NCBI RefSeq assembly: GCF_018811945.1
Contig: NZ_JACRVU010000011.1
Location: 1 to 64,000, forward strand
Source: Gluconobacter sp. P1C6_b
Lineage (GTDB): Bacteria; Pseudomonadota; Alphaproteobacteria; Acetobacterales; Acetobacteraceae
Reading direction: 5' to 3'
Length of the DNA: 64,000 bases
The notes below the pieces were generated by a model. That model did no database searches. It was not told where the DNA came from and saw nothing but the letters and a program-made list of their open reading frames with translations. A program made the translations under genes and the position numbers. Of the stretch, positions 1 through 64,000 are shown piece by piece. The number at the start of each line of letters is the position of its first letter. Position 1 is the stretch's first letter.

Positions 1-43
1 CCCCCCCCCCGCAACCAAGCGCAAGTCCTTCATAGAACACGAC

Positions 44-72
44 AAACCCGTCCTTACACGGCGGGTTTTTTG
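44..72 (+). terminator. Rho-independent terminator-like hairpin
   Basis: The arms AAACCCG and CGGGTTT are separated by about 11 bases and run into a T-rich tail on the plus strand. It would end a gene that lies left of the window. The first 40 bases, starting with ten C residues, contain nothing else that can be assigned. Confidence 0.55.
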
Positions 73-123
73 TTGTCTGAAATTCCCCGCAGGATGCAAA
101 TGGGAGTGAAAATCCAGCGTAGT

Positions 124-537
124 TTAGGCTGATTCCACGTGTGCGTGAATATGTGATCGAGGCCGCGCGCGCAGGCGACATGCCACTATGGGAACAGGCG
201 CTACGGGGGGATCATTATTCGGATGGAGCAGAGGAGGCGGGGCAAGGGTTTCCGCCAGTCGTCCCTCAATCTCCGCCGTGTGGGTTTCAAGTTGACCGAT
301 GCGATCTTTGAGGCGTGATCCCGGAACCCCATCCAGAATAGCCTTGTCCAGTTCGCGCTCGATCGTGGGAAGTTCGGATTTCAAAGCGACGCGAATGAAC
401 TCGTCACAGAATTCCCTGAAGAGGGCTGGATCCGGTATCTGGATCCGTAAGCCATTCAGAACCGATTTTTCCAGAACGTCCCGTCGGATCGTCAGACGGT
501 TCTCGCAAGTGCCCTTGTTGCGGCTGGCACTCTGCAC
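124..537 (-). pseudogene. Serine recombinase (resolvase) remnant, C-terminal piece
   Basis: The translation carries the segment SASRNKGTCENR followed by DPALFREFCDEF and a coiled-coil stretch ending in PPPLLHPN. This order is characteristic of the zinc-ribbon and C-terminal coiled-coil part of large serine recombinases. The N-terminal catalytic resolvase domain is absent. The expected first cysteine of the ribbon is replaced at the start of the frame. After LHPN (about position 206) the sequence departs from the family and ends in unrelated proline/arginine-rich codons. It is therefore decayed at both ends and cannot recombine DNA. It sits at the left edge of the sulfur island and may be the scar of the element that delivered it; that last point is inference. 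Confidence 0.7.
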
Positions 538-609
538 ACGGATCGTGGGGGAGGCTGATTTCTGGCAGGAGGGTATCCTTATGAAAAGCAGTGCTTCACC
601 CTACTCCGG

Positions 610-1650
610 TCACTTCGGGATATTGTAAAAGATCTTTCCCCGACTGATGTCGATGCGAATATTCCGGAATGACTCTGCGGGATGAGGCGTTGACGTCGTG
701 GCTTCGAATGAACCCGCAGAGGTGATGACACGATAGCGGAAAAGACCATTGGAAAAATCCGGAAGCTTTTCTACGATTGCGTTTCCTGATGAGCCGGTGA
801 GGGTCACTTCATGGGGGCGGATCAAGGCTGTGGCGCGTCCGTCTTCACCCTGAAAGGCAAAAGGAGCGATGTCACGGTTGTCTGGGATGAACTGACCTGC
901 CTGAATGGTTCCGGGGAATTTGAGTGTTTCGCCCAGAAATTCCATGACGAAGGGGGTTGCGGGCGCTGCGTTCAGGGTGGAGGCGTCGGCGGCCTGTATG
1001 ATGCGGCCGTCCTGCATGACGACCAGAGAGTCTGCGACATCCACCGCTTCTTCGTGGTCATGCGTGACAAGAATGGTTGTCAGATTCATCCGGTCATGCA
1101 GATCGCGGAGCCACCGGCGGATGTCGCGGCGCACGATGGGATCGAGCGCACCGAAAGGCTCGTCCAGCAGGAGAAGCCGGGGGGAGGTTGCCAGGGCGCG
1201 GGCGAGGGCAACACGCTGTCTCTGGCCGCCGGAAAGCTGGTCCGGATAGGCTTTTGCAAGATGGGGGAGCTGGATCAGCTCCAGCAGTTCGGTGACGCGG
1301 CGTTGTATGGATGAGGGATCGGGGCGGCGTGGGCGCGGCAGGACGTCGAGGCCGAAGGCGATGTTGCGGGCTACGGTCATGTGTCGGAACAGCGCGTAGT
1401 TCTGAAAGACGAACCCGATGCCGCGCTCCTGTACGGGGCGGTCATGGATGGGCACGCCGTCGATCAGGAGTCTGCCTTCGGAATGGGAGGAAAGACCGGC
1501 GATGGCTCTGAGCAGAGTGCTTTTCCCTGCACCTGACGGACCGACCAGGGCAACGAACGAACGGTCTTTGACAGTCAGGGTAATATCGTCAAGCAGCCTG
1601 CGCGAAGAGCGGGGAGCATATTGCGTAAAGGCTTCGAGGGTGATGCTCAT
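610..1650 (-). CDS. cysA: Sulfate/thiosulfate ABC transporter ATP-binding protein CysA
   Basis: This is the cytoplasmic ATPase that drives sulfate import through CysT/CysW. The 346 aa protein shows a Walker A motif GPSGAGKST at residues 37-45, the signature LSGGQRQR at 139-146, Walker B LLLLDEPF at 159-166 and a switch histidine in LVTHDHEE. The region after about residue 240 has the length expected of the C-terminal regulatory (TOBE-like) domain of the CysA/PotA class. The start overlaps the stop of cysW by ATGA, so the two are translationally coupled. It is the last gene of the sbp-cysT-cysW-cysA unit. Assignment to sulfate rather than another oxyanion rests on the Sbp and CysT/W neighbours. 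Confidence 0.93.
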
Positions 1651-2462
1651 AGATGCTGTTTTCTGAAAGAACGCTCGAGAAACATGCGGATCAGGACCGT
1701 TGTCATTGCGAAAAGGACCAGAAGGGCTGCCATCGCGAAGGCGGCCACGGACTGGTATCCGTTATAGAGGGTTTCGATATGGAGCGGCATTGTCTCGGTA
1801 ACGCCGGGGATATGGCCGGAAATGACGGCGACTGCACCAAATTCACCCATGGCGCGCGCTGTTGTGAGGAGAATTCCTGAAAGAAGGGCCCAGCCTGCAT
1901 CAGGCAGGGTGACGTGGATCAGGGTTTTCCAGAAGCCTGCGCCGAGCAGGAATGCGGCCTCCTCGGCGGCACGGCCCTGCTGTTCCATATAGGGCATGAG
2001 GGTGCGGGTTACATACGGGAAGGTTACGAAGAGTGTTGCGAGAACGATGCCGGGGACGGCGAAGGCCACATGGATGCCGTGCTGGGCGAGCCAGGTTCCC
2101 CACCAGCCCTGCCGTCCGAACAGCAGAAGCCAGACAAGGCCTGCAATGACAGGTGAAACGCTGATGGGCAGTTCTATCAGGCTGACCAGAAGGCGGCTCC
2201 CGCGGAAATCGTATTTCGTCAGCGTCCAGGCGGCAGCAATCCCGCCCGCCGTGTTGATGACGGTCACCAGTGCCGTGACGATGGCCGTCAGGCGGATGGC
2301 GGAGCGGGCTTCCGGGTCTTTCAGGGTTTCAAAGGCTGCGTGAAGGCCCTGACGCAGCGCTTCATGAAGGATCAGGAGAACAGGCAGGACGATGATAAGC
2401 CCGACTGCGCCATAGGTGAGGAGGGTCAGGAGGACAGGGATCGTTTTTGAGGAGTCGTTCAT
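1647..2462 (-). CDS. cysW: Sulfate ABC transporter permease CysW
   Basis: This is an inner-membrane permease of 271 aa, one half of the heterodimeric sulfate channel. Several hydrophobic segments are visible, for example near residues 12-33 and 62-80. The cytoplasmic coupling loop that contacts CysA has the EEAAFLLGAGFWKTL pattern (EAA loop) typical of the CysT/CysW family. It overlaps cysT upstream and cysA downstream, each by ATGA. The order binding protein, CysT, CysW, CysA is the usual one for sulfate importers. Its genomic role is to recover the sulfate released by the five sulfatases encoded divergently. Confidence 0.93.
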   Translation of the reverse strand: MNDSSKTIPVLLTLLTYGAVGLIIVLPVLLILHEALRQGLHAAFETLKDPEARSAIRLTAIVTALVTVINTAGGIAAAWTLTKYDFRGSRLLVSLIELPISVSPVIAGLVWLLLFGRQGWWGTWLAQHGIHVAFAVPGIVLATLFVTFPYVTRTLMPYMEQQGRAAEEAAFLLGAGFWKTLIHVTLPDAGWALLSGILLTTARAMGEFGAVAVISGHIPGVTETMPLHIETLYNGYQSVAAFAMAALLVLFAMTTVLIRMFLERSFRKQHL

Positions 2463-3328
2463 GCACCGTCCTCGCGGACCAGCCCCGAGGATACGGAGCG
2501 GCGCAGACGGCTGACGGCAACGAGGCAGAGCAGGGCGGTCACGAGCAGGATCAGGGCGATCGAGGTTGCGCCGTCATAATTGTACTCCTGAAGTCGCATG
2601 ACAATCAGCAACGGAGCGACCTCGGTGTGGAAGGGTTGGTTTCCGGCAATGAAGATTACCGAGCCGTATTCTCCGATGCCACGGGCGAAGGCGAGGCCGG
2701 CGCCGCTCAGCAGAGGAGGCGTCAGTGTGGGAAGGAGAATGCGATGGAAGCGCTGCCATGCTGAGGCCCCCAGCAGAAAGGCCGCTTCCTCGACATCTTT
2801 GGGAAAGCTGCGCAGGACGGGCTCGATGGACCGCACGATGAAGGGCAGTCCGATGAAGGTCAGTGCGATCACGATTCCAGCAGGCGTAAAGGCGAGCTTC
2901 AGGCCCCAGGGATTGGAAAGGGACCCGATCCATCCGCCGGGGCCGTAAAGTGTGGCCAGGGCGATGCCTGTAACGGCTGTGGGAATGGCGAAAGGCAGGT
3001 CAATCATGGCGTCCAGCACGCGATGGCCGGGGGGGCGATAGCGGACGAGGGTCCAGGCCAGCAGCAGGCCGATGGGCAGGTCAATGAGTACGGCCAGCAG
3101 GGCGCATGTGAAACTGATCCGCAGGGCGGCGTACAGGCGTGCGTCGTACAGCGCATGGATCATCGGGCTGATGCCGTGTTGCCAGGGCCGGAGCAGCAGG
3201 GCCGTCAGGGGAAGGACGACGAGCAGCCCGGTCCAGAGCAGTGTCAGTCCAAGCGACAGGGAAAATCCCGGCAGGGCATGGCGCCGGTTTTGGGAGCTGC
3301 GCAGGGCCGTTACACTCGGCACTTTCAT
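2459..3328 (-). CDS. cysT: Sulfate ABC transporter permease CysT (CysU)
   Basis: This 289 aa inner-membrane permease pairs with CysW. A basic N-terminus precedes a hydrophobic segment at about residues 24-46, and further membrane segments follow. The EAA coupling loop reads VEEAAFLLGASAWQRF. The start lies 2 bp downstream of the sbp stop and the gene overlaps cysW by 4 bp, so the four genes form one transcript. The length and motifs match the CysT subfamily; molybdate ModB is less likely because two permeases are present, which is typical of sulfate systems. Confidence 0.92.
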   Translation of the reverse strand: MKVPSVTALRSSQNRRHALPGFSLSLGLTLLWTGLLVVLPLTALLLRPWQHGISPMIHALYDARLYAALRISFTCALLAVLIDLPIGLLLAWTLVRYRPPGHRVLDAMIDLPFAIPTAVTGIALATLYGPGGWIGSLSNPWGLKLAFTPAGIVIALTFIGLPFIVRSIEPVLRSFPKDVEEAAFLLGASAWQRFHRILLPTLTPPLLSGAGLAFARGIGEYGSVIFIAGNQPFHTEVAPLLIVMRLQEYNYDGATSIALILLVTALLCLVAVSRLRRSVSSGLVREDGA

Positions 3329-3330
3329 GG

Positions 3331-4362
3331 TCAGTGGCTGTAAATCTGATCAAAAATGCCACCATCCGAAAAATGCGTTTTCTGAAGACGGCTCCAGCCT
3401 CCCAGACTGGCCACGTCAAATGTCGTGGTTTTCGGGAAAACCGAGGCTGTCTCGGCCTGGATGGCGGGATCCACAGGGCGGAAATAATGTCTGGCTCCAA
3501 TCCGCTGGCCTTCGGGAGAGAACAGGAACTCCAGATAGGCCCGGGAGAGGGCTTCCGTCCCGTGTTCCTGAACATTCCGGTCTACCGTTGCGACGGGAGG
3601 TTCAGCGAGAATGGTAAGTGGGGGTACGATGATGTCGAATTTGTCAGGACCCAGATCGCGCGCCGCCAGAAGGGCTTCATCTTCCCATGCGATCAGGACA
3701 TCACCCAGTCCACGCTGAACAAAACTGTTCGTTGCCCCACGGGCGCCTGTATCGAGGGCGGGAACATGGGCGAAAAGGGCCTTGAGATAGGTCGTTGCGG
3801 ACTGTTCCGTGCCGCCTGGCTGGTGGAGCGCCCAGCCCCATGCCGCCAGATAATTCCAGCGTGCGCCGCCGGATGTCTTGGGGTTGGGGGTGATAACCTG
3901 AATGCCGTCGCGAATGAGATCCGGCCAGTCGTGAATGTTTTTAGGATTACCCTTCCGCACCAGAAACACGATCGTGCTGGTATAGGGCGTTGAATTATGG
4001 GGCAGGCGCTTCTGCCAGTCAGAAGCCAGAAGGCCGTTCTGGGCAAGAATGTCTATATCGTATGCGAGACCCAGCGTGACGATATCGGCAGGCGCGCCTT
4101 CGAGAACCGAGCGTGCCTGCGCGCCGGAGCCTCCATGGGAGGATGTGACAACGACACTGTCTCCGCTGTGGGTTTTCGACCAGACAGCCGGGAAGGCGCG
4201 GTTGATATCACTGTAAAGTTCGCGGGTGGGGTCATAGGACACGTTCAGCAGCCTGTAGTCTGCGGCATGCGCGGAAGAAAGGCCCGCTATCCCTGCGAGG
4301 AAGGCTGCGCCCAAAGCCAGTGTACCTTTGAGGACGTAACGGCGGGACGACACGTTTTTCAT
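3331..4362 (-). CDS. sbp: Periplasmic sulfate-binding protein
   Basis: This is the solute-binding subunit that delivers sulfate or thiosulfate to CysT/CysW. The mature N-terminus contains NVSYDPTREL, the hallmark of the Sbp/CysP family, and the C-terminal half has the conserved FSPEGQ and ARHYFRP patterns. I chose ATG 4362, not the longer frame to 4467, because it follows an AGAGG ribosome site and opens directly into an export signal. That signal, SRRYVLKG then a hydrophobic run ending AHA at about residue 33, looks like a Tat signal, which is unusual for this family, normally Sec-exported. The gene is divergent from the FGE gene and shares its AT-rich control region. Whether it is CysP or Sbp by specificity cannot be told. 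Confidence 0.92.
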   Translation of the reverse strand: MKNVSSRRYVLKGTLALGAAFLAGIAGLSSAHAADYRLLNVSYDPTRELYSDINRAFPAVWSKTHSGDSVVVTSSHGGSGAQARSVLEGAPADIVTLGLAYDIDILAQNGLLASDWQKRLPHNSTPYTSTIVFLVRKGNPKNIHDWPDLIRDGIQVITPNPKTSGGARWNYLAAWGWALHQPGGTEQSATTYLKALFAHVPALDTGARGATNSFVQRGLGDVLIAWEDEALLAARDLGPDKFDIIVPPLTILAEPPVATVDRNVQEHGTEALSRAYLEFLFSPEGQRIGARHYFRPVDPAIQAETASVFPKTTTFDVASLGGWSRLQKTHFSDGGIFDQIYSH

Positions 4363-4635
4363 GACCACGAACCTCTGGGAGCAGGGGAATGACAGATGAC
4401 ATTTACAACCAAATAATATAGTTGTTTTTATAAACAACGATGGAAACTGATTGTACGTCCGAATCATTTCGTCAAGCGGGCCTGTGCGGGATTCTTGTGG
4501 ATGGACCAGAAAATCCCGGTTTTCTGAAGAAAATTTATGGCTTTTGGCATTGTGAGATGAGGCTCTATCAGGATTTGTGATTCTAATAACTATGATATAG
4601 GGTTTTTAAATCATAAAACGATCAGGAACAGTCAA
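4363..4635. promoter_or_regulatory. Divergent sbp / FGE control region with inverted repeats
   Basis: This AT-rich 273 bp gap separates the sulfate importer from the FGE-sulfatase genes. At 4421-4438 there is a perfect inverted repeat GTTGTTT-TTAT-AAACAAC preceded by AATATA. At 4591-4620 there is TATGATATAGGGTTTTTAAA followed by TCATAAAAC, with two nested inverted repeats (TATGAT/ATCATA and GTTTT/AAAAC). Both share a GTTTTTA core that recurs at 10649 and 12393. A LysR-type sulfur regulator such as CysB or Cbl would be a natural ligand, but none is encoded nearby and the assignment is inference. Confidence 0.4.
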
Positions 4636-5640
4636 ATGGCCCTTGGTTCCGCTCCCGCCTCTGGAAAAAAAGCGTGCTGCGTTCCTGAGACAGTACGATC
4701 AGCCCCCCGCGCGGTCTGCACTTCTGCCCTTCAGGACAATATTCCGTCCCGTGCTGTCAGTTATGTGGACATGGTGCTGATCGGGCCTGGAGCTTACCGG
4801 ATTGGCGCTGATGATTCCGAGGTTCACGTTGCGGACGGGGAAGGTCCGGTCCGGTCCGTTGACATGGATGCCTTCTGGATCGACAGATATGCCGTGACCA
4901 ACCGGCAGTTTGCGGCCTTTGTTGCGGCTACGGGCTATGTCACGGAGGCTGAAAGCGAAGGCTGGTCCTTCGTGTTTGAAGGCGTGGCCACGGCGACGGG
5001 AAAGAAACGGCGTCTTCGGGGATCGGTCCCGCAGACGCCGTGGTGGCTGCCCGTTCGGGGCGCGCAGTGGCGGCATCCGGAGGGGCCGGGATCCCATATT
5101 TCGTCCCGGCAGGATCATCCGGTCGTGCATGTCTCGTGGCATGATGCGGTTGCGTACGCGAACTGGGTCGGCAAGCGCCTGCCGACGGAAGCGGAATGGG
5201 AAATAGCGGCGCGGGGGCGGATGGAGAACTTCCGCTATCCCTGGGGTAACGAGCTTCTTCCTGATGGTGAGCATCAGTGCAACATCTGGCAGGGAAGGTT
5301 CCCCGAAGAGAATACCAGGGAAGACGGGTATGTGACCACAGCGCCCGTTACGGCATTTCCGCCCAATGGGTATGGCCTGTACAATATGGTCGGGAATACG
5401 TGGGAATGGTGCGCTGATTTCTGGAGTCCGGACTGGCATCAGGATGAGAATGCCCTGACGCGGCATAATCCCGCCGGCCCTCCTGAGGGAACGGGCCGGG
5501 TGATCCGGGGCGGCTCGCATATGTGCCATCATTCCTACTGCAACCGGTATCGCAATTCGGCCCGGACCCATACGACGCCTGACAGTTCGCTGGGCCATAT
5601 CGGTTTCAGATGTGCCTCCTCCGCTGTGGCGGAATTATGA
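4636..5640 (+). CDS. Formylglycine-generating enzyme (sulfatase-modifying factor)
   Basis: This enzyme oxidises the active-site cysteine of sulfatases to C-alpha-formylglycine in the cytoplasm before export. The 334 aa protein carries the FGE-sulfatase (SUMF1) domain from about residue 48 to the C-terminus. Near the end the motif GGSHMCHHSYC supplies Cys297 and Cys302, equivalent to the two redox/copper-binding cysteines of aerobic FGE, followed by NTARSHTTPDSS-like and GFRCA signatures (here NSARTHTTPDSS). Other markers are DRYAVTNRQFAAF and RLPTEAEWE. ATG 4636 gives an extra roughly 45-residue N-terminus lacking an obvious signal; a later start near 4765 would also preserve the domain. The stop overlaps the first sulfatase start (ATGA), so modifier and client are co-translated. 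Confidence 0.93.
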   Translation: MALGSAPASGKKACCVPETVRSAPRAVCTSALQDNIPSRAVSYVDMVLIGPGAYRIGADDSEVHVADGEGPVRSVDMDAFWIDRYAVTNRQFAAFVAATGYVTEAESEGWSFVFEGVATATGKKRRLRGSVPQTPWWLPVRGAQWRHPEGPGSHISSRQDHPVVHVSWHDAVAYANWVGKRLPTEAEWEIAARGRMENFRYPWGNELLPDGEHQCNIWQGRFPEENTREDGYVTTAPVTAFPPNGYGLYNMVGNTWEWCADFWSPDWHQDENALTRHNPAGPPEGTGRVIRGGSHMCHHSYCNRYRNSARTHTTPDSSLGHIGFRCASSAVAEL

Positions 5641-7661
5641 GAATGGACCGCCCCGTGAAAATGGTCAGCCGGCGTCGTGTTCTCGCAGCGACGGCTGGAG
5701 CCAGTGCGGCGTTTTCGGCAGGAGGAGGGGCCAAAGCTCGTCCCGCACCGGCTGTTCCTTCGACCGACCGGAAGCCGAATATCATCTGGATCGTATGTCA
5801 CGATATTCATGCGCCCCTTCTGGGCTGTTACGGAAATCCGCTTGCCGCAACGCCGACGATTGATGCCCTGGCACGGGAGGGCATCCGCTTTGAGCATGCT
5901 TACGCTGCCGCACCGGTCTGCTCCCCGTCGCGTTTTTCGCTGGTGACGGGTCTGTATCCGCAGAGTTGTGGCCCTGCGGAAAACATGCGTGCTGTGGCGC
6001 GGGTTGCAGGCCAGTTTCAGAATGTGCCCGAACAGATGCGGGAAGCGGGGTATTACTGCACCAATAACGTCTTTACCGATTACAACTGTGATCTGGATCC
6101 CAAAGCCATCTGGGATGAGTGTTCACTCACGGCGCACTGGCGCAACCGTCCAGAGGGGAAGCCCTTTTTTGCGGTTTACAACTATCTGATCACGCATGAA
6201 TCCCATCTGTTCGAGACGGGGGCGACCATGACTGATCCTGCGCGGGTCAGTATCCCGCCTTATCTGCCGGATACGCCGGACATCCGGGCTTCGATTGCGC
6301 GGAACATTGATATGGTGAACCGGCAGGACAGGGCTGTTGCCCATATTCTGGATGAACTTCATCAGGATGATCTGGTGAAGGACACGATTGTCATGTTCTT
6401 CGCCGATCATGGCGGCGTACAGCCCCGAACAAAGCGGTATTGCTATGAAGGGGGACTGCATGTTCCCCTGATCGTGCGGTTTCCGGAGAAATACCGACAT
6501 CTTGCCCATCGGGAGGCTGGGCGTCCCAGCCCTGATCTTGTCAGTCTGGTGGACATGGCTCCAACGACGCTGTCGCTGGCCGGGGTAGCCATTCCGCCAC
6601 ACATGCAGGGGCAGCCGTTTCTGGGGCGACGTATTGGGGCGGCGCGCGATCATGTGTTCAGCGGTCGCAATCGGATGGATGAGCGGCTGGATCTGATGCG
6701 AACGGTCCGGAACAGGCGCTACCGCTATATCCGCAATTACATGCCCCATCGCATTTACGGGCAGCATAATGCGTATGAATGGAAAGGGCGTGGCTACCAG
6801 TCCTGGGAAGAGGAATGGCTGGCAGGGCGTCTGAATGCCACTCAGGCCGCGTTCTGGCAGGCCAAGCCGGGCGAGGAGCTTTATGACATCGAGGCTGATC
6901 CGCACCAGATCAGCAATCTCGTGGACGATCCTGCGCATCAGGGGGTATTGCGGGATCTGCGTGGCGTTCTGGATGCGCAGATGATTGCGATCCACGACAA
7001 TGCCTTCATTGCCGAAGGACTGCCGCAGCAGGGATATCAGGAGAGTCGTCAGCCCGGCGCCTATCCACTGCCTGCGCTGATGGCCCTCGGGGCGAAGGTG
7101 ATCCAGCGCAGGGCAGAGAATCTTCCGGCGTTCAGAACATATCTTCAGGATAAAAACGAGGTCCTGCGGTACTGGGCCGCGACTGGGATTCTGGCTGTGC
7201 AGACGCCGCTGGATGCCCGGACGACCCATGACGTGGCGATGGCATTCGGGAAGGAAACGTCTCCCGTGATCAAAGCGGTGCAGGGCGAAATCCTGCTGAA
7301 TGGCCCTCATGCGGCTCAGGCGCTTGGATGGATGGCCGCCACGATTGCGAAGCCGGGGCAGCCGGAGGGCTCCCTGGCAGCCGTTCTGGCAGCGACCTAT
7401 GGAAAGAATGCGCGCTCTCCCGATGTGAGATCAGCCGTTCAGACGGCTCTGACGGCCCGTGTTTCGCCGCCCGACATACAGGGTGTGCTGGGTGTTTTCG
7501 CAGTGCGGGCTGCTGCGCGTTATCTCAGCGAAAAACTCAGTGGAACCTATACGCCGCGCGCGAAACAGCCTTCGAATTTTGATGCAGGCAGCATGCAGAG
7601 TCCGGCCGGAAAGATGCTGGTGGCTGCCATGGGGGGCAGGATCGGCGATCCGCAGATCTAG
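5637..7661 (+). CDS. Sulfatase 1, Tat-exported, with C-terminal helical extension
   Basis: This predicted periplasmic sulfatase cleaves sulfate esters or sulfamates using formylglycine. I chose ATG 5637, which overlaps the FGE stop, giving 674 aa. Residues 9-30 form a Tat signal (SRRRVLAATAG). The modification motif CSPSR begins at Cys95, metal ligands are seen in the segment CHDIHAP and in FFADHGG. The overall pattern resembles the N-sulfoglucosamine sulfohydrolase-like branch of family S1. Beyond about residue 490 lies an alanine-rich helical extension (VLRYWAATGIL and similar) reminiscent of HEAT-like repeats seen in some multi-domain sulfatases. Substrate is unknown. It is the first of five sulfatases downstream of FGE. 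Confidence 0.9.
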   Translation: MRMDRPVKMVSRRRVLAATAGASAAFSAGGGAKARPAPAVPSTDRKPNIIWIVCHDIHAPLLGCYGNPLAATPTIDALAREGIRFEHAYAAAPVCSPSRFSLVTGLYPQSCGPAENMRAVARVAGQFQNVPEQMREAGYYCTNNVFTDYNCDLDPKAIWDECSLTAHWRNRPEGKPFFAVYNYLITHESHLFETGATMTDPARVSIPPYLPDTPDIRASIARNIDMVNRQDRAVAHILDELHQDDLVKDTIVMFFADHGGVQPRTKRYCYEGGLHVPLIVRFPEKYRHLAHREAGRPSPDLVSLVDMAPTTLSLAGVAIPPHMQGQPFLGRRIGAARDHVFSGRNRMDERLDLMRTVRNRRYRYIRNYMPHRIYGQHNAYEWKGRGYQSWEEEWLAGRLNATQAAFWQAKPGEELYDIEADPHQISNLVDDPAHQGVLRDLRGVLDAQMIAIHDNAFIAEGLPQQGYQESRQPGAYPLPALMALGAKVIQRRAENLPAFRTYLQDKNEVLRYWAATGILAVQTPLDARTTHDVAMAFGKETSPVIKAVQGEILLNGPHAAQALGWMAATIAKPGQPEGSLAAVLAATYGKNARSPDVRSAVQTALTARVSPPDIQGVLGVFAVRAAARYLSEKLSGTYTPRAKQPSNFDAGSMQSPAGKMLVAAMGGRIGDPQI

Positions 7662-7748
7662 GGGCTGCTCCGGGCATCGGATTTCAGCTTTCTTCTGCGC
7701 CCACAGGGCGTGCGGTCCCGCTCCGGGCCGAATATCCGGAGGATCGGA

Positions 7749-9146
7749 ATGGTACAGGTCAGACGTCGCAACCTTCTTGCCGCGGGTGGAGGAGCCTTCG
7801 CTGCGACAGGATACGGGCATGCTCTCCCGGCGCGCCGGTGGACGAATATTCTCTATATTCATTCCCATGACAGCGGGCGGTCACTCGAGCCTTATGACAG
7901 CGCTGTCTCCACGCCGGAAATAGCCTCTCTTGCCCGCGATGGTGTGCTGTTCCGGCAGGCTTTCAGTGCGGCACCGGTCTGTTCTCCCAGTCGTGCGGCC
8001 CTGCTGACCGGTCAGTCTCCGCATCGCTCGGGAATGCTCGGGCTGGCGCATCGGGGGTTCAGCCTGCACGATCCGCGGCAGCTTCTTTTCCGGGATCTGC
8101 AGAAATTCGGATATCAGGCCGTCCTGACCGGGATGCAGCACGTCGCCGCAGATCCGGAGGCGCTGGGATATGACAGAAATCTCGGATACCGCGACGAAAA
8201 CGGAAAGTGGCGGGCCGAGGCGGCGATTGTTGCGCCTATTGCCGAGCGGTTTCTGGACAGCCGGCCAAAACAGCCCTTCTTCCTGGATGTCGGATTTTTC
8301 GAAACGCATCGAGACTATCCTGATCCGACAGCGGCCGATCTGGAGCGTGTGCGGGATATTCCCCGGCCGCTGCCTGACACGCCCGAAACCCGACGCGATT
8401 TTGCGGCTTTCGGGGCCAGCGCACGACAACTGGATGCAGGTGTGGGGTGTGTTCTGCGGGCGTTGTCCCGAAATGGTTACGCCGGGAACACACTGGTCAT
8501 TTTCGTAACGGATCACGGTGTCGCCTTCCCCCGCATGAAATGCACCCTGACGGATGACGGGATCGGAACGGCGCTTGTCATGCGGGGCCCGGGTCTGGCT
8601 GTGGGGCATCAGTCGGACGTGATGGTTTCCCAGATTGATATCTTTCCGACCGTTTATGATTATCTGGGCATTCCGCGCCCGTCCTGGCTGACGGGTACGT
8701 CATTTCTGTCCGTATTGCGGGGCGGGCAGGAGGAAATCCGGGATGCCGTGTTTTCCGAGATGACGTATCATGCGGCCTATGAGCCGATGCGTGCGGTGCG
8801 AACCCGCCGGTGGAAATATATCCGCAGGTTTGGGAACCGTCGGCAGCCTGTCCTGCCCAACTGTGATGACAGTCCGAGCAAATCCGTCTGGGTCAGGGCC
8901 GGGTGGCAGGATCAGGTTCTGCCCGAGGAAGAACTGTATGATCTGACGTTCGATCCTACGGAGCATTGCAATCTTTATGCTGATCCCCGTTTTCATGACG
9001 CCCTCAAGGAGATGCGAAAGCGGTTGAGACGCTGGATGCAGAAAACGCAGGACCCGCTTCTCAAGGGGCGTGTGGCGGCTCCGGCAGGGGCTGTCGTGAA
9101 TCCGGTTGATGGTCAGTCGCCTTCGGAGCCGACCGTGCCGGCCTGA
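7749..9146 (+). CDS. Sulfatase 2, Tat-type signal
   Basis: The 465 aa protein is a second S1-type sulfatase. ATG 7749 follows GGAGG with 6 bases of spacing and places RRRNLLAAGGG, a Tat-like signal, at residues 6-16; the longer frame from 7710 adds nothing conserved. The motif CSPSR begins at Cys78 in the context AAPVCSPSRAALLTGQ. The metal-site segment FVTDHGVAFPRMK lies mid-protein. Sequence style is close to sulfatase 1 (SGSH-like), for example STPEIASLARDGV and QAFSAAPV, but it lacks the C-terminal extension. It lies 87 bp downstream of sulfatase 1 and probably shares its transcript. It converges on the sulfotransferase gene. Confidence 0.88.
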   Translation: MVQVRRRNLLAAGGGAFAATGYGHALPARRWTNILYIHSHDSGRSLEPYDSAVSTPEIASLARDGVLFRQAFSAAPVCSPSRAALLTGQSPHRSGMLGLAHRGFSLHDPRQLLFRDLQKFGYQAVLTGMQHVAADPEALGYDRNLGYRDENGKWRAEAAIVAPIAERFLDSRPKQPFFLDVGFFETHRDYPDPTAADLERVRDIPRPLPDTPETRRDFAAFGASARQLDAGVGCVLRALSRNGYAGNTLVIFVTDHGVAFPRMKCTLTDDGIGTALVMRGPGLAVGHQSDVMVSQIDIFPTVYDYLGIPRPSWLTGTSFLSVLRGGQEEIRDAVFSEMTYHAAYEPMRAVRTRRWKYIRRFGNRRQPVLPNCDDSPSKSVWVRAGWQDQVLPEEELYDLTFDPTEHCNLYADPRFHDALKEMRKRLRRWMQKTQDPLLKGRVAAPAGAVVNPVDGQSPSEPTVPA

Positions 9147-9150
9147 GGGA

Positions 9151-9188
9151 GGCTCCGGCCTCTCATGCCTGAGAAGCCGGAGCTTTGT
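9151..9188. terminator. Bidirectional terminator between sulfatase 2 and the sulfotransferase
   Basis: The arms GCTCCGGCCTCTCA (9152-9165) and TGAGAAGCCGGAGC (9170-9183) pair with one mismatch across a four-base loop. A T-rich run follows on the plus strand. It lies exactly between two convergent genes, so it can end both transcripts. Confidence 0.75.
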
Positions 9189-9194
9189 GCCTTT

Positions 9195-10559
9195 TTATTT
9201 CTTCTGGGCAAAGGCGGGGGCAACGGCCGTCTCGGTATGGGGTACGCCTGAGGGAGTCCAGTCATAAGGAACTGGCTGGATACGATAGACCCAGTTGGAG
9301 CGGGTCGGTCTGTCAGGGGAAGTACCGGGTGTTTCGCCGGAATAGGGAGAGACATATTCCCACACGATCTCGCCCTTGGGGGTGACCTGGAAAAAGCGGC
9401 CGTTCATGCCTTCGTCGATGAGGGTGTTGCCATTGGGCAGCCGGTCTGCGGAGCTGATGAAGCTGCTGTAAAAGGACCATGGCGGCCCTCCCGAGTTCTC
9501 GCCTGTATATTGCCAAACGACCTGAGCTGTTACGGGATTGATTTCCAGGATCCGGGAGCCACTGGTGACCTGAAGAGGACGTGCCGGATAGCCTGCTTCG
9601 CCCTGGTTGTCGAAAACGATCAGATTGCCTGCACCGGGCAGCCCTTGAGGGATGAGATGCGCGTCATGCTGGCCGACGAACTGGTCTACGGCGAAGGGAA
9701 CCGCAGGTTCCGTCCGGCGGCGCTGGGGAAGGTTGGGCCCCAGACGCCAGACGACCTTGCCAGAGTGGCGATCCAGAATTGCGATGAAGTTCGCCTCCCG
9801 TGAGTCGATCATGATGTTGTCGGGATCGAAACGCTTGTCGCCTGCCCGGTACCAGTGGTTGTCGCCCACAAGCTGCATGTTGTTGATATGCAAGTAATCG
9901 GGATTTTCGGCATGGAGAACAAGCTGGAGCTGGCTGTCGGTAAATCCGAACTCCTGGAGGTGATCGCCAGCTTTCCAGGTCCAGCGAATTTTTCCGGTCG
10001 GACCGATATCGTAAATCACGTCATCAAGCACCGGTTTTGCCCCACCGGGTACGGAGCGGTTCTGGTTGGCCAGCAGGAGTGTGCCGCCATCGGGCAGACG
10101 GGCCCAGTCATGGTGCTGGCGGGCATTGCCTTCAGGCGATTGCAGCCCCCATTCCCAGAGCGTTTTGTCTGACCAGTCCACATAGCCGAAAGTTCTGTTG
10201 CGGAAACCGGCCGTGGCCCCGGGGATCTTGTGTGTTCCGTCTCCCCGGATTTCGGAGAGCTGAAGACCGATCACGCCTTTCTGGCCCTGAACCAGTGCAG
10301 GATCGACATATCTGGCGGGAAAGCCCGACTGTGCCCATTGCCGGACTTCGTGGCCATTCATGTCGATGAGATGGGTATGATTGTCGCTGCCCGAGAACAG
10401 AATAAAGCTGTTGTAGGCCTTTTCTGGAGCGTAGCGGGTCACGCCGGTTGGCACTACGCTCGGAACGGCGTTTGCCGGTGTCGGGTGGAACGCTGCCACA
10501 GTGCATATCGCCAGCGCTCCCGCCGTGGCGGTGGAGAGCCTGAGTCGAAGCGAAGCCAT
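9195..10559 (-). CDS. Predicted periplasmic aryl-sulfate sulfotransferase (ASST-like beta-propeller)
   Basis: ASST enzymes move sulfate from one phenol ester to another acceptor, without PAPS, via a sulfo-histidine. The 454 aa protein has a Sec signal (residues 1-31, ending ANA) and a repeat-rich body with blade-like motifs: LIDMNGHEVRQW, ARQHHDWARLPDGGTLLL, GQHDAHLIPQG, ILEINPVTAQVVWQY, RLPNGNTLIDEG and VTPKGEIVWEY. The recurrent H-D/W-LPDG/NGNT pattern is that of the arylsulfotransferase/PQQ-like propeller families. No DsbL/DsbI pair, which accompanies the E. coli enzyme, is present. The neighbouring sulfatases support a sulfur role. A different propeller function cannot be excluded, as I could not align the catalytic histidine. 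Confidence 0.72.
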   Translation of the reverse strand: MASLRLRLSTATAGALAICTVAAFHPTPANAVPSVVPTGVTRYAPEKAYNSFILFSGSDNHTHLIDMNGHEVRQWAQSGFPARYVDPALVQGQKGVIGLQLSEIRGDGTHKIPGATAGFRNRTFGYVDWSDKTLWEWGLQSPEGNARQHHDWARLPDGGTLLLANQNRSVPGGAKPVLDDVIYDIGPTGKIRWTWKAGDHLQEFGFTDSQLQLVLHAENPDYLHINNMQLVGDNHWYRAGDKRFDPDNIMIDSREANFIAILDRHSGKVVWRLGPNLPQRRRTEPAVPFAVDQFVGQHDAHLIPQGLPGAGNLIVFDNQGEAGYPARPLQVTSGSRILEINPVTAQVVWQYTGENSGGPPWSFYSSFISSADRLPNGNTLIDEGMNGRFFQVTPKGEIVWEYVSPYSGETPGTSPDRPTRSNWVYRIQPVPYDWTPSGVPHTETAVAPAFAQKK

Positions 10560-10735
10560 ATCACTTACCTTGTCTTCTGGGTTTCAGGGCCTGTCGGTGC
10601 CCTGGGGACTGAAGCCGCTTCCACGGGTCATTTCAACCAACCTATATGGTTTTTATTAATTTACATCATATTTTTCAGTCTATAAAATATATAACTTAAC
10701 AATATAGTTATTAACTTCCATCGAAAGCCTTGCAG
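10560..10735. promoter_or_regulatory. Divergent control region, sulfotransferase / sulfatase 3
   Basis: The gap is very AT-rich between 10640 and 10715. At 10637-10660 it contains AACCTATATGGTTTTTATTAA, in which AACC/GGTT form a short inverted repeat and the GTTTTTA core matches the sites upstream of sbp, FGE and the TonB receptor. Exact promoters cannot be set. Confidence 0.35.
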
Positions 10736-12178
10736 ATGAGCCGATTTGTTCAGAGGCGTCGTGCCTTTCTCACGACTGTTGCCGGGATTGGCCTTGGAGG
10801 ACTTACAGGGCTGGACTCGCAGGCGATGGGCCAGCCCCGTTCTCCGACTCGTTCCGGTAACGGAGCCACGCCGCCCAACATCATTTTCATTCTGGCGGAT
10901 GATCTCGGATATGCAGATGTCAGTTGTTTCGGGACGCCGGGCTTCACAACGCCGTCCATTGATCGCATTGCCCATGAGGGGATCAAACTGACACGTGCCT
11001 ATGCGAATTCTGCCGTCTGCTCCGCGACACGGACTGCGCTGATTACCGGGCGTTATCAGGATCGCATTGCCTGTGGTCTTGAAGAACCCATCGCCTCATC
11101 CAGCGGGAAAGTCGGTCTTCCTCCGGGACTGCCGACCTTGCCGGAACAGCTTCACAGGGCAGGGTACAAGACGGCTCTGGTAGGGAAATGGCATCTTGGC
11201 AGCCCTCCGCAATTCGGGCCTCTGAAAAGCGGGTATGACCATTTTTACGGTATTTCGGGCGGGGCTGCCGATTATTTCACCCATCAGGCAAAGCCCGGTG
11301 AAGATCAGTTCTACCGCGATGATCATCTGATCCATGATCATGGTTATCTCACAGGGCTTCTGGGGGATGAGGCCGTTCGTCTGGTGGAGACTTTTGCCGG
11401 AGGGACATCGCCATTTTTCCTCAGCCTGCATTTCAATGCTCCGCACTGGCCCTGGGAGGGGCCGGAGGACGAGGGCGAGTCAAAGCGGCTGAAAGGCAGG
11501 ATCTTCGATTACGATGGTGGAACGCAGGAGACTTACGGCCGCATGGTCAGGGCCATGGATGATCAGATCGGACGTGTGCTGGCCGCGCTCGACAGTCATC
11601 ACCTGACGGAAAATACGATCGTCGTGTTCACCAGCGATAACGGAGGCGAGCGATTCTCCGATATCTGGCCGTTTACGGGTATGAAGGGGGAGCTGTTGGA
11701 AGGCGGTCTGAGAGTGCCGGCGGTCCTCAGATGGCCTGCCCGGGTCAAGCCTGGGTCTGAAAGCGATCAGACCATTGTCACGATGGACTGGCTCCCCAGT
11801 TTTCTTGCTGCAGCCGGGGCTGCGCCGGACGCTACGTTCCCCTCCGATGGAACGAGCCTTCTGCCCTTCCTCCTCGATCCGTCAAAGCGGCAGGCGCGGT
11901 CGCTGTTCTGGCGTTACAAGATTCATGACCAGCATGCGCATCTCGATGGCAACTACAAATATCTGAAAATCGCAGACAACGAATTCCTCTTTGATGTTGT
12001 CAATGATCCCCGTGAAAGGGCCAATCTGAAGGATCGCAAACCGGAACTGTTTGCGCGTCTGAAGAAGGAATGGGCGGAGTGGAACGCCACCATGCTGCCT
12101 TTCCCGCAAGGGAGTTATAGCTGGGGGGCGGATGGTCCGCATTTTGCGGATCACTACGGCGTCTCCCCGGCAGATTAG
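10736..12178 (+). CDS. Sulfatase 3 (arylsulfatase A-like) with a CxAxR formylglycine motif
   Basis: This is a 480 aa exported S1 sulfatase. ATG 10736 is preferred; a TTG at 10730 is an alternative. QRRRAFLTTVAG at residues 6-17 is a Tat signal. The modification motif is CSATR (Cys95), a CxAxR variant of CxPxR that is known in functional sulfatases. Conserved ILADDLGYADVSCFG, VGKWHLG, SDNGG and GGLRVPAVLRWP motifs mark it as arylsulfatase A/GalNAc-sulfatase-like, distinct from sulfatases 1 and 2. It is divergent from the sulfotransferase and is followed by a strong hairpin, so it appears to be a single-gene transcript. Confidence 0.9.
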   Translation: MSRFVQRRRAFLTTVAGIGLGGLTGLDSQAMGQPRSPTRSGNGATPPNIIFILADDLGYADVSCFGTPGFTTPSIDRIAHEGIKLTRAYANSAVCSATRTALITGRYQDRIACGLEEPIASSSGKVGLPPGLPTLPEQLHRAGYKTALVGKWHLGSPPQFGPLKSGYDHFYGISGGAADYFTHQAKPGEDQFYRDDHLIHDHGYLTGLLGDEAVRLVETFAGGTSPFFLSLHFNAPHWPWEGPEDEGESKRLKGRIFDYDGGTQETYGRMVRAMDDQIGRVLAALDSHHLTENTIVVFTSDNGGERFSDIWPFTGMKGELLEGGLRVPAVLRWPARVKPGSESDQTIVTMDWLPSFLAAAGAAPDATFPSDGTSLLPFLLDPSKRQARSLFWRYKIHDQHAHLDGNYKYLKIADNEFLFDVVNDPRERANLKDRKPELFARLKKEWAEWNATMLPFPQGSYSWGADGPHFADHYGVSPAD

Positions 12179-12198
12179 GGGAAGAAGAGGTCTGACAC

Positions 12199-12224
12199 TG
12201 CCCTGCTTGCCGGCAAGCAGGGCA
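12199..12224. terminator. 26-bp perfect palindrome after sulfatase 3
   Basis: TGCCCTGCTTGCC is followed directly by its reverse complement, giving a 13-bp stem before loop opening. No T-run follows, so it is not a textbook intrinsic terminator, but its place 20 bp after the stop codon fits transcript 3'-end formation or protection. Confidence 0.55.
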
Positions 12225-12313
12225 TTCTGCTGCGGATCGATCAGGTTACTGACGCTGAGTAGGCGCGCGGCCTTGCAGGATCAGCCTGCCGTTCAGACGT
12301 TACGGCATAAATG

Positions 12314-12412
12314 AACTATATAAAAAAGCTATATAAAAACATTTCCCGAATCCATAACGGCTGTATGGACGACCCTACGACTAATATGTATCGTTTTTAA
12401 ATATAAGAACCA
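12314..12412. promoter_or_regulatory. Tandem CTATATAAAAA repeat and GTTTTTA motif upstream of TonB receptor 1
   Basis: CTATATAAAAA occurs twice, at 12316 and 12329, with a 13-bp period. Further down, ATGTATCGTTTTTAAATATAAGAAC (12385-12410) carries the same GTTTTTA core as the sbp, FGE and sulfotransferase control regions. Read on the minus strand the tandem repeat gives GTTTTTATATAG, again the same motif. This suggests common control with the sulfatase genes, as inference. Confidence 0.4.
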
Positions 12413-12452
12413 TAACATATAGTGTTAAAGCGGCTCCGGGAGCACTCTGGCC

Positions 12453-14972
12453 ATGAAGAAAAGATATGTTCTGCTCACCGCCATCGTGGCCACCGTCGAT
12501 GCAACAGCCTGGGAAAGCGCACAGGCGAAAGGTCCCGGTCCGGATGAACGCAATGGCGCCACCCATGTCGCGCACGGCCATCACCCTGCCAGGCCGGTTC
12601 CGGCTGTTTCGCCGGGCGGAAAATCTGCGAAAGTGCTGGCTGCACATCCCGAAGAAATCCATGTGGTCGCATCGCAGGCCCAGCGTGCGGCCCAGACGAT
12701 CGACAAAGAGACGCACGATCTTCAGAATGTTCCGCAGGCGGCGACGCGGATCAGTGCACAGGAACTGAAGGCGGAGCATATTACGGCGCTGCCGCAGGCA
12801 GCCCGCCTGCTTCCCACTGTCCAGCTCAACATCTCCAATCCGCGTAATACGACTATCAATATCCGTGGTCTTGGAGCCGCGGGGACCGCTCCAACGGATG
12901 GCATCGAAGGCGGTGTGTCGGTGTATGTTGACGGGGTGTATCGTTCGCGCCCGGCCACGGCACTCAGCGATCTGGTGGATCTGAACGGGATAACCGTCCT
13001 GCGTGGTCCGGCCGGGACGGAAGGCGGCATGACGGCGACGGCAGGCGCCATTCAGCTCACCACTGCGGCTCCGGACCTGCATACGCGGCATATCTATGGC
13101 GAAGCCGGGGTAGGGAATTATGACTATAACCGCTGGAGCCTTGGGCTTACGACACCGCTGATCAAGGACAAGCTTGCCATCCGCCTGAGTGCGCTGGGTT
13201 ATGGAAACAGCGGCTGGGTCAAGAATCTTGCGGGCGGGGGGGACGTCAACGGACAGACAAGCCGCTCTTTCCGGGCTCAGGTCCTGTATCACCCCACGGA
13301 CGAACTGAGCATCCGGCTGACGGGAGATTATGCCCATCTGCGCGAAAACTGCTGCTCCGGGGGCCTGTACAAGGTTGTTGCAACCAAAACGGATGGAAGT
13401 GCCGTGGCAGGGACGCTTGCCCAGCGTCTGGGCTGGACCGGCTACGCCCCGACGGCGCCGTCCAATGCGCCCTATACCATCAACCGAAGCTCCCTTTCGG
13501 ATGCCGAACAGGAAGATATGGGACTTTCGGGACATGTGGACTGGCATCATGCCAATTTCACACTGTCGTCCATCACGGCTTTTCGCTGGTGGAACTGGGC
13601 GCCGCATAATGACGGGGATCTGGGGCCGGCCGACGCCATCATGAACTCCAACGCCAAGGTCGATCAGAATCAGTTCACGCAGGAGCTGCGCTTTTCGAGT
13701 TCCTGGGGGCATCTGCTCGATTATCGGGTCGGAGCCTTCTACATGTGGCAGGAAAACCGCGTTTACGGTGATACCCGATATGGGCCTGATGCCGGGGCAT
13801 GGTATGGTTATGGTACGGGGAGTTCACCTGTTGCCGGTGTTTCGACCGCGCAGGCTTCCAATGTTCTGAATAATTATGACGTCCGCAGTTATGGACAGCC
13901 GACGACCAATTATTATGGCCTGTACGCGGACGGAACCTGGCACGTTACCCGGAAACTGGATTTCGTGACCGGCGTCAGATATAATTACGACGCAAAAACG
14001 GGTAGCTATTCCCAGTGGCAGGTCACACCCGACAGCTATAATTCGGCTCTTACGCCTCTAGCGACGGCGCAGAAAATCTGGGCTCTGTACGGGACCAATA
14101 CGGGATATGGCGCGCATCTCGATAACGGTTTCGTAACCGGACAGTTTGTTGCGAAATACCACCTGACGGATAACGCCATGATCTATGGCCGTTATGGGCG
14201 CGGCGGAAAATCCGGTGGTCTTAACCTGGTATCATTTTCGGCAAATCAGCTCTCTCAGGGGGCGGTGTCTCCGAATGTCGGGAAAGAGACGGACGATGCG
14301 TTCGAAGTCGGGGCGAAAGCGCAGTTCCTGCAAAATCGCCTTCTGGTCAGTGGTGCGCTGTATCAGACCAACGACCACAATTATCAGGTAACGGCCGTTC
14401 GCGAATATCAGGGCGCGCTGGTGTCCTATCTGAGCAGTGCTCCGAAAGTCCGCGTCCGTGGTGCGGAAATGGATATCCACTACAGCCCGATCGTCAATCT
14501 CGTGACGTCCCTTTCGGCCTCTTATAACGACGCACAGTTCCTGCAGTATTCCACAAGCGCCCCGCCGGAAGTGGCATGGACGGGGGCTTACAGTCTGGCG
14601 CACACACAGATTCCGTTTGTTCCGAGATGGGCGCTTTCCGCTGCGGTGCAGTATTCGCACGGGATCGGAAAAGTCTTTTCCCGTCGCCTCGATGCCTATG
14701 CTGGCGGCAGCTATAATTACAATACGCGCATGAACACCTCCAGCAACAACTCTGCTTATGGCTGGGTGCCGGCTTACGGAACGCTGAACCTGAATTTCGG
14801 GCTGCGTGACCATCAGGGGCGCTGGGAGCTTGCCGGCTTTATCAATAATGCGACGGACGAGCGGCGCGTAACGCAGATCTCTCAGGGGAGTGCGGCCTCC
14901 GGCAATGGAAGCTGGTATGCGTATGTCAGTCAGCCGCGCAATTTCGGTTTTATTGCCCGCGTCAATTACTGA
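12453..14972 (+). CDS. TonB-dependent outer-membrane receptor 1
   Basis: This 839 aa receptor would bring a ligand, probably a sulfate ester, across the outer membrane using TonB energy. A signal peptide covers about residues 1-25. A histidine/proline-rich linker follows, then the plug domain from about 70 with NVPQAATRISAQEL, INIRGLG and the late plug motif VDLNGITVLRGPAGTEGG. The C-terminal half shows alternating beta-strands and ends in FGFIARVNY, with an aromatic last residue as required for barrel assembly. It lies 58 bp upstream of sulfatase 4, so the two are probably co-transcribed. There is no N-terminal STN signalling domain. The ligand is not deducible from sequence. Confidence 0.9.
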   Translation: MKKRYVLLTAIVATVDATAWESAQAKGPGPDERNGATHVAHGHHPARPVPAVSPGGKSAKVLAAHPEEIHVVASQAQRAAQTIDKETHDLQNVPQAATRISAQELKAEHITALPQAARLLPTVQLNISNPRNTTINIRGLGAAGTAPTDGIEGGVSVYVDGVYRSRPATALSDLVDLNGITVLRGPAGTEGGMTATAGAIQLTTAAPDLHTRHIYGEAGVGNYDYNRWSLGLTTPLIKDKLAIRLSALGYGNSGWVKNLAGGGDVNGQTSRSFRAQVLYHPTDELSIRLTGDYAHLRENCCSGGLYKVVATKTDGSAVAGTLAQRLGWTGYAPTAPSNAPYTINRSSLSDAEQEDMGLSGHVDWHHANFTLSSITAFRWWNWAPHNDGDLGPADAIMNSNAKVDQNQFTQELRFSSSWGHLLDYRVGAFYMWQENRVYGDTRYGPDAGAWYGYGTGSSPVAGVSTAQASNVLNNYDVRSYGQPTTNYYGLYADGTWHVTRKLDFVTGVRYNYDAKTGSYSQWQVTPDSYNSALTPLATAQKIWALYGTNTGYGAHLDNGFVTGQFVAKYHLTDNAMIYGRYGRGGKSGGLNLVSFSANQLSQGAVSPNVGKETDDAFEVGAKAQFLQNRLLVSGALYQTNDHNYQVTAVREYQGALVSYLSSAPKVRVRGAEMDIHYSPIVNLVTSLSASYNDAQFLQYSTSAPPEVAWTGAYSLAHTQIPFVPRWALSAAVQYSHGIGKVFSRRLDAYAGGSYNYNTRMNTSSNNSAYGWVPAYGTLNLNFGLRDHQGRWELAGFINNATDERRVTQISQGSAASGNGSWYAYVSQPRNFGFIARVNY

Positions 14973-15030
14973 ACCCGCAGGACGACTGCTGCTGTTCCCG
15001 TACTTAGGGAACAGTCATGGGAAAGATGTC

Positions 15031-17379
15031 ATGAAAATACGCACATATCTGGGTCTTCTTCTTGGCAGCACGCTTCTGTTCGGGGCTGCTCAGCAGAGTG
15101 TCCGGGCTGCGGAACCTCCCGAAGGAACGCAGGGCTGGCCCCAATTGCCGCAGGCACCTAAAAATGCACCCAATATCGTCGTGATCCTGATCGATGATGT
15201 CGGATTTGGTGCGACAAATGTTTTTGGTGGTCCGATTTCAACGCCGGTTTTCTCACGTTTGGCCAGCAATGGGCTCAGATATAACAATTTCCATGTCAAT
15301 GCCCTGTGCTCGCCTTCCCGGGCCTCACTGCTGACGGGATATAATGACCGGCAGGTGGGGTTCGGCAATATCGAAGAAGCTGCGTCAAAGCATCCGGGAT
15401 ATAATACCGTTTTGCCGACGAATGTGACGCCGATTGCCGAAGTTCTCAAGGAACACGGGTATAATACGGCGGCGTTCGGGAAATGGCACAACACGCCTTA
15501 CTGGCAGATTAGCGCCGCGGGTCCATTTGACCTGTGGCCGACTGGTCGGTGGGGGTTTGAGCACTTCTACGGCTTTCTCGCCGCGGCGGATAACCAGTAT
15601 TATCCCCGCCTTTACCGTGATCAGACCCCTGTAGAGCCGTCATCCACGCCGGAGCAGGGGTATTATTTCACGACAGACATCACCAACGAAGCAATTCGCT
15701 GGCTGCACCAGCATGATGCCGTTGCGCATGACAAGCCTTTCTTCATCTATTACGCGACGGGTGCCACACATGAGCCGCATCATGTTCCAAAGGCATGGAT
15801 TGCGAAATACAAAGGAAAGTTCGATCAGGGCTGGGACGTTATCCGACAGCAGAGCTTTGATCGGCAGAAGGCGCTGGGCGTCATCCCCGCAAATGCGGAA
15901 CTGACGCCACGGCCTTCCACGCTGCCGGCGTGGAACAGTCTGTCGCCTGACGAAAAGAAGCTCCTTGCGCATCAGGCGGAGGTATATGCGGCCTTTGCGG
16001 AAGAAACGGATCAGGAAGTCGGGCGGCTTCTGGCAACACTTCGGGAGGAGGGGATTTCTGACAATACGCTCGTTCTCGAAGTCTTCGGGGATAATGGCGG
16101 GAGTGCCGAAGGCGGCTTCCTGGGCAAGGACGTCAAGAATGCTGATGGAAGCACACCCGATGTCAGGACACGCCTTGCTGACAGCGATGCACTGGGAAGT
16201 GAGCTCTACTTCAATCACTATGCTGCGGCCTGGGCGTGGGCGCTGACCTCTCCTTTTCAGGGCACGAAACAGGATGCCGCCCATTTGGGAGGGACGACGG
16301 ATCCGCTGGTGATCTCATGGCCCGCACGCATCCATGATGCCAATGGGCTGAGGGGGCAGTTCAGTCATCTGAATGATATTGCCCCGACGCTTTACGAAGC
16401 CGCTGGCATCACGCCCCCATCCCGCACGGCGGGCATTGAACAGATCCCGCTCGAAGGTAAAAGTCTGCTCTATACGTTCGATCACCCTGATGCTCCCTCC
16501 CGCCACAGGGTTCAGTATTTCACCACGAGTGGAAATCTGGGGATCTATTCCGATGGCTGGTGGGCTGGACAACTGGCGCAGGAGACCTGGGAGGTTGGTG
16601 ATAACCGGGTGTATCTCGCCCGAGGCGTGCAGCCCAGGACACATCCGTGGGAGCTTTACAGACTGAGCGATGATTACAGTCAGGCGCATGATCTGGCCGC
16701 GAAATATCCTGAAAAACTGAAAGAGCTTCAGGCTCTGTTCCAGAAGGAAGCTATCCGCAATCACGCAGACCCGATCCGGCCCGGAATAGATGCGTATCCG
16801 CTGGGGACGGCAACGGGCCAGACGGTTTTTACGTATCGCTCTGGTGTGGACCGCGTCAGCACGAGGTTTGCGCCTGATCTGGGGAACGATCCTTATACGC
16901 TGAGTGCGGACATCGATATTCCTGCCGGTGGCGCACAGGGGGTTATTTTCGCCGAGGGCGGACGGTATGGCGGAGTTGCGCTCTATGTCTCGAACGGACG
17001 CCTGGTTTATGAAGCGAATGCGCATGGTGTGCGTACAGGCCAGATCGTGACGTCTGCGCCTCTTCCCGTCGGGCAGCGGCATATCGTTGTGACGGTTACG
17101 CCGGAGCAGGAGCGTAAAACCGGAAAAACGGATGCTGCAGCGGAGATGATCCGTCGCTGGGTGGGCGGAAAACCTGTTCCCGCAGCAGTCACCTTATCGG
17201 TCGACGGGGCTTCGGCGGGACAGGCGCATTTCAGCAACATCGCCCTGTCATCGCGGGAGACACTCGATATCGGCCGTGATCTGGGGTCTGCCGTCAGTCC
17301 GGCCTACACGGTCCCCGCAGCATTTACGGGACGCATCGACAAGGTCACGCTTGTCACACCGAAACTGTCCGATCAGTGA
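15031..17379 (+). CDS. Sulfatase 4, large arylsulfatase (AtsA-like)
   Basis: I set the start at ATG 15031, where a Sec signal opens (residues 1-26, ending VRA), giving 782 aa; the frame extends upstream into the TonB gene but with no signal. CSPSR begins at Cys93 in ALCSPSRASLLTGY. The order IVVILIDDVGFG, AAFGKWHNTP, FGDNGGSAEGG and GTKQDAAHLGG, together with a C-terminal beta-rich domain after about residue 630, matches the large bacterial arylsulfatase subfamily that includes Pseudomonas AtsA (S1_4). Unlike the other four sulfatases it uses a Sec rather than Tat signal. It probably shares a transcript with TonB receptor 1. Confidence 0.92.
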   Translation: MKIRTYLGLLLGSTLLFGAAQQSVRAAEPPEGTQGWPQLPQAPKNAPNIVVILIDDVGFGATNVFGGPISTPVFSRLASNGLRYNNFHVNALCSPSRASLLTGYNDRQVGFGNIEEAASKHPGYNTVLPTNVTPIAEVLKEHGYNTAAFGKWHNTPYWQISAAGPFDLWPTGRWGFEHFYGFLAAADNQYYPRLYRDQTPVEPSSTPEQGYYFTTDITNEAIRWLHQHDAVAHDKPFFIYYATGATHEPHHVPKAWIAKYKGKFDQGWDVIRQQSFDRQKALGVIPANAELTPRPSTLPAWNSLSPDEKKLLAHQAEVYAAFAEETDQEVGRLLATLREEGISDNTLVLEVFGDNGGSAEGGFLGKDVKNADGSTPDVRTRLADSDALGSELYFNHYAAAWAWALTSPFQGTKQDAAHLGGTTDPLVISWPARIHDANGLRGQFSHLNDIAPTLYEAAGITPPSRTAGIEQIPLEGKSLLYTFDHPDAPSRHRVQYFTTSGNLGIYSDGWWAGQLAQETWEVGDNRVYLARGVQPRTHPWELYRLSDDYSQAHDLAAKYPEKLKELQALFQKEAIRNHADPIRPGIDAYPLGTATGQTVFTYRSGVDRVSTRFAPDLGNDPYTLSADIDIPAGGAQGVIFAEGGRYGGVALYVSNGRLVYEANAHGVRTGQIVTSAPLPVGQRHIVVTVTPEQERKTGKTDAAAEMIRRWVGGKPVPAAVTLSVDGASAGQAHFSNIALSSRETLDIGRDLGSAVSPAYTVPAAFTGRIDKVTLVTPKLSDQ

Positions 17380-17408
17380 AGCCTGTTTTCTCAAAGGAGG
17401 CACGTGCC

Positions 17409-18842
17409 TTGTCCAATCCGACCGACGCCAGCGAAACCGCGCTGGGAAACATGGTTGCGCGCCGGACCCTTCTGGCGGGAACGGTAGCTCTTGGTCTGGC
17501 TGGAGGCGTTGCACAGGCTGCCTCCACGGCAGCGTCACGCTCGCCCAATATCATCTACATCATTGCAGATGATCTGGGTGTCTATGATCTGGGCTGTTAT
17601 GGTCAGACGAAAATCCGGACGCCCAATATCGATCGGATGGCCTCGCAGGGCATGCAGTTCACACAGGCTTATGGCGGGGCGCCGATCTGTTCTCCGTCCC
17701 GGTGTGCGCTTATGACAGGCCGCCATATGGGTCATGCGTCCATTCGCGACAATTTTGCTCTTGCTGGAGGAGTTGTCGGGTACAAGGGGCAGGAAAAGAT
17801 CCGCAGGGCCAACCTGCCCGATCAGGAGCCGACCGTCGCATCCCTCCTGAAGGACCAGGGATATGTGACGGGCCTGGTGGGAAAATGGCATCTGGACGGA
17901 TATGCCCCGGCCGCAGTGCCGACCCGACACGGGTTTGACGAGTTTCATGGGTGGCTGACGCAGACGGAAAAGACTCAAGGGTATTTCCCCGAGAAGTGGT
18001 ACGAGGGCACCACTCTGCTGGATGTTCCGGGAAATGTCGGGGAAGGGCGCGCCGTTTACGAAACGGACATCGTAACGGATCAGAGCTGTGATTTCATCAG
18101 GCGGCACCGTCAGAAACCCTTTTTCCTGACCGTCGCCTATAATGCGCCACATAGTCCGTATGTTACGCCAGCCGAAGGCGATTATGGCGGGGAGCCGTGG
18201 GGAAGGTCGGAGAAAACCTACGCGGCCATGATCGAGTTTCTGGATGCGGGGGTGGGCAGTATCCTGCGGACTCTTGAAGAGCTCGGGCTGGACGAGGATA
18301 CGGTCGTATTTTTCTCGTCCGATCATGGTCCGCGATCCGAGCCGACGGCGGAGCAGACGGATGTTGTCACGTTTTTCAACTCCCATGGTCCCTTGCGGGG
18401 ATATAAACGCGAGCTTTATGAAGGCGGGATCCGCGTTCCGCTCATTGCCCGCTGGCCCGGTCACATTGCCGCCGGGGTAAAAGAAGATACGCCCGTCTAT
18501 CATCCGGATTTTCTGCCGACCGCTATTGGACTGGCGGGTAAAAGCATTTCCGTGGTCACGGATGGCCATGATCTGACTCCCATCCTTTTGGGGGAGCGGG
18601 GACCCTTTGAGCGCCTGCTTTACTGGGAAACATATGAACCGGCCTTCTGGCAGGCTGCCCGGCAGGGAAAGTGGAAAATCGTACGGCCCGTCGGATCATC
18701 TCGGCTGGAGCTTTACGATCTGGCGGCAGACCCCAGCGAAAAACGCGATGTTGCGGCAAAATATCCGGACATTGTCAGCAAACTCTCCGCGATGCTTGTG
18801 ACGGAACACAGACCTTCGCGCGAATACCCGATCGCTCTCTGA
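17409..18842 (+). CDS. Sulfatase 5, Tat-type signal, probable TTG start
   Basis: The open frame reaches back to a GTG overlapping the sulfatase 4 stop, but the only good ribosome site is AAAGGAGG at 17393-17400, eight bases before TTG 17409, so I chose TTG (477 aa). An ATG at 17451 would still keep the Tat-like signal ARRTLLAGTVALGLAGG. CSPSR begins at Cys94. ADDLGVYDLGCYG, LVGKWHLDG, SSDHGPRSE and EGGIRVPLIARWPG assign it to arylsulfatase A/GalNAc-6-sulfatase-like S1 enzymes. It closes the TonB-sulfatase 4-sulfatase 5 unit. Confidence 0.88.
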   Translation: MSNPTDASETALGNMVARRTLLAGTVALGLAGGVAQAASTAASRSPNIIYIIADDLGVYDLGCYGQTKIRTPNIDRMASQGMQFTQAYGGAPICSPSRCALMTGRHMGHASIRDNFALAGGVVGYKGQEKIRRANLPDQEPTVASLLKDQGYVTGLVGKWHLDGYAPAAVPTRHGFDEFHGWLTQTEKTQGYFPEKWYEGTTLLDVPGNVGEGRAVYETDIVTDQSCDFIRRHRQKPFFLTVAYNAPHSPYVTPAEGDYGGEPWGRSEKTYAAMIEFLDAGVGSILRTLEELGLDEDTVVFFSSDHGPRSEPTAEQTDVVTFFNSHGPLRGYKRELYEGGIRVPLIARWPGHIAAGVKEDTPVYHPDFLPTAIGLAGKSISVVTDGHDLTPILLGERGPFERLLYWETYEPAFWQAARQGKWKIVRPVGSSRLELYDLAADPSEKRDVAAKYPDIVSKLSAMLVTEHRPSREYPIAL

Positions 18843-18899
18843 GCGTTCGGGGGCAGGAGCGGGGAAAACTGCGCAGGATTGGTTTCTGTCGCAAAAGGA

Positions 18900-19115
18900 C
18901 TGACTGATAACAGGCATTGCGTAGGGTCGCGTCAAACCGGACAAACAGTCTTTCAATCGCACCAGTCTGGGTTAGACGCTCGCGAAACAGCTTGACCGTT
19001 TTGGCATCCGGCACGCGGTCTGAGGGACCCAGACCCAGGAAACGCATGACGGAGAGCCGGTCGTTGATACGGCTTTTCAGGATAGGGAAGGAGAGCGCGG
19101 TGACTGCTCCTCTGT
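18900..19115 (-). pseudogene. IS5-group transposase remnant (IS1031-like)
   Basis: Reading the minus strand gives INDRLSVMRFLGLG, then SDRVPDAKTVKLFRERLT and LFVRFDATLRNACY, the N-terminal part of IS5-group transposases common in acetic acid bacteria. The DDE catalytic core is missing and the frame runs into unrelated sequence after about 18906. The rest of the 585-bp gap 18843-19427 holds only this, the Fic fragment and an AT-rich stretch before 19428. Confidence 0.7.
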
Positions 19116-19205
19116 CTACCTGACCACCATGTGTGGGAATAATGGATATAGTCTCGCAGGCTGCGGCGATTAAGCATCACATTCTCCGCGAGGAGTGCGG
19201 GGAAT

Positions 19206-19330
19206 ATGGCGCGATACATTCATCAGCATCCAGACTGGCCAGATTTTCGGTAAGATAAAGACACTATCTCCCATGAAGTGGCTGCGTTCCTCCATCGCCC
19301 GGCGACTGGGGATCCATGAAAACCCAAGCT
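19206..19330 (+). pseudogene. Broken Fic-family gene, DUF4172 N-terminal fragments
   Basis: ATG 19206, after GAGGAG-like bases, encodes MARYIHQHPDWPDFR and stops. HQHPDWPDF is the start of the DUF4172 domain that precedes Fic (AMPylase) domains. About 60 bases on, the plus strand encodes LRSSIARRLGIHE, matching the later DUF4172 element VRSSIARRLGID. The middle part and the whole catalytic Fic domain (HPFxxGNG) are absent. It is a deletion remnant adjoining the transposase scrap. Confidence 0.55.
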
Positions 19331-19427
19331 GATAAGTCTTATTTATGGGATATTATACAAACATAATATTTGATTTAAGAAACGTTCGGAAAGAATGATA
19401 CCTCTATCAGAAGAGGGGTAAGTATTT

Positions 19428-20411
19428 GTGACGATATCCGAGAACAGGACACTGGGTTTTTCCGAAATATTTGCGGCGTCGTGCAGGATCCGAAAGCATG
19501 TGGTCCGTACGCCTCTTCTCGAGAGCCCGGTTCTGAATGACAGGCTGGGGGGACGGGTTCTGATCAAACCCGAAATGCTCCAGAAAACCGGCTCTTTCAA
19601 ATTCCGTGGTGCCTGCAACCGTATCCTTCAGCTGACGCCGGCAGAACGGTGCGGAGGTGTCGTGGCGTGGTCATCCGGGAATCATGCCCTGGCCATCGCC
19701 GCCGTCTGTGCCCTTCTGGAAATCCCGGCCCATATCATCATGCCGGAGAGTGCCCCCAGGATGAAAATCGAAGGCGCACGTCGGTATGGAGCCCAGGTCA
19801 GGCTTTATGACCGCGCAACGGAAAACCGCGAAGAAATCGGTGCCCGCATCGCGCAAGCTGAAGGGGCGATCATTGTGCCGCCTTATGACGATTATAATGT
19901 CATGGCGGGTCAGGGAACGGTCGGCCTGGAGATCATGGAGCAGTGCCGGGAGCTGGGGATCATGCCCGATAACGTCCTTTCCAGCGCAAGTGGCGGAGGA
20001 CTGGTGGCAGGAATTGCCACGGCGGTTCGCACGCTGCGGCCTGAAACATCGGTCTATTCGGTAGAACCCGCCGGTTTTGACGATCTCGCCCGTTCGCTGG
20101 CCTCTGGACAGCGTCTTGAAAACGCGACTGGCGCGATGACCCTGTGTGACTCCCTCATGGTACCGACACCCGGCGCTCTGACCTTCCCCACGAACCATGC
20201 CCTTCTTGCGGACGGTCTGGTGGTGAATGACGTCGAGGTCCGTGTTGGCATGGTCAACTGTTTCGAGCATTTCAAGCTGGTTGCGGAACCGGGAGGGGCG
20301 GCACCTCTTGCCGCGATCCTGTCCGGAAAGCTGGATGTGCAGGGCAAGGTGACGGTGGCCGTCCTGAGTGGCGGAAATGTCGATCCGGCTGTTTATTCCG
20401 AAATACTGTAA
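19428..20411 (+). CDS. PLP-dependent threonine/serine dehydratase family protein
   Basis: Members of this fold-type II PLP family deaminate Thr/Ser (or 3-hydroxyaspartate) to 2-oxo acids, or racemise Ser. The 327 aa protein starts at GTG 19428 behind an AGAGGGG ribosome site. Lys58 in GSFKFRGA is the PLP Schiff-base lysine, SSGNHA (82-87) contacts substrate carboxylate, and SGGGL (188-192) binds the PLP phosphate. There is no C-terminal ACT domain, so it is the short catabolic type. It lies 17 bp before the DUF4392 gene, which overlaps ridA; RidA removes the enamine/imine released by such dehydratases, which supports a dehydratase rather than a racemase. Exact substrate is unknown. Confidence 0.85.
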   Translation: MTISENRTLGFSEIFAASCRIRKHVVRTPLLESPVLNDRLGGRVLIKPEMLQKTGSFKFRGACNRILQLTPAERCGGVVAWSSGNHALAIAAVCALLEIPAHIIMPESAPRMKIEGARRYGAQVRLYDRATENREEIGARIAQAEGAIIVPPYDDYNVMAGQGTVGLEIMEQCRELGIMPDNVLSSASGGGLVAGIATAVRTLRPETSVYSVEPAGFDDLARSLASGQRLENATGAMTLCDSLMVPTPGALTFPTNHALLADGLVVNDVEVRVGMVNCFEHFKLVAEPGGAAPLAAILSGKLDVQGKVTVAVLSGGNVDPAVYSEIL

Positions 20412-20428
20412 AAAGGAGGCGTGTCGTC

Positions 20429-21499
20429 ATGCTGAAGAATGGAACACTCCTTTACGACCGAATTGCCGGAACCATCGATGACTTCATGGTTCTGGATTAT
20501 ACGGGTGTCGGCAGTATTGCTCTGATTTACGAGGCCCTGCAGAAGCGTCAGCCGGGACACATGTGCATGGCCGCCGCTGAAATGTTCGTGGAACAGGTGG
20601 CCAGACGTCCCGGGCCGGTTTTGATCGCGACTGGCTTTCCCGAAGGCGGCGGAGTGCCGGAGACTGATGGGCCGGTCGGGGCCGCGTTCATCGCGCGCGC
20701 GGTTTTTCTGGGTCTGTCGCGCGAAACGGTCATTGTCGTGGACGAGGACTGGCGGGACATGATGTTCGCGACCTGTCGTGGCGCGGGTCTCGCACCCTTC
20801 GATCTGCCGGAAGATGGAAAGATCGTCCCCGTTCCCTATCTGCGACCGGTCTATGTCGCGACCGTGCCCAAGGACGAAGCGGGCAGCCGCAGGGTCTGCG
20901 ATGTCCTTCTGGCTCAGGTCCAGCCGAGCCTTCTGGTGTCGATCGAACGGCCGGGTGCCAATGATCGTGGTCTGTATCATGGTCTGGGCGGCCGACCGCT
21001 GGACGGAATGGTGGCCGATCTGGACTATCTGTTCGCGCAGGCCCGCAAACAGGGGCTGCTGTCCATTGGGATCGGGGATGGTGGCAACGAACTGGGTATG
21101 GGGGTGATTGCCGCGGAACTGAAACAGAAGATCGCCAAGGCCCGGGACTGCGGCATCAAGGGGCGGGGAGGTGTTGCAGCCGAAACGGCGACCGACCTTC
21201 TGATCGTCGCGAATGTTTCGAACTGGGGGGCGACCGGTCTGGTGGCGGCTTTGGCATGCCTTCTGGAAAATCAGGCCGTCTTTCATGAAGCAGAGCTTGA
21301 GGTCCGGTGTATCGAGGCCTGTGTGGCCAGTGGTGGCGTGGACGGGATGTTCATGGGGCCGGAACCCGCAACCGACGGCATTGCGGCGGAGGAATGGCGT
21401 GGTTTGATTCAGATGTTCCGCAAAACACTGCAACGCCATCTCGGGATGGTCATCAACTGGCAGGGGCAGTCAGGGGACTGGAGGCAGATTCGTGCGTGA
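20429..21499 (+). CDS. DUF4392 protein, C-terminal half of D-glutamate cyclase (DGLUCY)
   Basis: The 356 aa soluble protein matches the DUF4392 pattern: GFPEGGGVPETDGPVGAAF near residues 69-87, ERPGANDRG at about 174, then IGIGDGGNELGMG and GVAAETATDLLIVANVSNWG. DUF4392 forms the C-terminal portion of human D-glutamate cyclase, which turns D-glutamate into 5-oxo-D-proline. Here it is a stand-alone gene; a DUF1445 protein, the other half, is encoded 5.6 kb downstream on the other strand. A ribosome site (AAAGGAGG) precedes ATG 20429. The stop overlaps the ridA start by 8 bp. Catalytic competence alone is unproven. Confidence 0.85.
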   Translation: MLKNGTLLYDRIAGTIDDFMVLDYTGVGSIALIYEALQKRQPGHMCMAAAEMFVEQVARRPGPVLIATGFPEGGGVPETDGPVGAAFIARAVFLGLSRETVIVVDEDWRDMMFATCRGAGLAPFDLPEDGKIVPVPYLRPVYVATVPKDEAGSRRVCDVLLAQVQPSLLVSIERPGANDRGLYHGLGGRPLDGMVADLDYLFAQARKQGLLSIGIGDGGNELGMGVIAAELKQKIAKARDCGIKGRGGVAAETATDLLIVANVSNWGATGLVAALACLLENQAVFHEAELEVRCIEACVASGGVDGMFMGPEPATDGIAAEEWRGLIQMFRKTLQRHLGMVINWQGQSGDWRQIRA

Positions 21500-21953
21500 C
21501 GATACTCCCGTCTGTGAGGGAGGCATTCCCCTCCCGCCTGTCAGCGTTCCCCGCGGCAATTATACACCTGTGCTGGCTTGTGATGGCTTTCTGTTCGTTG
21601 CCGGCCAGGGGCCCCGCTGGGGAGACGATCTCCGTTACAAGGGTGTTGTCGGAAAGGATTTCTCCGTTGAGGAAGGTCAGCACGCCGCAAGGCTCTGTGC
21701 GCTGAATATCATTGCCCAGGTTCGGAATTTTCTTGAGGGAGACCTCTCCCGGATCAGGCAGCTCGTGCGGGTCGCGGGGGTGGTCCGCTGTACGGAAGAG
21801 TTCGAACAGCAGGCGAAAGTCCTGAACGGCGCATCCGATCTGTTCGGTGAACTGCTGGGGGATGCGGGGCGCCATGTGCGCATCGCCACAGGTACATCTT
21901 CCCTGCCCTCCGGAATGGCGGTGGAAGTGGAAGCCATGTTCAGGATCGACTGA
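21492..21953 (+). CDS. RidA family enamine/imine deaminase
   Basis: This 153 aa cytosolic protein belongs to the Rid (YjgF/YER057c) family, which hydrolyses reactive 2-aminoacrylate or 2-aminocrotonate imines made by PLP dehydratases. Seen are FLFVAGQGP near the N-terminus, a central helix with NIIAQVRNFLEGDLSRI, and the C-terminal RIATGTSSLPSGMAVEVEAMF, where the family carries its substrate-binding arginine and acidic residue. The N-terminal extension and divergent core suggest a non-archetypal Rid subgroup. GTG 21492 overlaps the DUF4392 gene, so expression is coupled to it and to the dehydratase. Confidence 0.85.
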   Translation: MRDDTPVCEGGIPLPPVSVPRGNYTPVLACDGFLFVAGQGPRWGDDLRYKGVVGKDFSVEEGQHAARLCALNIIAQVRNFLEGDLSRIRQLVRVAGVVRCTEEFEQQAKVLNGASDLFGELLGDAGRHVRIATGTSSLPSGMAVEVEAMFRID

Positions 21954-22199
21954 CAGGTCTGCGGGATGGATCACGCGTGTGGTCCGTCTCGTGTCCGGGA
22001 TAAGAAAAATTTATTGGCCCGGATAACAAGATAAACGTTCCAACATCGTACCAATGCTTATTATTGTGTGACGAAGTTGAAGCGAAAATGCTGATCGGGC
22101 GGAGCGCAGAACGCCCCCGGACAAGGTAATCGCAGAGAATTAGAAGAAATCCTGACGCCTTCTGTCAGTTGTTTTTCCCAATTCCAGGAGTGAGTGAAA

Positions 22200-24752
22200 A
22201 TGTTTGTTCGGAAGTCCCTGTCCCGCTCTCTCTCCGTGAGCACGATCTGTCTGTTGACGACGTCTCTTTGTCATGCCGCTCTTGCCAAAAATACGGAATT
22301 GATTGCTCCACCTGCGAAAAAAGCCGCTCATGCCACTCCTGTAGTGCCACGGTCTGTAAAAAAGACAGAGAGGAAGCGGGTGACGCAGATCAGTGCGAGG
22401 GACACGGAAAGTATTGCCGTTCGTGGCAGGTCCGTACCCGGAACCAGCGTTTTTTCCCCATCGACACGTGAGCACAGCACCGTACAGGTTTTCCGGTATT
22501 CCTCACAGCAGCTCAAGGAAACCGGCCAGACCAATATACTCGCGGCCCTGTCCCAGCTTTCCGCAGCGGTGACGTCGTCTCCCTTCGGCGGGATGGGGAG
22601 CAACGGCTTCAACAAGACGATGCAGTTACGAAACCTTGGTGCGGATCAGACGCTGATGCTGGTCAACGGCAAGCGTCGGCATGTGGATGCCAATTTCAAT
22701 TACTATCAGGCCGGTCCGAACTACGGAACGGACCCGGCGGATCTGTCCCTGATCCCGGTCAGCGCTATTGACCATGTCGAAATCATCACTGAAGGCGCGA
22801 GTGCGCTGTATGGTCAGGATGCTGAGGCCGGTGCGGTCAATATCGTGCTGAAGACCGACAGCAAGGGCGGGTCGATCAATCTGCAGAACAGCGGTTTTTA
22901 CGCGGGGGACGGGCAGTCTTTTGACGGTAATGCCGATTACGGTTTCGCTCTGGGGCATCGTGGCGGCTATCTGAATGTGGCGGCCCAGATCAACAACCAG
23001 CTTTCCACCAACCGGTCGGGCGAGTATCCGGGCAACCTCTATTTTGAGGGTGATTCGCGTAACGAGACTGCCAGCAAGGATGTGCAGCGTCTGGCCGGCA
23101 ATATCCGCATGCTGCTTGAAACGGCCAGCGTGAACATGGCCTATCCGGTGACGGATAACTGGGAAGTCTACAACACCTCGACATTCGCCCATAAAAACAT
23201 CATTGCGCCTGAAACCTATCGTGCGCCGTCAAACGACAACGTGGTGCGTGCGCTCCATCCGAATGGCATGGAGCCGATGTGGCATGCCGAGGAATGGGAC
23301 TTTCAGGTCAATAACGGCATCCGTACACATAGTTTTCTGGGCATGCAGTGGGATTTCTTCGTCAATTACGGCCGTAATCAGCAGATAAACCATATTGTCG
23401 ATACAGATAACCCCACGATGGGACTGGACAGCCCGACGAGTTTTTATACGGGACAGTTCGTCTCTACCGAGCTGGATGCCGGGTTTAACAGCACGAAGAT
23501 CATCAAGACGTCCTTTCTGCCGCGTCCGGTCAATCTGAGTTATGGTTTTGATTATCGTTTCGATACCTATCAGGTTGGCAAGGGGGATGAGGCCTCTGTA
23601 GAGAATGGCGGGGTTCCCATTCTCGATGGGCCGAATGCCGGGACAATGGCTTCTGCGGGTGCGGTGGACAAATTCGGGATTCCGGCAGCGGCTGGGAGCA
23701 TTCTGAACCGTGGTATTTTCGACGGACACGTCAATCTGGATTTCTACGTCACACCCAAATGGGAATGGACGCTCGGTGGTCATGCGGTGAGCTATGACGA
23801 TCTTGGCGTTCATCCCACGGGTTCCGTCGGCACGCGCTATAATGTGAGCAAGAATCTGGCATTCCGTGGGAACGTCAATACGGGATACCGTGCGCCGACG
23901 CTTGCGGAAGAAGGGTTCTTCGCCGAGACGACATTCCCGACCTACCGGACGGCACAGCTGCCTGTGAATTCGAACTGGGCCAAGGTTCTGGGCGCAACGA
24001 AGCTGCGGGGTGAGCAGTCCCGGAGCTACAGCATCGGTGTTGATGCCACGTTGTTGCCGAACTGGACGCTGACGGCCAATCTCTATCGGATTTCCATCAA
24101 CGACCGTCTGTATAACAGCACCCAGTTCGGCGGAACCGAAGTGGAAAGCCTGCTCTCTGCGGCGGGGCTGCCCAATGTGCTGTATGCGGCCTATTACGGA
24201 AATCCGGTCAATACGGTTACGAATGGTGGGGACGTCACGACGGCCTATCATCTGAAGACGGGGCATCTTGGCGATTTCGACTTCCGGTTCTCGCTCAATA
24301 TCGCGGACAGTGAAATTTCGCATCATAACGCGACCCCTGCGACCCTTCAGCAGCTTGGCCTGTCATCCTTCAACCGGACGAATGCGGAATATCTGCTGCA
24401 TTCCTCGCCCAAGAATATCGAAAACCTGACGGTTGTCTGGCATCGCGGACCGTTCTCCGCCCGTGTGCAGGAGCAGCGTTTCGGGTCTTACACATGGGTT
24501 GCGGCACCGTCCCTGACGCAGGCCCAGTGGACCTATGCCAAGCCGTCCTACATCACCAATCTTGAACTGGGATATGACATCACCAGGCGCTGGCATATTG
24601 CAGGGGGGGCTTTCAACCTCGGAAATCATTATCCGGGCAAGGCGAACGCGGCCTCGCGCGCGGCACTTCAGAATGCGTTTATCTATCCCAACAACTCGCC
24701 TTACGGCTTCAGTGGCGGCATGTATTACGTCAAGACGGCCTTCCAGTTCTGA
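22200..24752 (+). CDS. TonB-dependent outer-membrane receptor 2
   Basis: This receptor of about 850 aa begins at ATG 22200, nine bases after AGGAG; GTG 22194 is too close to the ribosome site. A signal peptide ends near residue 30. The plug domain includes QTNILAALSQLS, MQLRNLGADQTLMLVNGKRRH and EIITEGASALYGQDAEAGAVNIVLK. The barrel ends in SPYGFSGGMYYVKTAFQF. It is clearly paralogous to receptor 3 (41514-44015): they share GASALYGQDA, QNSGFYAGDGQ, GDSRNETAS, NTGYRAPTL-like and the C-terminal SPYGF-GGMYY motif. It follows the dehydratase-DUF4392-ridA genes after 246 bp and has its own terminator. The ligand is unknown; context suggests an amino-acid derivative. Confidence 0.9.
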   Translation: MFVRKSLSRSLSVSTICLLTTSLCHAALAKNTELIAPPAKKAAHATPVVPRSVKKTERKRVTQISARDTESIAVRGRSVPGTSVFSPSTREHSTVQVFRYSSQQLKETGQTNILAALSQLSAAVTSSPFGGMGSNGFNKTMQLRNLGADQTLMLVNGKRRHVDANFNYYQAGPNYGTDPADLSLIPVSAIDHVEIITEGASALYGQDAEAGAVNIVLKTDSKGGSINLQNSGFYAGDGQSFDGNADYGFALGHRGGYLNVAAQINNQLSTNRSGEYPGNLYFEGDSRNETASKDVQRLAGNIRMLLETASVNMAYPVTDNWEVYNTSTFAHKNIIAPETYRAPSNDNVVRALHPNGMEPMWHAEEWDFQVNNGIRTHSFLGMQWDFFVNYGRNQQINHIVDTDNPTMGLDSPTSFYTGQFVSTELDAGFNSTKIIKTSFLPRPVNLSYGFDYRFDTYQVGKGDEASVENGGVPILDGPNAGTMASAGAVDKFGIPAAAGSILNRGIFDGHVNLDFYVTPKWEWTLGGHAVSYDDLGVHPTGSVGTRYNVSKNLAFRGNVNTGYRAPTLAEEGFFAETTFPTYRTAQLPVNSNWAKVLGATKLRGEQSRSYSIGVDATLLPNWTLTANLYRISINDRLYNSTQFGGTEVESLLSAAGLPNVLYAAYYGNPVNTVTNGGDVTTAYHLKTGHLGDFDFRFSLNIADSEISHHNATPATLQQLGLSSFNRTNAEYLLHSSPKNIENLTVVWHRGPFSARVQEQRFGSYTWVAAPSLTQAQWTYAKPSYITNLELGYDITRRWHIAGGAFNLGNHYPGKANAASRAALQNAFIYPNNSPYGFSGGMYYVKTAFQF

Positions 24753-24788
24753 GGGGCTGTTCCTGAAATATTGTCCTGCCGGTTCTGC

Positions 24789-24821
24789 AATATCCTGCCC
24801 TGTGGGGCAGGATATTTTTTT
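24789..24821 (+). terminator. Intrinsic terminator of TonB receptor 2
   Basis: AATATCCTGCCC, loop TGTG, GGGCAGGATATT and a run of T residues form a perfect 12-bp stem and T-tail, 36 bp after the receptor stop codon. Confidence 0.92.
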
Positions 24822-24909
24822 GTCGCTACGGTTGGTGGCGACTATCCTGTTCCGGTATCGTAAAAAGATCGGCGTCATTGTCGGAGCATAGGAAAGGACA
24901 GAGACGTTC

Positions 24910-25800
24910 ATGATGGATTTCAAGTCTCTTGAGACGGTTCTGTGGATCGAGCGGCTGGGAAGTTTCCGGGCGGCGGCCGATGCCCTGCGGATGACGCAGC
25001 CAGCGGTGTCCGTCCGGATTTCGCATCTTGAGGCGCTTCTGGGGGCCAGCATTTTTCATCGTGCACCCAAATCCATCACGCTGACGCCGGTCGGGATGAC
25101 GGTGGTGCAGTATGCCCGTCAGATCCTCGATCTGCGGGATGAAATGATCCAGACGGTCAAGGGGCATCAGGACGCAACCGGAATCCTGCGTATCGGAGCG
25201 ATCGAAACCATTTCCCAGACCTGGATTTCGGACCTTCTGATCGAGATCCGTCACAAATATCCGAATCTGACGGTGGATCTGGAGATCTCGGTTTCGGATG
25301 AAATTTCCCGGAAAATCACCAAGGGGATGCTGGATGTGGGTTTCTTTCTGGGGCCGGTCAATTCACCGCGTCTGATCGAAAGCGAGTTGTGCAATTACGA
25401 GACCGCGATGGTTGGCAGGGAGCATTTCGCGTTGCCTAGTAATGGCAAGCTGGATCTGGGGCAGGTGCCATCCATTTCCATCATGACCCTGTCGCGTAAC
25501 ACCATTCCCCATTCGGCGATCCGCAATTTTCTGGCGCGGGAGGGGATCGTCCATCATCGGGTGGACACCATGAGTTCCCTGCCGTCCATTCTGGCGCTCA
25601 CGCTGGGGGGAGAAGGGCTGGCCCTGCTGCCCTATGCGGTCATGCGGGATTATCTGGCCAGCGGGAAGCTCCGGGTGTTCGAGACGGGTATGAAGCTGCC
25701 TTTGCTGCGATGTGTGGCAGGGCGGCTGATCAGTCATGGTTCGGCGATTGTCGAGGACGTCATCTCCATTGCCGAACGTGTGTCGGCCAATGTGACCTGA
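24910..25800 (+). CDS. LysR-family transcriptional regulator 1
   Basis: The 296 aa protein has the LysR layout: an N-terminal winged helix-turn-helix (about residues 5-62, with SFRAAADALRMTQPAVSVRISHLE) and a type 2 periplasmic-binding-like effector domain from about 90 on. It lies convergent to the MFS carrier gene with a 3-bp gap. Likely targets are the DUF1445-MFS unit, or the divergent MFS-DUF2848 unit beyond it, but no divergent promoter points to one. The effector cannot be inferred. Confidence 0.88.
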   Translation: MMDFKSLETVLWIERLGSFRAAADALRMTQPAVSVRISHLEALLGASIFHRAPKSITLTPVGMTVVQYARQILDLRDEMIQTVKGHQDATGILRIGAIETISQTWISDLLIEIRHKYPNLTVDLEISVSDEISRKITKGMLDVGFFLGPVNSPRLIESELCNYETAMVGREHFALPSNGKLDLGQVPSISIMTLSRNTIPHSAIRNFLAREGIVHHRVDTMSSLPSILALTLGGEGLALLPYAVMRDYLASGKLRVFETGMKLPLLRCVAGRLISHGSAIVEDVISIAERVSANVT

Positions 25801-25803
25801 GGG

Positions 25804-27108
25804 TCAGGCTGTCCGCCGGAGGGGGGAGGAGAGCGTATAGACCGTCGTTATGGCGCCCAGGGTTGCACAGGCTGCGACCAGAAAAACGCCCGAGAGCGGG
25901 GAATGCAGATGCTCGCGCATCCAGCCGATGCCGTAGGGGCCGACGAGGCCACCGATCGCGCCAAGGCTGTTGATCCATGCAAGCCCCGTCGCCAGTGTGC
26001 GTTTTTCGAGCACGTGGGGCGTTACGGTGAAGATCATGGCCGTGACGCAGAGGGCTGCTGCGAGTGCGATGGTCAGGAAAACCAGTGCGATGGCGCCGTG
26101 GGACTGCAGCAGAAAAGTCAGGACCAGACAGAAGGCGACTGTCAGGAAAGGGCCGGCCAGATGCCAGCAGCGTTCGTTATGTCTGTCGGAACTGCGGGCG
26201 TTGAGCACCATTGTCACGGCAGCCACGGCGAAGGGAATGGCCGTGTAGAAACCGATCTGTCCGGGAGCGGGGGCGATGACCTGTTCAATGAAGGTCGGGA
26301 CCCAGAAGACGATCCCATAATTGCACACGGCCTGACAGAAACAGATGACGACGAGGAGCAGGACCTCAGGCTGTTTCAGCGCGGCGAATACGGATGTCGT
26401 GTTGTTTGTGGATGTGTTCTGGGCCGGAAGGCGCGTCAGGATGGCCTGTTTCGTGGGGGCATCCAGCCATGAGGCGGAGGCCGGTCCGTCGTCGAGGCGT
26501 TTCAGAACGGTCAGTCCGAGCAGCAGGGGCGGGATTGCCTCGATCAGGATCATCCATTTCCATGCGGGCACTGACAGGATGTGATCGAAGGCGCCCAGAA
26601 GATAGGTAGAAACCGGGCCGCCGATGGCGCCTGAGAGCGGTATGGCGATCAGGAAGCCCGTGGTGACGCGGGCGCGGATCGAGTCCGGGAACCAGAGGGC
26701 CAGATAGTACAGAACGGTCGGATAAAAGCCTGCTTCCGCGGCGCCGAGCAGGACACGCAGGGCGCAGAATTCCCAGGCTGTACTGATGATGACGAACAGG
26801 AAAGAGATCAGGCTCCATGCGATCATGATCGCGGCGATCGTCCGGCGGGGGCCGAATTTTTCGAGCAGGAGCGCGGAGGGGACCTGAAAGACGATGTAGC
26901 CTACGAAGAACAGCCCGGCGCCCAGTCCGAAGGTCGCATCCGAGAAGTGGAGGTCCTGTTCCATCGTCGCACGGGCGAAGCTGAGATTGATGCGATCCAG
27001 ATAGGAAAACATGTAGCAGACAACCAGCAGCGGGATGATGCGCCGGACGGCCACCCGGAAGAGCGTGTGATCAGAGGGCACGGAATCATCCTGAGCGTGT
27101 GGAGGCAT
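25804..27108 (-). CDS. MFS transporter 1 (anion:cation symporter type)
   Basis: This 434 aa inner-membrane carrier has about 12 membrane segments. The N-terminal SYLDRINLSFARATMEQDL and the loop LEKFGPRRTIAA match the ACS family of MFS carriers, which import organic anions such as tartrate, phthalate or hexuronates. It starts 9 bp after the stop of the DUF1445 gene and is cotranscribed with it, so the substrate is probably the metabolite handled by the DUF1445 enzyme (a carboxylate such as D-glutamate or 5-oxoproline; inference). Confidence 0.87.
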   Translation of the reverse strand: MPPHAQDDSVPSDHTLFRVAVRRIIPLLVVCYMFSYLDRINLSFARATMEQDLHFSDATFGLGAGLFFVGYIVFQVPSALLLEKFGPRRTIAAIMIAWSLISFLFVIISTAWEFCALRVLLGAAEAGFYPTVLYYLALWFPDSIRARVTTGFLIAIPLSGAIGGPVSTYLLGAFDHILSVPAWKWMILIEAIPPLLLGLTVLKRLDDGPASASWLDAPTKQAILTRLPAQNTSTNNTTSVFAALKQPEVLLLVVICFCQAVCNYGIVFWVPTFIEQVIAPAPGQIGFYTAIPFAVAAVTMVLNARSSDRHNERCWHLAGPFLTVAFCLVLTFLLQSHGAIALVFLTIALAAALCVTAMIFTVTPHVLEKRTLATGLAWINSLGAIGGLVGPYGIGWMREHLHSPLSGVFLVAACATLGAITTVYTLSSPLRRTA

Positions 27109-27117
27109 GATGCTGAT

Positions 27118-27957
27118 TTATATTATTTTTTCGGAATGTTCCGAGACAAGATTTTCATAATCGGGGATGGGAATATCCGTCACGAGCATGGCGCCAGGAG
27201 CGTGTGTGATGGCAAAGGGAAGGCGGCTTTCGGCCAGAACGGCCTGAGGCGTTACTCCACACGCCCAGAAGGCGGGGAGTTCATGGGAGCGGATATCGGT
27301 ACGGGCGCCGTAATCCGGTTTGTCGATGTCGGTAATGCCGATTTCTTCGGGAAAGCCGATCTGGACCGGTCCGCCATGAGCGAGGGGAATGCGGGAACTG
27401 ATTTCCGTGGCCTTGATCAGGTCTGACGAGCGGAAAGGACGCATCGAGACGACGACGGGGCCAGAAAATGGTCCGACGGGTGTGCAGACAATATTCGTGC
27501 GGTACATGGACACACCCAGGCCCGTTTCGAAATGCCGCATGGGGACGTTGCAGGCCATAAAGGCGTTTTCGAAGGAAAAGGAACATCCCAAGGCAAAAAC
27601 GACGAAATCGTCCTGCCAGAGCGGGAGAATATCCGTCACTTCGTCTGTCAGAATTCCATCCCGCCAGACGCGGTAAAGCGGCAGGTCGGTCCGGATGTCG
27701 AGGTTGCGTCCCAGCGCCGGGGTATCATATTCGCCGGGCTGGGATATGCCGACGATGGGGCATGGCTTGGGGTTCAGGCGGCAGAATTTCGCGAAGTCTT
27801 CGGCATACGCTTTGGGGAGAATGACCAGATTGGCTTGGATGAAACCCGCCGCCATCCCTGCGGTGACAGTTCCGGCCGTGTTGGACCGGCACAGCGCGCG
27901 GACGTCTTCGGGCGATGTGTAAAAAAGAGGTGGGATCGGCAAAGCAGATTGAGACAT
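27118..27957 (-). CDS. DUF1445 / YcsI-type putative hydro-lyase, N-terminal half of D-glutamate cyclase
   Basis: The 279 aa cytosolic protein matches DUF1445 (D-glutamate cyclase-like, B. subtilis YcsI): [15 protein letters not shown] near residue 42, [15 protein letters not shown] at about 86, [33 protein letters not shown] and [11 protein letters not shown]. In human DGLUCY this domain is fused to DUF4392; in Bacillus ycsI sits with the 5-oxoprolinase genes ycsF-kipI-kipA. Both kinds of partner occur in this window. It is the first gene of a two-gene unit with MFS transporter 1. The reaction (D-glutamate to 5-oxo-D-proline or a hydro-lyase step) is inferred from family, not shown. Confidence 0.87.
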
Positions 27958-28246
27958 CGTTTGCGTCCTTGTTCGCGGCAGACAGGCCGGGCGATGACAG
28001 TGATGGTTCCGGAAGGCTAACAGTCGTTGCGTTTGGGATTCAAATCATCAAAATAAATGTTGAGGTATAAATATCCGTTATGGGTCTTTTTTGTGCTTAA
28101 ATCTTTTGACGGCATTGCATTGGAATGTTCAGAATGAATGATCCGGAATAAAAATCCGACGTTTTTGGATATTGTATGCATCATGAAACGAACCGGCTCT
28201 CAGGCGCCCGGCAGTCTGGATCTTCCGTGAGCGGACGCTCTGTCGC

Positions 28247-29503
28247 ATGACGACGTCGCCTGTGCGTCTTGCTCTGGGGAGCGCGATCGGGACCACGTTC
28301 GAGTGGTATGATTTCATGGTTTACAACACGCTTGCGGCGCTCGTGTTCAACCATGTCTTTTTTCCTGAGGCGCTGCCGTGGATGGGAACCCTTCTGGCGT
28401 TCTCGACCTATGCCGTTGGATATGTGTCACGCCCTCTGGGTAGTGTAATTTTCGGCTGGCTCGGGGACCGGACCGGGCGCAGGCATGTTCTCATGCTGAC
28501 CCTGGCGCTTATGGGTCTGACGACGGGCCTGATTGCGCTTCTGCCCGGTTATGCGCGGCTTGGGGCGATTAGTCCGGTTCTGCTTGTTCTGCTGCGGTTT
28601 TTGCAGGGGATCGCATTGGGCGGAGAGTGGGCCGGTGCGCTCCTTCTGACGGCGGAACAGGATTCGGAGACGGCGATGGGCATGGGGGCGACATGGTCCC
28701 AGCTTGGGCCGGGGCTTGGAACGGTCCTGTCCGCAGGAGTGATCTGGGGGGTGACGCGCTCCATGGATGCAGCGTCTTTTCAGGAGTGGGGATGGCGTCT
28801 TCCGCTGTTTCTGAGCCTGCTGCTTCTGGCGGCGGGATGGGTGGTCAGGTCTTCCCTGTCCGAACCACCGCAGTTCGCCGAACGCAAAGCACGGGGTGCG
28901 GTTCTGGCCAACCCTGTGGGAGCGGTCCTGCGTCACCATGGGCGCTCCCTGCTGATCGCCGCCAGCACCCGGATCGGGCCGGATGTTCTGTATGCGCTGC
29001 TGACGGTTTTCAGCCTGAGCTATGTGACCCAGACGGGGGAGCACACGCGGTCTGCGGCGCTGATGGCCGTGTTTGCGGGATCGGTCTGGGGGGTGATTAT
29101 TACGCTGCTGGCAGGGCGCTTCAGCAACCGCTGGGGGGCGAAACGGATTTTCCTGGTTGGGACGGTTTGTGCCCTGCCTGCCGCGTTTGTGTTTTTCTGG
29201 TGTGCGGCTTCCCATCAGGCGCTCCTGCTGGGGTTAGGGATCTGTCTTGGCCTTTCGGTTCACGCCATTATGTATGCGGTTCAGGGCGCGTTGATCAGCC
29301 AGCAGTTTCCGGTCGAGGTTCGCTACTCCGGCTCTTCGATCGCCTATACCTGCGGCAGTCTTGCGGGGGGCGGGGCTTTTGCGCCGCTCATCATGGTGAC
29401 GCTGTTCCGGACAACGCATCTCGAACTGTCCATTTCTCTTTATGTGGTCGTGGCACTTCTGGTTTCCGGCGCGGGCGCGATGCTGGCCCGCGGGATGCGC
29501 TGA
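28247..29503 (+). CDS. MFS transporter 2 (metabolite:H+ symporter type)
   Basis: The 418 aa membrane protein has the MHS-family signature: GTTFEWYDFMVYN in the first segment, WLGDRTGRRHVL in the 2-3 loop and RFLQGIALGGEWAGA in segment 4. MHS carriers take up small carboxylates such as 2-oxoglutarate, proline or shikimate with protons. It is divergent from the DUF1445 gene across a 289-bp AT-rich gap in which I see no clear operator, and it leads the DUF2848 and dehydrogenase genes. The substrate is unknown. Confidence 0.88.
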   Translation: MTTSPVRLALGSAIGTTFEWYDFMVYNTLAALVFNHVFFPEALPWMGTLLAFSTYAVGYVSRPLGSVIFGWLGDRTGRRHVLMLTLALMGLTTGLIALLPGYARLGAISPVLLVLLRFLQGIALGGEWAGALLLTAEQDSETAMGMGATWSQLGPGLGTVLSAGVIWGVTRSMDAASFQEWGWRLPLFLSLLLLAAGWVVRSSLSEPPQFAERKARGAVLANPVGAVLRHHGRSLLIAASTRIGPDVLYALLTVFSLSYVTQTGEHTRSAALMAVFAGSVWGVIITLLAGRFSNRWGAKRIFLVGTVCALPAAFVFFWCAASHQALLLGLGICLGLSVHAIMYAVQGALISQQFPVEVRYSGSSIAYTCGSLAGGGAFAPLIMVTLFRTTHLELSISLYVVVALLVSGAGAMLARGMR

Positions 29504-29538
29504 GTGTGTCTGACTGACTCCAACAGGAACGCTGAAAC

Positions 29539-30192
29539 ATGGAAATTTTCTATCCCGATCTGACTGCGGTCAGGGAGGTCATTGTCGCTGGCTGGGCAGG
29601 GCGGGATGCGGTGGATGTGCAGCATCATATCGACGAGCTGGCGGCTCTTGGGGTGGCGCCACCTTCGGACGTGCCGCTGTTTTACAGGGTCGGGTATGAA
29701 ACCCTGAGCACGGCGCCTGTGATTGATGTTCTGGGCAGCCAGACTTCGGGCGAAGTCGAGCCGGTTCTGTTGCGGACGCAGAGCGATCTGCTGGTGGGGG
29801 TGGGGTCCGACCATACGGATCGCGAAAGCGAAGCCTATAGTGTGGCGTTGTCCAAGCAGGTCTGTCCCAAGGTCAGCGGTCGGGCTTTCTGGCGGTTTGC
29901 GGATATGGCGGATCGGTGGGACGAGATGGTGCTGCGGTCTTTTACGGCTGAAAGAATGCCCTATCAGGAAGGCCTTGCGGCGTCCCTGCTCAATCCTTTA
30001 GATCTAGTGACGCGCTGGGAGCAGCGGGAAGGCCGGGTCTTCGGGCCAGGGAGCCTGATGTTCTGTGGAACCGTTCCTACGCTCAATGGTATTTTCCAGA
30101 CGGAGAGCCTTACCGTCGAACTGTATGATCCACAGACCGGGAGTGCTTTGTCGCACCATTACGCCATCCGGGAACTTCCCGTGGTTGCATGA
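29539..30192 (+). CDS. DUF2848 family protein
   Basis: This 217 aa protein of unknown activity matches DUF2848, seen with amidohydrolase and hydantoinase genes in many proteobacteria. Visible features are VIVAGWAGRDAVDVQHHIDELA near the N-terminus and VGSDHTDRESEAYSVALSKQ at about residues 91-110, which recalls the acidic metal site of fumarylacetoacetate-hydrolase-like folds. It lies 35 bp after MFS transporter 2, in one transcript with it. No signal peptide is present, so it acts in the cytoplasm. Confidence 0.8.
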   Translation: MEIFYPDLTAVREVIVAGWAGRDAVDVQHHIDELAALGVAPPSDVPLFYRVGYETLSTAPVIDVLGSQTSGEVEPVLLRTQSDLLVGVGSDHTDRESEAYSVALSKQVCPKVSGRAFWRFADMADRWDEMVLRSFTAERMPYQEGLAASLLNPLDLVTRWEQREGRVFGPGSLMFCGTVPTLNGIFQTESLTVELYDPQTGSALSHHYAIRELPVVA

Positions 30193-30206
30193 AGGGACTT
30201 TTGGGC

Positions 30207-30278
30207 ATGGACAAGCGGGAGCGGTATGCCATCATTCCGCTCCTTGCGCTTCTTTACTGTGGAAAATCAGCACCATGA
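30207..30278 (+). CDS. Small ORF (23 aa), possibly an MFS N-terminal scrap
   Basis: ATG 30207, eleven bases after AAGGG, opens a 23-residue frame reading MDKRERYAIIPLLALLYC then GKSAP. Its TGA overlaps the next ATG (30275) as ATGA. The DKRERY-hydrophobic run resembles the first residues of ACS-type MFS carriers, so it may be the scrap of a deleted transporter gene that now serves as a coupling leader. It has no homology I can claim beyond that. Confidence 0.3.
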   Translation: MDKRERYAIIPLLALLYCGKSAP

Positions 30279-31219
30279 GTCTGTGTTTCATTACACAACA
30301 GATCCATCCCGATGCCGTAACCTGTCTGAACGAGGCCGGAATAACGACCCGTTATGCTACGGAACCCTCGATGGAGGCCGTGATTCGCGAAATCGGCGAC
30401 GCGGATGCGGTGATTACACGCGATCTGGGACTGAGCGAAGAGGCGCTGCGGGTCGCGCCAAAGCTGAAAATCATTTCCTGTCACGGTTCGGGCACGAACC
30501 GGATCGCCAAGGCGGCTGCGGCGGAACGGGGCGTTCTGGTGACGAATGCACCCAATACCAACAGCCGGTCCGTTGCGGAAATGACGATCGGGCTTCTGCT
30601 GGCGGTCATGCGGCGTCTGTGCGAGGCGGATCGTGCCGTGCGGGAGGGGAACTGGGCATTCCGCTATACAAATAACGGCACGGAACTGCATGGGCGGACG
30701 ATCGGGCTTGTCGGGTTCGGCGCCATTGCCCGGCGTGTCGCGCAGATTGCAGGACAGGGGTTGGGGATGCGCGTTGTGGCGTGGTCTCCGAGCGTTCCGG
30801 CGGAGGTGTTCGAGGCCGCGGGCGTGGAGCGGGCGGAGAGCCTTGAGGCCCTTCTGGGCGTCTCGGATGTGCTGTCCTTGCATCGTCCGGCGCAGGGGAG
30901 CGGTCAGCCCACGATTGACGCTCAGGCGCTGTCCCGTCTGAAAAAAGGTTCGGTTCTGATCAATACCAGCCGTGGCGGGGAAGTGGATGGTCCTGCGCTG
31001 GCTAAGGCGTTGGAGACGGGGCATGTCGGCGGGGCAGGACTGGACGTGATGTCGCCCGAACCTCCGCTGGCGGATGATCCATTGCTGCGGGCGCCGAATG
31101 TGGTTTTGACGCCGCATATCGGTGCGACGACGGAACAGGCACTGCGCCGTATGGCGATGCTGTGTGCGTCGCAGGTTCAGGACGCGCTTGCGGGACGTGT
31201 GCCGCCGCACTGTCTCTGA
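30275..31219 (+). CDS. NAD(P)-dependent D-2-hydroxyacid dehydrogenase family protein
   Basis: This 314 aa cytosolic enzyme reversibly reduces a 2-oxo acid to a D-2-hydroxy acid. ATG 30275 is chosen because homology begins there, although the frame is open upstream. The NAD Rossmann motif is GLVGFGAIARRVAQIA, the substrate loop HGSGTNRI, and the catalytic set is Arg in INTSRGGEVD, Glu in PEPP and His in TPHIGATTEQA. It belongs to the phosphoglycerate dehydrogenase-like group but lacks the SerA regulatory domain. It closes the MFS 2-DUF2848 unit and is followed by a terminator-like hairpin. Confidence 0.88.
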   Translation: MSLCFITQQIHPDAVTCLNEAGITTRYATEPSMEAVIREIGDADAVITRDLGLSEEALRVAPKLKIISCHGSGTNRIAKAAAAERGVLVTNAPNTNSRSVAEMTIGLLLAVMRRLCEADRAVREGNWAFRYTNNGTELHGRTIGLVGFGAIARRVAQIAGQGLGMRVVAWSPSVPAEVFEAAGVERAESLEALLGVSDVLSLHRPAQGSGQPTIDAQALSRLKKGSVLINTSRGGEVDGPALAKALETGHVGGAGLDVMSPEPPLADDPLLRAPNVVLTPHIGATTEQALRRMAMLCASQVQDALAGRVPPHCL

Positions 31220-31228
31220 ACGGCTGAG

Positions 31229-31263
31229 TTCCGCGCCCTTCCGTTTTCGGAGAGGGCGCGGGA
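31229..31263. terminator. Hairpin between convergent dehydrogenase and hyuB genes
   Basis: CGCGCCCT (31232-31239) and AGGGCGCG (31253-31260) pair, extended by CCG/CGG around a TTTT loop. It sits in the 49-bp gap between two convergent stop codons. Confidence 0.6.
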
Positions 31264-31268
31264 GATAA

Positions 31269-32837
31269 TCAGGGGGCGCCGAGGCCGCCGCCGCCCGGTG
31301 TCAGGAGGACGAGAAGCTCGTCCGCTTCCAGAACCTGAAGACCCTTGCCCGCGAGCTTGCGGCCTGAGGCGGTTTCGACCCGGCCTGCCGCGCCGTCCTG
31401 TCCGCCGAGTGCGCCACGGGCCGGATGATCGACGCGGTCAAAGGCGGCCAGCAGCTCGAAGGGCTGTTTCTGGGTGGTGCCGATTTTCATGATCTGTCCG
31501 TCGCCGCCCTTTGTCTGCCCCAGACCGCCGCTGTTTTCACGCAATTCCTTTTCCCAGAAAATGAGCGGGCACTGGATTTCCGCGATTTCAACCGGGGTTC
31601 CATGCACGCCCGATGGAAAGGCCGTGGCGGACAGGCCGTTCAGGCCTGGGCGGGCCCCGGTGCCGCCATTGGTCGTGATGGCGAGCGCGTAGGTCTGGGG
31701 CGTGGTTGCTCCCTTCGGGAACCACTGTCCGCGCACGGCAATGTTCCACAGGCAGGATGTGCCCTCTGCTGGAACGCGCTCGGGCAGGGGCGTGCGCAGA
31801 CATCCGAACACCATGTCCGGCAGCATCTGTCCGATGACGTGGCGGGAGGAGACGGGGGCGGGACGCATTGCGTTCAGGACGGAACCTTCTGGTGCCTCGA
31901 CGTGATAGGGAGCCAGTGAGCCTGCGTTGTTGGGGACGTCTGGCGAGATCGCGCAAGCCAGCCCGAAGACCGTATAGGCGCGGGTATAGGCCATCGGGAC
32001 GTTGATCCCGCGTCCGACAGCAGGCGGTGAGCCGTCATAGCTGACGCTGACGCGGTTTTCGCCAACCGTGAGCTTTGCCTTGAGCGTGAGTGGCGCATTG
32101 TAGCCGTCGATCGTCATCTCGTGGCACCACGTGCCCTGCGGGAGGGCTGCGATCTTGTCGAGGACGGCTTGGCGGGAACGTTCGATGATGAAATCGGCCA
32201 GCGGTTCGAGACTGTCGAGGTGGAACTCGTCCATCATGTCGCACAGGGCGCGGACGCCCACATCATTGCAGGCTGCCAGAGAGTAGGTATCGCCTTCCGT
32301 ATCCACCGGCAGGCGCGTATTGGCGCGGATCATGGCCATCAACGTCTCGTTGACCTGTCCCTGATCAATCAGCTTGAGCATCGGGATCGAGAGGCCTTCC
32401 ATGAAGACGTCCGTTGCTTCCGGCCCGTTGCCCAGGCCGCCGATATCCATCAGATGGCTGGTGCAGGAGAACAGTCCGACCAGACGGCCTTTGTGGAACG
32501 CCGGGGTCGTGATGACGAAGTCGTTGAGATGCCCCGTTCCCATCCACGGATCGTTCGTGATGTAGGCGTCGCCCTCTTTCATGGTCGAAACGGGGAAGTG
32601 ACGCAGAAAATGGCCGACGGATTCCGCCATGGAATTGACGTGGCCGGGTGTGCCCGTCACGGCCTGCGCGATCATCCGCCCTTGCAGGTCGAAAATGCCG
32701 GCCGAGATGTCTTCGCATTCGCGGACGATGGGGCTGAAGGCCGTGCGGATCAGGACCTGCGCCTGTTCGCCGACCACGGCAATCAGGCGGTTCCACATGA
32801 TCTGGAAGTCGATTTCCTTATGGGAGTGCGCGCTCAT
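31269..32837 (-). CDS. hyuB: Hydantoinase B / 5-oxoprolinase subunit HyuB
   Basis: HyuB-type subunits work with HyuA in ATP-dependent opening of hydantoins or 5-oxoproline. The 522 aa protein shows the family start EIDFQIMWNRLIAVVGEQAQ, then RTAFSPIVRECEDISAGIFD, GTPGHVNSM and DAYITNDPWMGTGHLND, and the glycine-rich GQTKGGDGQ and LLTPGGGGLGAP C-terminus. Length is normal. ATG 32837 shares one base with the hyuA stop (TGATG), which forces coupled, probably stoichiometric translation. Hydantoinase and 5-oxoprolinase activities cannot be separated by sequence alone. Confidence 0.9.
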   Translation of the reverse strand: MSAHSHKEIDFQIMWNRLIAVVGEQAQVLIRTAFSPIVRECEDISAGIFDLQGRMIAQAVTGTPGHVNSMAESVGHFLRHFPVSTMKEGDAYITNDPWMGTGHLNDFVITTPAFHKGRLVGLFSCTSHLMDIGGLGNGPEATDVFMEGLSIPMLKLIDQGQVNETLMAMIRANTRLPVDTEGDTYSLAACNDVGVRALCDMMDEFHLDSLEPLADFIIERSRQAVLDKIAALPQGTWCHEMTIDGYNAPLTLKAKLTVGENRVSVSYDGSPPAVGRGINVPMAYTRAYTVFGLACAISPDVPNNAGSLAPYHVEAPEGSVLNAMRPAPVSSRHVIGQMLPDMVFGCLRTPLPERVPAEGTSCLWNIAVRGQWFPKGATTPQTYALAITTNGGTGARPGLNGLSATAFPSGVHGTPVEIAEIQCPLIFWEKELRENSGGLGQTKGGDGQIMKIGTTQKQPFELLAAFDRVDHPARGALGGQDGAAGRVETASGRKLAGKGLQVLEADELLVLLTPGGGGLGAP

Positions 32838-34927
32838 CAGACGGCGTCCTTCATGTCCAGAATGATGTTGCCGCTGCCGTCCAGATGGGCGGTGTAGCGG
32901 GAGGAAACGTAGGTCGTGGTTTCTTTTTCGGCGATCAGGGCGGGGCCGGGAACGCGGCTGCCTGGTCCCATGTCCGTACGTTCGTAGACCGGGAGGGCGA
33001 CATGCGTGCCGGTTGCGCCGTCGAAAAGTTTCCGGATGTCGGCGGAGACGGCGTCATGCAAGGCCGGGGCGGCCTCGAAGGGCGGATATTTTCGCGGGGT
33101 GGTGGAAACGCTGACGGACCAGTTCAGGATTTCGACGGCGGCATGGGGGATGACGCGGGCGAACTGACGGGCATATTCCGCTTCGAAGGCGTCCCGCAGG
33201 GCCGAAAGATGGTCGCTGCTGATGGCGCCGTCGGGCAGCGTGACGATGATTTCGTGTCCCTGTCCGACATAGCGCATGAAGGCCGCGCGCCTTGTGTGAA
33301 GCGTTTCCGTCCGGGCGTCGTCCTGCACCATGCCGTGGGCAGCCTGCGTCATGTCGTCGAGCAGGGCCGAAACTTCTGGCGAACTGAAGCTGTCGTCCAG
33401 ACGCATCGGGAAGGAGCGCACGAGTTCGAACGAAACGGGGGCGGCGAGGAAGCCTACGGCCGAGCCGACGCCTGCGTTCGAGGGAATGACGAGACGCCGG
33501 ATTCCGAGCTTTTCCGCAACACGGGCGGCATGGAGCGGGGCCGCGCCGCCGAAGGCGATCATCGTATGGTCGCCAATGACGGCGCCACGTTCGGCCGCAT
33601 GGACGCGCGCCGCACTGGCCATGTTTTCGCACACGATTTCATAGACCGCATGGGCGGACATTTCCGCCGACAGACCCAGCGGTGTTCCGATATCGGTCAG
33701 AAGCGCTTCGGCCGAGCGAGCCGGCTGGAGCTGGATGCTGCCGCCCGCGAAGTTTTCCGGGCGGATCAGGCCGAGCATGACGTCTGCATCCGTGACTGCC
33801 GGGCGCTTGCCCCCCAGTCCGTAACAGGCGGGGCCGGGAACGGAAGATGCGCTCTCCGGCCCGACGACAACGCGCTTCATCGCATCCAGATGGGCGATGG
33901 AGCCGCCGCCCGCGCCGATCTCGACCATTTCGATTACGGGAATGCGCAGGGGCAGGCCGGAGCCTTTCATGAAGCGGGCCGTGCGGTCCACTTCGAAGAA
34001 ACGGGACGATGCGGGTTCCCCGTCTTCGATCAGGCAGACCTTGGCGGTCGTGCCGCCCATATCGAAGGACAGGACGCGGTTTTCGGCCAGCCGCTCGGCG
34101 CATTGTGCGGCAAAGATCGCACCACCCGCCGGGCCGGATTCCACAAGACGCACGGGGAACTGCCGGGCCGTCTCCAACGCGGTGAGGCCTCCGCCGGAGG
34201 TGACGAGATAGAGCGCACCCTGAAAGCCTTTTGCATCAAGGGATTGGCGCAGGCGTCCCAGATAGCCCGCCATCAGGGGTTGGACGTAAGCATTCGCGAC
34301 GGTGGTGGAGGTGCGTTCATATTCCCGGATTTCTGGGCAGACCTCACTTGAAATGGAAATGGTGATGTCCGGCATACCCTCCTGAAGGAGCGCCTGCACG
34401 CGGCGTTCATGGGCCGGATTGGCATAGGCATGGAGGAACGCCACCGCGATGCTTTCGACACCGGCATCGCGCAATTGCGGCACGAGCGCCAGAACGGCGG
34501 CTTCATCCAGCGGAAGCTGGACGGTGCCGCGGGCGTCCATGCGCTCGGGGACGGTGAAGCGCAGGTCGCGGGGGACGAGCGGGCTGGGCTTTTGCAGCAT
34601 CAGGTCATACTGGTTGAAGCGGCTTTCGGTGCCGATTTCCAGAATGTCGCGGAAGCCCTGCGTTCCGATGAGAGCTGTGCGGGCGCCCCGGCGTTCGATG
34701 ATCGCATTGGTCGCAAGCGTCGTGCCATGCACGAAGACTGTCACGTCCGGAAAGCGCAGTCCGGCGTCTTCGATCACAAGGCTGATGCCGCTCATGACCC
34801 CTTCTTCGGGCGCGGCGGGCGTGGTGAGGACCTTGCGGGTCAGACGTCCCTGCGGTGTCTGGAGAACCACGTCCGTGAATGTGCCACCGATATCAGCGGC
34901 GAGACGGATTTGTGTACTGTCGACCAT
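32837..34927 (-). CDS. hyuA: Hydantoinase A / 5-oxoprolinase subunit HyuA
   Basis: This 696 aa subunit carries the ATP-binding fold. AADIGGTFTDVVL at residues 10-22 is the phosphate-1 motif of the acetate kinase/HSP70/actin superfamily, VFVHGTTLATNAIIER follows at about 63, SGPAGGAIFA and FDMGGTTAKVCLI in the middle are the second nucleotide-binding elements. It is the first gene of the hyuA-hyuB unit and is divergent from a MarR-type regulator gene (75-bp gap), which is the likely controller. It is equivalent to the N-terminal half of eukaryotic OPLAH. Confidence 0.9.
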   Translation of the reverse strand: MVDSTQIRLAADIGGTFTDVVLQTPQGRLTRKVLTTPAAPEEGVMSGISLVIEDAGLRFPDVTVFVHGTTLATNAIIERRGARTALIGTQGFRDILEIGTESRFNQYDLMLQKPSPLVPRDLRFTVPERMDARGTVQLPLDEAAVLALVPQLRDAGVESIAVAFLHAYANPAHERRVQALLQEGMPDITISISSEVCPEIREYERTSTTVANAYVQPLMAGYLGRLRQSLDAKGFQGALYLVTSGGGLTALETARQFPVRLVESGPAGGAIFAAQCAERLAENRVLSFDMGGTTAKVCLIEDGEPASSRFFEVDRTARFMKGSGLPLRIPVIEMVEIGAGGGSIAHLDAMKRVVVGPESASSVPGPACYGLGGKRPAVTDADVMLGLIRPENFAGGSIQLQPARSAEALLTDIGTPLGLSAEMSAHAVYEIVCENMASAARVHAAERGAVIGDHTMIAFGGAAPLHAARVAEKLGIRRLVIPSNAGVGSAVGFLAAPVSFELVRSFPMRLDDSFSSPEVSALLDDMTQAAHGMVQDDARTETLHTRRAAFMRYVGQGHEIIVTLPDGAISSDHLSALRDAFEAEYARQFARVIPHAAVEILNWSVSVSTTPRKYPPFEAAPALHDAVSADIRKLFDGATGTHVALPVYERTDMGPGSRVPGPALIAEKETTTYVSSRYTAHLDGSGNIILDMKDAV

Positions 34928-35002
34928 GCCTGTGTTTTCCGTATCGGGTTAGAGTGCAATAGGATATCGGGAAGAGATGTTGGCTGACGGAGAGGATGAA
35001 CC

Positions 35003-35566
35003 ATGAAGGACGGGAAAACCGGGAGCCGTACGCCGGCAATGCCGGATGTTGCTGATATGGAACGGGCCTTCATCGTGTCGTCGTCGCATCTGGCGCTGCC
35101 GGGCAACGAGGATCTGAGCGAATTCGAATTTGCCCTGACCGTCGTGAACCATGCGTTTCATCGCTGGATGTCGCGTGGGATGGCGGCGGCGGGTCTGCCG
35201 GATCTCTCGGCGCTCGACACGCTCATTCTGCACAGCGTCAATCACCGGAACCGGGAGAAGAGTATCTCGGACCTGATGTTCACCCTGAACCTGTCCGAGC
35301 GGCATTACCTGAACTACGCCATGAAGAAGCTCGACGAGCTCGCGCTGATCCAGCGCGAACGCCGGGGCAAGGAGGTTTTTGTCAGCACGACACAGAAAGG
35401 GCGCGACGTCTGTCTCGAATATGCGCGTCTGCGTCGGATCTGCCTGCTGGAGCATATTCCCCAGAACCGGGAAGTCGGGGACGTCACGATTGCAGAGGTC
35501 GCCAAGGCGTTGCGTGTCCTGACGGGATTTTACGAGCAGGCGTCGCGGTCCGCCGCATCCCTCTGA
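35003..35566 (+). CDS. MarR-type winged-helix regulator
   Basis: The 187 aa protein has a central winged helix: ALDTLILHSVNHRNREKSISDLMFTLNLSE-type segment (about residues 70-100) followed by YAMKKLDELALIQRERRGKEVFVSTTQKGRD, the recognition helix and wing of MarR-like proteins. Flanking helices would form the dimer. It is divergent from hyuA across 75 bp, containing its own GAGAGGA ribosome site, so it probably controls hyuAB. It converges with the carrier-like gene at 35577. Confidence 0.82.
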   Translation: MKDGKTGSRTPAMPDVADMERAFIVSSSHLALPGNEDLSEFEFALTVVNHAFHRWMSRGMAAAGLPDLSALDTLILHSVNHRNREKSISDLMFTLNLSERHYLNYAMKKLDELALIQRERRGKEVFVSTTQKGRDVCLEYARLRRICLLEHIPQNREVGDVTIAEVAKALRVLTGFYEQASRSAASL

Positions 35567-35576
35567 GCGCGGCGTC

Positions 35577-35975
35577 TCAGCCATCCGGATGAATCCGGAA
35601 GAGCACGTCGTGATAGCCCACAACGCTGCCATCCCCGACCAGCGCCGGGCCGAGTGTGCCGTCCGCCGTGGTCGTAACGGGAAGGCGGAGGGCGCCCGTC
35701 TCTACAAATCCTACAATTTCCCCGGTTCGGACTGCCTGACCTTCGCTCAGGCCGTTTGAGCGGAACACACCCATTTCAGGGCTTGGAACGCGCGTGTCTT
35801 CCACTTTTGCAGGAGCAGAAACAGGGTGTGCGTGAAACGTCTGACCCGGGTTCGCCGACAGTGTCAGGGCAAGCGTGCCCGTCCCGTTTTTCAGAGAAAC
35901 ATGACGGACATCGTGATGCCTCATCCGGCCAACCAGTCCGGGCAGGGCGTTCAGAAGGTCTTCAAGAAAAGTCAT
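35577..35975 (-). CDS. Biotin-carrier-like protein without the biotinyl lysine
   Basis: The 132 aa protein has the layout of a biotin carboxyl carrier protein: an N-terminal helical segment, a proline-rich linker (SAPAKVEDTRVPSP) and a hammerhead-like domain (MGVFRSNGLSEGQAVRTGEIVGFVE). Where the family has (A/V)MK(M/T), this protein reads ETGALR at residues 92-97, so no lysine is available for biotin. The start overlaps the accC stop by ATGA. It may be a structural or regulatory subunit of the biotin-dependent complex encoded upstream; a decayed duplicate is the alternative, but the frame is intact. Confidence 0.72.
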   Translation of the reverse strand: MTFLEDLLNALPGLVGRMRHHDVRHVSLKNGTGTLALTLSANPGQTFHAHPVSAPAKVEDTRVPSPEMGVFRSNGLSEGQAVRTGEIVGFVETGALRLPVTTTADGTLGPALVGDGSVVGYHDVLFRIHPDG

Positions 35976-37342
35976 GATCCGGACTTTCGCATGAGGGCTT
36001 CGAGATAGTGCACGCTGACGCTGCCTTCGCGCACGCCGGGCTCGTTCATCAGGCGCAGATGCAGGGGCGTGGTGGTGGCGATGCCGGTGATTTGCATTTC
36101 CGAAAGGGCGGCATGCATGCGGTTGAGGGCATCCGTGCGGTCCGTGCCGTGGACGATCAGCTTGGCGATCAGGGAGTCGTAATTCGGGGGCACGACATAG
36201 CCGTCATAGAGATGCGTATCGATACGGACGCCGGGGCCGCCGGGCGCGCGCCAGCTCACCACTTTTCCGGGGGCCGGGCGGAAGCTCTCGGGGTCTTCGG
36301 CGTTGATGCGGCACTCGATAGCGTGGCCTTGCGTGCTGATGTCGGCCTGGGTGAAGGAGAGGGGCTGTCCCATTGCGATCAGGAGTTGCTCGCGGACGAT
36401 GTCGATGCCGGTCGTCATTTCCGTGACGGGGTGTTCGACCTGAAGGCGGGTGTTCATCTCGATGAAGGAAAACGCGCCGTCTTCGTACAGGAACTCGAAC
36501 GTGCCCGCGCCGGTATAGCCCATCAGGGTGCAGGCGTTTGCACAGCGCTCGCCCAGTTCGGCAATGGCCTGCGGGTCGATGCCGGTGGCCGGAGCTTCCT
36601 CGACCAGTTTCTGGTGGCGGCGCTGGATGGAGCAGTCCCGGGCGCCGAGCCAGACGGCATTGCCCTGCCGGTCGGCGAGAACCTGAATTTCGATGTGGCG
36701 GGGATGCTGGAGGAAGCGTTCGGCATAGACGGACGGATTGCCGAAGGCGCGTCCGGCTTCTTCGCGAGCCGTTTCGATGGCGTCGCGGAGGTCTGCTGCG
36801 GTCATGACCACGCGCATACCGCGCCCGCCGCCGCCGCCTGCCGCCTTGACGATCAGCGGATAGCCGATGGCGTCGCAGATCGTCTGGGCTTCGGACAGGT
36901 CGGTCGGCAGGGCGTCTTCCGTACCGGGCAGGCAGGGGACGCCGGAGCGGCGCATCTGCTGTTTGGCGCTGATCTTGTCGCCCATCAGGCGCATGATGGC
37001 GGCGGTTGGGCCTGCCAGCGTGCGGCCGGACTGTTCCACAGCCTCGGCGAAATCAGCATTTTCGGACAGGAAGCCGTAGCCGGGATGGATGATGTCGGCG
37101 TTCGTGAGTTCGGCGGCGCGCAGGACGCGGGCGGCGTCCAGATAGCTGCCGGATGCTGCTGCCGGGCCGATGCAGAGCGTTTCGTCCACGAGGCGCAGAT
37201 GGGCGAGGCTGGCATCGGCTTCGGAATGGATGCCGATGCTGTGCAGGCCCAGCAGGCGGCAGGCCCGCGTGATGCGCAGGGCGATTTCACCGCGATTGGC
37301 GATCAGGACACGGGCGGGGACGGATACTGCGGGCTCACGCAT
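35972..37342 (-). CDS. Biotin carboxylase (AccC-like)
   Basis: The enzyme carboxylates biotin on a carrier protein with ATP and bicarbonate. From ATG 37342 (overlapping the biotin-carrier stop by 8 bp) it is 456 aa, the normal length of stand-alone AccC. Key motifs are VLIANRGEIALRI, HPGYGFLSENADFAE, the ATP-grasp glycine loop KAAGGGGGRGMR, and FIEMNTRLQVEHPVTEMTTGIDIV. No AccA/AccD or propionyl-type carboxyltransferase is nearby; instead PxpB and PxpC, homologous to the urea-carboxylase carboxyltransferase domain, are in the same operon. It is thus probably not a housekeeping fatty-acid enzyme, hence no gene symbol. Confidence 0.9.
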   Translation of the reverse strand: MREPAVSVPARVLIANRGEIALRITRACRLLGLHSIGIHSEADASLAHLRLVDETLCIGPAAASGSYLDAARVLRAAELTNADIIHPGYGFLSENADFAEAVEQSGRTLAGPTAAIMRLMGDKISAKQQMRRSGVPCLPGTEDALPTDLSEAQTICDAIGYPLIVKAAGGGGGRGMRVVMTAADLRDAIETAREEAGRAFGNPSVYAERFLQHPRHIEIQVLADRQGNAVWLGARDCSIQRRHQKLVEEAPATGIDPQAIAELGERCANACTLMGYTGAGTFEFLYEDGAFSFIEMNTRLQVEHPVTEMTTGIDIVREQLLIAMGQPLSFTQADISTQGHAIECRINAEDPESFRPAPGKVVSWRAPGGPGVRIDTHLYDGYVVPPNYDSLIAKLIVHGTDRTDALNRMHAALSEMQITGIATTTPLHLRLMNEPGVREGSVSVHYLEALMRKSGS

Positions 37343-37787
37343 CGAGTGGCTCCACGGTGAAGAGCGGCGTTCCTGGGGAGACGGCATCTGCATTCGCGGC
37401 CAGCACGGCGACGATCCGGCAGGGGAATTCGGCCTCGATGCGCGAGAGCGTTTTCATGACTTCGAGAATATAGAGCGGCTGTCCTTCCGCCACGATGTCG
37501 CCCGGCTTGACGAAAGGCGGCGCATCCGGGGCCGGGGAGGCGTAGAACTGGCCGTGCATGGGGGCGTCGATCGTGGTTTCGGTTTTGGCCGGAGCGGAGG
37601 CTTTTTCGAGGACAGAAAGCGTGGAGGCTGCGGCCGCCGGGGCCGGGCTGGTCGGCTGGGGGCTACTGTCCTGTGCGCCGCGCACCAGACGGATGTGCTC
37701 GCCGTCACGGGAATAGTCGAGTTCGGTAATGCCCAGCGCCTGCATCCGGGCCATCAGGGCGTCGAGGATCTTGAGATCGGGGATCAT
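37335..37787 (-). CDS. Biotin carboxyl carrier protein
   Basis: This 150 aa protein carries an Ala/Pro-rich linker (residues 42-60) and a biotinyl domain. PMHGQFY at 77-83 and LEVMKTLSRIEAE at 109-120 give Lys112 as the biotinylation site, with VMKT replacing the common AMKM. It lies 25 bp after pxpA and overlaps accC by 8 bp. Along with the lysine-less paralogue at 35577 it is one of two carriers in the operon. Its presence between the Pxp genes and biotin carboxylase suggests it feeds the PxpB/PxpC complex. Confidence 0.88.
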   Translation of the reverse strand: MIPDLKILDALMARMQALGITELDYSRDGEHIRLVRGAQDSSPQPTSPAPAAAASTLSVLEKASAPAKTETTIDAPMHGQFYASPAPDAPPFVKPGDIVAEGQPLYILEVMKTLSRIEAEFPCRIVAVLAANADAVSPGTPLFTVEPLDA

Positions 37788-37812
37788 GGGGCGGTTGGCT
37801 TTCCGGTCTGCT

Positions 37813-38577
37813 TCAGGTCAGGGCGCGCAAAGTGATGCCCGCGGCTTCGAAGCCCGCGCGGACCTTGCGGGCGACCTCCACGGATTCCGCGTTGTCCCCA
37901 TGCACGCAGATCGTATCAATGCGGGTCGGCAGCATTTTTCCGGAGATGGTTTCGATGGCGCCGGCCTGCACCATGCGCACGGCGCGGGCGGCCGCGAATT
38001 CGGCATCATGCAGGACCGCTCCCGGCTCCTTGCGCGAGACGAGATGCCCGTCTTCCGTATAGGCGCGGTCCGCGAAGATTTCCGAGAACACGGTCAGGCC
38101 CCGCTCGCGTCCGATGCGGTCCAGATGGCTCAGGGCGATGGCCATGATGGGGAGGTTCGGATCAACCGCCTTGACCGCATTGACGATGGCTTCGGCAACG
38201 GCGGGATCGCGTTCGGTCAGGTTACCCAGCGCGCCATGGGTTTTCATGTAGGTCATGCGGTGGCCGGAATAGGTGGCGAGGGCCTGGGCCGCGCCCATCT
38301 GGTAGGCCACGATCCGTTCGATCTGGGCGGGTGTGAAGGGCATGACGCGGCGTCCGAAGCCCCACAGGTCCGGGAAGCCGGGATGGGAGCCGACGGAGAC
38401 GCCTTTTTCGCGTGCGATGCGGAAGGTCTCGGCCATGACTTCCGGGTCGCCGCCGTGAAAGCCGCAGGCGACGTTGGCGGAGGTCACGATGTCCAGCATC
38501 GCGCTGTCATTGCCCATTGTGTAATGGCCGAAGCTCTCGCCCAGATCGGCGTTCAGGTCGATGGTTTTGGCGGTCAT
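37813..38577 (-). CDS. pxpA: 5-oxoprolinase subunit PxpA (LamB/YcsF family)
   Basis: PxpA, with PxpB and PxpC, opens 5-oxoproline to glutamate with ATP. The 254 aa protein starts at ATG 38577, after GGGAG, where the family begins with DLNADLGESFG. Other conserved segments are SANVACGFHGGDP, VGSHPGFPDLWGFGRR, KTHGALGN and CVHGDN. It follows pxpC by 35 bp. Family members are annotated from B. subtilis YcsF, whose neighbours include the DUF1445 gene ycsI; the same association is seen in this window. Confidence 0.92.
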   Translation of the reverse strand: MTAKTIDLNADLGESFGHYTMGNDSAMLDIVTSANVACGFHGGDPEVMAETFRIAREKGVSVGSHPGFPDLWGFGRRVMPFTPAQIERIVAYQMGAAQALATYSGHRMTYMKTHGALGNLTERDPAVAEAIVNAVKAVDPNLPIMAIALSHLDRIGRERGLTVFSEIFADRAYTEDGHLVSRKEPGAVLHDAEFAAARAVRMVQAGAIETISGKMLPTRIDTICVHGDNAESVEVARKVRAGFEAAGITLRALT

Positions 38578-38612
38578 GGTGTCAGAACTCCCGGACATGA
38601 AATAACAGGGCA

Positions 38613-39584
38613 TCAGAAAACGAGCTGTGTGCGGAGTGTGGCGATTTCGGCGGCAAGACGCTCCAGATCCGTAGCCTCCCGCCGGATGATCTGCACCGCT
38701 TCATCGCGCGTGATGGTTTCGAAATGGACGGGCGCGCCGACGACCGTCTGGGACAGCAGGCGCAGGTCCGGCGCAATCACGGTGGCGATCTTGGGATAGC
38801 CGCCGCAGGTATTGGCATCCATCATCTGGATGATCGGCTGTCCCGCAGGCGGCACCTGAACGGTTCCGGGTAGGATGCCGTGGGAAAACAGGCTGAGCGG
38901 CTGCGTCAGTACCAGTGCGTCCTGTCCTTCCAGACGGTATCCCATCCGGTTGGCGCTGGGCGTCAGGGTCCAGGCAGCGGAATGGAAGGTTTTCAGGCTT
39001 TCGGGCGTGAAGACGTCGTGTTCGGCGGCGGGCAGGACGCGGATCCGGGTGCCGTCCGCGGGCGGAAGCGGGCAGGGGCGTGCGAGGCCGTAGCCTGCGG
39101 CGGGCAGGCGCAGCGTGGAGGCTGCGAGGCAGGACAGGCGGTCGCCTTTCTGGAGAGCACGGCCCTCAAGGCCGCCGAAGCCGCCTTTAAGATCCGTCGA
39201 ACGTGCGCCCAGAACCGACGGCACATCCAGGCCGCCACGGAGCGTCAGATAGGCGCGGGCACCCCGTTCCGGCGCGCGGAGCGTGAGGGTCTGGCCGGGT
39301 CTTGCGGTGATGGCCCAGTCGCGCGGGAGTTTCAGGTCGTCCAGCATGGCGGGGCAGGCGGCGCCGGTGACGGCAAAGGACGTCTCGGCGTGAAAGCGCA
39401 CGCGGAAGGGGAAGAACACGATCTCAATCCCGGCAGCGTCCACCGGATTGTCGAGAAGCAGGTTACCGTAGCTCAGGGCCAGACGGTCCATGGCGCCGCC
39501 CTGCGCCACGCCCATGGCCATGGCGTGAGGGCGGCCGAAATCCTGAATGGTGTTGAGGGAGGAGCCGGTGAGGATTTCGATCAT
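38613..39584 (-). CDS. pxpC: 5-oxoprolinase subunit PxpC / biotin-dependent carboxyltransferase family (KipA, AHS2)
   Basis: The 323 aa protein starts at ATG 39584 in ATGA overlap with pxpB. It shows the AHS2/KipA pattern: SLNTIQDFGRPHAMAMGVAQGGAMDRLA near the N-terminus, GNLLLDNPVDAAGIE, AYLTLRGGLDVPSVLGARSTD, and NRMGYRLEG and GTVQVPPAGQPIIQMMD later. The same domain forms half of the carboxyltransferase of urea carboxylase. PxpC normally serves the ATP-dependent 5-oxoprolinase; with a biotin carboxylase and carrier in this operon, a carboxyl-transfer role is an open alternative. Confidence 0.9.
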   Translation of the reverse strand: MIEILTGSSLNTIQDFGRPHAMAMGVAQGGAMDRLALSYGNLLLDNPVDAAGIEIVFFPFRVRFHAETSFAVTGAACPAMLDDLKLPRDWAITARPGQTLTLRAPERGARAYLTLRGGLDVPSVLGARSTDLKGGFGGLEGRALQKGDRLSCLAASTLRLPAAGYGLARPCPLPPADGTRIRVLPAAEHDVFTPESLKTFHSAAWTLTPSANRMGYRLEGQDALVLTQPLSLFSHGILPGTVQVPPAGQPIIQMMDANTCGGYPKIATVIAPDLRLLSQTVVGAPVHFETITRDEAVQIIRREATDLERLAAEIATLRTQLVF

Positions 39585-40222
39585 GAGGCCCTCACGAAAC
39601 GGACAGTGTCGCCCAGTCGCAGCAGGCCGGGCTCGGGACGGAAGGCGTCGAACAGGCACAGATCCGTCCGGCCGAGGATATGCCAGCCGGATGGCGAGGT
39701 GCAGGGCATCACGCCTGCGTGGCCGCCGCCGATGACGACTGCCCCCTCTTCGACCCGCAGGCGCGGAGAGTCGCGGCGCGGGATGGCCAGTCGCGGGTCC
39801 AGTCCGGTCAGGTACACGAAACCCGCCATGGCGCCGATGGCGGCTACGCTGTAGCGCCCGGATGTATGGGCTTCGATGGTTTCCTCTTCCGTCAGGTTGG
39901 CGAAGCGGGCGATGAGCGCCAGATCTTCGCCGAATGCCCCGCCATAGACCACCGGCACCACGATCTCGCGGGACGGCACCTCTTCGGCGGAGGCGTGTGT
40001 CCAGACGGTCCGGAGAAGCTCCTCCATGGCGGAAGGGTCAGTCTGTGCGGCGTCGAACGTGACGAGAAGGTTGTTGACGCCTGGGATGGTCTGGAGGACG
40101 TCCGGTCGGGTGTTGAGCGCGCGGCTGGTGGCCCAGATGCGGCGCTGTGTCGTGTCGCTGAACGGGCCATCGGCGGCGTCCAGCAGGAGGCCGCCCGCGC
40201 CTGCCATGTGAATACGGGTCAT
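39581..40222 (-). CDS. pxpB: 5-oxoprolinase subunit PxpB (KipI, AHS1)
   Basis: Homology begins at ATG 40222, although the frame is open 975 bases further upstream, giving 213 aa, the usual PxpB length. Conserved elements are IPGVNNLLVTFD, the EIVVPVVYGGAFGEDL stretch, and the AGFVYLTGLDPRLAIPRRDSPR-type and GWHILGRT segments of the KipI/AHS1 family. In B. subtilis the homologue also inhibits the KinA kinase; here the metabolic context favours the catalytic role. It overlaps the MFS gene upstream and pxpC downstream by 4 bp each. Confidence 0.92.
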   Translation of the reverse strand: MTRIHMAGAGGLLLDAADGPFSDTTQRRIWATSRALNTRPDVLQTIPGVNNLLVTFDAAQTDPSAMEELLRTVWTHASAEEVPSREIVVPVVYGGAFGEDLALIARFANLTEEETIEAHTSGRYSVAAIGAMAGFVYLTGLDPRLAIPRRDSPRLRVEEGAVVIGGGHAGVMPCTSPSGWHILGRTDLCLFDAFRPEPGLLRLGDTVRFVRAS

Positions 40223-41460
40223 GCGGTCTGGTCCGGCTGGGAGCGGCCATGGAACGGCCGCCGGGGAAGGAGGGCAGCGGCCAGCGCGCCGCACAGGATG
40301 ATGATGCCCGTGATATAGAAAACGCCGTGGAAATTGCCGGTGGCCTGTAGCAGATACCCCGTCATGACCGGGGCCAGAATGCCAAGGCCGTTGGAGAAGG
40401 TCAGGGTCAGGCCGGTTACGGAGCCGAGGATTTCGTCTTCCACCAGCAGGTCCGCCAGAAGGGCCATGTTGGCCCCCGTTCCGCCTGCCATGAAGGCCAT
40501 GGAAACGGCGAGGAGCGGAATGATGGTCGTGGCCGTTCCGCAGAGCGGCAGAAATCCCATGGAGGAGGCCAGAACGAGATACAGGCAGACGACCTTGCGG
40601 CGTCCTCCCAGAGAAAGGTCTGATCCGCGAACGAGCGTTTCGCCAATTTTTCCTGCCGTGATCGACAGGATGGCCGCGCCGACATAGCAGTAGGCCGTAT
40701 AGGCTCCGGACTGTTCGGTGCCGAGATGCAGGGTCTGGCGCATGATGATCGGCAGCCAGGACATCAAGAGGAAGTTGGCGTAATTGGCGCAGCACTGCGC
40801 GATCACGATGCCCCAGAAAGCCGAGGAGCGGAACAGGGTCGGCACCGAGATCAGGGAAAAGGACGTGGCCTGTGTGCCGCGTGCGGGGCGCGGGTGGGTC
40901 AGGAGCCAGACCGCCGACCAGACCAGCCCCAGCGCGCCGAGCAGCGAAAACGCCGGGCGCCAGCCGTAATGGGCGATCAGCCACCCGCCAGAGGCGGCAC
41001 CGCAGGCCAGCCCGATGGGGATGCCGCAGATGAAGGCGGTCATCATCAGGCCACGTTCGTGCAACGGTGCCCAGGCCCGGACGACCTTGTTGCCGAGTGC
41101 GAAGGTGGGGGCCTCCCCGACGCCCAGCAGAATGCGCGTGGCGATGAAGGCGGGGACGGTGGCGGTCAGGCTGCCGAGGATCATGGCGAGCGACCACAGG
41201 GCGACGGCCGCCGCGCCGATGATCCGCACGCCAAAGCGGTCCAGAAGGATCGCGCTGGGCAGGTTGAGGATGAAATAGGACCAGAGGAAGCTGGAGAGGA
41301 CCCAGCCCGTCTCCCCTGGTGTGAGTGCGAATTCATGGGCGATCTGGGGCATGCCTACGGAAAGGGCGGCCCGGTCTCCGTAGCAGATCACGCACATGGC
41401 GATGGTGAGGGCGTATATGACGAACCGGAAAGGCCGGCGATCTTCTGGAACTGTCTGCAA
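40219..41460 (-). CDS. MFS transporter 3 (anion:cation symporter type), TTG start
   Basis: The frame is open to 41805 inside the TonB gene, but protein homology starts just upstream of the segment FVIYALTIAMCVICYGDRAALSVG. TTG 41460, eight bases after AGAGG, is the only start with a good ribosome site, giving 413 aa and 12 membrane segments. The LLDRFGVRIIG loop and GDRAALS motif fit ACS-family carriers. The gene lies 53 bp after TonB receptor 3 and overlaps pxpB, so outer-membrane uptake, inner-membrane uptake and ring opening are on one transcript. Confidence 0.87.
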   Translation of the reverse strand: MQTVPEDRRPFRFVIYALTIAMCVICYGDRAALSVGMPQIAHEFALTPGETGWVLSSFLWSYFILNLPSAILLDRFGVRIIGAAAVALWSLAMILGSLTATVPAFIATRILLGVGEAPTFALGNKVVRAWAPLHERGLMMTAFICGIPIGLACGAASGGWLIAHYGWRPAFSLLGALGLVWSAVWLLTHPRPARGTQATSFSLISVPTLFRSSAFWGIVIAQCCANYANFLLMSWLPIIMRQTLHLGTEQSGAYTAYCYVGAAILSITAGKIGETLVRGSDLSLGGRRKVVCLYLVLASSMGFLPLCGTATTIIPLLAVSMAFMAGGTGANMALLADLLVEDEILGSVTGLTLTFSNGLGILAPVMTGYLLQATGNFHGVFYITGIIILCGALAAALLPRRPFHGRSQPDQTA

Positions 41461-41513
41461 GAAATGCGCCTCTTTCCGGTGGATCTCAGTCGGTCTGTCT
41501 TCAGAAACCGGTC

Positions 41514-44015
41514 TTAGAAAGTCAGGCCGGTCTGGATGTAATACATGCCGCCATTGAAGCCGTACGGCGAGTAGTAGGCGTATTTGTATTCGTTGAAGAG
41601 CGGCGCTGCGGTCGCCTTGGGAACGCGGGTCGGATATTTGTTGCCCAGATTGTTCGCGCCCACCGTGACGCTCCATTTCGGCAGGATCTTGTAGCTGACG
41701 GACATGTTGGTCAGGAAGGCCGGGCGCTGCTCCATGGGAGCGGCGGTTGGGCTGGCGAGGAAGATGATGGAGCCGTAGCGCTGTTCCTGCACCATGACGT
41801 TCCACTTGCCGTAATTCCAGTTGACCGTGAGGTTTTCGCGGTTCTTCGGTGCGGAGTGCAGAAGCATCTCCTCGGCATAGGTGTTGAACGTGGACAGGCC
41901 CATGTTCGCCAGAACGGCAGGTGTCTTGTTGCGGCTGCGGATTTCGTTGTCGGAGTAGTTGAACGTGAAGTCGAAGCGGAAGGTGCCAGCGCGTTTGGTG
42001 TGCAGGGTGTAGTTGGTGTCGATGTCTCCGCCGAAGGTCTCGGTATTGACGGGGTTGGTATAATACGAGGCGTAGGTCACGTTATTCAGGCCGGACGCGG
42101 CAAGAATGTCAGCAACACCTGACCCGCCGAGGGTTGTTGTGCTGGCCAGACGGTCATTGATCGCGATGTAGTAAAGATTGCCCGTTACGTTCCAGTCCTT
42201 GAGGGGGCTGGCATCGATGCCGATGGTGTAGTTGCGGGAATATTCACCCTTGATATGACCCGCACCAAGCGCCTTTGCGGCGGCGCTGCTGTTGGGAAGC
42301 TGGTCCACGGCATAGTTGGCGAAGGGCGCATTATAGAAATAATAAGTCTGGCCCAGGGTGGGTGGCCGATAGCCGGTGTTGATGCTGGCGCGGATGGCCC
42401 AATGTTTGTTGAAGTTGTAGCGGGTTCCGATCGAGCCGGTGGTGACGGTGGCGAGATGGCTGTAGCTCGTTGCACGGCCACCCAGAGACCATTCCCATTT
42501 TTTGGTGACATAGAAATCGAGATTGACGTTGCCGTCATAGATGTCGCGCCCGCGATTGGTCACGGCCAGCGGGACGTTACCGGCATGATCGGTGGCGCCG
42601 AGGCCGATCCAGGAAGCTTCCTCGCCTTCCGTCATCTGGAAGGTGTCACGCCGGTATTCTCCGCCAAAACGCAGGGCGATCGGCTTGGGAAGCCATGAGG
42701 TGTGGAAAAAGCGTGACCCGCGCAGGCCTGTGGAAAGCTCGGACGTGATTGTCTTGCCGTCATAGAAATCGCGCGGGCTGGCATCCCCGAGAGACATGTT
42801 GTTGCTGTCGAGGGTCGAATAGGCCTGATCATCGCGGCCGTAATTGACATACGCATCCCACGCGAAACCGAATTTATGCGCCTTGATACCATTATCAGTT
42901 TCGAAATCGTACTGGTCCATGCCGATGTAAGGCTGAGCGCCATTCGGCCAGAGATTGATGTTGGTCAGGCTGTTTCCGGCACTGCGATAGGTCTCGGCCA
43001 CATGGGCCTTGCGGTGGCTGAATGTCGAGGTGCTGTAGAGGCTGAGGTTTTCGTTCAGCGGGACAGACATGTTCTCGCTGAGGGTTTCCAGTGTCGATTT
43101 TGGAATGCCCAAGCCGCGCTGAACATCCCGGCTGGCCGTTTCGTTGCGGGAATCACCGACAGGATAGAGCTGCCCTACGAAGAGGCCGCTGCGGTTGGTG
43201 GGAAGCTGGTGAGTAACCTGGGCCGCAAGATCGAGATAGCCGCCGCTTTTGCCAAGTGCTGTGGCCCAATCCGCATAACCGTTCAGCGCCTGCCCGTCAC
43301 CGGCATAAAAGCCGCTGTTCTGGAAGTTGATGGAGCCGCCATGGGTGCGCTGTTTGAGCACGATATTGACGGCACCTGCCAGTGCATCCTGACCGTAAAG
43401 TGCCGAGGCACCCTCGGTAATGACTTCGATATGATCGATCGCCGAAATCGGGATCAGCGAGATGTCGGTGGGTTCGGTGCCCCAGTTCGGGCCGGCATTG
43501 GCGTTGAAATTCGCACCGATATGGCGGCGATGTCCGTTGACGAGGATCAGCGTGTCATCAGCGGACTGGCCGCGAAGCTGCATGGTCTGGATAAAGCCGC
43601 TATTTCCGACACCGGATTGTGGCGGGGACGTAATGGATGCCGAGGCCTGAGCGAGGGCCTGCATGACATTCGTCTGTCCTGTGGCCAGAAGCTGGCTGCC
43701 GGAGACGACCGTAACCTGTGTGGTGCCGTGAACCGGGGTGGAGGGATTCATTACGGATTGACCGGTGGAGGCGGTCCCAGTGACGCGCATCTCTTCCGGA
43801 TCGGATCTCGAAATGATGGATGTCCTGCGAGGGGAGGGTCTGGCAGGAGTTGCGGTAACCAGGGTGCTCGCGGCCCGCCGCTGCGTTTTGTGCGTGGAAT
43901 GTGTCTGCGTCGTTGCTTTGGTGGACGCGGCCTGTGCGGGCGGACAGAGCGAAACGAGCGAGCTCAGGGCAGCGCCACACATCAGGAAAGCCTTGGGTCC
44001 GAAACACTTGCTCAT
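41514..44015 (-). CDS. TonB-dependent outer-membrane receptor 3
   Basis: About 833 aa from ATG 44015, whose ribosome site AAAAGGGG lies six bases upstream; ATG 44021 has no spacing. Signal peptide to about residue 30, plug with QTNVMQALAQAS, MQLRGQSADDTLILVNGHRRH and IEVITEGASALYGQDALAGAVNIVLK, then a barrel ending SPYGFNGGMYYIQTGLTF. It is a paralogue of receptor 2. It is the first gene of an operon that continues through an MFS carrier, pxpB, pxpC, pxpA, biotin carrier, biotin carboxylase and carrier-like protein. LysR regulator 2 is divergent across 263 bp. Probable ligand: a 5-oxoproline- or lactam-containing compound (inference). Confidence 0.9.
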   Translation of the reverse strand: MSKCFGPKAFLMCGAALSSLVSLCPPAQAASTKATTQTHSTHKTQRRAASTLVTATPARPSPRRTSIISRSDPEEMRVTGTASTGQSVMNPSTPVHGTTQVTVVSGSQLLATGQTNVMQALAQASASITSPPQSGVGNSGFIQTMQLRGQSADDTLILVNGHRRHIGANFNANAGPNWGTEPTDISLIPISAIDHIEVITEGASALYGQDALAGAVNIVLKQRTHGGSINFQNSGFYAGDGQALNGYADWATALGKSGGYLDLAAQVTHQLPTNRSGLFVGQLYPVGDSRNETASRDVQRGLGIPKSTLETLSENMSVPLNENLSLYSTSTFSHRKAHVAETYRSAGNSLTNINLWPNGAQPYIGMDQYDFETDNGIKAHKFGFAWDAYVNYGRDDQAYSTLDSNNMSLGDASPRDFYDGKTITSELSTGLRGSRFFHTSWLPKPIALRFGGEYRRDTFQMTEGEEASWIGLGATDHAGNVPLAVTNRGRDIYDGNVNLDFYVTKKWEWSLGGRATSYSHLATVTTGSIGTRYNFNKHWAIRASINTGYRPPTLGQTYYFYNAPFANYAVDQLPNSSAAAKALGAGHIKGEYSRNYTIGIDASPLKDWNVTGNLYYIAINDRLASTTTLGGSGVADILAASGLNNVTYASYYTNPVNTETFGGDIDTNYTLHTKRAGTFRFDFTFNYSDNEIRSRNKTPAVLANMGLSTFNTYAEEMLLHSAPKNRENLTVNWNYGKWNVMVQEQRYGSIIFLASPTAAPMEQRPAFLTNMSVSYKILPKWSVTVGANNLGNKYPTRVPKATAAPLFNEYKYAYYSPYGFNGGMYYIQTGLTF

Positions 44016-44278
44016 GGGCATCCCCTTTTCCGGCCTGTAGCGGGTGGTAATCCGAATATATGCTTTTCATGAGCAAATCACACATATAACGGAACAACAA
44101 CTAAAATGTTCTCCTTGAGAAACAGATTCGCTTTTCTGCCGATTTGTGCGGAAAACAGATTGTTTCGATCGTGTGCTCGCTCGCTGGAGTCTGATTTCCG
44201 GAAAGAGGGTAGCGCTTGAACGGACAAAAAAAATGAGTGAAAGTTGCGTCGAGAGAAAATTTTTGTGTCTGTCGATCT

Positions 44279-45169
44279 ATGATTTCCGAACTCAGAACAT
44301 TCGTCGTTGCGGCCCGGACGGAGAGTTTCGCCGCGACAGCCAAGGCGATCGGGGTGACGCAGTCGGCGATCAGCGCCCAGATCCGCCGGCTTGAAGAAGA
44401 ACTTGGCTACGAGCTTTTCGACCGTACGGGCAGGTCCGTAACGCTGACGGCAACCGGGAGCCTCATCCTGTGTCAGGTGGAGGATATCCTCTCATCTTTC
44501 GAGGCGCTCCGGGGGGCAGCGCGGCTTAGGCCAGAGAGCGAACTGCTGCGGGTGGGCGCCATTTCCACTGTTCAGACCAGCCTGCTCGCTCCTGCCATTG
44601 CAGGATTGCATCTTGAACTTCCTGACCTGAAAGTACGGATTGTTCCGGGGATTTCCATGGGTTTGCTGGATCGTCTGGATGCGGGTGAACTGGATGCCGC
44701 GCTGATCGTTCGACCGCCTTTCGGGTTGATGCCGTACATGCAGTGGCATCCTGTCGTGCAGCAGGATTATGTCATGATCGTTCCAGCACATATCCAAGGC
44801 ACGGACTGGCGGCAGGTCCTCGAAGAGGAGCCTTTCATTCGTTATGACAGCCGGTCCTTCGGAGGACGTACGCTCGATCGGTTCCTCAGAATGCAGGGAA
44901 TTGCTCCCCATGAGGTTATCGAGACTGAAGAACTTCACACGATCCTGCAGATGGTCGCCAACAATATGGGGTGCTCGATTGTACCTTATATCTTTGCGGT
45001 CAGCGTCGTGCCGAATATCCGTATCCTGCGGCTGGGAGACCAGAAGGTCGGGCGGGAAGTGGGGGTTATGACCTTGCGCGGCCGAATGACGGAAGGGTGC
45101 AAAGTTTTGATCAGGCATCTGGATGAAGCGGCCCGAAGCAATACTCCCCCTCAGGCACTGATATCGTGA
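44279..45169 (+). CDS. LysR-family transcriptional regulator 2
   Basis: ATG 44279 places the winged helix at the very N-terminus (TESFAATAKAIGVTQSAISAQIRRLEEELG) as in the family; the frame to 44237 adds 14 unlikely residues. The 296 aa total and the effector domain with VGAISTVQTSLLAPAIAGLH and LDAGELDAALIV are standard. It is divergent from TonB receptor 3, the classic LysR arrangement, so it most likely controls the receptor-MFS-pxp-biotin operon. The 263-bp gap (44016-44278) holds AT-rich stretches but no operator I can define. Confidence 0.88.
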   Translation: MISELRTFVVAARTESFAATAKAIGVTQSAISAQIRRLEEELGYELFDRTGRSVTLTATGSLILCQVEDILSSFEALRGAARLRPESELLRVGAISTVQTSLLAPAIAGLHLELPDLKVRIVPGISMGLLDRLDAGELDAALIVRPPFGLMPYMQWHPVVQQDYVMIVPAHIQGTDWRQVLEEEPFIRYDSRSFGGRTLDRFLRMQGIAPHEVIETEELHTILQMVANNMGCSIVPYIFAVSVVPNIRILRLGDQKVGREVGVMTLRGRMTEGCKVLIRHLDEAARSNTPPQALIS

Positions 45170-45176
45170 AAAACCT

Positions 45177-45567
45177 TCAGGCTGTTCCGCCCTTGTGGGC
45201 TGCCTGACCCAGGCCGAGCGTGACTGGATGGATCTCCAGACTTTCGAGCTTTCCGTTCTGATTAGGTGCCGATCGGCATGATGGTTTCCCAGAAGCGTAT
45301 CTCGGCGGGAAAACCTTTCACGTCGTTGTTGCAGCGGGTCTTGTAGAACTGATGGTGCGTCAGGTCAGGGCTGATGCGGTTGGCCATATAGGATTCGACC
45401 GGGAGGTGCTCCACGAGTTCATTCTGTCCGATGAAATTGCCCAGACTGTAGAAGATCGGCTTGCCATTATGGATTTCGAGGCCCCGTAACAGATGCGGTC
45501 CGTGACAGGCAACGATATCCGCACCGGCATCGAGCGTGCGGGTAAAAAAAGGATTCATGCCGCCTGA
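45177..45567 (-). pseudogene. CapA/PgsA-like gene remnant, C-terminal part, frameshifted
   Basis: The minus strand encodes LDAGADIVACHGPHLLRGLEIH and GKPIFYSLGNFIGQNE, the conserved C-terminal part of CapA (poly-gamma-glutamate/capsule biosynthesis-like metallophosphatase) proteins. After MPIGT a stop appears at 45262-45264, but another frame continues NGKLESLEIHPVTLGLGQAAHKGGTA to 45177, so one frameshift has split the tail. The N-terminal two thirds is missing; the 5' break abuts the transposase remnant at about 45570. Confidence 0.72.
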
Positions 45568-45587
45568 CTGCTCGCACCAAAGGCGGC

Positions 45588-45820
45588 ATGAATACAAAGC
45601 TGCATGCCGTGACCGACTGCAATGGGAGATCTCTGAGCTTCTTCATAACCGCAGGTCAGATCCGCGATTACACAGGGGCCGTCATAAACGCCGCAACCGC
45701 ATCGAGATCATGTTCGGAAGGCTCAAGGACTGGAGGCGGGTCGCCACTCGCTATGACAGATGCCCGACTGTTTTCTTCTCAGCCATCTGCCTCGCCACAA
45801 CCGTCATGTTCTGGCTATGA
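45588..45820 (+). pseudogene. IS5-group transposase remnant with internal deletion
   Basis: One frame begins MNTKLHAVTDCNGRSLSFFITAGQIRDYTGA. Another frame continues KRRNRIEIMFGRLKDWRRVATRYDR then CPTVFFSAICLATTVMFWL and stops at 45820. These are the middle and C-terminal parts of an IS1031-like transposase; the section between them, including the central DDE residues, is deleted. No terminal inverted repeats remain that I can pair. Confidence 0.78.
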
Positions 45821-45902
45821 GGCCTGAGCCTTGCGCCCAAGCACTTAGTCTGCTCTCCGAGCGGGTTTTCTACGTTTTGGCATTCAAAAAAAACGGACAG
45901 TG

Positions 45903-46655
45903 TCATCTCGTTCTCCGCTTCCAGTCTCTGGCTGCGGCTGTGTCCAGAATGATCGTGGTGTTGTCATGAAGACGGATCGCGGAGGCACTTACGGTCTGGC
46001 TTATAGGGCCGTTCAGAGCTTCATTGACAATTGCCGCCTTTCCTTCCCCGACAGCTACCAGCACAAGGCGCCTCGCATCAAGGATCGTGCCCACTCCCAT
46101 GGTCAGGGCGCGGGGGGGGACACGCTCCGGATCATTGCCGAACATGCCGCTGTTCTGGCGTCGTGTGACTTCATCGAGATGTACAACCCGTGTTCGGCTG
46201 TCGAACGCGGACGGGGGCTCGTTGAAACCAATATGACCGGTCTCGCCAATGCCCAGAAGTTGCAGGTCAATGCCACCTGCCGCATGGATAGCCGCTTCAT
46301 AACGCGCACATTCCACCTCCAGATCCGGTGCAATGCCGTTTGGAACATGCGCCCGATTTGCGGGCATGTTCACATGAGCGAACAGATGATCCTGCATGTA
46401 GTGATGGTATGAATTCGGATCCGTAGGCGCCAGGCCAACATATTCGTCCAGATTGAAAGAGGTCGTACCGGAAAAATCCAGTGCGCCTGCCTCATGCTGC
46501 TGCACCAGAAGCCGATAGATATTTTCCATTGTACGGCCCGTCGCCAAACCGAGAACAGGTGTGGAAGATCTGCAGATCTCATCCGTGATCATGTCGGCGG
46601 CGCACAGGAAGGCCTGCTCGGGGCTGTCGGTGACAATGACATTCATGGGGTGCAT
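45903..46655 (-). CDS. nagB: Glucosamine-6-phosphate deaminase NagB
   Basis: NagB converts glucosamine-6-phosphate to fructose-6-phosphate and ammonia. ATG 46655, preceded by AGGATTG, gives 250 aa; ATG 46646 is an alternative. Catalytic Asp70 lies in FNLDEYVG and His141 in GETGHIGFNEP with Glu146. The residue equal to E. coli Asp141 is Thr139 (TGH instead of DGH), a variant also known in NagB-like proteins of other phyla. It is the last gene downstream of nagP, 109 bp away, and closes amino-sugar catabolism. Confidence 0.9.
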   Translation of the reverse strand: MHPMNVIVTDSPEQAFLCAADMITDEICRSSTPVLGLATGRTMENIYRLLVQQHEAGALDFSGTTSFNLDEYVGLAPTDPNSYHHYMQDHLFAHVNMPANRAHVPNGIAPDLEVECARYEAAIHAAGGIDLQLLGIGETGHIGFNEPPSAFDSRTRVVHLDEVTRRQNSGMFGNDPERVPPRALTMGVGTILDARRLVLVAVGEGKAAIVNEALNGPISQTVSASAIRLHDNTTIILDTAAARDWKRRTR

Positions 46656-46764
46656 CAATCCTGTATGATGTATCACGTTTGGCGCTCTGCGTTGAAATCT
46701 GTCAGCAGAACTGGCGCAATGATGCTGTGGTTACGCAGGACGTGCCTGCTATCAGGATGTGACA

Positions 46765-48054
46765 TCATGGTTTCTGATCCAGAGGCAGGAGGCCAGTCTG
46801 ACCATAACGTCGCGCATAGATCAGAATGGCAAGATAGGATGGTAGAACAAGCAGGGCGAACATCGCCTGAAACCCGATCACGGGTTTCATGACGACATAA
46901 ATCTGCGGAATGACGGCACCCCCGCTATACGCCATGACAAGCAGTGCGGACGCCAGCGGCGTCCATGAACCTGCGCCACGGATTGCAATCGGGAAGATTG
47001 TGGGCATCAGCATGGCGTTGGCAACCCCGAGAAGTGCCACGCAGAGTACAGAAACATAGCCATGCGTCAGGAAGGCTATGACTGTGAGCATCCCTCCCAG
47101 AATGCAGGCCAGTTCCATGAGCCGTTCCTGTGTCAGGACGCGTGGAACAATCACAAAGCCGGCCACGTATCCCCCCAGCATTGCAGTGAGGGTCAGAGAG
47201 GTGAAGAATCGGGTCTGGCTGAGCGGCAGACCAAAGCCCTGTCCATAAGTGCCGATGGCATCCCCCGCCATGACTTCAATGCCGACATACAGGAACATGG
47301 CGGCAATTCCGAAGATCAGATGTGGCCGGAAAATACGCCCACTCCTTTCCCGTGGGCCCGGCAGGGCCGGCGCCTGAAGATCGGGGAGGCGACAAATCGC
47401 CACACCGATTGCCGTTACAAGCAGAATGACGGCCATCGTCATGTAAGGGGCATAAATGGCCCGGACAAAACTTGTGAGGATCGCGTTGCGCGCTGCAGGA
47501 TCTGTCGCGTCCTGTACGCGTTGGGAAATGCTGCCGATATCCCCCATAACCAGCGTCGCAAGAACAATCGGCGCAAGGATCCCGGCGCATTTGTTGCATA
47601 CACCCATGATGGCGATACGCTGTGCGGCCCGCTCCGGCGGTCCGAGCAGGCTGACGAGAGGATTGATGACTACCTGCATCAGCGAGAGGCCAGCCCCCAT
47701 GACCAGAAGACCGCTCAGCGCTCCTTCATAAAGGTGCATCGCAATGAACTGTCCAAACAGCGCCACGCCAGCGGCACAGAGCAGAAGTGATACCGAAAGC
47801 CCTCTGCGCAAGCCCAGTTTCCGGGCCAGAAAAGACGCAGGCAGGGAAAACAGGAAATAGGAGAAATAGAACACCATCGGGACAAGAAAGGCACTTGTAT
47901 CACTGAGATCGAACGCCACACGCACAAACGAAATCAGTGGTCCATTCATCCAGGTCACGAAACCCATGATGAAGAAGATTGCCGCCGCAACAGCCAGAGG
48001 CCCTGGGCCATAACGGCCGGTAAGGCCTTCGTTGATCTGTGTGGTTTCTGTCAT
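46765..48054 (-). CDS. nagP: FucP/NagP-family sugar:H+ symporter (probable GlcNAc transporter)
   Basis: The 429 aa inner-membrane protein has 12 predicted segments and FHS-family motifs: FFIMGFVTWMNGPLISF in segment 1, LSLMQVVINPLVSLLGPPE in the segment 4-5 region and NKCAGILAPI. NagP is the FHS-family carrier for N-acetylglucosamine in several proteobacteria. It overlaps the kinase gene by ATGA and precedes nagB, which supports amino-sugar transport. A decayed second copy lies at 56966-57340. Confidence 0.87.
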   Translation of the reverse strand: MTETTQINEGLTGRYGPGPLAVAAAIFFIMGFVTWMNGPLISFVRVAFDLSDTSAFLVPMVFYFSYFLFSLPASFLARKLGLRRGLSVSLLLCAAGVALFGQFIAMHLYEGALSGLLVMGAGLSLMQVVINPLVSLLGPPERAAQRIAIMGVCNKCAGILAPIVLATLVMGDIGSISQRVQDATDPAARNAILTSFVRAIYAPYMTMAVILLVTAIGVAICRLPDLQAPALPGPRERSGRIFRPHLIFGIAAMFLYVGIEVMAGDAIGTYGQGFGLPLSQTRFFTSLTLTAMLGGYVAGFVIVPRVLTQERLMELACILGGMLTVIAFLTHGYVSVLCVALLGVANAMLMPTIFPIAIRGAGSWTPLASALLVMAYSGGAVIPQIYVVMKPVIGFQAMFALLVLPSYLAILIYARRYGQTGLLPLDQKP

Positions 48055-49067
48055 GATGTCAGCCCCGCAGCACGGAGGGTCCGGGAGGTCCGGTCGATCC
48101 AGTCGTCATCGGGGTGCCAGCCAGCCATACGTGCGGCATTGAGCAGCCCTCCTCCGACCGGAGGAAGACGGGGCTGGACGGGCGCGCCATGCCGGGCCGT
48201 GATGATGTCGCGGAGGAACTGGCTCTGGAAGGTTCCGCCAGCATAACTCCATGGCAGCAGGGTCCCGGAAAACTGGCGCTGTGCGGCATCGATATGGGCA
48301 CCTAGATGATCCGCAGCGTCACGCATCAGCCGTCTAGCCGGTTCAAGCCCCTGCTCGGCCAGATCCGACACATGCCGGGCAAGCGCTGCAACACTGGCCC
48401 GCGGGTGTTCGAGCGCTCCATACCATGCCAGGAGCGCCGTCCCACATGCCTCTCTCTTGATTGGCAGCCCCATGGCGCCTGCAAAGGGTTCGAGAAAGGC
48501 CTGATCCTCCTGATTGCGACCGTCCAGAAGCATGGTGAGAAGAGACAGTGCCTGACGACCGATCCAGAAAGCACTGCCCTCGTCACCGAACAGCCCGCCC
48601 CAGCCGCCAACCTTGATCTGGTTGCCTCTGCCATCTGTCGCCCATGCAACGGAGCCCGTGCCGGACAGGAGGAGAACACCTGCGCGCCCACCGAAAGCTC
48701 CTGTACACGCCATTTCCACATCACCGGTAAAGCTGAAAGGTCGCGCAAAAGCGTTCCTGACGACTTCCTCCTGTTTGCGGCCCAGAACGCGGGTTTCGCC
48801 ATACCCCGCAATCCCCAGCGAGAGGGTCTCCGTTGTGGAGGGGATCCGGGCGAGCAGGGACTGTAGAACCGTCTGCCAGTCGCTCTGGTCGAAAGGATTG
48901 GAACCCGCTTCCCGCATCACCGGTCCCAGTGTTCCGTCCCTGCCAAGCACCACCAGAAGTGTTTTTGTCCCCCCGCCATCTATTGCTGCGATGCTGGAAA
49001 CAGGGGCAGACGCGGGTGTCCGTGAAACCGGGGGCGGGGACTGCAGGATCGGGTGAGTGACTGTCAT
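48051..49067 (-). CDS. BadF/BadG-type N-acetylglucosamine kinase family protein
   Basis: The 338 aa cytosolic protein belongs to the ASKHA sugar kinases close to eukaryotic NAGK. Seen are the phosphate-1 motif IAAIDGGGTKTLLVV (about residues 28-42), LSLGIAGYGETRVLG, LLLSGTGSVAWA (adenosine region) and GWGGLFGDEGSAFWIG. It would phosphorylate GlcNAc brought in by the coupled nagP gene (4-bp overlap), before NagA and NagB. Glucosamine is the alternative substrate. Confidence 0.87.
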   Translation of the reverse strand: MTVTHPILQSPPPVSRTPASAPVSSIAAIDGGGTKTLLVVLGRDGTLGPVMREAGSNPFDQSDWQTVLQSLLARIPSTTETLSLGIAGYGETRVLGRKQEEVVRNAFARPFSFTGDVEMACTGAFGGRAGVLLLSGTGSVAWATDGRGNQIKVGGWGGLFGDEGSAFWIGRQALSLLTMLLDGRNQEDQAFLEPFAGAMGLPIKREACGTALLAWYGALEHPRASVAALARHVSDLAEQGLEPARRLMRDAADHLGAHIDAAQRQFSGTLLPWSYAGGTFQSQFLRDIITARHGAPVQPRLPPVGGGLLNAARMAGWHPDDDWIDRTSRTLRAAGLTS

Positions 49068-49143
49068 ATCGGGGCGTTTCGTTCGAAGCGGAGGAAGCAG
49101 TTACGGGAAGCAGTGCGTGGAAATCCACGCAGGGCGCATGATG

Positions 49144-50691
49144 CTATCGGGCAAGAGTGAACACGATTTTGGAAAAATGACCTCCATCATAACGGATCAC
49201 AACGTCTTTCCGGCTGATAAGACTTTCTGCGCTCCTCGCATCGGTCTGGACCTGAAGCCGCATGTTGCCGACGATCCAGAGATTGTTATTGATTTTCAGC
49301 GTGTCCTGACAGGGGTCATGCAGTGAGAACGCCACATGATCTTTCCAGGACACCAGAGCGACTCCCTGTTCGATCCTGACATCTGCTGCTGGTGTATCCG
49401 AGATCCGAAGGGTGCCAATATGCCCGCAGGATGCTCGCCACTGCATGGCCAGGGGATGATACTGCGATTTGGTATCCACGCCGCGCTGCAGATTTGCCGC
49501 TTCCCCGCCGAGCAGCATGTCACGGTCCACTTTGGCGCTGACGCTCCGGCGGCTGTCGATCCGGCGTGCCACATCATGTGGCTGTCGGAGTGTCAGAAAG
49601 TCATTCCTGAGACCGGCAGGCAGTGTGGCCTTGAGAAAGACGAATGTTGGCGCAAACCACAGATCTGCCAGATGGGGCGTTTCAACTGTTATTGTCGCGG
49701 GGAGCGGGGCGCTCGCACGTGGCACGAACGTCCCGATCCAGTCCCCCAGTAACGCGACGTAGCTTTCCATATCCATGCCATAGGCACGGTCATAAGGACC
49801 TGAAAGGTTTTTCATGGGCGCGCTGTAGAATGCGGCGATGTCCGTCCACAGATGTCGGGAAATGTCTTCTCCCTCTGATCGTATCATCGCGGTCGATCCA
49901 TAGCGCCGCCATAGACCCAGCCCGAACAGATCCACGCCATAATAGGTTGGCGAGTTATATTCCATGAAAGACTGGTTCTGGTGGAAGATGGCCACCGTGT
50001 CCTGAATCCACCGGTCCCGGACATCTGCCAGCGCTCTGTCGTGTCTGTAGACTGCATCCTCGTCGAGGAGTTGTCCGAACATGATCGCAATATTCGTATA
50101 GGACGGGGCAAGACGTTTGTTGTGTAACTCGCCCTGCACAGCCTGATGAATGGACTCATGAAGCCGGTTGCGCAGAGCTGGCGAAAGGCGGCTCCCAAAG
50201 ACATGCAGCATCAGGGCAAACTCTGAACCGATGAATTCCCGCCAGTTGGGATCATATTCATTCCAGGCAACAGCTTTTTCCGTTGGAAGAGGTTCGTCGG
50301 GAGAACGGCGGAAACTTCCGGCCCACGCAGCCTCATCTTTCATTTCCTCAGACGCCGGATACTGATTGTCGAGAATGACGTTCACAATATGCGCTGCGCG
50401 CTGCTGGTCAGTAGGGCCGTGGCGCATCATGAGCGCAAACGCATACCAACTGCTTTCCCGGATCGGATGCGATACTGGATGCGAGGAACTCAGCACCGTA
50501 CCGCGCAGCAGACCGACAGCAGGATCATAAAGGCTGTCCATGGAGGCCATGGCCTCGCGAAAAATCCAGCTCTGACGAACATCGCGGGAAGCCGGGGGTT
50601 CAGAGGTGCCCCATGCCGGAAGCGGAATCATTGCACTGGCGCCAAGGCACACAGAGAGCGACAGGGAGCGGCGAAAGCGTGATGAGAACAT
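49144..50691 (-). CDS. Secreted helical-toroid-like protein, possible polysaccharide lyase
   Basis: I do not recognise this family with confidence. ATG 50691 opens a signal peptide (about residues 1-29, ending PAWG), giving 515 aa. The first 330 residues are rich in helices with Trp/Tyr-containing motifs (AVAWNEYDPNWREFIG, SYTNIAIMFGQ, FMEYNSPTYYGVDLFGL, LSGPYDRAYGMDMESY); the last 200 are beta-rich. Such an alpha/alpha-toroid plus beta-sheet layout, with Asn/Tyr/Arg/His patches, is usual in polysaccharide lyases of the chondroitin and heparin lyase type. It lies between nagX and the sugar kinase, so its substrate is probably an amino-sugar polymer or oligomer. It is 29 bp after nagX. Confidence 0.5.
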   Translation of the reverse strand: MFSSRFRRSLSLSVCLGASAMIPLPAWGTSEPPASRDVRQSWIFREAMASMDSLYDPAVGLLRGTVLSSSHPVSHPIRESSWYAFALMMRHGPTDQQRAAHIVNVILDNQYPASEEMKDEAAWAGSFRRSPDEPLPTEKAVAWNEYDPNWREFIGSEFALMLHVFGSRLSPALRNRLHESIHQAVQGELHNKRLAPSYTNIAIMFGQLLDEDAVYRHDRALADVRDRWIQDTVAIFHQNQSFMEYNSPTYYGVDLFGLGLWRRYGSTAMIRSEGEDISRHLWTDIAAFYSAPMKNLSGPYDRAYGMDMESYVALLGDWIGTFVPRASAPLPATITVETPHLADLWFAPTFVFLKATLPAGLRNDFLTLRQPHDVARRIDSRRSVSAKVDRDMLLGGEAANLQRGVDTKSQYHPLAMQWRASCGHIGTLRISDTPAADVRIEQGVALVSWKDHVAFSLHDPCQDTLKINNNLWIVGNMRLQVQTDARSAESLISRKDVVIRYDGGHFSKIVFTLAR

Positions 50692-50720
50692 GGACGCAAT
50701 ATCTCCAGTCAGGACTGTCT

Positions 50721-51926
50721 TCAAATTTTTAGAAAAATGCGTCGCCGCCAGAGCAGCATGTTCAGTATGAAGCACAGTCCCACATAGATGAGCGCCCATG
50801 CCAGTGTGGCCGTTTTTCCCGCACCGAACACTCCGAAACTGTGCTCATAGCTCCACTGCCATAAGGTGACGGGAACTTCCCCCTCACGCACGGTCAGTGT
50901 CGTCATCAGACCATGTCCAAGTTCCGAAAAAACATAGGCGACAATGGCATTTGCACCGAAAATGACAGCACCTGTGCAGACAGTCTGCGCCAGTCGAAAG
51001 CGCTCCTGGATCCGGCGGATGTCAAACAGTTCAACGCAGGCTGCAAGAAACAGGAATGATGCGCCGGCACACACGAGTGCATAGGAACTGGTCCAGAGGT
51101 TTTTGTTCAGGGGAAACAGGAAAGACCAGCTTGCCCCGGCGATAAACGTCGCACTGCCCAGCCAGAGAAGGTGGCGGACCTTCCGCCTGTTGTCTCTGTC
51201 CTGCATCACGAGGCCGCCCAGCAGGCCGAACAGCGTCGTGGCCAAGCTTGGAATTGTGCTCAGAAGCCCTTCCGGATCACGAAAGCCATGATGGAGACGT
51301 CCGGTATGAAACAGGGTCTGCGTCAGGGAAACACAGGCCTGATCCAGCCAGTTGGCGAGATTATCATGAATGTCGAGAAGTGGAACATCCGACCCCGGCC
51401 ATCCCAGCCCCGGCAGCGGCGTTCTGCAGAGCAGGATCCAGTATACCGCAAGCAGTCCTGCGGCCGTGAGAGCGATGGATCGGAAGGATCTGACGTAGAG
51501 GTAAAACAGGACTGCGACAAAATAGCAGATGGCAATACGTTGGAGGACACCGAAATACCGCATCGTTGTCCAGCCGAATGTTGGAAACACACTGATCAGG
51601 AGGCCGATTGCAAAAAGGATACAGGCCCTGCGTGCTGCCCGACGCAGGATTGCCGCATGCGATGTCTGCTCGCGAAAAGGCCGTCGCATTGCGAAGATTA
51701 CGGCGCTTCCCATCAGGAAAAGGAAATTTGGAAAGACCATGTCTGTCAGGGTCATGCCGTTCCAAGGGCTATGCTGAAGCTGCGAGAACGTATGGGCCGC
51801 ATCCATGCCGTCATTGACCAAAATCATAAAAGCTATCGTTAGTCCCCGGTCCACATCGATCGCGAGCGAACGATCGGATCGGGCCTCAACGACAGAAATA
51901 TCCTGCGCTGTATCGATCAGAGTCAT
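50721..51926 (-). CDS. nagX: NagX-like membrane acyltransferase (HGSNAT/DUF5009 family)
   Basis: From ATG 51926 the protein is 401 aa with about ten membrane segments; the frame upstream of it is not conserved. SLAIDVDRGLTIAFMILVND at the N-terminus, SPWNGMTLTDMVFPNFLFLMG and GVLQRIAICYF are typical for NagX and for human heparan-alpha-glucosaminide N-acetyltransferase. NagX proteins commonly accompany bacterial GlcNAc and chitin genes and are thought to act on glucosamine residues at the inner membrane. Here it directly precedes the secreted toroid-like protein and follows TonB receptor 4 by 61 bp. Confidence 0.85.
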   Translation of the reverse strand: MTLIDTAQDISVVEARSDRSLAIDVDRGLTIAFMILVNDGMDAAHTFSQLQHSPWNGMTLTDMVFPNFLFLMGSAVIFAMRRPFREQTSHAAILRRAARRACILFAIGLLISVFPTFGWTTMRYFGVLQRIAICYFVAVLFYLYVRSFRSIALTAAGLLAVYWILLCRTPLPGLGWPGSDVPLLDIHDNLANWLDQACVSLTQTLFHTGRLHHGFRDPEGLLSTIPSLATTLFGLLGGLVMQDRDNRRKVRHLLWLGSATFIAGASWSFLFPLNKNLWTSSYALVCAGASFLFLAACVELFDIRRIQERFRLAQTVCTGAVIFGANAIVAYVFSELGHGLMTTLTVREGEVPVTLWQWSYEHSFGVFGAGKTATLAWALIYVGLCFILNMLLWRRRIFLKI

Positions 51927-51987
51927 GGATGGACAGCTCCGTTCATTCCGGCTGCCTGTAACTGCCGGAAGCACCGTATGATCACAC

Positions 51988-54429
51988 TCACAGGCCGGTC
52001 GAAATGGAAGCCATGATGCCGAAATTCGAACCGACATTGTAATTGGGCGAATTTCCGGAAATGGTTGTTCCATAAATACCTTTGTACGAACGGGCATTGG
52101 CAGTGACCCCGGCAATACCTGACAGGTAGTTGTTGCCGCCTATATTCTGCACGTTCAACTGGATCTGGGGGTGTTTGAAAATACCGAGCTTGGGTGCGAT
52201 CCTGTATCCCAGCGTCGTATTGGCCACCACGTAACCCGGCATTTTTTCATCGTTCATGAACGTCGCGTACTGGGAGGACAGATACCGGAGCTGGAAATTC
52301 CCGAAGAAGCGTCCGTCATCATAGGACAGCCCCAGAGAGGCCGTGAAATGCGGGCTCTGTACGGCGGTCTTGCCTTTCGTGGGGAGGTAGTCGCTGCCGA
52401 CCTGATAGTTGTTGTCGATCCGTGCATCCAGATACTGGCCGGAGAGGTAAGGGCTGAAGTGGTGCCAGGGCTGAAGACCAAATTCCACCTGCGCGCCACG
52501 CACGGTTTCACCACCTACATTCATGGTCTGGTCGATCAGTGTGGTCGTACCTGCAATATAGCCGCTGGATGTAACTTGATGGTTCGTCAGGTTCAGGTTG
52601 AACAAAGACGCGGACACATTATAGAGGCCGTGATGGCGGAACCCGATTTCTTCACCAATTGTATATTCGGGTTTGAGTGATCCCGGTTGCGAAACGGCAG
52701 TGGGGGATGATGGATCAAAGTCCTGCACCTGAGTCTCACTGCTCCCCGGAACGCGGAAAGCTGTCGTCGCATTGAAATAGACCTGATCGTGGTGCGTGAC
52801 GTCAAAACTGGCTGCCAGTTGCGGAAGCGGCTCGAAATAATTCCGGACACTTTTGTAAGGATCGGCCCCAGGCATGTCTTCCGTGGCCTGGCGCGAGACC
52901 ATGGCCGCCTTGATGCCCGCTTCAAGATGCAGTCTGTTCTTCAGAAGATCCAGTCGATCCGACAGGAATAGAGCATTTGTCTGCTGCATCAGATTAAGGT
53001 TATAGCCCCGCAGGACTTTGCCATTCTGCAGGATAATGGGGTATTTTCCGTCCATGTTCGCGACATTGCCGTTCAGATCCACTGTAGAGTAGGAGTTTTC
53101 TTCCCAGTGGGTGGCGTAGGAATACCAGTATCCGAAAGACAACGTGTTGTTGCCCCGTTTCCAGTCCAGTGAAGTCGTCAGACCACTGTTCTTTGCGTTA
53201 TAATAACCAATTCCCATGGCCGTAACTTTGCCATTTACCGTATAGGGCTGGTTGAGGGGGCCTGCAGGCTCAGTGCCGTAATAACTTCCATCCGCGGAAA
53301 GATTTGAGGCCCCTGTAGCGGGGGAATACTGAAGAACGAAATAAGGTGTCGCGTTGAAAGAAAGTCCACTTCCCAGGTCGAGATGAAGCGGTGCAACGAT
53401 CGTGATGCCGTTCCGGTTCTTGGTCTGGAATTTGTAATAGGCTGTATCGCCGGGCGTATATTCTTCATTGAAATTGAAGCTGCGTCCGTACTCGTTCCAC
53501 TGGCTCATGGTTGGGCGTCGGACGGCATTCCAGAAAAGGCGCGTGTAACTGAAAACGACCCCGAAGGAGTTCGATTTGCCCCATTCCTTGATGAATTTTG
53601 CATCAGTATGGTAGCGCTGCAATACGCCAAAGCCACGATCCATGTGTCCATGGGTATTGGAAAATGACAGAAAACCGCGAATACCCGAATGTCCGATGTC
53701 ACCGGTATCGAAGCGGATGAACTCCTTATTAACGGAATAATTTCCGCCCATCAGGTCAAGATATCCGCCCATCTTGTGGGAGGGATCGATCATTTTTGCG
53801 GAAATCTGTCCGCCAACGGTATTATACAGCGGGGCTGTCAGGTCAGGTGAACCCTGCGCAACGGTAATACTGCCGATATTTTCGTTATCAACATAAGTCG
53901 AAGTAAAGGGCTCGTAATTGAAGGCGTCAGCCACCGGGGCACCTTCGAACAGATACCCTACTTCCGTCTCATTCATCCCGCGCATGGAAAGTGCGTCTCC
54001 CGTCGCCCCCATGATATCCTGACTCTGGTAGGCAACGCCCGGCATCGCGGAGATGAGTTCGTTCATGTTGGCAGTGGGAGACTGTTTCGCCAGATAGTCT
54101 CGGGTTACCGTGCTTTGTGAGCGTGGAACCCGCTGCACGCCCATCATGCCGCCGCCTGGCGTCGTATTCGTCACGCCGTTAGCCGCAGCAATGCCGGCGT
54201 GAATGGTCATGGCTTCTTCGGATCTTGCTTCAAGCGACCGGGGTGCGGGCTTTTGGTCTGGCGCTTTGGAGCGTCCAGACGGCGGGGCGTTTCTCTTGTC
54301 CTGACTGACAAGCTTGGAAACAGGCGCTCTGTGCGAATGTTTGGTGTCCGTTGCCGCGAAGGATGCGGTGGCGTTCATCGCTGAAATACAGCTTGTCGCT
54401 ATGAGTATGCGTCGTTTTGTAGGCCACAT
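51988..54429 (-). CDS. TonB-dependent outer-membrane receptor 4
   Basis: The 813 aa receptor leads the amino-sugar operon. A signal peptide ends near residue 25; after a charged linker the plug domain has NMNELISAMPGVAYQSQDIMG, LSMRGMNETEVGYLFEGAPV and ITVAQGSPDLTAPLYNTVGGQ. The C-terminus ends FGIMASISTGL. Unlike receptors 2 and 3 it is of the RGMN plug type and not closely related to them. Its 5' region contains the TTCGATATCGAA palindrome shared with the divergent ROK regulator gene. Predicted ligand: an amino-sugar oligosaccharide. Confidence 0.9.
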   Translation of the reverse strand: MWPTKRRILIATSCISAMNATASFAATDTKHSHRAPVSKLVSQDKRNAPPSGRSKAPDQKPAPRSLEARSEEAMTIHAGIAAANGVTNTTPGGGMMGVQRVPRSQSTVTRDYLAKQSPTANMNELISAMPGVAYQSQDIMGATGDALSMRGMNETEVGYLFEGAPVADAFNYEPFTSTYVDNENIGSITVAQGSPDLTAPLYNTVGGQISAKMIDPSHKMGGYLDLMGGNYSVNKEFIRFDTGDIGHSGIRGFLSFSNTHGHMDRGFGVLQRYHTDAKFIKEWGKSNSFGVVFSYTRLFWNAVRRPTMSQWNEYGRSFNFNEEYTPGDTAYYKFQTKNRNGITIVAPLHLDLGSGLSFNATPYFVLQYSPATGASNLSADGSYYGTEPAGPLNQPYTVNGKVTAMGIGYYNAKNSGLTTSLDWKRGNNTLSFGYWYSYATHWEENSYSTVDLNGNVANMDGKYPIILQNGKVLRGYNLNLMQQTNALFLSDRLDLLKNRLHLEAGIKAAMVSRQATEDMPGADPYKSVRNYFEPLPQLAASFDVTHHDQVYFNATTAFRVPGSSETQVQDFDPSSPTAVSQPGSLKPEYTIGEEIGFRHHGLYNVSASLFNLNLTNHQVTSSGYIAGTTTLIDQTMNVGGETVRGAQVEFGLQPWHHFSPYLSGQYLDARIDNNYQVGSDYLPTKGKTAVQSPHFTASLGLSYDDGRFFGNFQLRYLSSQYATFMNDEKMPGYVVANTTLGYRIAPKLGIFKHPQIQLNVQNIGGNNYLSGIAGVTANARSYKGIYGTTISGNSPNYNVGSNFGIMASISTGL

Positions 54430-54474
54430 AACAAGACCTCATTTGCGGAGATGATTGTTCCGGATTCAACACAT

Positions 54475-54488
54475 ATTCGATATCGAAT
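54475..54488. promoter_or_regulatory. Palindromic operator candidate ATTCGATATCGAAT
   Basis: This 14-bp perfect palindrome lies in the 127-bp gap between TonB receptor 4 and the ROK regulator gene. The TTCG-N4-CGAA core flanked by A/T resembles the NagC/Mlc operator type known for ROK repressors. The position allows the ROK protein to control both itself and the nag operon. Confidence 0.55.
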
Positions 54489-54556
54489 TAATTTCCCATA
54501 AGATATTATATCCAGTAAATAAATTTCCTGGAGAACTTATTGGCGGGTTATAAGTC

Positions 54557-55708
54557 ATGAATGAAACGGCTTTTCTTGACGGTATCGCAAGGAACATCGT
54601 GGCGCTTCTCGCGCGTCAGGGCGGCATGACACGATCGGATATCGCCTCTGCTCTCAATCTGAGTAAAGGAAGGGTGTCCGTCATCACCGGCCAGCTTTTG
54701 TCTCAAGGGGTCATTGAGGAATACGCGTATGTTCCCAGCAGCCGCCGTCCATCTTCGCTGCTGCGCCTACATCCGAAATATGCATCTTTCATCGGGGTTA
54801 GTCTTCATAACCGGGAAGCATCTGCCGTCGTTATCGATCCTAACGGTACCGTGCTTGCCAAGACCTTCTTCGAACGTGGTGATGATTATGAAACAAGCAT
54901 TCGTCGCATTAGCGCTGCCGTGATGATGCTCAGAAATGAGTGCCCGCCGGGAACCAATTTTCAGGCGGTTGGGGTAGCTCTGCCTGCCTATGTCTCGATG
55001 GATAAGCAGGTCTGCGTTACGTCATCGGTTCTGGGATGGGACAATCTTGACGTCAGTGCGGCCATTTCCCGGGAAATCGGACTTCCGGTCTTTGTCGAAA
55101 ATGACACGAATGCCCTGGCCGTTTACGAGAGCATGTTTGGGAGAATGCGCCACATTCCAGCATTCGTGGTTATGGCCGTGGGAGATGGAATTGGCGTGGC
55201 CTATACGGTCAATGGTTCGGTACATCATGGAGAATATGGGGGGGCAGGAGAACTTGCGCATCTTCCCGTGGCGCAGAGCCTTTCGCAGGAGCCGCCTCGT
55301 CCATGTCGATGTGGAAACAGGGGCTGTCTCGAGACGGTCTCCTCCTCGCAGGCGATCAGAACCCGCGCGCGGGAAGTTGGTTTGCCCCCGAATATTCATC
55401 TGATTTCCGCAAAGGCGCGTGAAGGAGATCCTGAAGCCCTCCGTATCCTGCACACTGCTGCCAATAGTCTGGGTTACGCTGCTGCCAGCCTCATACAGAT
55501 TCTGGATCCGAGCCATATCATCATTGCGATCGAGGACGACCTTCTGCATGGGGTTTTTGCTGCAGCTCTGCGTCAATTTGTGGAGCAAAACCTCATGCCA
55601 AGTTTTAATCGGCCGGAACGTCTTCAGCTGATCTGTCATGACACGCTTGTGTGGGCTACAGGCGCCGCGGGGTTGGCTTCAAGGAAACACCTGTTCGGAG
55701 CATGCTAG
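54557..55708 (+). CDS. ROK-family transcriptional repressor (NagC-like)
   Basis: The 383 aa protein combines an N-terminal winged helix (MTRSDIASALNLSKGRVSVITGQLL, residues 24-48) with a ROK sugar-sensing domain. The structural zinc site is CRCGNRGC (Cys250, 252, 257) and the sugar-site motif ENDTNA is at 181-186. The nucleotide phosphate motif DxGGT is degenerate (IGVSLHNRE), so it is a sensor and not a kinase. It is divergent from the nag operon with a palindromic site between, and convergent to nagA. The effector is probably GlcNAc or GlcNAc-6-P. Confidence 0.9.
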   Translation: MNETAFLDGIARNIVALLARQGGMTRSDIASALNLSKGRVSVITGQLLSQGVIEEYAYVPSSRRPSSLLRLHPKYASFIGVSLHNREASAVVIDPNGTVLAKTFFERGDDYETSIRRISAAVMMLRNECPPGTNFQAVGVALPAYVSMDKQVCVTSSVLGWDNLDVSAAISREIGLPVFVENDTNALAVYESMFGRMRHIPAFVVMAVGDGIGVAYTVNGSVHHGEYGGAGELAHLPVAQSLSQEPPRPCRCGNRGCLETVSSSQAIRTRAREVGLPPNIHLISAKAREGDPEALRILHTAANSLGYAAASLIQILDPSHIIIAIEDDLLHGVFAAALRQFVEQNLMPSFNRPERLQLICHDTLVWATGAAGLASRKHLFGAC

Positions 55709-55859
55709 AAACAAGCATGATAACATCCAATTTCAGTGCGTTATTCCTCCGCCTACCTGATGCTGCCGGTGTTTCAGGAGGGCGGGGAGGCTTGCCTTGA
55801 ATTGATGGGAGAAAACGTTTTGGAGCCGTATATGGGGATGTCCGGCCCATGCGTGTATG

Positions 55860-56969
55860 TCAGACGGTTCGCTGTCCATTTACCCAGACTTCTTTTACGG
55901 CCAGGGAGTCATCAAGGACGGTAAAATCTGCCAGAAGTTCCGGAACGAGAGCACCGCGGTCATGGAGGCCGAGATAGCGTGCGGCATTGGTGCTGACGAG
56001 CTTGGCGGCATCCGGAAGGGATGTTCCGGCCTGGACGGCATTTCTCAGAGCCTGATCCAGAGTAAGGATGCTTCCGGCAAGGGAGCCGTCGGGCAGGCGG
56101 ACCGTGCCGTTGCTGATTGTGACGTCCTGTCCGCCGAGCTGGCTGGGACCGTCGGCCCCACCGGTTCCTCGCATGGCGTCCGTCACGAAGAGCAAACGGC
56201 TGTCCATCAGGCGTGATGCCAGACGAAAACTGGCCGGGTGGACATGATGCGTGTCGAAAATCATTTCGGCGTATGCAACATCGCTGCACATCAGAGCCGT
56301 GACGGGACCAGGTTTGCGCCCCTCAATCGGAGACATGGCATTGAAAAGATGGGTTGCGCCAATCGTTCCCCCCGCTGCGCAAACGAGGCAGATGGCACGC
56401 TGTGTACCCTCATAATCAGTTGTGGTGTGACCCAGACTGACGCGCACGCCAGCTTCTGCAAACTGACGCATTGCGGTGTCAGCGTGATCCAGTTCCGGAG
56501 CAAGCGTCACCACACGGACGCATCCCGTACTGATGGCCTCGGCCACCCTGTCAGGACTGGGAGCAATGGCAAAAGGGGGTTGTGCGCCGAGTTTATGTGG
56601 ACTGACGAAAGGTCCTTCCAGATGGGCTCCATGGATACGGGGGCCCTTGTCTATGCCACTCTTGCGAACGTCAGACACGGCATGCAGGGCACTCATCACG
56701 TCCTGCCAGGGCGCCGTAATGGTGGTGGGAAGGATTGTGGTCGTGCCGTGCATCATGTGAAAGCGCGAGAGCTTTCGGATGGCATCTGCTCCGTCCATCG
56801 TGTCCGCCCCATCGCCTCCGTGGACATGTCCATCCACGAAACCAGGCAGAATATAACGGTTGGGGGGACTGGCGACGGGATGGATGGTGCGGATGTGGCT
56901 GTCGAAGGTGATACGTCCGGGAAGAATGCGATCTGCGAGGACGAGATTGCCATCGAGGTGAAGTGTCAT
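55860..56969 (-). CDS. nagA: N-acetylglucosamine-6-phosphate deacetylase NagA
   Basis: NagA removes the acetyl group of GlcNAc-6-P to give glucosamine-6-P for NagB. The 369 aa amidohydrolase has GHVHGG at residues 47-52, HLEGPF near 116 (metal Glu), GATHLFNAMSP, a DTHHVHP segment and the catalytic Asp in VTDAM near 265. The start still overlaps the tail of a decayed nagP (ATGA), showing that it was once the second gene of a nagP-nagA operon. Its own promoter is therefore uncertain. It is set apart from the main nag operon by the ROK gene. Confidence 0.92.
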   Translation of the reverse strand: MTLHLDGNLVLADRILPGRITFDSHIRTIHPVASPPNRYILPGFVDGHVHGGDGADTMDGADAIRKLSRFHMMHGTTTILPTTITAPWQDVMSALHAVSDVRKSGIDKGPRIHGAHLEGPFVSPHKLGAQPPFAIAPSPDRVAEAISTGCVRVVTLAPELDHADTAMRQFAEAGVRVSLGHTTTDYEGTQRAICLVCAAGGTIGATHLFNAMSPIEGRKPGPVTALMCSDVAYAEMIFDTHHVHPASFRLASRLMDSRLLFVTDAMRGTGGADGPSQLGGQDVTISNGTVRLPDGSLAGSILTLDQALRNAVQAGTSLPDAAKLVSTNAARYLGLHDRGALVPELLADFTVLDDSLAVKEVWVNGQRTV

Positions 56970-57340
56970 TGGGTCTGATCCAGAGGGAGAAGGCCGGTCT
57001 GTCCGTAATGTCGGGCATAGAAGAAGACTGCAAGACAGGAAGGGATGACAAATAGCGCGAAACTGCTCTGGAAACCGATGAACGGTTTCAGGGTTACATA
57101 GACCTGCGGCATGATGGCCCCTCCGCTATAAGCTGTGACGATGAGGGCTGAAGCCAACGGTGTCCAGGGGGCGGCACGGGGATCGTAATGGGAGAGATCG
57201 TTGGCAGTATCATGGCATTTGCCGCGCCTGGAAGGGCAATGCATCCGATCGAGACATAACCGGTTGTGAGGAAAGCCATGAGGGTAAGAATAAGGCCGCA
57301 GATGCAGGACAGTTCAAGAAAGCGTTTCTGCGTAGATCTG
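56966..57340 (-). pseudogene. Second nagP-like transporter, C-terminal remnant with frameshift
   Basis: Two minus-strand frames give FLELSCICGLILTLMAFLTTGYVSIGC and, after a frameshift near 57180, APWTPLASALIVTAYSGGAIMP and YARHYGQTGLLPLDQTQ. They align along their length with the C-terminal third of nagP (46765-48054), for example YSGGAVIPQIYV and YGQTGLLPLDQKP. The N-terminal two thirds is gone. Its stop still overlaps the nagA start. Confidence 0.85.
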
Positions 57341-57550
57341 ACAGTTCCTGAACTTCCTCCCGTAACAGAATTCAAGCCTGTAAAGGTGCATCATGTCGGA
57401 TCCTTGTGGGAAGGCCGGTGTATAGCAGTGGTCTGCGGCAACCCGGTTTCGATTGAGAGAGCTCTTCATCAGGAAAACCCTGCCAGCATCACGGGTTATA
57501 AGTCCCTGATCGGACTTTAGGTTCGGAATTTATACCAGAGCTGATCTTTC
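57341..57550. other. Unassigned junction between nagP remnant and hairpin
   Basis: A plus-strand frame ends here with IAVVCGNPVSIERALHQENPAS then ITGYKSLIGL and a stop at 57520. It looks protein-like but I cannot place it in a family; it may be the tail of a deleted gene. No ribosome site or start belongs to it. Confidence 0.25.
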
Positions 57551-57602
57551 ATCTTCACATCCTGTCTCATCGCAGTCAGCGGATGAGGCAGGATGTGAAG
57601 AT
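57551..57602. terminator. Long hairpin after the hydantoinase gene
   Basis: ATCTTCACATCCTGTCTCATC (57551-57571) and GATGAGGCAGGATGTGAAGAT (57582-57602) pair over 21 bases with one G-T wobble around a 10-base loop. It lies 24 bp beyond the hydantoinase stop on the minus strand. There is no T-tail, so it may stabilise the transcript end or be a small repeat. Confidence 0.6.
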
Positions 57603-57626
57603 ATTTACTGGTAGAAAAGAGTCTGT

Positions 57627-59015
57627 TTATTTCTTTTGTGCCTTGAGGAACTGACCCGTGCCCGGCTGTGCGACCAGTCTGCCATCATTCATGGCGAGCT
57701 TGCCCCTCTGGTAGACTTTGACTGGCCATCCCTGGACGCTTCGACCTTCATAGGGTGTGTAATCGATATTGCTCTGGAAGAGGCTGTTGGTGATCGTCAC
57801 GGATTTTTTCGGATCCCACAGGACGAGATCAGCGTCGGAGCCTGGGGCAATGGTGCCTTTTTGCGGGTAGAGGCCGTATCGTTGGGCGGGGGTAGTCGCC
57901 GTCAGACGTACGAAGTCTGTCAGGTCGATTTTTCCGCTATTGATGGCCGCGTCATAGAAAACTGGCAGTCTCGTTCCCAGGCCGGGCATACCGTTGGGGA
58001 TCAGAGAGAAATCCGCGTCCCGGCCGTGTCGTCCCTTGCCGGCCGAGCCGTCGAACGTATAGCCGCAGTGGTCCGAGGAAATAATGCTGATTACGCCACT
58101 GCGGATATACTGCCACATCCCTTCCTGAGCCGCTTTTGTGCGCAGGGGAGGGCTGCAGATATATTTCGTGCCTTCGAAGCCATCCCGCTTGAGGTCCTCT
58201 TCCGTCAGGGTGAGGTAGTGCGGGCAGGTTTCCGCCACGACCTTTACGCCACGCGACTGGGCGCGGCCGATTTCCTCGGCGACTTCAGGGCAGGAAACGT
58301 GGAAGATCTGGATCTTCTGATGGGTCAACTCGCTCATCGTCATGGCGCGATAGGTGGCCTCGCGCTCAACGCAGGGCGGTCGGGACGTGACATGGCCATG
58401 TGGCTCGGTGCGACCTTCAGCCAGGTGCTTGAGGATCAGGTGGCGGATGGCGTCATAGTTTTCGCAATGTACGGAGACGAGGATGTCGCTTTTGTGCGCG
58501 GCTTCCAGAACCTGAAGGAACTGGCCGTCCGAAAGGTGAAAATCGTCATAGGTCATGAAGACCTTCAGGCCTGCGGCCCCCCGTTCGGCGACTACGGGAA
58601 TTTCATCACGGATGGTCTGTTCGTCGGTCCGGGTGATGATCTGATGAATGGCAAAATCGATACGGGAGTTGGCGCCTTTCCTGCGATAGGCATCAAACTG
58701 CTCTACGAGGCCACGACCGGGAACGTGGGAGGCAAAACAGACGACCGTAGTGGTGCCGCCCAGCAGGGCCGAGCCTGTGGCGGAAACGAAATCGTCTTCG
58801 TGGATCGTCCCGTCGGCTTCTTCCTGCTCGATATGACAGTGACCGTCGATTCCGCCCGGCAGGACGAGCAGGCCGGTTGCATCAATGGTTTCATGGCCTT
58901 TCAGGTCGAAACCGATATCGACGATCTTTGAGCCGTTTATTCCAATATCGGCAATATATTTATCCGTTGCGGTCACGATCATGCCGTTGCGGATAACGAT
59001 GTCAAAAGTCGTCAT
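57627..59015 (-). CDS. Hydantoinase / dihydropyrimidinase
   Basis: This cyclic amidase opens hydantoins or dihydropyrimidines to N-carbamoyl amino acids. ATG 59015, eight bases after CAGGAG, gives 462 aa; the frame continues upstream without homology. The bimetallic site is complete: HCH at residues 59-61, carboxylated Lys151 in GLKVFMTYDD, His in VHCENYD, His in FHVSCPE and Asp in ISSDHCGYTF. It is the last gene of the operon, 31 bp after the GntR gene. No carbamoylase is encoded nearby, so the carbamoyl product, if made, must be processed elsewhere or the real substrate is another cyclic amide. Confidence 0.9.
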   Translation of the reverse strand: MTTFDIVIRNGMIVTATDKYIADIGINGSKIVDIGFDLKGHETIDATGLLVLPGGIDGHCHIEQEEADGTIHEDDFVSATGSALLGGTTTVVCFASHVPGRGLVEQFDAYRRKGANSRIDFAIHQIITRTDEQTIRDEIPVVAERGAAGLKVFMTYDDFHLSDGQFLQVLEAAHKSDILVSVHCENYDAIRHLILKHLAEGRTEPHGHVTSRPPCVEREATYRAMTMSELTHQKIQIFHVSCPEVAEEIGRAQSRGVKVVAETCPHYLTLTEEDLKRDGFEGTKYICSPPLRTKAAQEGMWQYIRSGVISIISSDHCGYTFDGSAGKGRHGRDADFSLIPNGMPGLGTRLPVFYDAAINSGKIDLTDFVRLTATTPAQRYGLYPQKGTIAPGSDADLVLWDPKKSVTITNSLFQSNIDYTPYEGRSVQGWPVKVYQRGKLAMNDGRLVAQPGTGQFLKAQKK

Positions 59016-59046
59016 GACGGGTTCTCCTGAAATATGGGGGAGCTGT

Positions 59047-59700
59047 TCAGCCGCCCCTGAGAATGTCCATGCAATCGGTTGCGACATTGCGCAGATGCAT
59101 GACCATGGCTTCGCGAGCGCCGGTGCTGTCACCGTCGAGCAGGGCGTCCAGAATGGCCAGATGTTCCCGTGTGGACGCGGGAACACGGCCAAGAGGGTAG
59201 GTGACCTCACACAGGCGGGTCAGGGTCCGCAGCTCGCGGATGGAGCGCAGCAGGACAGTGTTTCCGGACACTTTGGGAAACATCAGATGCAGCCTGTCAT
59301 CGAGCTGCCACTGGGCGGCAGTCTGTTCTGGCGTTTCGCCGAGCTCGATGACCTCCTGACGAAGGTTTTCCAGCATGCTGCGATCAAGTCTGTCGAAAGA
59401 CAGGTTGATGGCTTCGCTTTCAAGGATCTCACGGATGTGAATGCCCTGAAAGAACTCGGTGGCCGAGACATTCCGGACAGCAAATGAACGCGAGCCCCGT
59501 TTGACCAGCAGTTCTTCGGCAGCGAGTCGCATCAGGGCTTCGCGGACGGGGGTCCGTGAGATGTCCAGATGATCGGCCAGACGGCCCTCCACAACGGACA
59601 TGCCGCTCGGAAGCTCTTTTTCGAGAATCATGCGCCGGATCTGCGTGTAGGCCAGTTCAGCAAGATTCAACTCGCGTTCGGCCATCATGTAATCGCCCAT
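59047..59700 (-). CDS. GntR/FadR-family (FCD) transcriptional regulator
   Basis: From ATG 59700, which shares one base with the preceding stop (TAATG), the protein is 217 aa. The N-terminal winged helix contains LADHLDISRTPVREALMRLAAEELL, the hallmark of GntR regulators. The C-terminal all-helical FCD domain has DDRLH, HLAILDALLDGD and MHLRNVA, whose Asp/His residues bind metal and ligand in this family. It is inside the operon it probably controls; the effector is likely an organic or amino acid. Confidence 0.9.
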   Translation of the reverse strand: MGDYMMAERELNLAELAYTQIRRMILEKELPSGMSVVEGRLADHLDISRTPVREALMRLAAEELLVKRGSRSFAVRNVSATEFFQGIHIREILESEAINLSFDRLDRSMLENLRQEVIELGETPEQTAAQWQLDDRLHLMFPKVSGNTVLLRSIRELRTLTRLCEVTYPLGRVPASTREHLAILDALLDGDSTGAREAMVMHLRNVATDCMDILRGG

Positions 59701-60641
59701 TATGGTCCTTCCAGAATCATTGCGTCCTGCAATGCGGCTGACAGTTCCTGCCATTCTTCCTGAGCGATGATATCAGAAGCCTTGCGGGTACGGCAGGAGG
59801 GCCATTTGCCCTGCATGACCAGACAGGCTTTCAGCCGCAGGGTGGCTCGACCTGACGGCGCACGGCCGTAGATCAGATTGGCCAGCGGCTGGATGACGTC
59901 ATGGACTTTGCGGGCGGCCGGGAGGTCATTGTTTTTCATCGCGCGCCACAGCTTTGCGAGCGAGACGGGCAGGATGGCTGCGAGGCTGACGAGACTGCCT
60001 GTCGTTCCGATGGCGAAGCAGGGCAGGAGATGTTCATCCCCCGAAGCCATGACGTCTACATGTGGTGCGACGCGGGTGGCGAGCCTGCGATGTTTGTCAT
60101 AGGCGTTGGTTTCCCAGCTTCCTTCCTTGATGGCGACAATGCCGGGGAGCCTGAGCAGGCTTTCCAGGATCGGAAGGGAATAGGCCATGCCGCCACTGCC
60201 GACTGACGACTGATACAGCATGATCGGGGCGTCTACGGCCTCACAGATGGCGGCATGATGGGCGATGATCGCGTCCCGGTCCTGCGAGACGGCCCATGAG
60301 AAAGGCGGAAACACGAGCAGGGCGTCGGCTCCCGCCTCGACGGCATCCCGGGCGTGCAGGCAGGCTTCGTCAACGTCTTCGGACAGGATGCCCGAAACGA
60401 TAATGCGGTCCGCACCAATGGTTTCGGCTGCCAGTTCCACGATGCGCCGCTTTTCTGCACGCGTCAGCAGATGGTTCTCGCCTGCATGACCGTTGCACAG
60501 GATGCCCACGATACCCTCGGGACGGGTGCAGTCGAGCAGATGCTGTCTGAACAGGGGCTCATCCAGCGTCCCGTTTTCCAGAAAGGGTACCAGCGTTGCG
60601 GCATAGACACCCCGGAACGGTGTGGGGGATGCTGGGATCAT
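59700..60641 (-). CDS. DHDPS/NAL-family lyase (possible pyrroline-hydroxycarboxylate deaminase)
   Basis: The 313 aa TIM-barrel protein has the Schiff-base lysine Lys172 (GIVAIKEGSW) and Tyr143 (IMLYQSS) of the dihydrodipicolinate synthase superfamily, and the substrate loop NGHAGEN at 50-56. It is not the housekeeping DapA, since the context is catabolic. With the D-amino-acid-type oxidase subunits upstream, one fit is delta1-pyrroline-4-hydroxy-2-carboxylate deaminase of the hydroxyproline pathway, which belongs to this family; other 2-keto acid aldolases are possible. It overlaps the DAO gene by 4 bp. Confidence 0.82.
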   Translation of the reverse strand: MIPASPTPFRGVYAATLVPFLENGTLDEPLFRQHLLDCTRPEGIVGILCNGHAGENHLLTRAEKRRIVELAAETIGADRIIVSGILSEDVDEACLHARDAVEAGADALLVFPPFSWAVSQDRDAIIAHHAAICEAVDAPIMLYQSSVGSGGMAYSLPILESLLRLPGIVAIKEGSWETNAYDKHRRLATRVAPHVDVMASGDEHLLPCFAIGTTGSLVSLAAILPVSLAKLWRAMKNNDLPAARKVHDVIQPLANLIYGRAPSGRATLRLKACLVMQGKWPSCRTRKASDIIAQEEWQELSAALQDAMILEGP

Positions 60642-61792
60642 GACTGTGGTCCAGTGGCTGCGGGGGTGGAAAAGCGGGTGGGGTCGAAGGCGCTCAGGTC
60701 CGGGTTGCCGCCCAGGATCCGCTCGGCGAGCAGTCGGCCCATATACGGGCCGCTCGTAAAGCCGGAATGGACGCAGCCGACGACAAAGGCATCGTCATCT
60801 GGAGTCAGCGCGCCGATCAGGGGCATGGCGTCCGGCGTTTCGGATTCGAGGCCGAGCCAGACACGCAGGACCTGCGCTTCGTCGAGGCGCGGGACAACAT
60901 ACTGGGCCAGACGGACATTGCCGCGCAGGTTTTCGGGAATGACGCGGGTGCCGCCCTGATGAATGTTGCCTTCGCCCTGCCAGCCGCCGCCGATCAGCAC
61001 GCTGCCATTGGCGAACTGCTTGAGGGACAGCAGGCCATTGGCAATGCTCAGGACACTCCCCATGACGGGAGGAAGCGTTTCCGTGACGACGAGCTGGTTG
61101 ATGAGACAGCGGATCGGAATGTTGTATCCAAGCCACCCCAGCATTTTTTCGAGCCATGCTCCGGTGCTGAGCACGATCCTGCGGCCATGCACGGGCCGGG
61201 CGCGACTGGAAACCCGGACGTCATAGCCGCCGCCAGTGGCGGGGGTAATGGTCTCGACCGGACTGTTTTCGATGATCGTGACGCCGGCCTGCCGGAGCGC
61301 ACGGGCATAGGCTCCCCCGACGCGGTAGGTCGGGATATGGCCGTCCAGCGCACAATAGGCAGCGGCGCGGAGGGCCGGATTTACGCCCGGTTCGATCCGG
61401 ACTGCCTCTTTGGGAGAGACCACCTCGATGGGGGCTCCCATGTCCTGCCTGACCCGTGCGCGCTGGCGCAGAAGCTCTTCTTCGGCTTCGGTGAAGGCCA
61501 TCGAAAGCCCTGGTGTCGCCAGGGCCCCTACGTCTTCCCCAAGCCAGTTGGCACTGTCGAGCCACATTTCCCGGCCGCGGATGGCATGGGGAATGAGCTG
61601 GGCTCGGGTCATGTGCAGGGTCAGGGTGCCTGCGTTGACGCCGGATGCCGCCCGGAACATATCCTGCCTGTCGACCAGGGCCACCTTCTGGCCGCCGCGC
61701 GCGAGGAAAAGCGCGGTCGTGGCGCCCATGACGCCGGCACCCACGATGACCGTATCGAAGACGTCCGGTCTGGTCTGCAGGGCGGGGGTCAT
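60638..61792 (-). CDS. DAO-family FAD-dependent amino acid dehydrogenase subunit
   Basis: ATG 61792 overlaps the upstream gene by ATGA and gives 384 aa. FAD is bound by VIVGAGVMGATTALFLARGG with DR at the end of the second strand (VALVDRQD). The body is of the glycine/D-amino acid oxidase type, with FVVGCVHSGFTSGPYMGRLLAE near the C-terminus. With the BFD-type oxidoreductase and the small 2Fe-2S protein it forms the three-subunit arrangement known in D-hydroxyproline dehydrogenase, opine oxidase and hydrogen-cyanide synthase. The presence of a DHDPS-family gene favours a cyclic amino acid. Confidence 0.87.
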   Translation of the reverse strand: MTPALQTRPDVFDTVIVGAGVMGATTALFLARGGQKVALVDRQDMFRAASGVNAGTLTLHMTRAQLIPHAIRGREMWLDSANWLGEDVGALATPGLSMAFTEAEEELLRQRARVRQDMGAPIEVVSPKEAVRIEPGVNPALRAAAYCALDGHIPTYRVGGAYARALRQAGVTIIENSPVETITPATGGGYDVRVSSRARPVHGRRIVLSTGAWLEKMLGWLGYNIPIRCLINQLVVTETLPPVMGSVLSIANGLLSLKQFANGSVLIGGGWQGEGNIHQGGTRVIPENLRGNVRLAQYVVPRLDEAQVLRVWLGLESETPDAMPLIGALTPDDDAFVVGCVHSGFTSGPYMGRLLAERILGGNPDLSAFDPTRFSTPAATGPQS

Positions 61793-63210
61793 AGCGGGGC
61801 CGCCTTTGGAAGGGGAATGTCGGAATAGGCGAAGGTCCCGGTCACGGCTGTGAGGGGGAGGGGGAAGAAGGGCATCCGGGCTGTGAAACTCCCCGCTTCT
61901 TCTGGAGTGTTGCCACAGGCCGCCGTTAGCAGGCCCCGGGCGCTGTCCTCGCACATCCGGCCCTGACAGGGCCCCATGCCGCAGCGTGTCCAGGCCTTGA
62001 GCTGGTTCAGGTCTTCGGCTCCGGCCTCGATGGCGGAGCGCAGGGTCGCGGCCTTTACCCGCTCACAGCGGCAGACGATTGTCTCATTCTGAAGATGGGT
62101 CGGGATGGCGCTCCCGGCGTTCATCAGGGGAAGCATCTGGCGGGAGACGGCTTCGAGACGACGAAGCTGCCGCCGGGGCGCACGTGTCAGGGTCTCGTAG
62201 GTTCGGGCGGAGATTACACCCCGGTCCTGAGCAATGGCATGGGCTGTGATCAGGCCCCGCAGACGGGCCACGGCCATGCCCCGGATGCCTGCGGCGTCGC
62301 CCGTGACGTAAAGATCGGGGCGGCTGGTACGGCCTGCGGCATCCGTAACGGGTTCGAGGTAACCGCCGGCGGGATCATGACGGTGCTGGACACCGGCCGT
62401 GCGTGTGATGAGGGTGGTCGGCTTGAGCCCATATCCGCAGGCTGCGGCCTCGGCAGCATAGACGTGGCGGCGCTCGGGATGATCCATTTCGCTGACGGTC
62501 AGGAGAAGGCCGGTTTCCGTTTCCTGTGCCGCCGAAATGTGGGCGCGGTGGTGGATCGGAATGCCGGCTTTCCGAAGACGCAGCATCCAGCGTGTGGCCT
62601 GCGTCAGGCGTGCCGGATCCAGAGAAAGCATGGCGCCGAGACGGAACCAGTCGGAGCGGTGGCCTGCATCCACGATGGCGACGACCTTGCCGCCCAGTTC
62701 AAGCACCTGATGGGCGACCGAGAACAGGAGTGGCCCCGATCCAGCCACGACGACGGTCTGGCCGGGCAGGGTCCCGCCGTTGCGCATCAGGATGCTGGCG
62801 CCCGCGAGCCCGGTGATGCGGGGTGTGGTCCAGCCCTGAAACGGAAGAAAACGCTCGGTGGCACCATTCGCGACGACGACGGTCGACGGGGGAAGCTGAT
62901 CGATGCCGCCCGGCCCGATCAGGTCGAGGGTCAGGGTGGAAGACAGTCCCCAGACGCGGGTGGAAAACCGGACATCCACCGGGGATGCGGCCAGTTTCTG
63001 GCGCAGGGCATCGCCGCCAGAAAATTCGTGATTGGGGGGAACCGTCTGGCGGGCATAGGGTGAGGGCGCGCGGAAGATCTGACCGCCCGCAGCCGGCTGT
63101 TCGTCAATCAGGGTGACAGGAAAGCCGTGTCGGGAGAGCGCAATGGCGGATGTCGCACCGGCGATGCCTCCACCGATGACGGTGACGGGGGAGAAATCAG
63201 GACTGGACAT
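61789..63210 (-). CDS. FAD/NAD(P) oxidoreductase with BFD-like 2Fe-2S domain (HcnB/OoxA type)
   Basis: The 473 aa protein begins with a Rossmann motif TVIGGGIAGATSAIALSRHG and a second nucleotide motif VVVAGSGPLLFSVAH in the middle. Near the C-terminus CRCERVKAA and RCGMGPCQG provide the four cysteines (CxC...CxxxxC) of a BFD-type iron-sulfur domain. This is the large subunit of heterotrimeric amino-acid or opine dehydrogenases. It overlaps the small 2Fe-2S gene by 14 bp and the DAO gene by 4 bp. Confidence 0.88.
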   Translation of the reverse strand: MSSPDFSPVTVIGGGIAGATSAIALSRHGFPVTLIDEQPAAGGQIFRAPSPYARQTVPPNHEFSGGDALRQKLAASPVDVRFSTRVWGLSSTLTLDLIGPGGIDQLPPSTVVVANGATERFLPFQGWTTPRITGLAGASILMRNGGTLPGQTVVVAGSGPLLFSVAHQVLELGGKVVAIVDAGHRSDWFRLGAMLSLDPARLTQATRWMLRLRKAGIPIHHRAHISAAQETETGLLLTVSEMDHPERRHVYAAEAAACGYGLKPTTLITRTAGVQHRHDPAGGYLEPVTDAAGRTSRPDLYVTGDAAGIRGMAVARLRGLITAHAIAQDRGVISARTYETLTRAPRRQLRRLEAVSRQMLPLMNAGSAIPTHLQNETIVCRCERVKAATLRSAIEAGAEDLNQLKAWTRCGMGPCQGRMCEDSARGLLTAACGNTPEEAGSFTARMPFFPLPLTAVTGTFAYSDIPLPKAAPL

Positions 63211-63448
63211 AGGGCGTGACGGTCATGTTCGGGAGGACGGGAGCCTTGCAGGCATAGGCGACGGCGCCGTCGATGCGGACGCGGCATTCCTGGCAGCTGC
63301 CCATGAAGCAGAAGGCGCCGCGTGGTGTGCCATCGACGCCGGACTGGCCGAGTTCCGTGATTCCGGCGCGTCTGAGGGCCGCTGCAACCGGTTCTCCCTC
63401 GATGCCTTCGATGGCCTGGCTCAGGAAGGTGAAGGTGACGGATTGCAT
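63197..63448 (-). CDS. Small 2Fe-2S protein (HcnA-like subunit)
   Basis: This 83 aa protein has Cys47, Cys52, Cys55 and Cys67 in CFMGSCQEC...AYAC, a plant-ferredoxin-type 2Fe-2S site. It is the first gene of the minus-strand operon and the electron-transfer subunit for the two flavoproteins that follow. Length and position match HcnA and the gamma subunit of D-hydroxyproline dehydrogenase. Confidence 0.88.
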   Translation of the reverse strand: MQSVTFTFLSQAIEGIEGEPVAAALRRAGITELGQSGVDGTPRGAFCFMGSCQECRVRIDGAVAYACKAPVLPNMTVTPYVQS

Positions 63449-63587
63449 CTTGTTTCCTATCGGGATCGGTCCGGAGAAGAAATTTCTTTTAAAGGGTTTT
63501 CTATCGTATACAGAACGTATATCTGAATTAGATCAGTGATCGGGCAACCGCAACCCCAAAGTCGCACAGCATGCAGGGAAACCTTTC
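63449..63587. promoter_or_regulatory. Divergent promoter region with CGTATA direct repeats
   Basis: The 139-bp gap separates the oxidoreductase operon from the binding-protein gene. ATCGTATACAGAACGTATATC (63504-63524) has CGTATA twice, 11 bp apart, and a GTATAC palindrome, plausible for the GntR/FCD regulator encoded in the operon. Confidence 0.4.
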
Positions 63588-64000
63588 TTGAGAGCGAATT
63601 GGAACAGTCTGTTGCTGGGGTTCTGCGCTGTTTCCGGTGTCCTGTGGGGCGGGGGAGCAGGAGCGAGGGACAGTGCCGCCATCCGGGCGAGCGGGCACAT
63701 CAATATCGGTGTGGAACCCGGGCTGCCTCCGCTTGGGGAATATGACGATCACAACGAACTCGTGGGATATGATGTCGATATCGGTCGGGAGATTGCCCGG
63801 GGCATGGGTGTCGAGCCGCGTTTCGTGACGCTCGCTTCCAGCGGACGCATTCCCTATCTGATGGCCGGGAAGGTCGATATCGTTCTCGGCGGTCTGACAC
63901 TGACGCCCGGTCGCGCGGAGGTCATCGCGTTTTCGCGTCCCCTGTATTCCGAGCAGTTTGCGGTTATCACTCCCGGGGATCGGGGCATCACATCCTTTGC
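63588..64000 (+). CDS. Amino-acid ABC transporter substrate-binding protein (family 3), partial
   Basis: The frame runs off the right edge; 137 residues are visible. TTG 63588, about ten bases after AGGGA, is the best start; no in-frame ATG lies nearby. A signal peptide (LLLGFCAVSGVLWGGGAGA) is followed by INIGVEPGLPPLGEYDD, GYDVDIGREIARGMG and KVDIVLGGLTLTPGRAEVIAFSRPLY, the standard features of polar amino-acid binding proteins. It is divergent from the oxidoreductase operon and probably brings in its substrate. Confidence 0.85.
   Translation, partial: MRANWNSLLLGFCAVSGVLWGGGAGARDSAAIRASGHINIGVEPGLPPLGEYDDHNELVGYDVDIGREIARGMGVEPRFVTLASSGRIPYLMAGKVDIVLGGLTLTPGRAEVIAFSRPLYSEQFAVITPGDRGITSF

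Follow-up and report, generated by a model that had tools for sequence, protein, structure and literature searches.

The ATP-dependent 5-oxoprolinase PxpABC of Escherichia coli (ybgJKL), which has counterparts in Bacillus subtilis, is composed of the same three subunits as those encoded by the operon described here, but no biotin carboxylase (BC) gene is present near pxp loci of the E. coli type. To our knowledge, the mechanism by which PxpABC activates its lactam is unsettled. The BC, biotin carrier (BCCP), AHS2 and AHS1 parts of urea carboxylase and urea amidolyase are also those of the present set, and in fungi the lamA-lamB locus encodes a urea-amidolyase-like LamA and a LamB of the PxpA family, in fused form, for 2-pyrrolidinone. 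Caprolactamase CapAB and the ATP-dependent hydantoinase likewise open lactams at the expense of ATP, but belong to other protein families and have no biotin carrier; bicarbonate-involving mechanisms have been discussed for enzymes of this kind in parts of PMC8453981.

In plants, BADC is a BCCP-like protein which has lost the biotinylation motif and acts beside BC and BCCP; it has been reported to serve in the assembly or docking of the heteromeric acetyl-CoA carboxylase, and is called unique to the plant enzyme (PMC11926652). An additional BC/BCCP set and pxpB/pxpC genes were reported, as separate findings in one species group, in Lactiplantibacillus pentosus TBRC 20328 (excerpts of PMC12427679). 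The title of PDB entry 9YX5 describes the M. smegmatis long chain acyl-CoA carboxylase complex "with MSMEG_0435-MSMEG_0436 bound", i.e. a PxpBC-type pair solved with AccA3, a subunit with BC and BCCP domains (PMC11001197, in part). In our literature search, no paper on this entry was found, and neither a single system made up of PxpABC and a linked BC nor a lysine-less BCCP alongside it was seen to be described.

The window, i.e. the whole stretch of 64,000 nucleotides of Gluconobacter sp. P1C6_b which was analyzed here, carries the genes for a TonB receptor, an MFS carrier, PxpB, PxpC, PxpA, BCCP, BC and a carrier-like protein, in this order, all on the minus strand and tightly packed (Table 1). 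This is the parts list given by the first-pass annotation, and all the genes it named were recovered with Pfam and NCBIfam support and with their junctions checked. Overlaps of 4 bp occur between the MFS gene and pxpB, between pxpB and pxpC and between accC and the carrier-like gene, and one of 8 bp between accB and accC; accB and pxpA are 25 bp apart, and the MFS and TonB genes 53 bp. At 295 bits, PxpC lies under the cut-off of 500 of the NCBIfam PxpC equivalog, while the broader TIGR00724 is passed. A second ATG of the TonB gene, at 44015, corresponds to the end given in the first-pass annotation, and an alternative upstream ATG of the BC gene is possible at 37393. The divergent LysR-type regulator presumably controls the operon, and the CapAB-like genes adjoining it on the other side, of which the HyuA/CapA-type one possibly has a related function, both scored under their caprolactamase cut-offs.

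Table 1. Operon features and neighboring genes in the window
Feature	Position	Strand	Evidence
HyuB/CapB-type subunit, adjoins operon	31269..32837	-	NCBIfam caprolactamase beta 150 bits, cut-off 1000
HyuA/CapA-type subunit, adjoins operon	32837..34927	-	PF01968 263 bits; NCBIfam caprolactamase alpha 498, cut-off 1000
Lysine-less BCCP paralogue (carrier-like), 132 aa	35577..35975	-	AccB-like N-terminal part and biotinyl-domain barrel
Biotin carboxylase (BC, AccC type), 456 aa	35972..37342	-	NCBIfam accC 633 bits, cut-off 626.5
BCCP, Lys112 in ILEVMKT	37335..37787	-	Biotin_lipoyl 1.3e-13
PxpA (LamB/YcsF)	37813..38613, ATG also 38577	-	PF03746 320 bits; NCBIfam PxpA subfamily 368, cut-off 226
PxpC (CT_A_B / AHS2), 323 aa	38613..39584	-	TIGR00724 271 bits, cut-off 230
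PxpB (CT_C_D / AHS1), 213 aa	39581..40222	-	PF02682 215 bits; NCBIfam PxpB equivalog 178.7, cut-off 145.6
MFS carrier	40219..41460 (end approximate)	-	PF07690 8e-56; TTG start candidate at 41460
TonB-dependent receptor	41514..44021	-	Plug and beta-barrel Pfam matches
LysR-type regulator, divergent from operon	44237..45169	+	PF00126, PF03466

A scan with the carrier-like protein, which detects close relatives only, gave matches in nine named Gluconobacter species (71-83% identity). Since the order from the TonB gene to the carrier-like gene is identical in all nine loci, the grouping is not due to chance; the HyuA-HyuB genes also adjoin the operon in all nine. Not all members of the genus carry the operon: two other Gluconobacter genomes of the family sample gave no match to CT_A_B.

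PF02626 was found in 102 of the 299 phylum genomes and in 42 of the 150 family genomes. We surveyed 98 phylum and 40 family stand-alone pxpC loci with up to 7 kb on each side, some of them cut by contig ends, after dropping the frames of urea-carboxylase length from both sets, three fragments from the phylum set and, from the family set, fragments at contig ends together with the match of the window itself. The association of BC with pxp genes, which the first-pass annotation had proposed looking for across genomes, does recur: BC is near pxpC at 23/98 phylum and 29/40 family loci (raw counts). Three architectures were distinguished among the loci. In architecture I (31 loci, including the window and the nine Gluconobacter loci), the genes are separate and BC and BCCP are accompanied by a second, lysine-less carrier; architecture II (12 loci) has fused BC-BCCP and fused PxpB-PxpC; and architecture III (22 loci) has a longer PxpB, its PxpC being the closest to urea carboxylase. 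BC is present in the stretch at 31/31, 12/12 and 19/22 of these loci, respectively, and at 0/83 of the remaining, unlinked loci, several PxpBC lineages being thus accompanied by BC. Gene order varies among the architecture I loci, but BC, the two carriers and the pxp genes stay together. The gene set, which occurs in acetic acid bacteria and relatives of theirs, is real and conserved, and it suggests a CO2-driven mode of lactam-ring opening which has hitherto not been studied.

The best reading of the operon, although in our judgement evenly balanced between right and wrong, is a biotin-driven enzyme of several subunits which hydrolyzes a lactam (or cyclic amide) and is served by its own uptake system. 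BC would load CO2 onto the biotin of its dedicated BCCP, at Lys112, consuming ATP and bicarbonate, and the PxpB-PxpC pair, a predicted carboxyltransferase by fold assignment, would pass the carboxyl group to the substrate amide. The N-carboxylated ring, now electrophilic, would be opened with water by PxpA, and the resulting carbamate would shed its CO2. CO2 would thereby act catalytically, as an activator, and the lactam would on balance be hydrolyzed at the expense of ATP. Since BC, BCCP and the lysine-less carrier are all encoded in one small operon, the activation of lactams by carboxybiotin can be put to a direct test.

The window BC shares 254 identities with the 449-aa E. coli AccC, and the 13 positions checked, which we take to be the active-site residues of E. 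coli BC, are all identical. As far as the sequence can tell, the operon thus provides the BC and carrier components of a biotin-dependent carboxylase, i.e. a BC with intact active-site residues and a BCCP with Lys112. A second BC, 56% identical to that of the window, lies beside another carrier on contig C23 of the same genome, and two genes with the PF01039 carboxyltransferase domain, presumably accA and accD, were found on other contigs than the operon. The claim that AccA/AccD are absent holds for the operon, which encodes neither partner, but not for the genome. Given the C23 pair and the two carboxyltransferase genes, the operon BC/BCCP pair is an extra set, and a housekeeping role as its sole explanation was set aside; it is possible that it is shared with AccA/AccD in trans. 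PxpA and PxpC each have one match in the genome. When the window BC was used to search five other architecture I genomes (G055, G074, G107, G253 and G265), each was found to have another BC elsewhere, with an identity of 51% or more; that of G265 carries one in-frame stop.

Trees were built by a quick method with SH-aLRT supports only, leaving out 7 Gluconobacter rows, 18 of the 24 urea carboxylase rows and 11 rows with long branches or from contig ends in the case of PxpC, and 7 Gluconobacter and 18 urea carboxylase rows in that of BC. The PxpC sequences of architecture I form one clade (23 rows plus locus L067, SH-aLRT 99) inside a larger set including E. coli PxpC, and the BC sequences also form a single clade (24/24 rows, SH-aLRT 96). 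L067 has a lysine-less carrier, but BC is missing from its stretch; outside frames of urea-carboxylase length, the genome gave only one strong BC match. Another locus, L083, belongs to architecture I by gene content, yet its PxpC lies outside the clade, is paired with an unlinked sister locus and keeps Gln258. The PxpC sequences of architecture II form one long clade (SH-aLRT 100), in which the AHS2 chain of 9YX5 is grouped (SH-aLRT 99). The urea carboxylases occupy one side of a branch, with architecture III next to them and architecture I absent from it.

The window PxpC is thus outside the urea carboxylase branch, and origin by the splitting of a urea carboxylase was rejected on the basis of these trees; for such an ancestry of the "split urea-carboxylase-like machine" asked about in the first-pass annotation no support was found, the clade being near E. 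coli PxpC and far from urea carboxylase. With the single-chain model TIGR02712, the separate proteins BC, PxpC, PxpB and BCCP scored 456, 143, 21 and 20 bits, respectively, as against a cut-off of 1303.85. In addition to being split and having another PxpC branch, the window set differs from urea carboxylase in its extra PxpA and in lacking Asp234. A true carboxylase which keeps the carboxyl group, PxpA hydrolyzing the carboxylated product of a non-lactam amide, a urea derivative or a hydantoin, would agree with the parts list, which equals that of urea carboxylase, and with the HyuA/HyuB-type genes adjoining the window operon and several architecture III loci; but among the operon proteins no Pfam match to an amidase-type allophanate hydrolase was found, and this distance in the PxpC tree also makes such an enzyme improbable.

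Some residues of architecture I are those of 5-oxoprolinase. Its PxpC keeps the S234 and Q243 of that type, without the Asp234 shared by urea carboxylase and architecture III; PxpA retains nearly all the positions which are conserved among the unlinked sequences, A44G and A66S being among the exceptions; and E. coli YbgK and YbgJ are the nearest solved relatives of the window PxpC and PxpB, respectively (42% identity over 300 aligned residues in the case of YbgK). Along with the absence of a linked BC in L067, these features are those expected if PxpABC is an ordinary biotin-independent ATP-dependent 5-oxoprolinase, with BC, BCCP and the lysine-less carrier serving a loosely linked reaction or tuning acetyl-CoA carboxylase. 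C. glutamicum uses pxpTABC for growth on 5-oxoproline, and "carboxylase" occurs 0 times in the main text of that study, as far as it is accessible (PMC13274462); ATP hydrolysis by PxpBC itself is stated in a section of PMC8453981. We consider this explanation rather unlikely: the operon contains no other carboxyltransferase, the PF01039 genes and a separate BC-BCCP pair being located on other contigs, and BC and two carriers accompany the pxp genes despite differing gene orders.

At PxpC position 258, which adjoins the conserved D-x-x-T/S-x-G-G motif, Gln is present in 63 of the 75 unlinked rows, Asn in 14 of the 15 architecture I rows (10 of the 15 being Gluconobacter), Pro in 12/12 architecture II rows, Val in 6/7 architecture III rows and Pro in 24/24 urea carboxylases. 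In the architecture I clade, positions 253 and 258 are Gln and Asn, as compared with Leu and Gln in E. coli. Since position 258 was picked by scanning, it is a lead and not a test; the two other positions from the same scan (PxpC 278 and PxpB 165) are mixed within architecture I.

The basis for carboxybiotin use in architecture I is genetic evidence, and since the clade sits near E. coli PxpC and not near urea carboxylase, such use by its PxpBC is likely, not proven. The strongest outside evidence is 9YX5, which by analogy suggests that PxpBC may work with carboxybiotin, although MSMEG_0435-0436 belongs to architecture II and the window to architecture I.

The most surprising part of the system, which the operon adds along with BC and BCCP to what is known in E. 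coli, is the lysine-less carrier. The first-pass annotation rightly called this protein carrier-like, and it is indeed BCCP-like, but the absence of the biotinyl lysine was missed: the biotin-lysine hairpin is replaced by ETGALRLPV. Each of the 25 architecture I loci counted pairs a BCCP carrying the biotin lysine with one which lacks it, whereas 0/12 architecture II and 0/16 architecture III carriers are lysine-less; 24 of the 25 lysine-less carriers of architecture I, plus that of L067, form one clade (SH-aLRT 97, few columns). Six Gluconobacter loci, seven loci with lipoyl-like or weak carrier-type matches and 21 of the 24 urea carboxylase loci were left out of this count and tree. When the lysine-less profile was used in a wide search, 367 of the 385 class genomes were matched; among the best 30 matches, to which checking was limited, all but that of the window itself (i.e. 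29) were ordinary BCCPs with MK, a result which holds for these 30. The gene is open in all 10 sequences (the window and nine Gluconobacter), and its median dN/dS is 0.28 (44 pairs), as compared with 0.14 for BCCP and 0.05 for BC. Decay of the gene was therefore rejected; it is under purifying selection in Gluconobacter, though of a looser kind than BCCP and BC.

According to profile and model, the lysine-less carriers keep the carrier fold, i.e. a BCCP-like fold without the biotinyl lysine, as in BADC. The window protein is bacterial and tied to PxpABC; it is likened to BADC by description, and an independent origin is assumed. In the biotin-driven hydrolase, this paralogue would be a non-catalytic assembly or docking subunit holding BC-BCCP to PxpBC. 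It might instead be a negative regulator, a decoy displacing BCCP, as was once proposed for plant BADC; but inhibition by BADC is argued against in the same paper (PMC11926652, in part), and the one-to-one presence of the two carriers is accounted for no less well by a subunit role, which makes a decoy very improbable.

Taken further, and only tentatively, architecture I might be a biotin-driven lactam hydrolase of six subunits, with CO2 recycled as an activator, which is put together by a dedicated lysine-less BCCP, the bacterial BADC counterpart, tying BC-BCCP to PxpBC; L067 would be a form borrowing the housekeeping BC-BCCP via that adaptor, like MSMEG_0435-0436 on the AccA3 complex. If this is true, a subunit called unique to the plant enzyme (PMC11926652) would have its bacterial counterpart in the lysine-less carrier, and non-biotinylated carrier copies would have become subunits more than once in evolution.

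An imported lactam or cyclic amide is the probable substrate. Amino-acid ABC, MFS or EamA transport genes recur at architecture I loci. An aspartate-aminotransferase-like gene is present at 17 of the 23 architecture I loci examined, as compared with 0/12 in architecture II, 0/22 in architecture III and 2/83 unlinked loci (L067 and L123); one short-chain dehydrogenase query matched 14/23 architecture I and 1/83 unlinked loci, and one LysR query 9/23 and 1/83. Members of the clade coexist with unlinked sets in G222 (L067 and L050) and G369 (L171 and L195), and with an architecture III set in G405 (L197 and L165), which makes it unlikely that architecture I is redundant with the ordinary enzyme. 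The Gluconobacter operon has no aminotransferase and carries TonB, MFS and HyuAB genes in its place; the two nearest aminotransferase copies in the window genome are 49% identical and lie on contig C25. At L196, TonB and MFS genes also adjoin the architecture I genes.

The gene content of the surveyed pxpC locus L083 is that of group I (separate genes for the biotin carboxylase (BC), the biotin carrier (BCCP) and a carrier paralogue lacking the biotinyl lysine), but in the PxpC tree its PxpC groups with that of L076, a locus with no BC in the surveyed stretch. The Gln258 residue usual in such unlinked loci is retained in the L083 PxpC. A second acquisition of the BC, BCCP and lysine-less carrier set is possible in this case. 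At L067, a lysine-less carrier (L067:3037-3429) lies close to PxpABC and BC was not found in the fetched stretch; strong BC matches occur elsewhere in this genome, consisting of one frame of AccC length and two of urea carboxylase length.

Within group III, where PxpC is nearest to urea carboxylase, L172, L174-L176, L181, and L186 form a second subset, the very short carrier of which (motif EVMKMEV) adjoins PxpC and the BC branch of which is located close to the base of the BC tree. Outside Pseudomonadota, the excerpted text of PMC12427679 describes an extra BC/BCCP copy plus pxpB and pxpC, without pxpA, in Lactiplantibacillus pentosus, and this set is possibly the same kind of system.

The HyuA/HyuB pair was conserved at all nine Gluconobacter loci fetched, and HyuA- and/or HyuB-type genes are present near the group III loci L066, L165, L167, L169, L172, L176, and L177. 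In the window, the operon and this pair are two putative amide-opening systems occurring as neighbours.

Features flanking the operon in the window
Feature	Position	Strand	Remark
HyuA/HyuB (CapAB-like) pair	31269-34927		Immediately downstream of the operon
Winged-helix (MarR-like) regulator	35003-35566	+	Pfam match; between the operon and HyuAB
Stretch resembling the terminal part of a CapA-type polyglutamate protein	45262-45597	-	Candidate, by eye
Transposase-like stretch	45536-45820	+	Candidate, by eye
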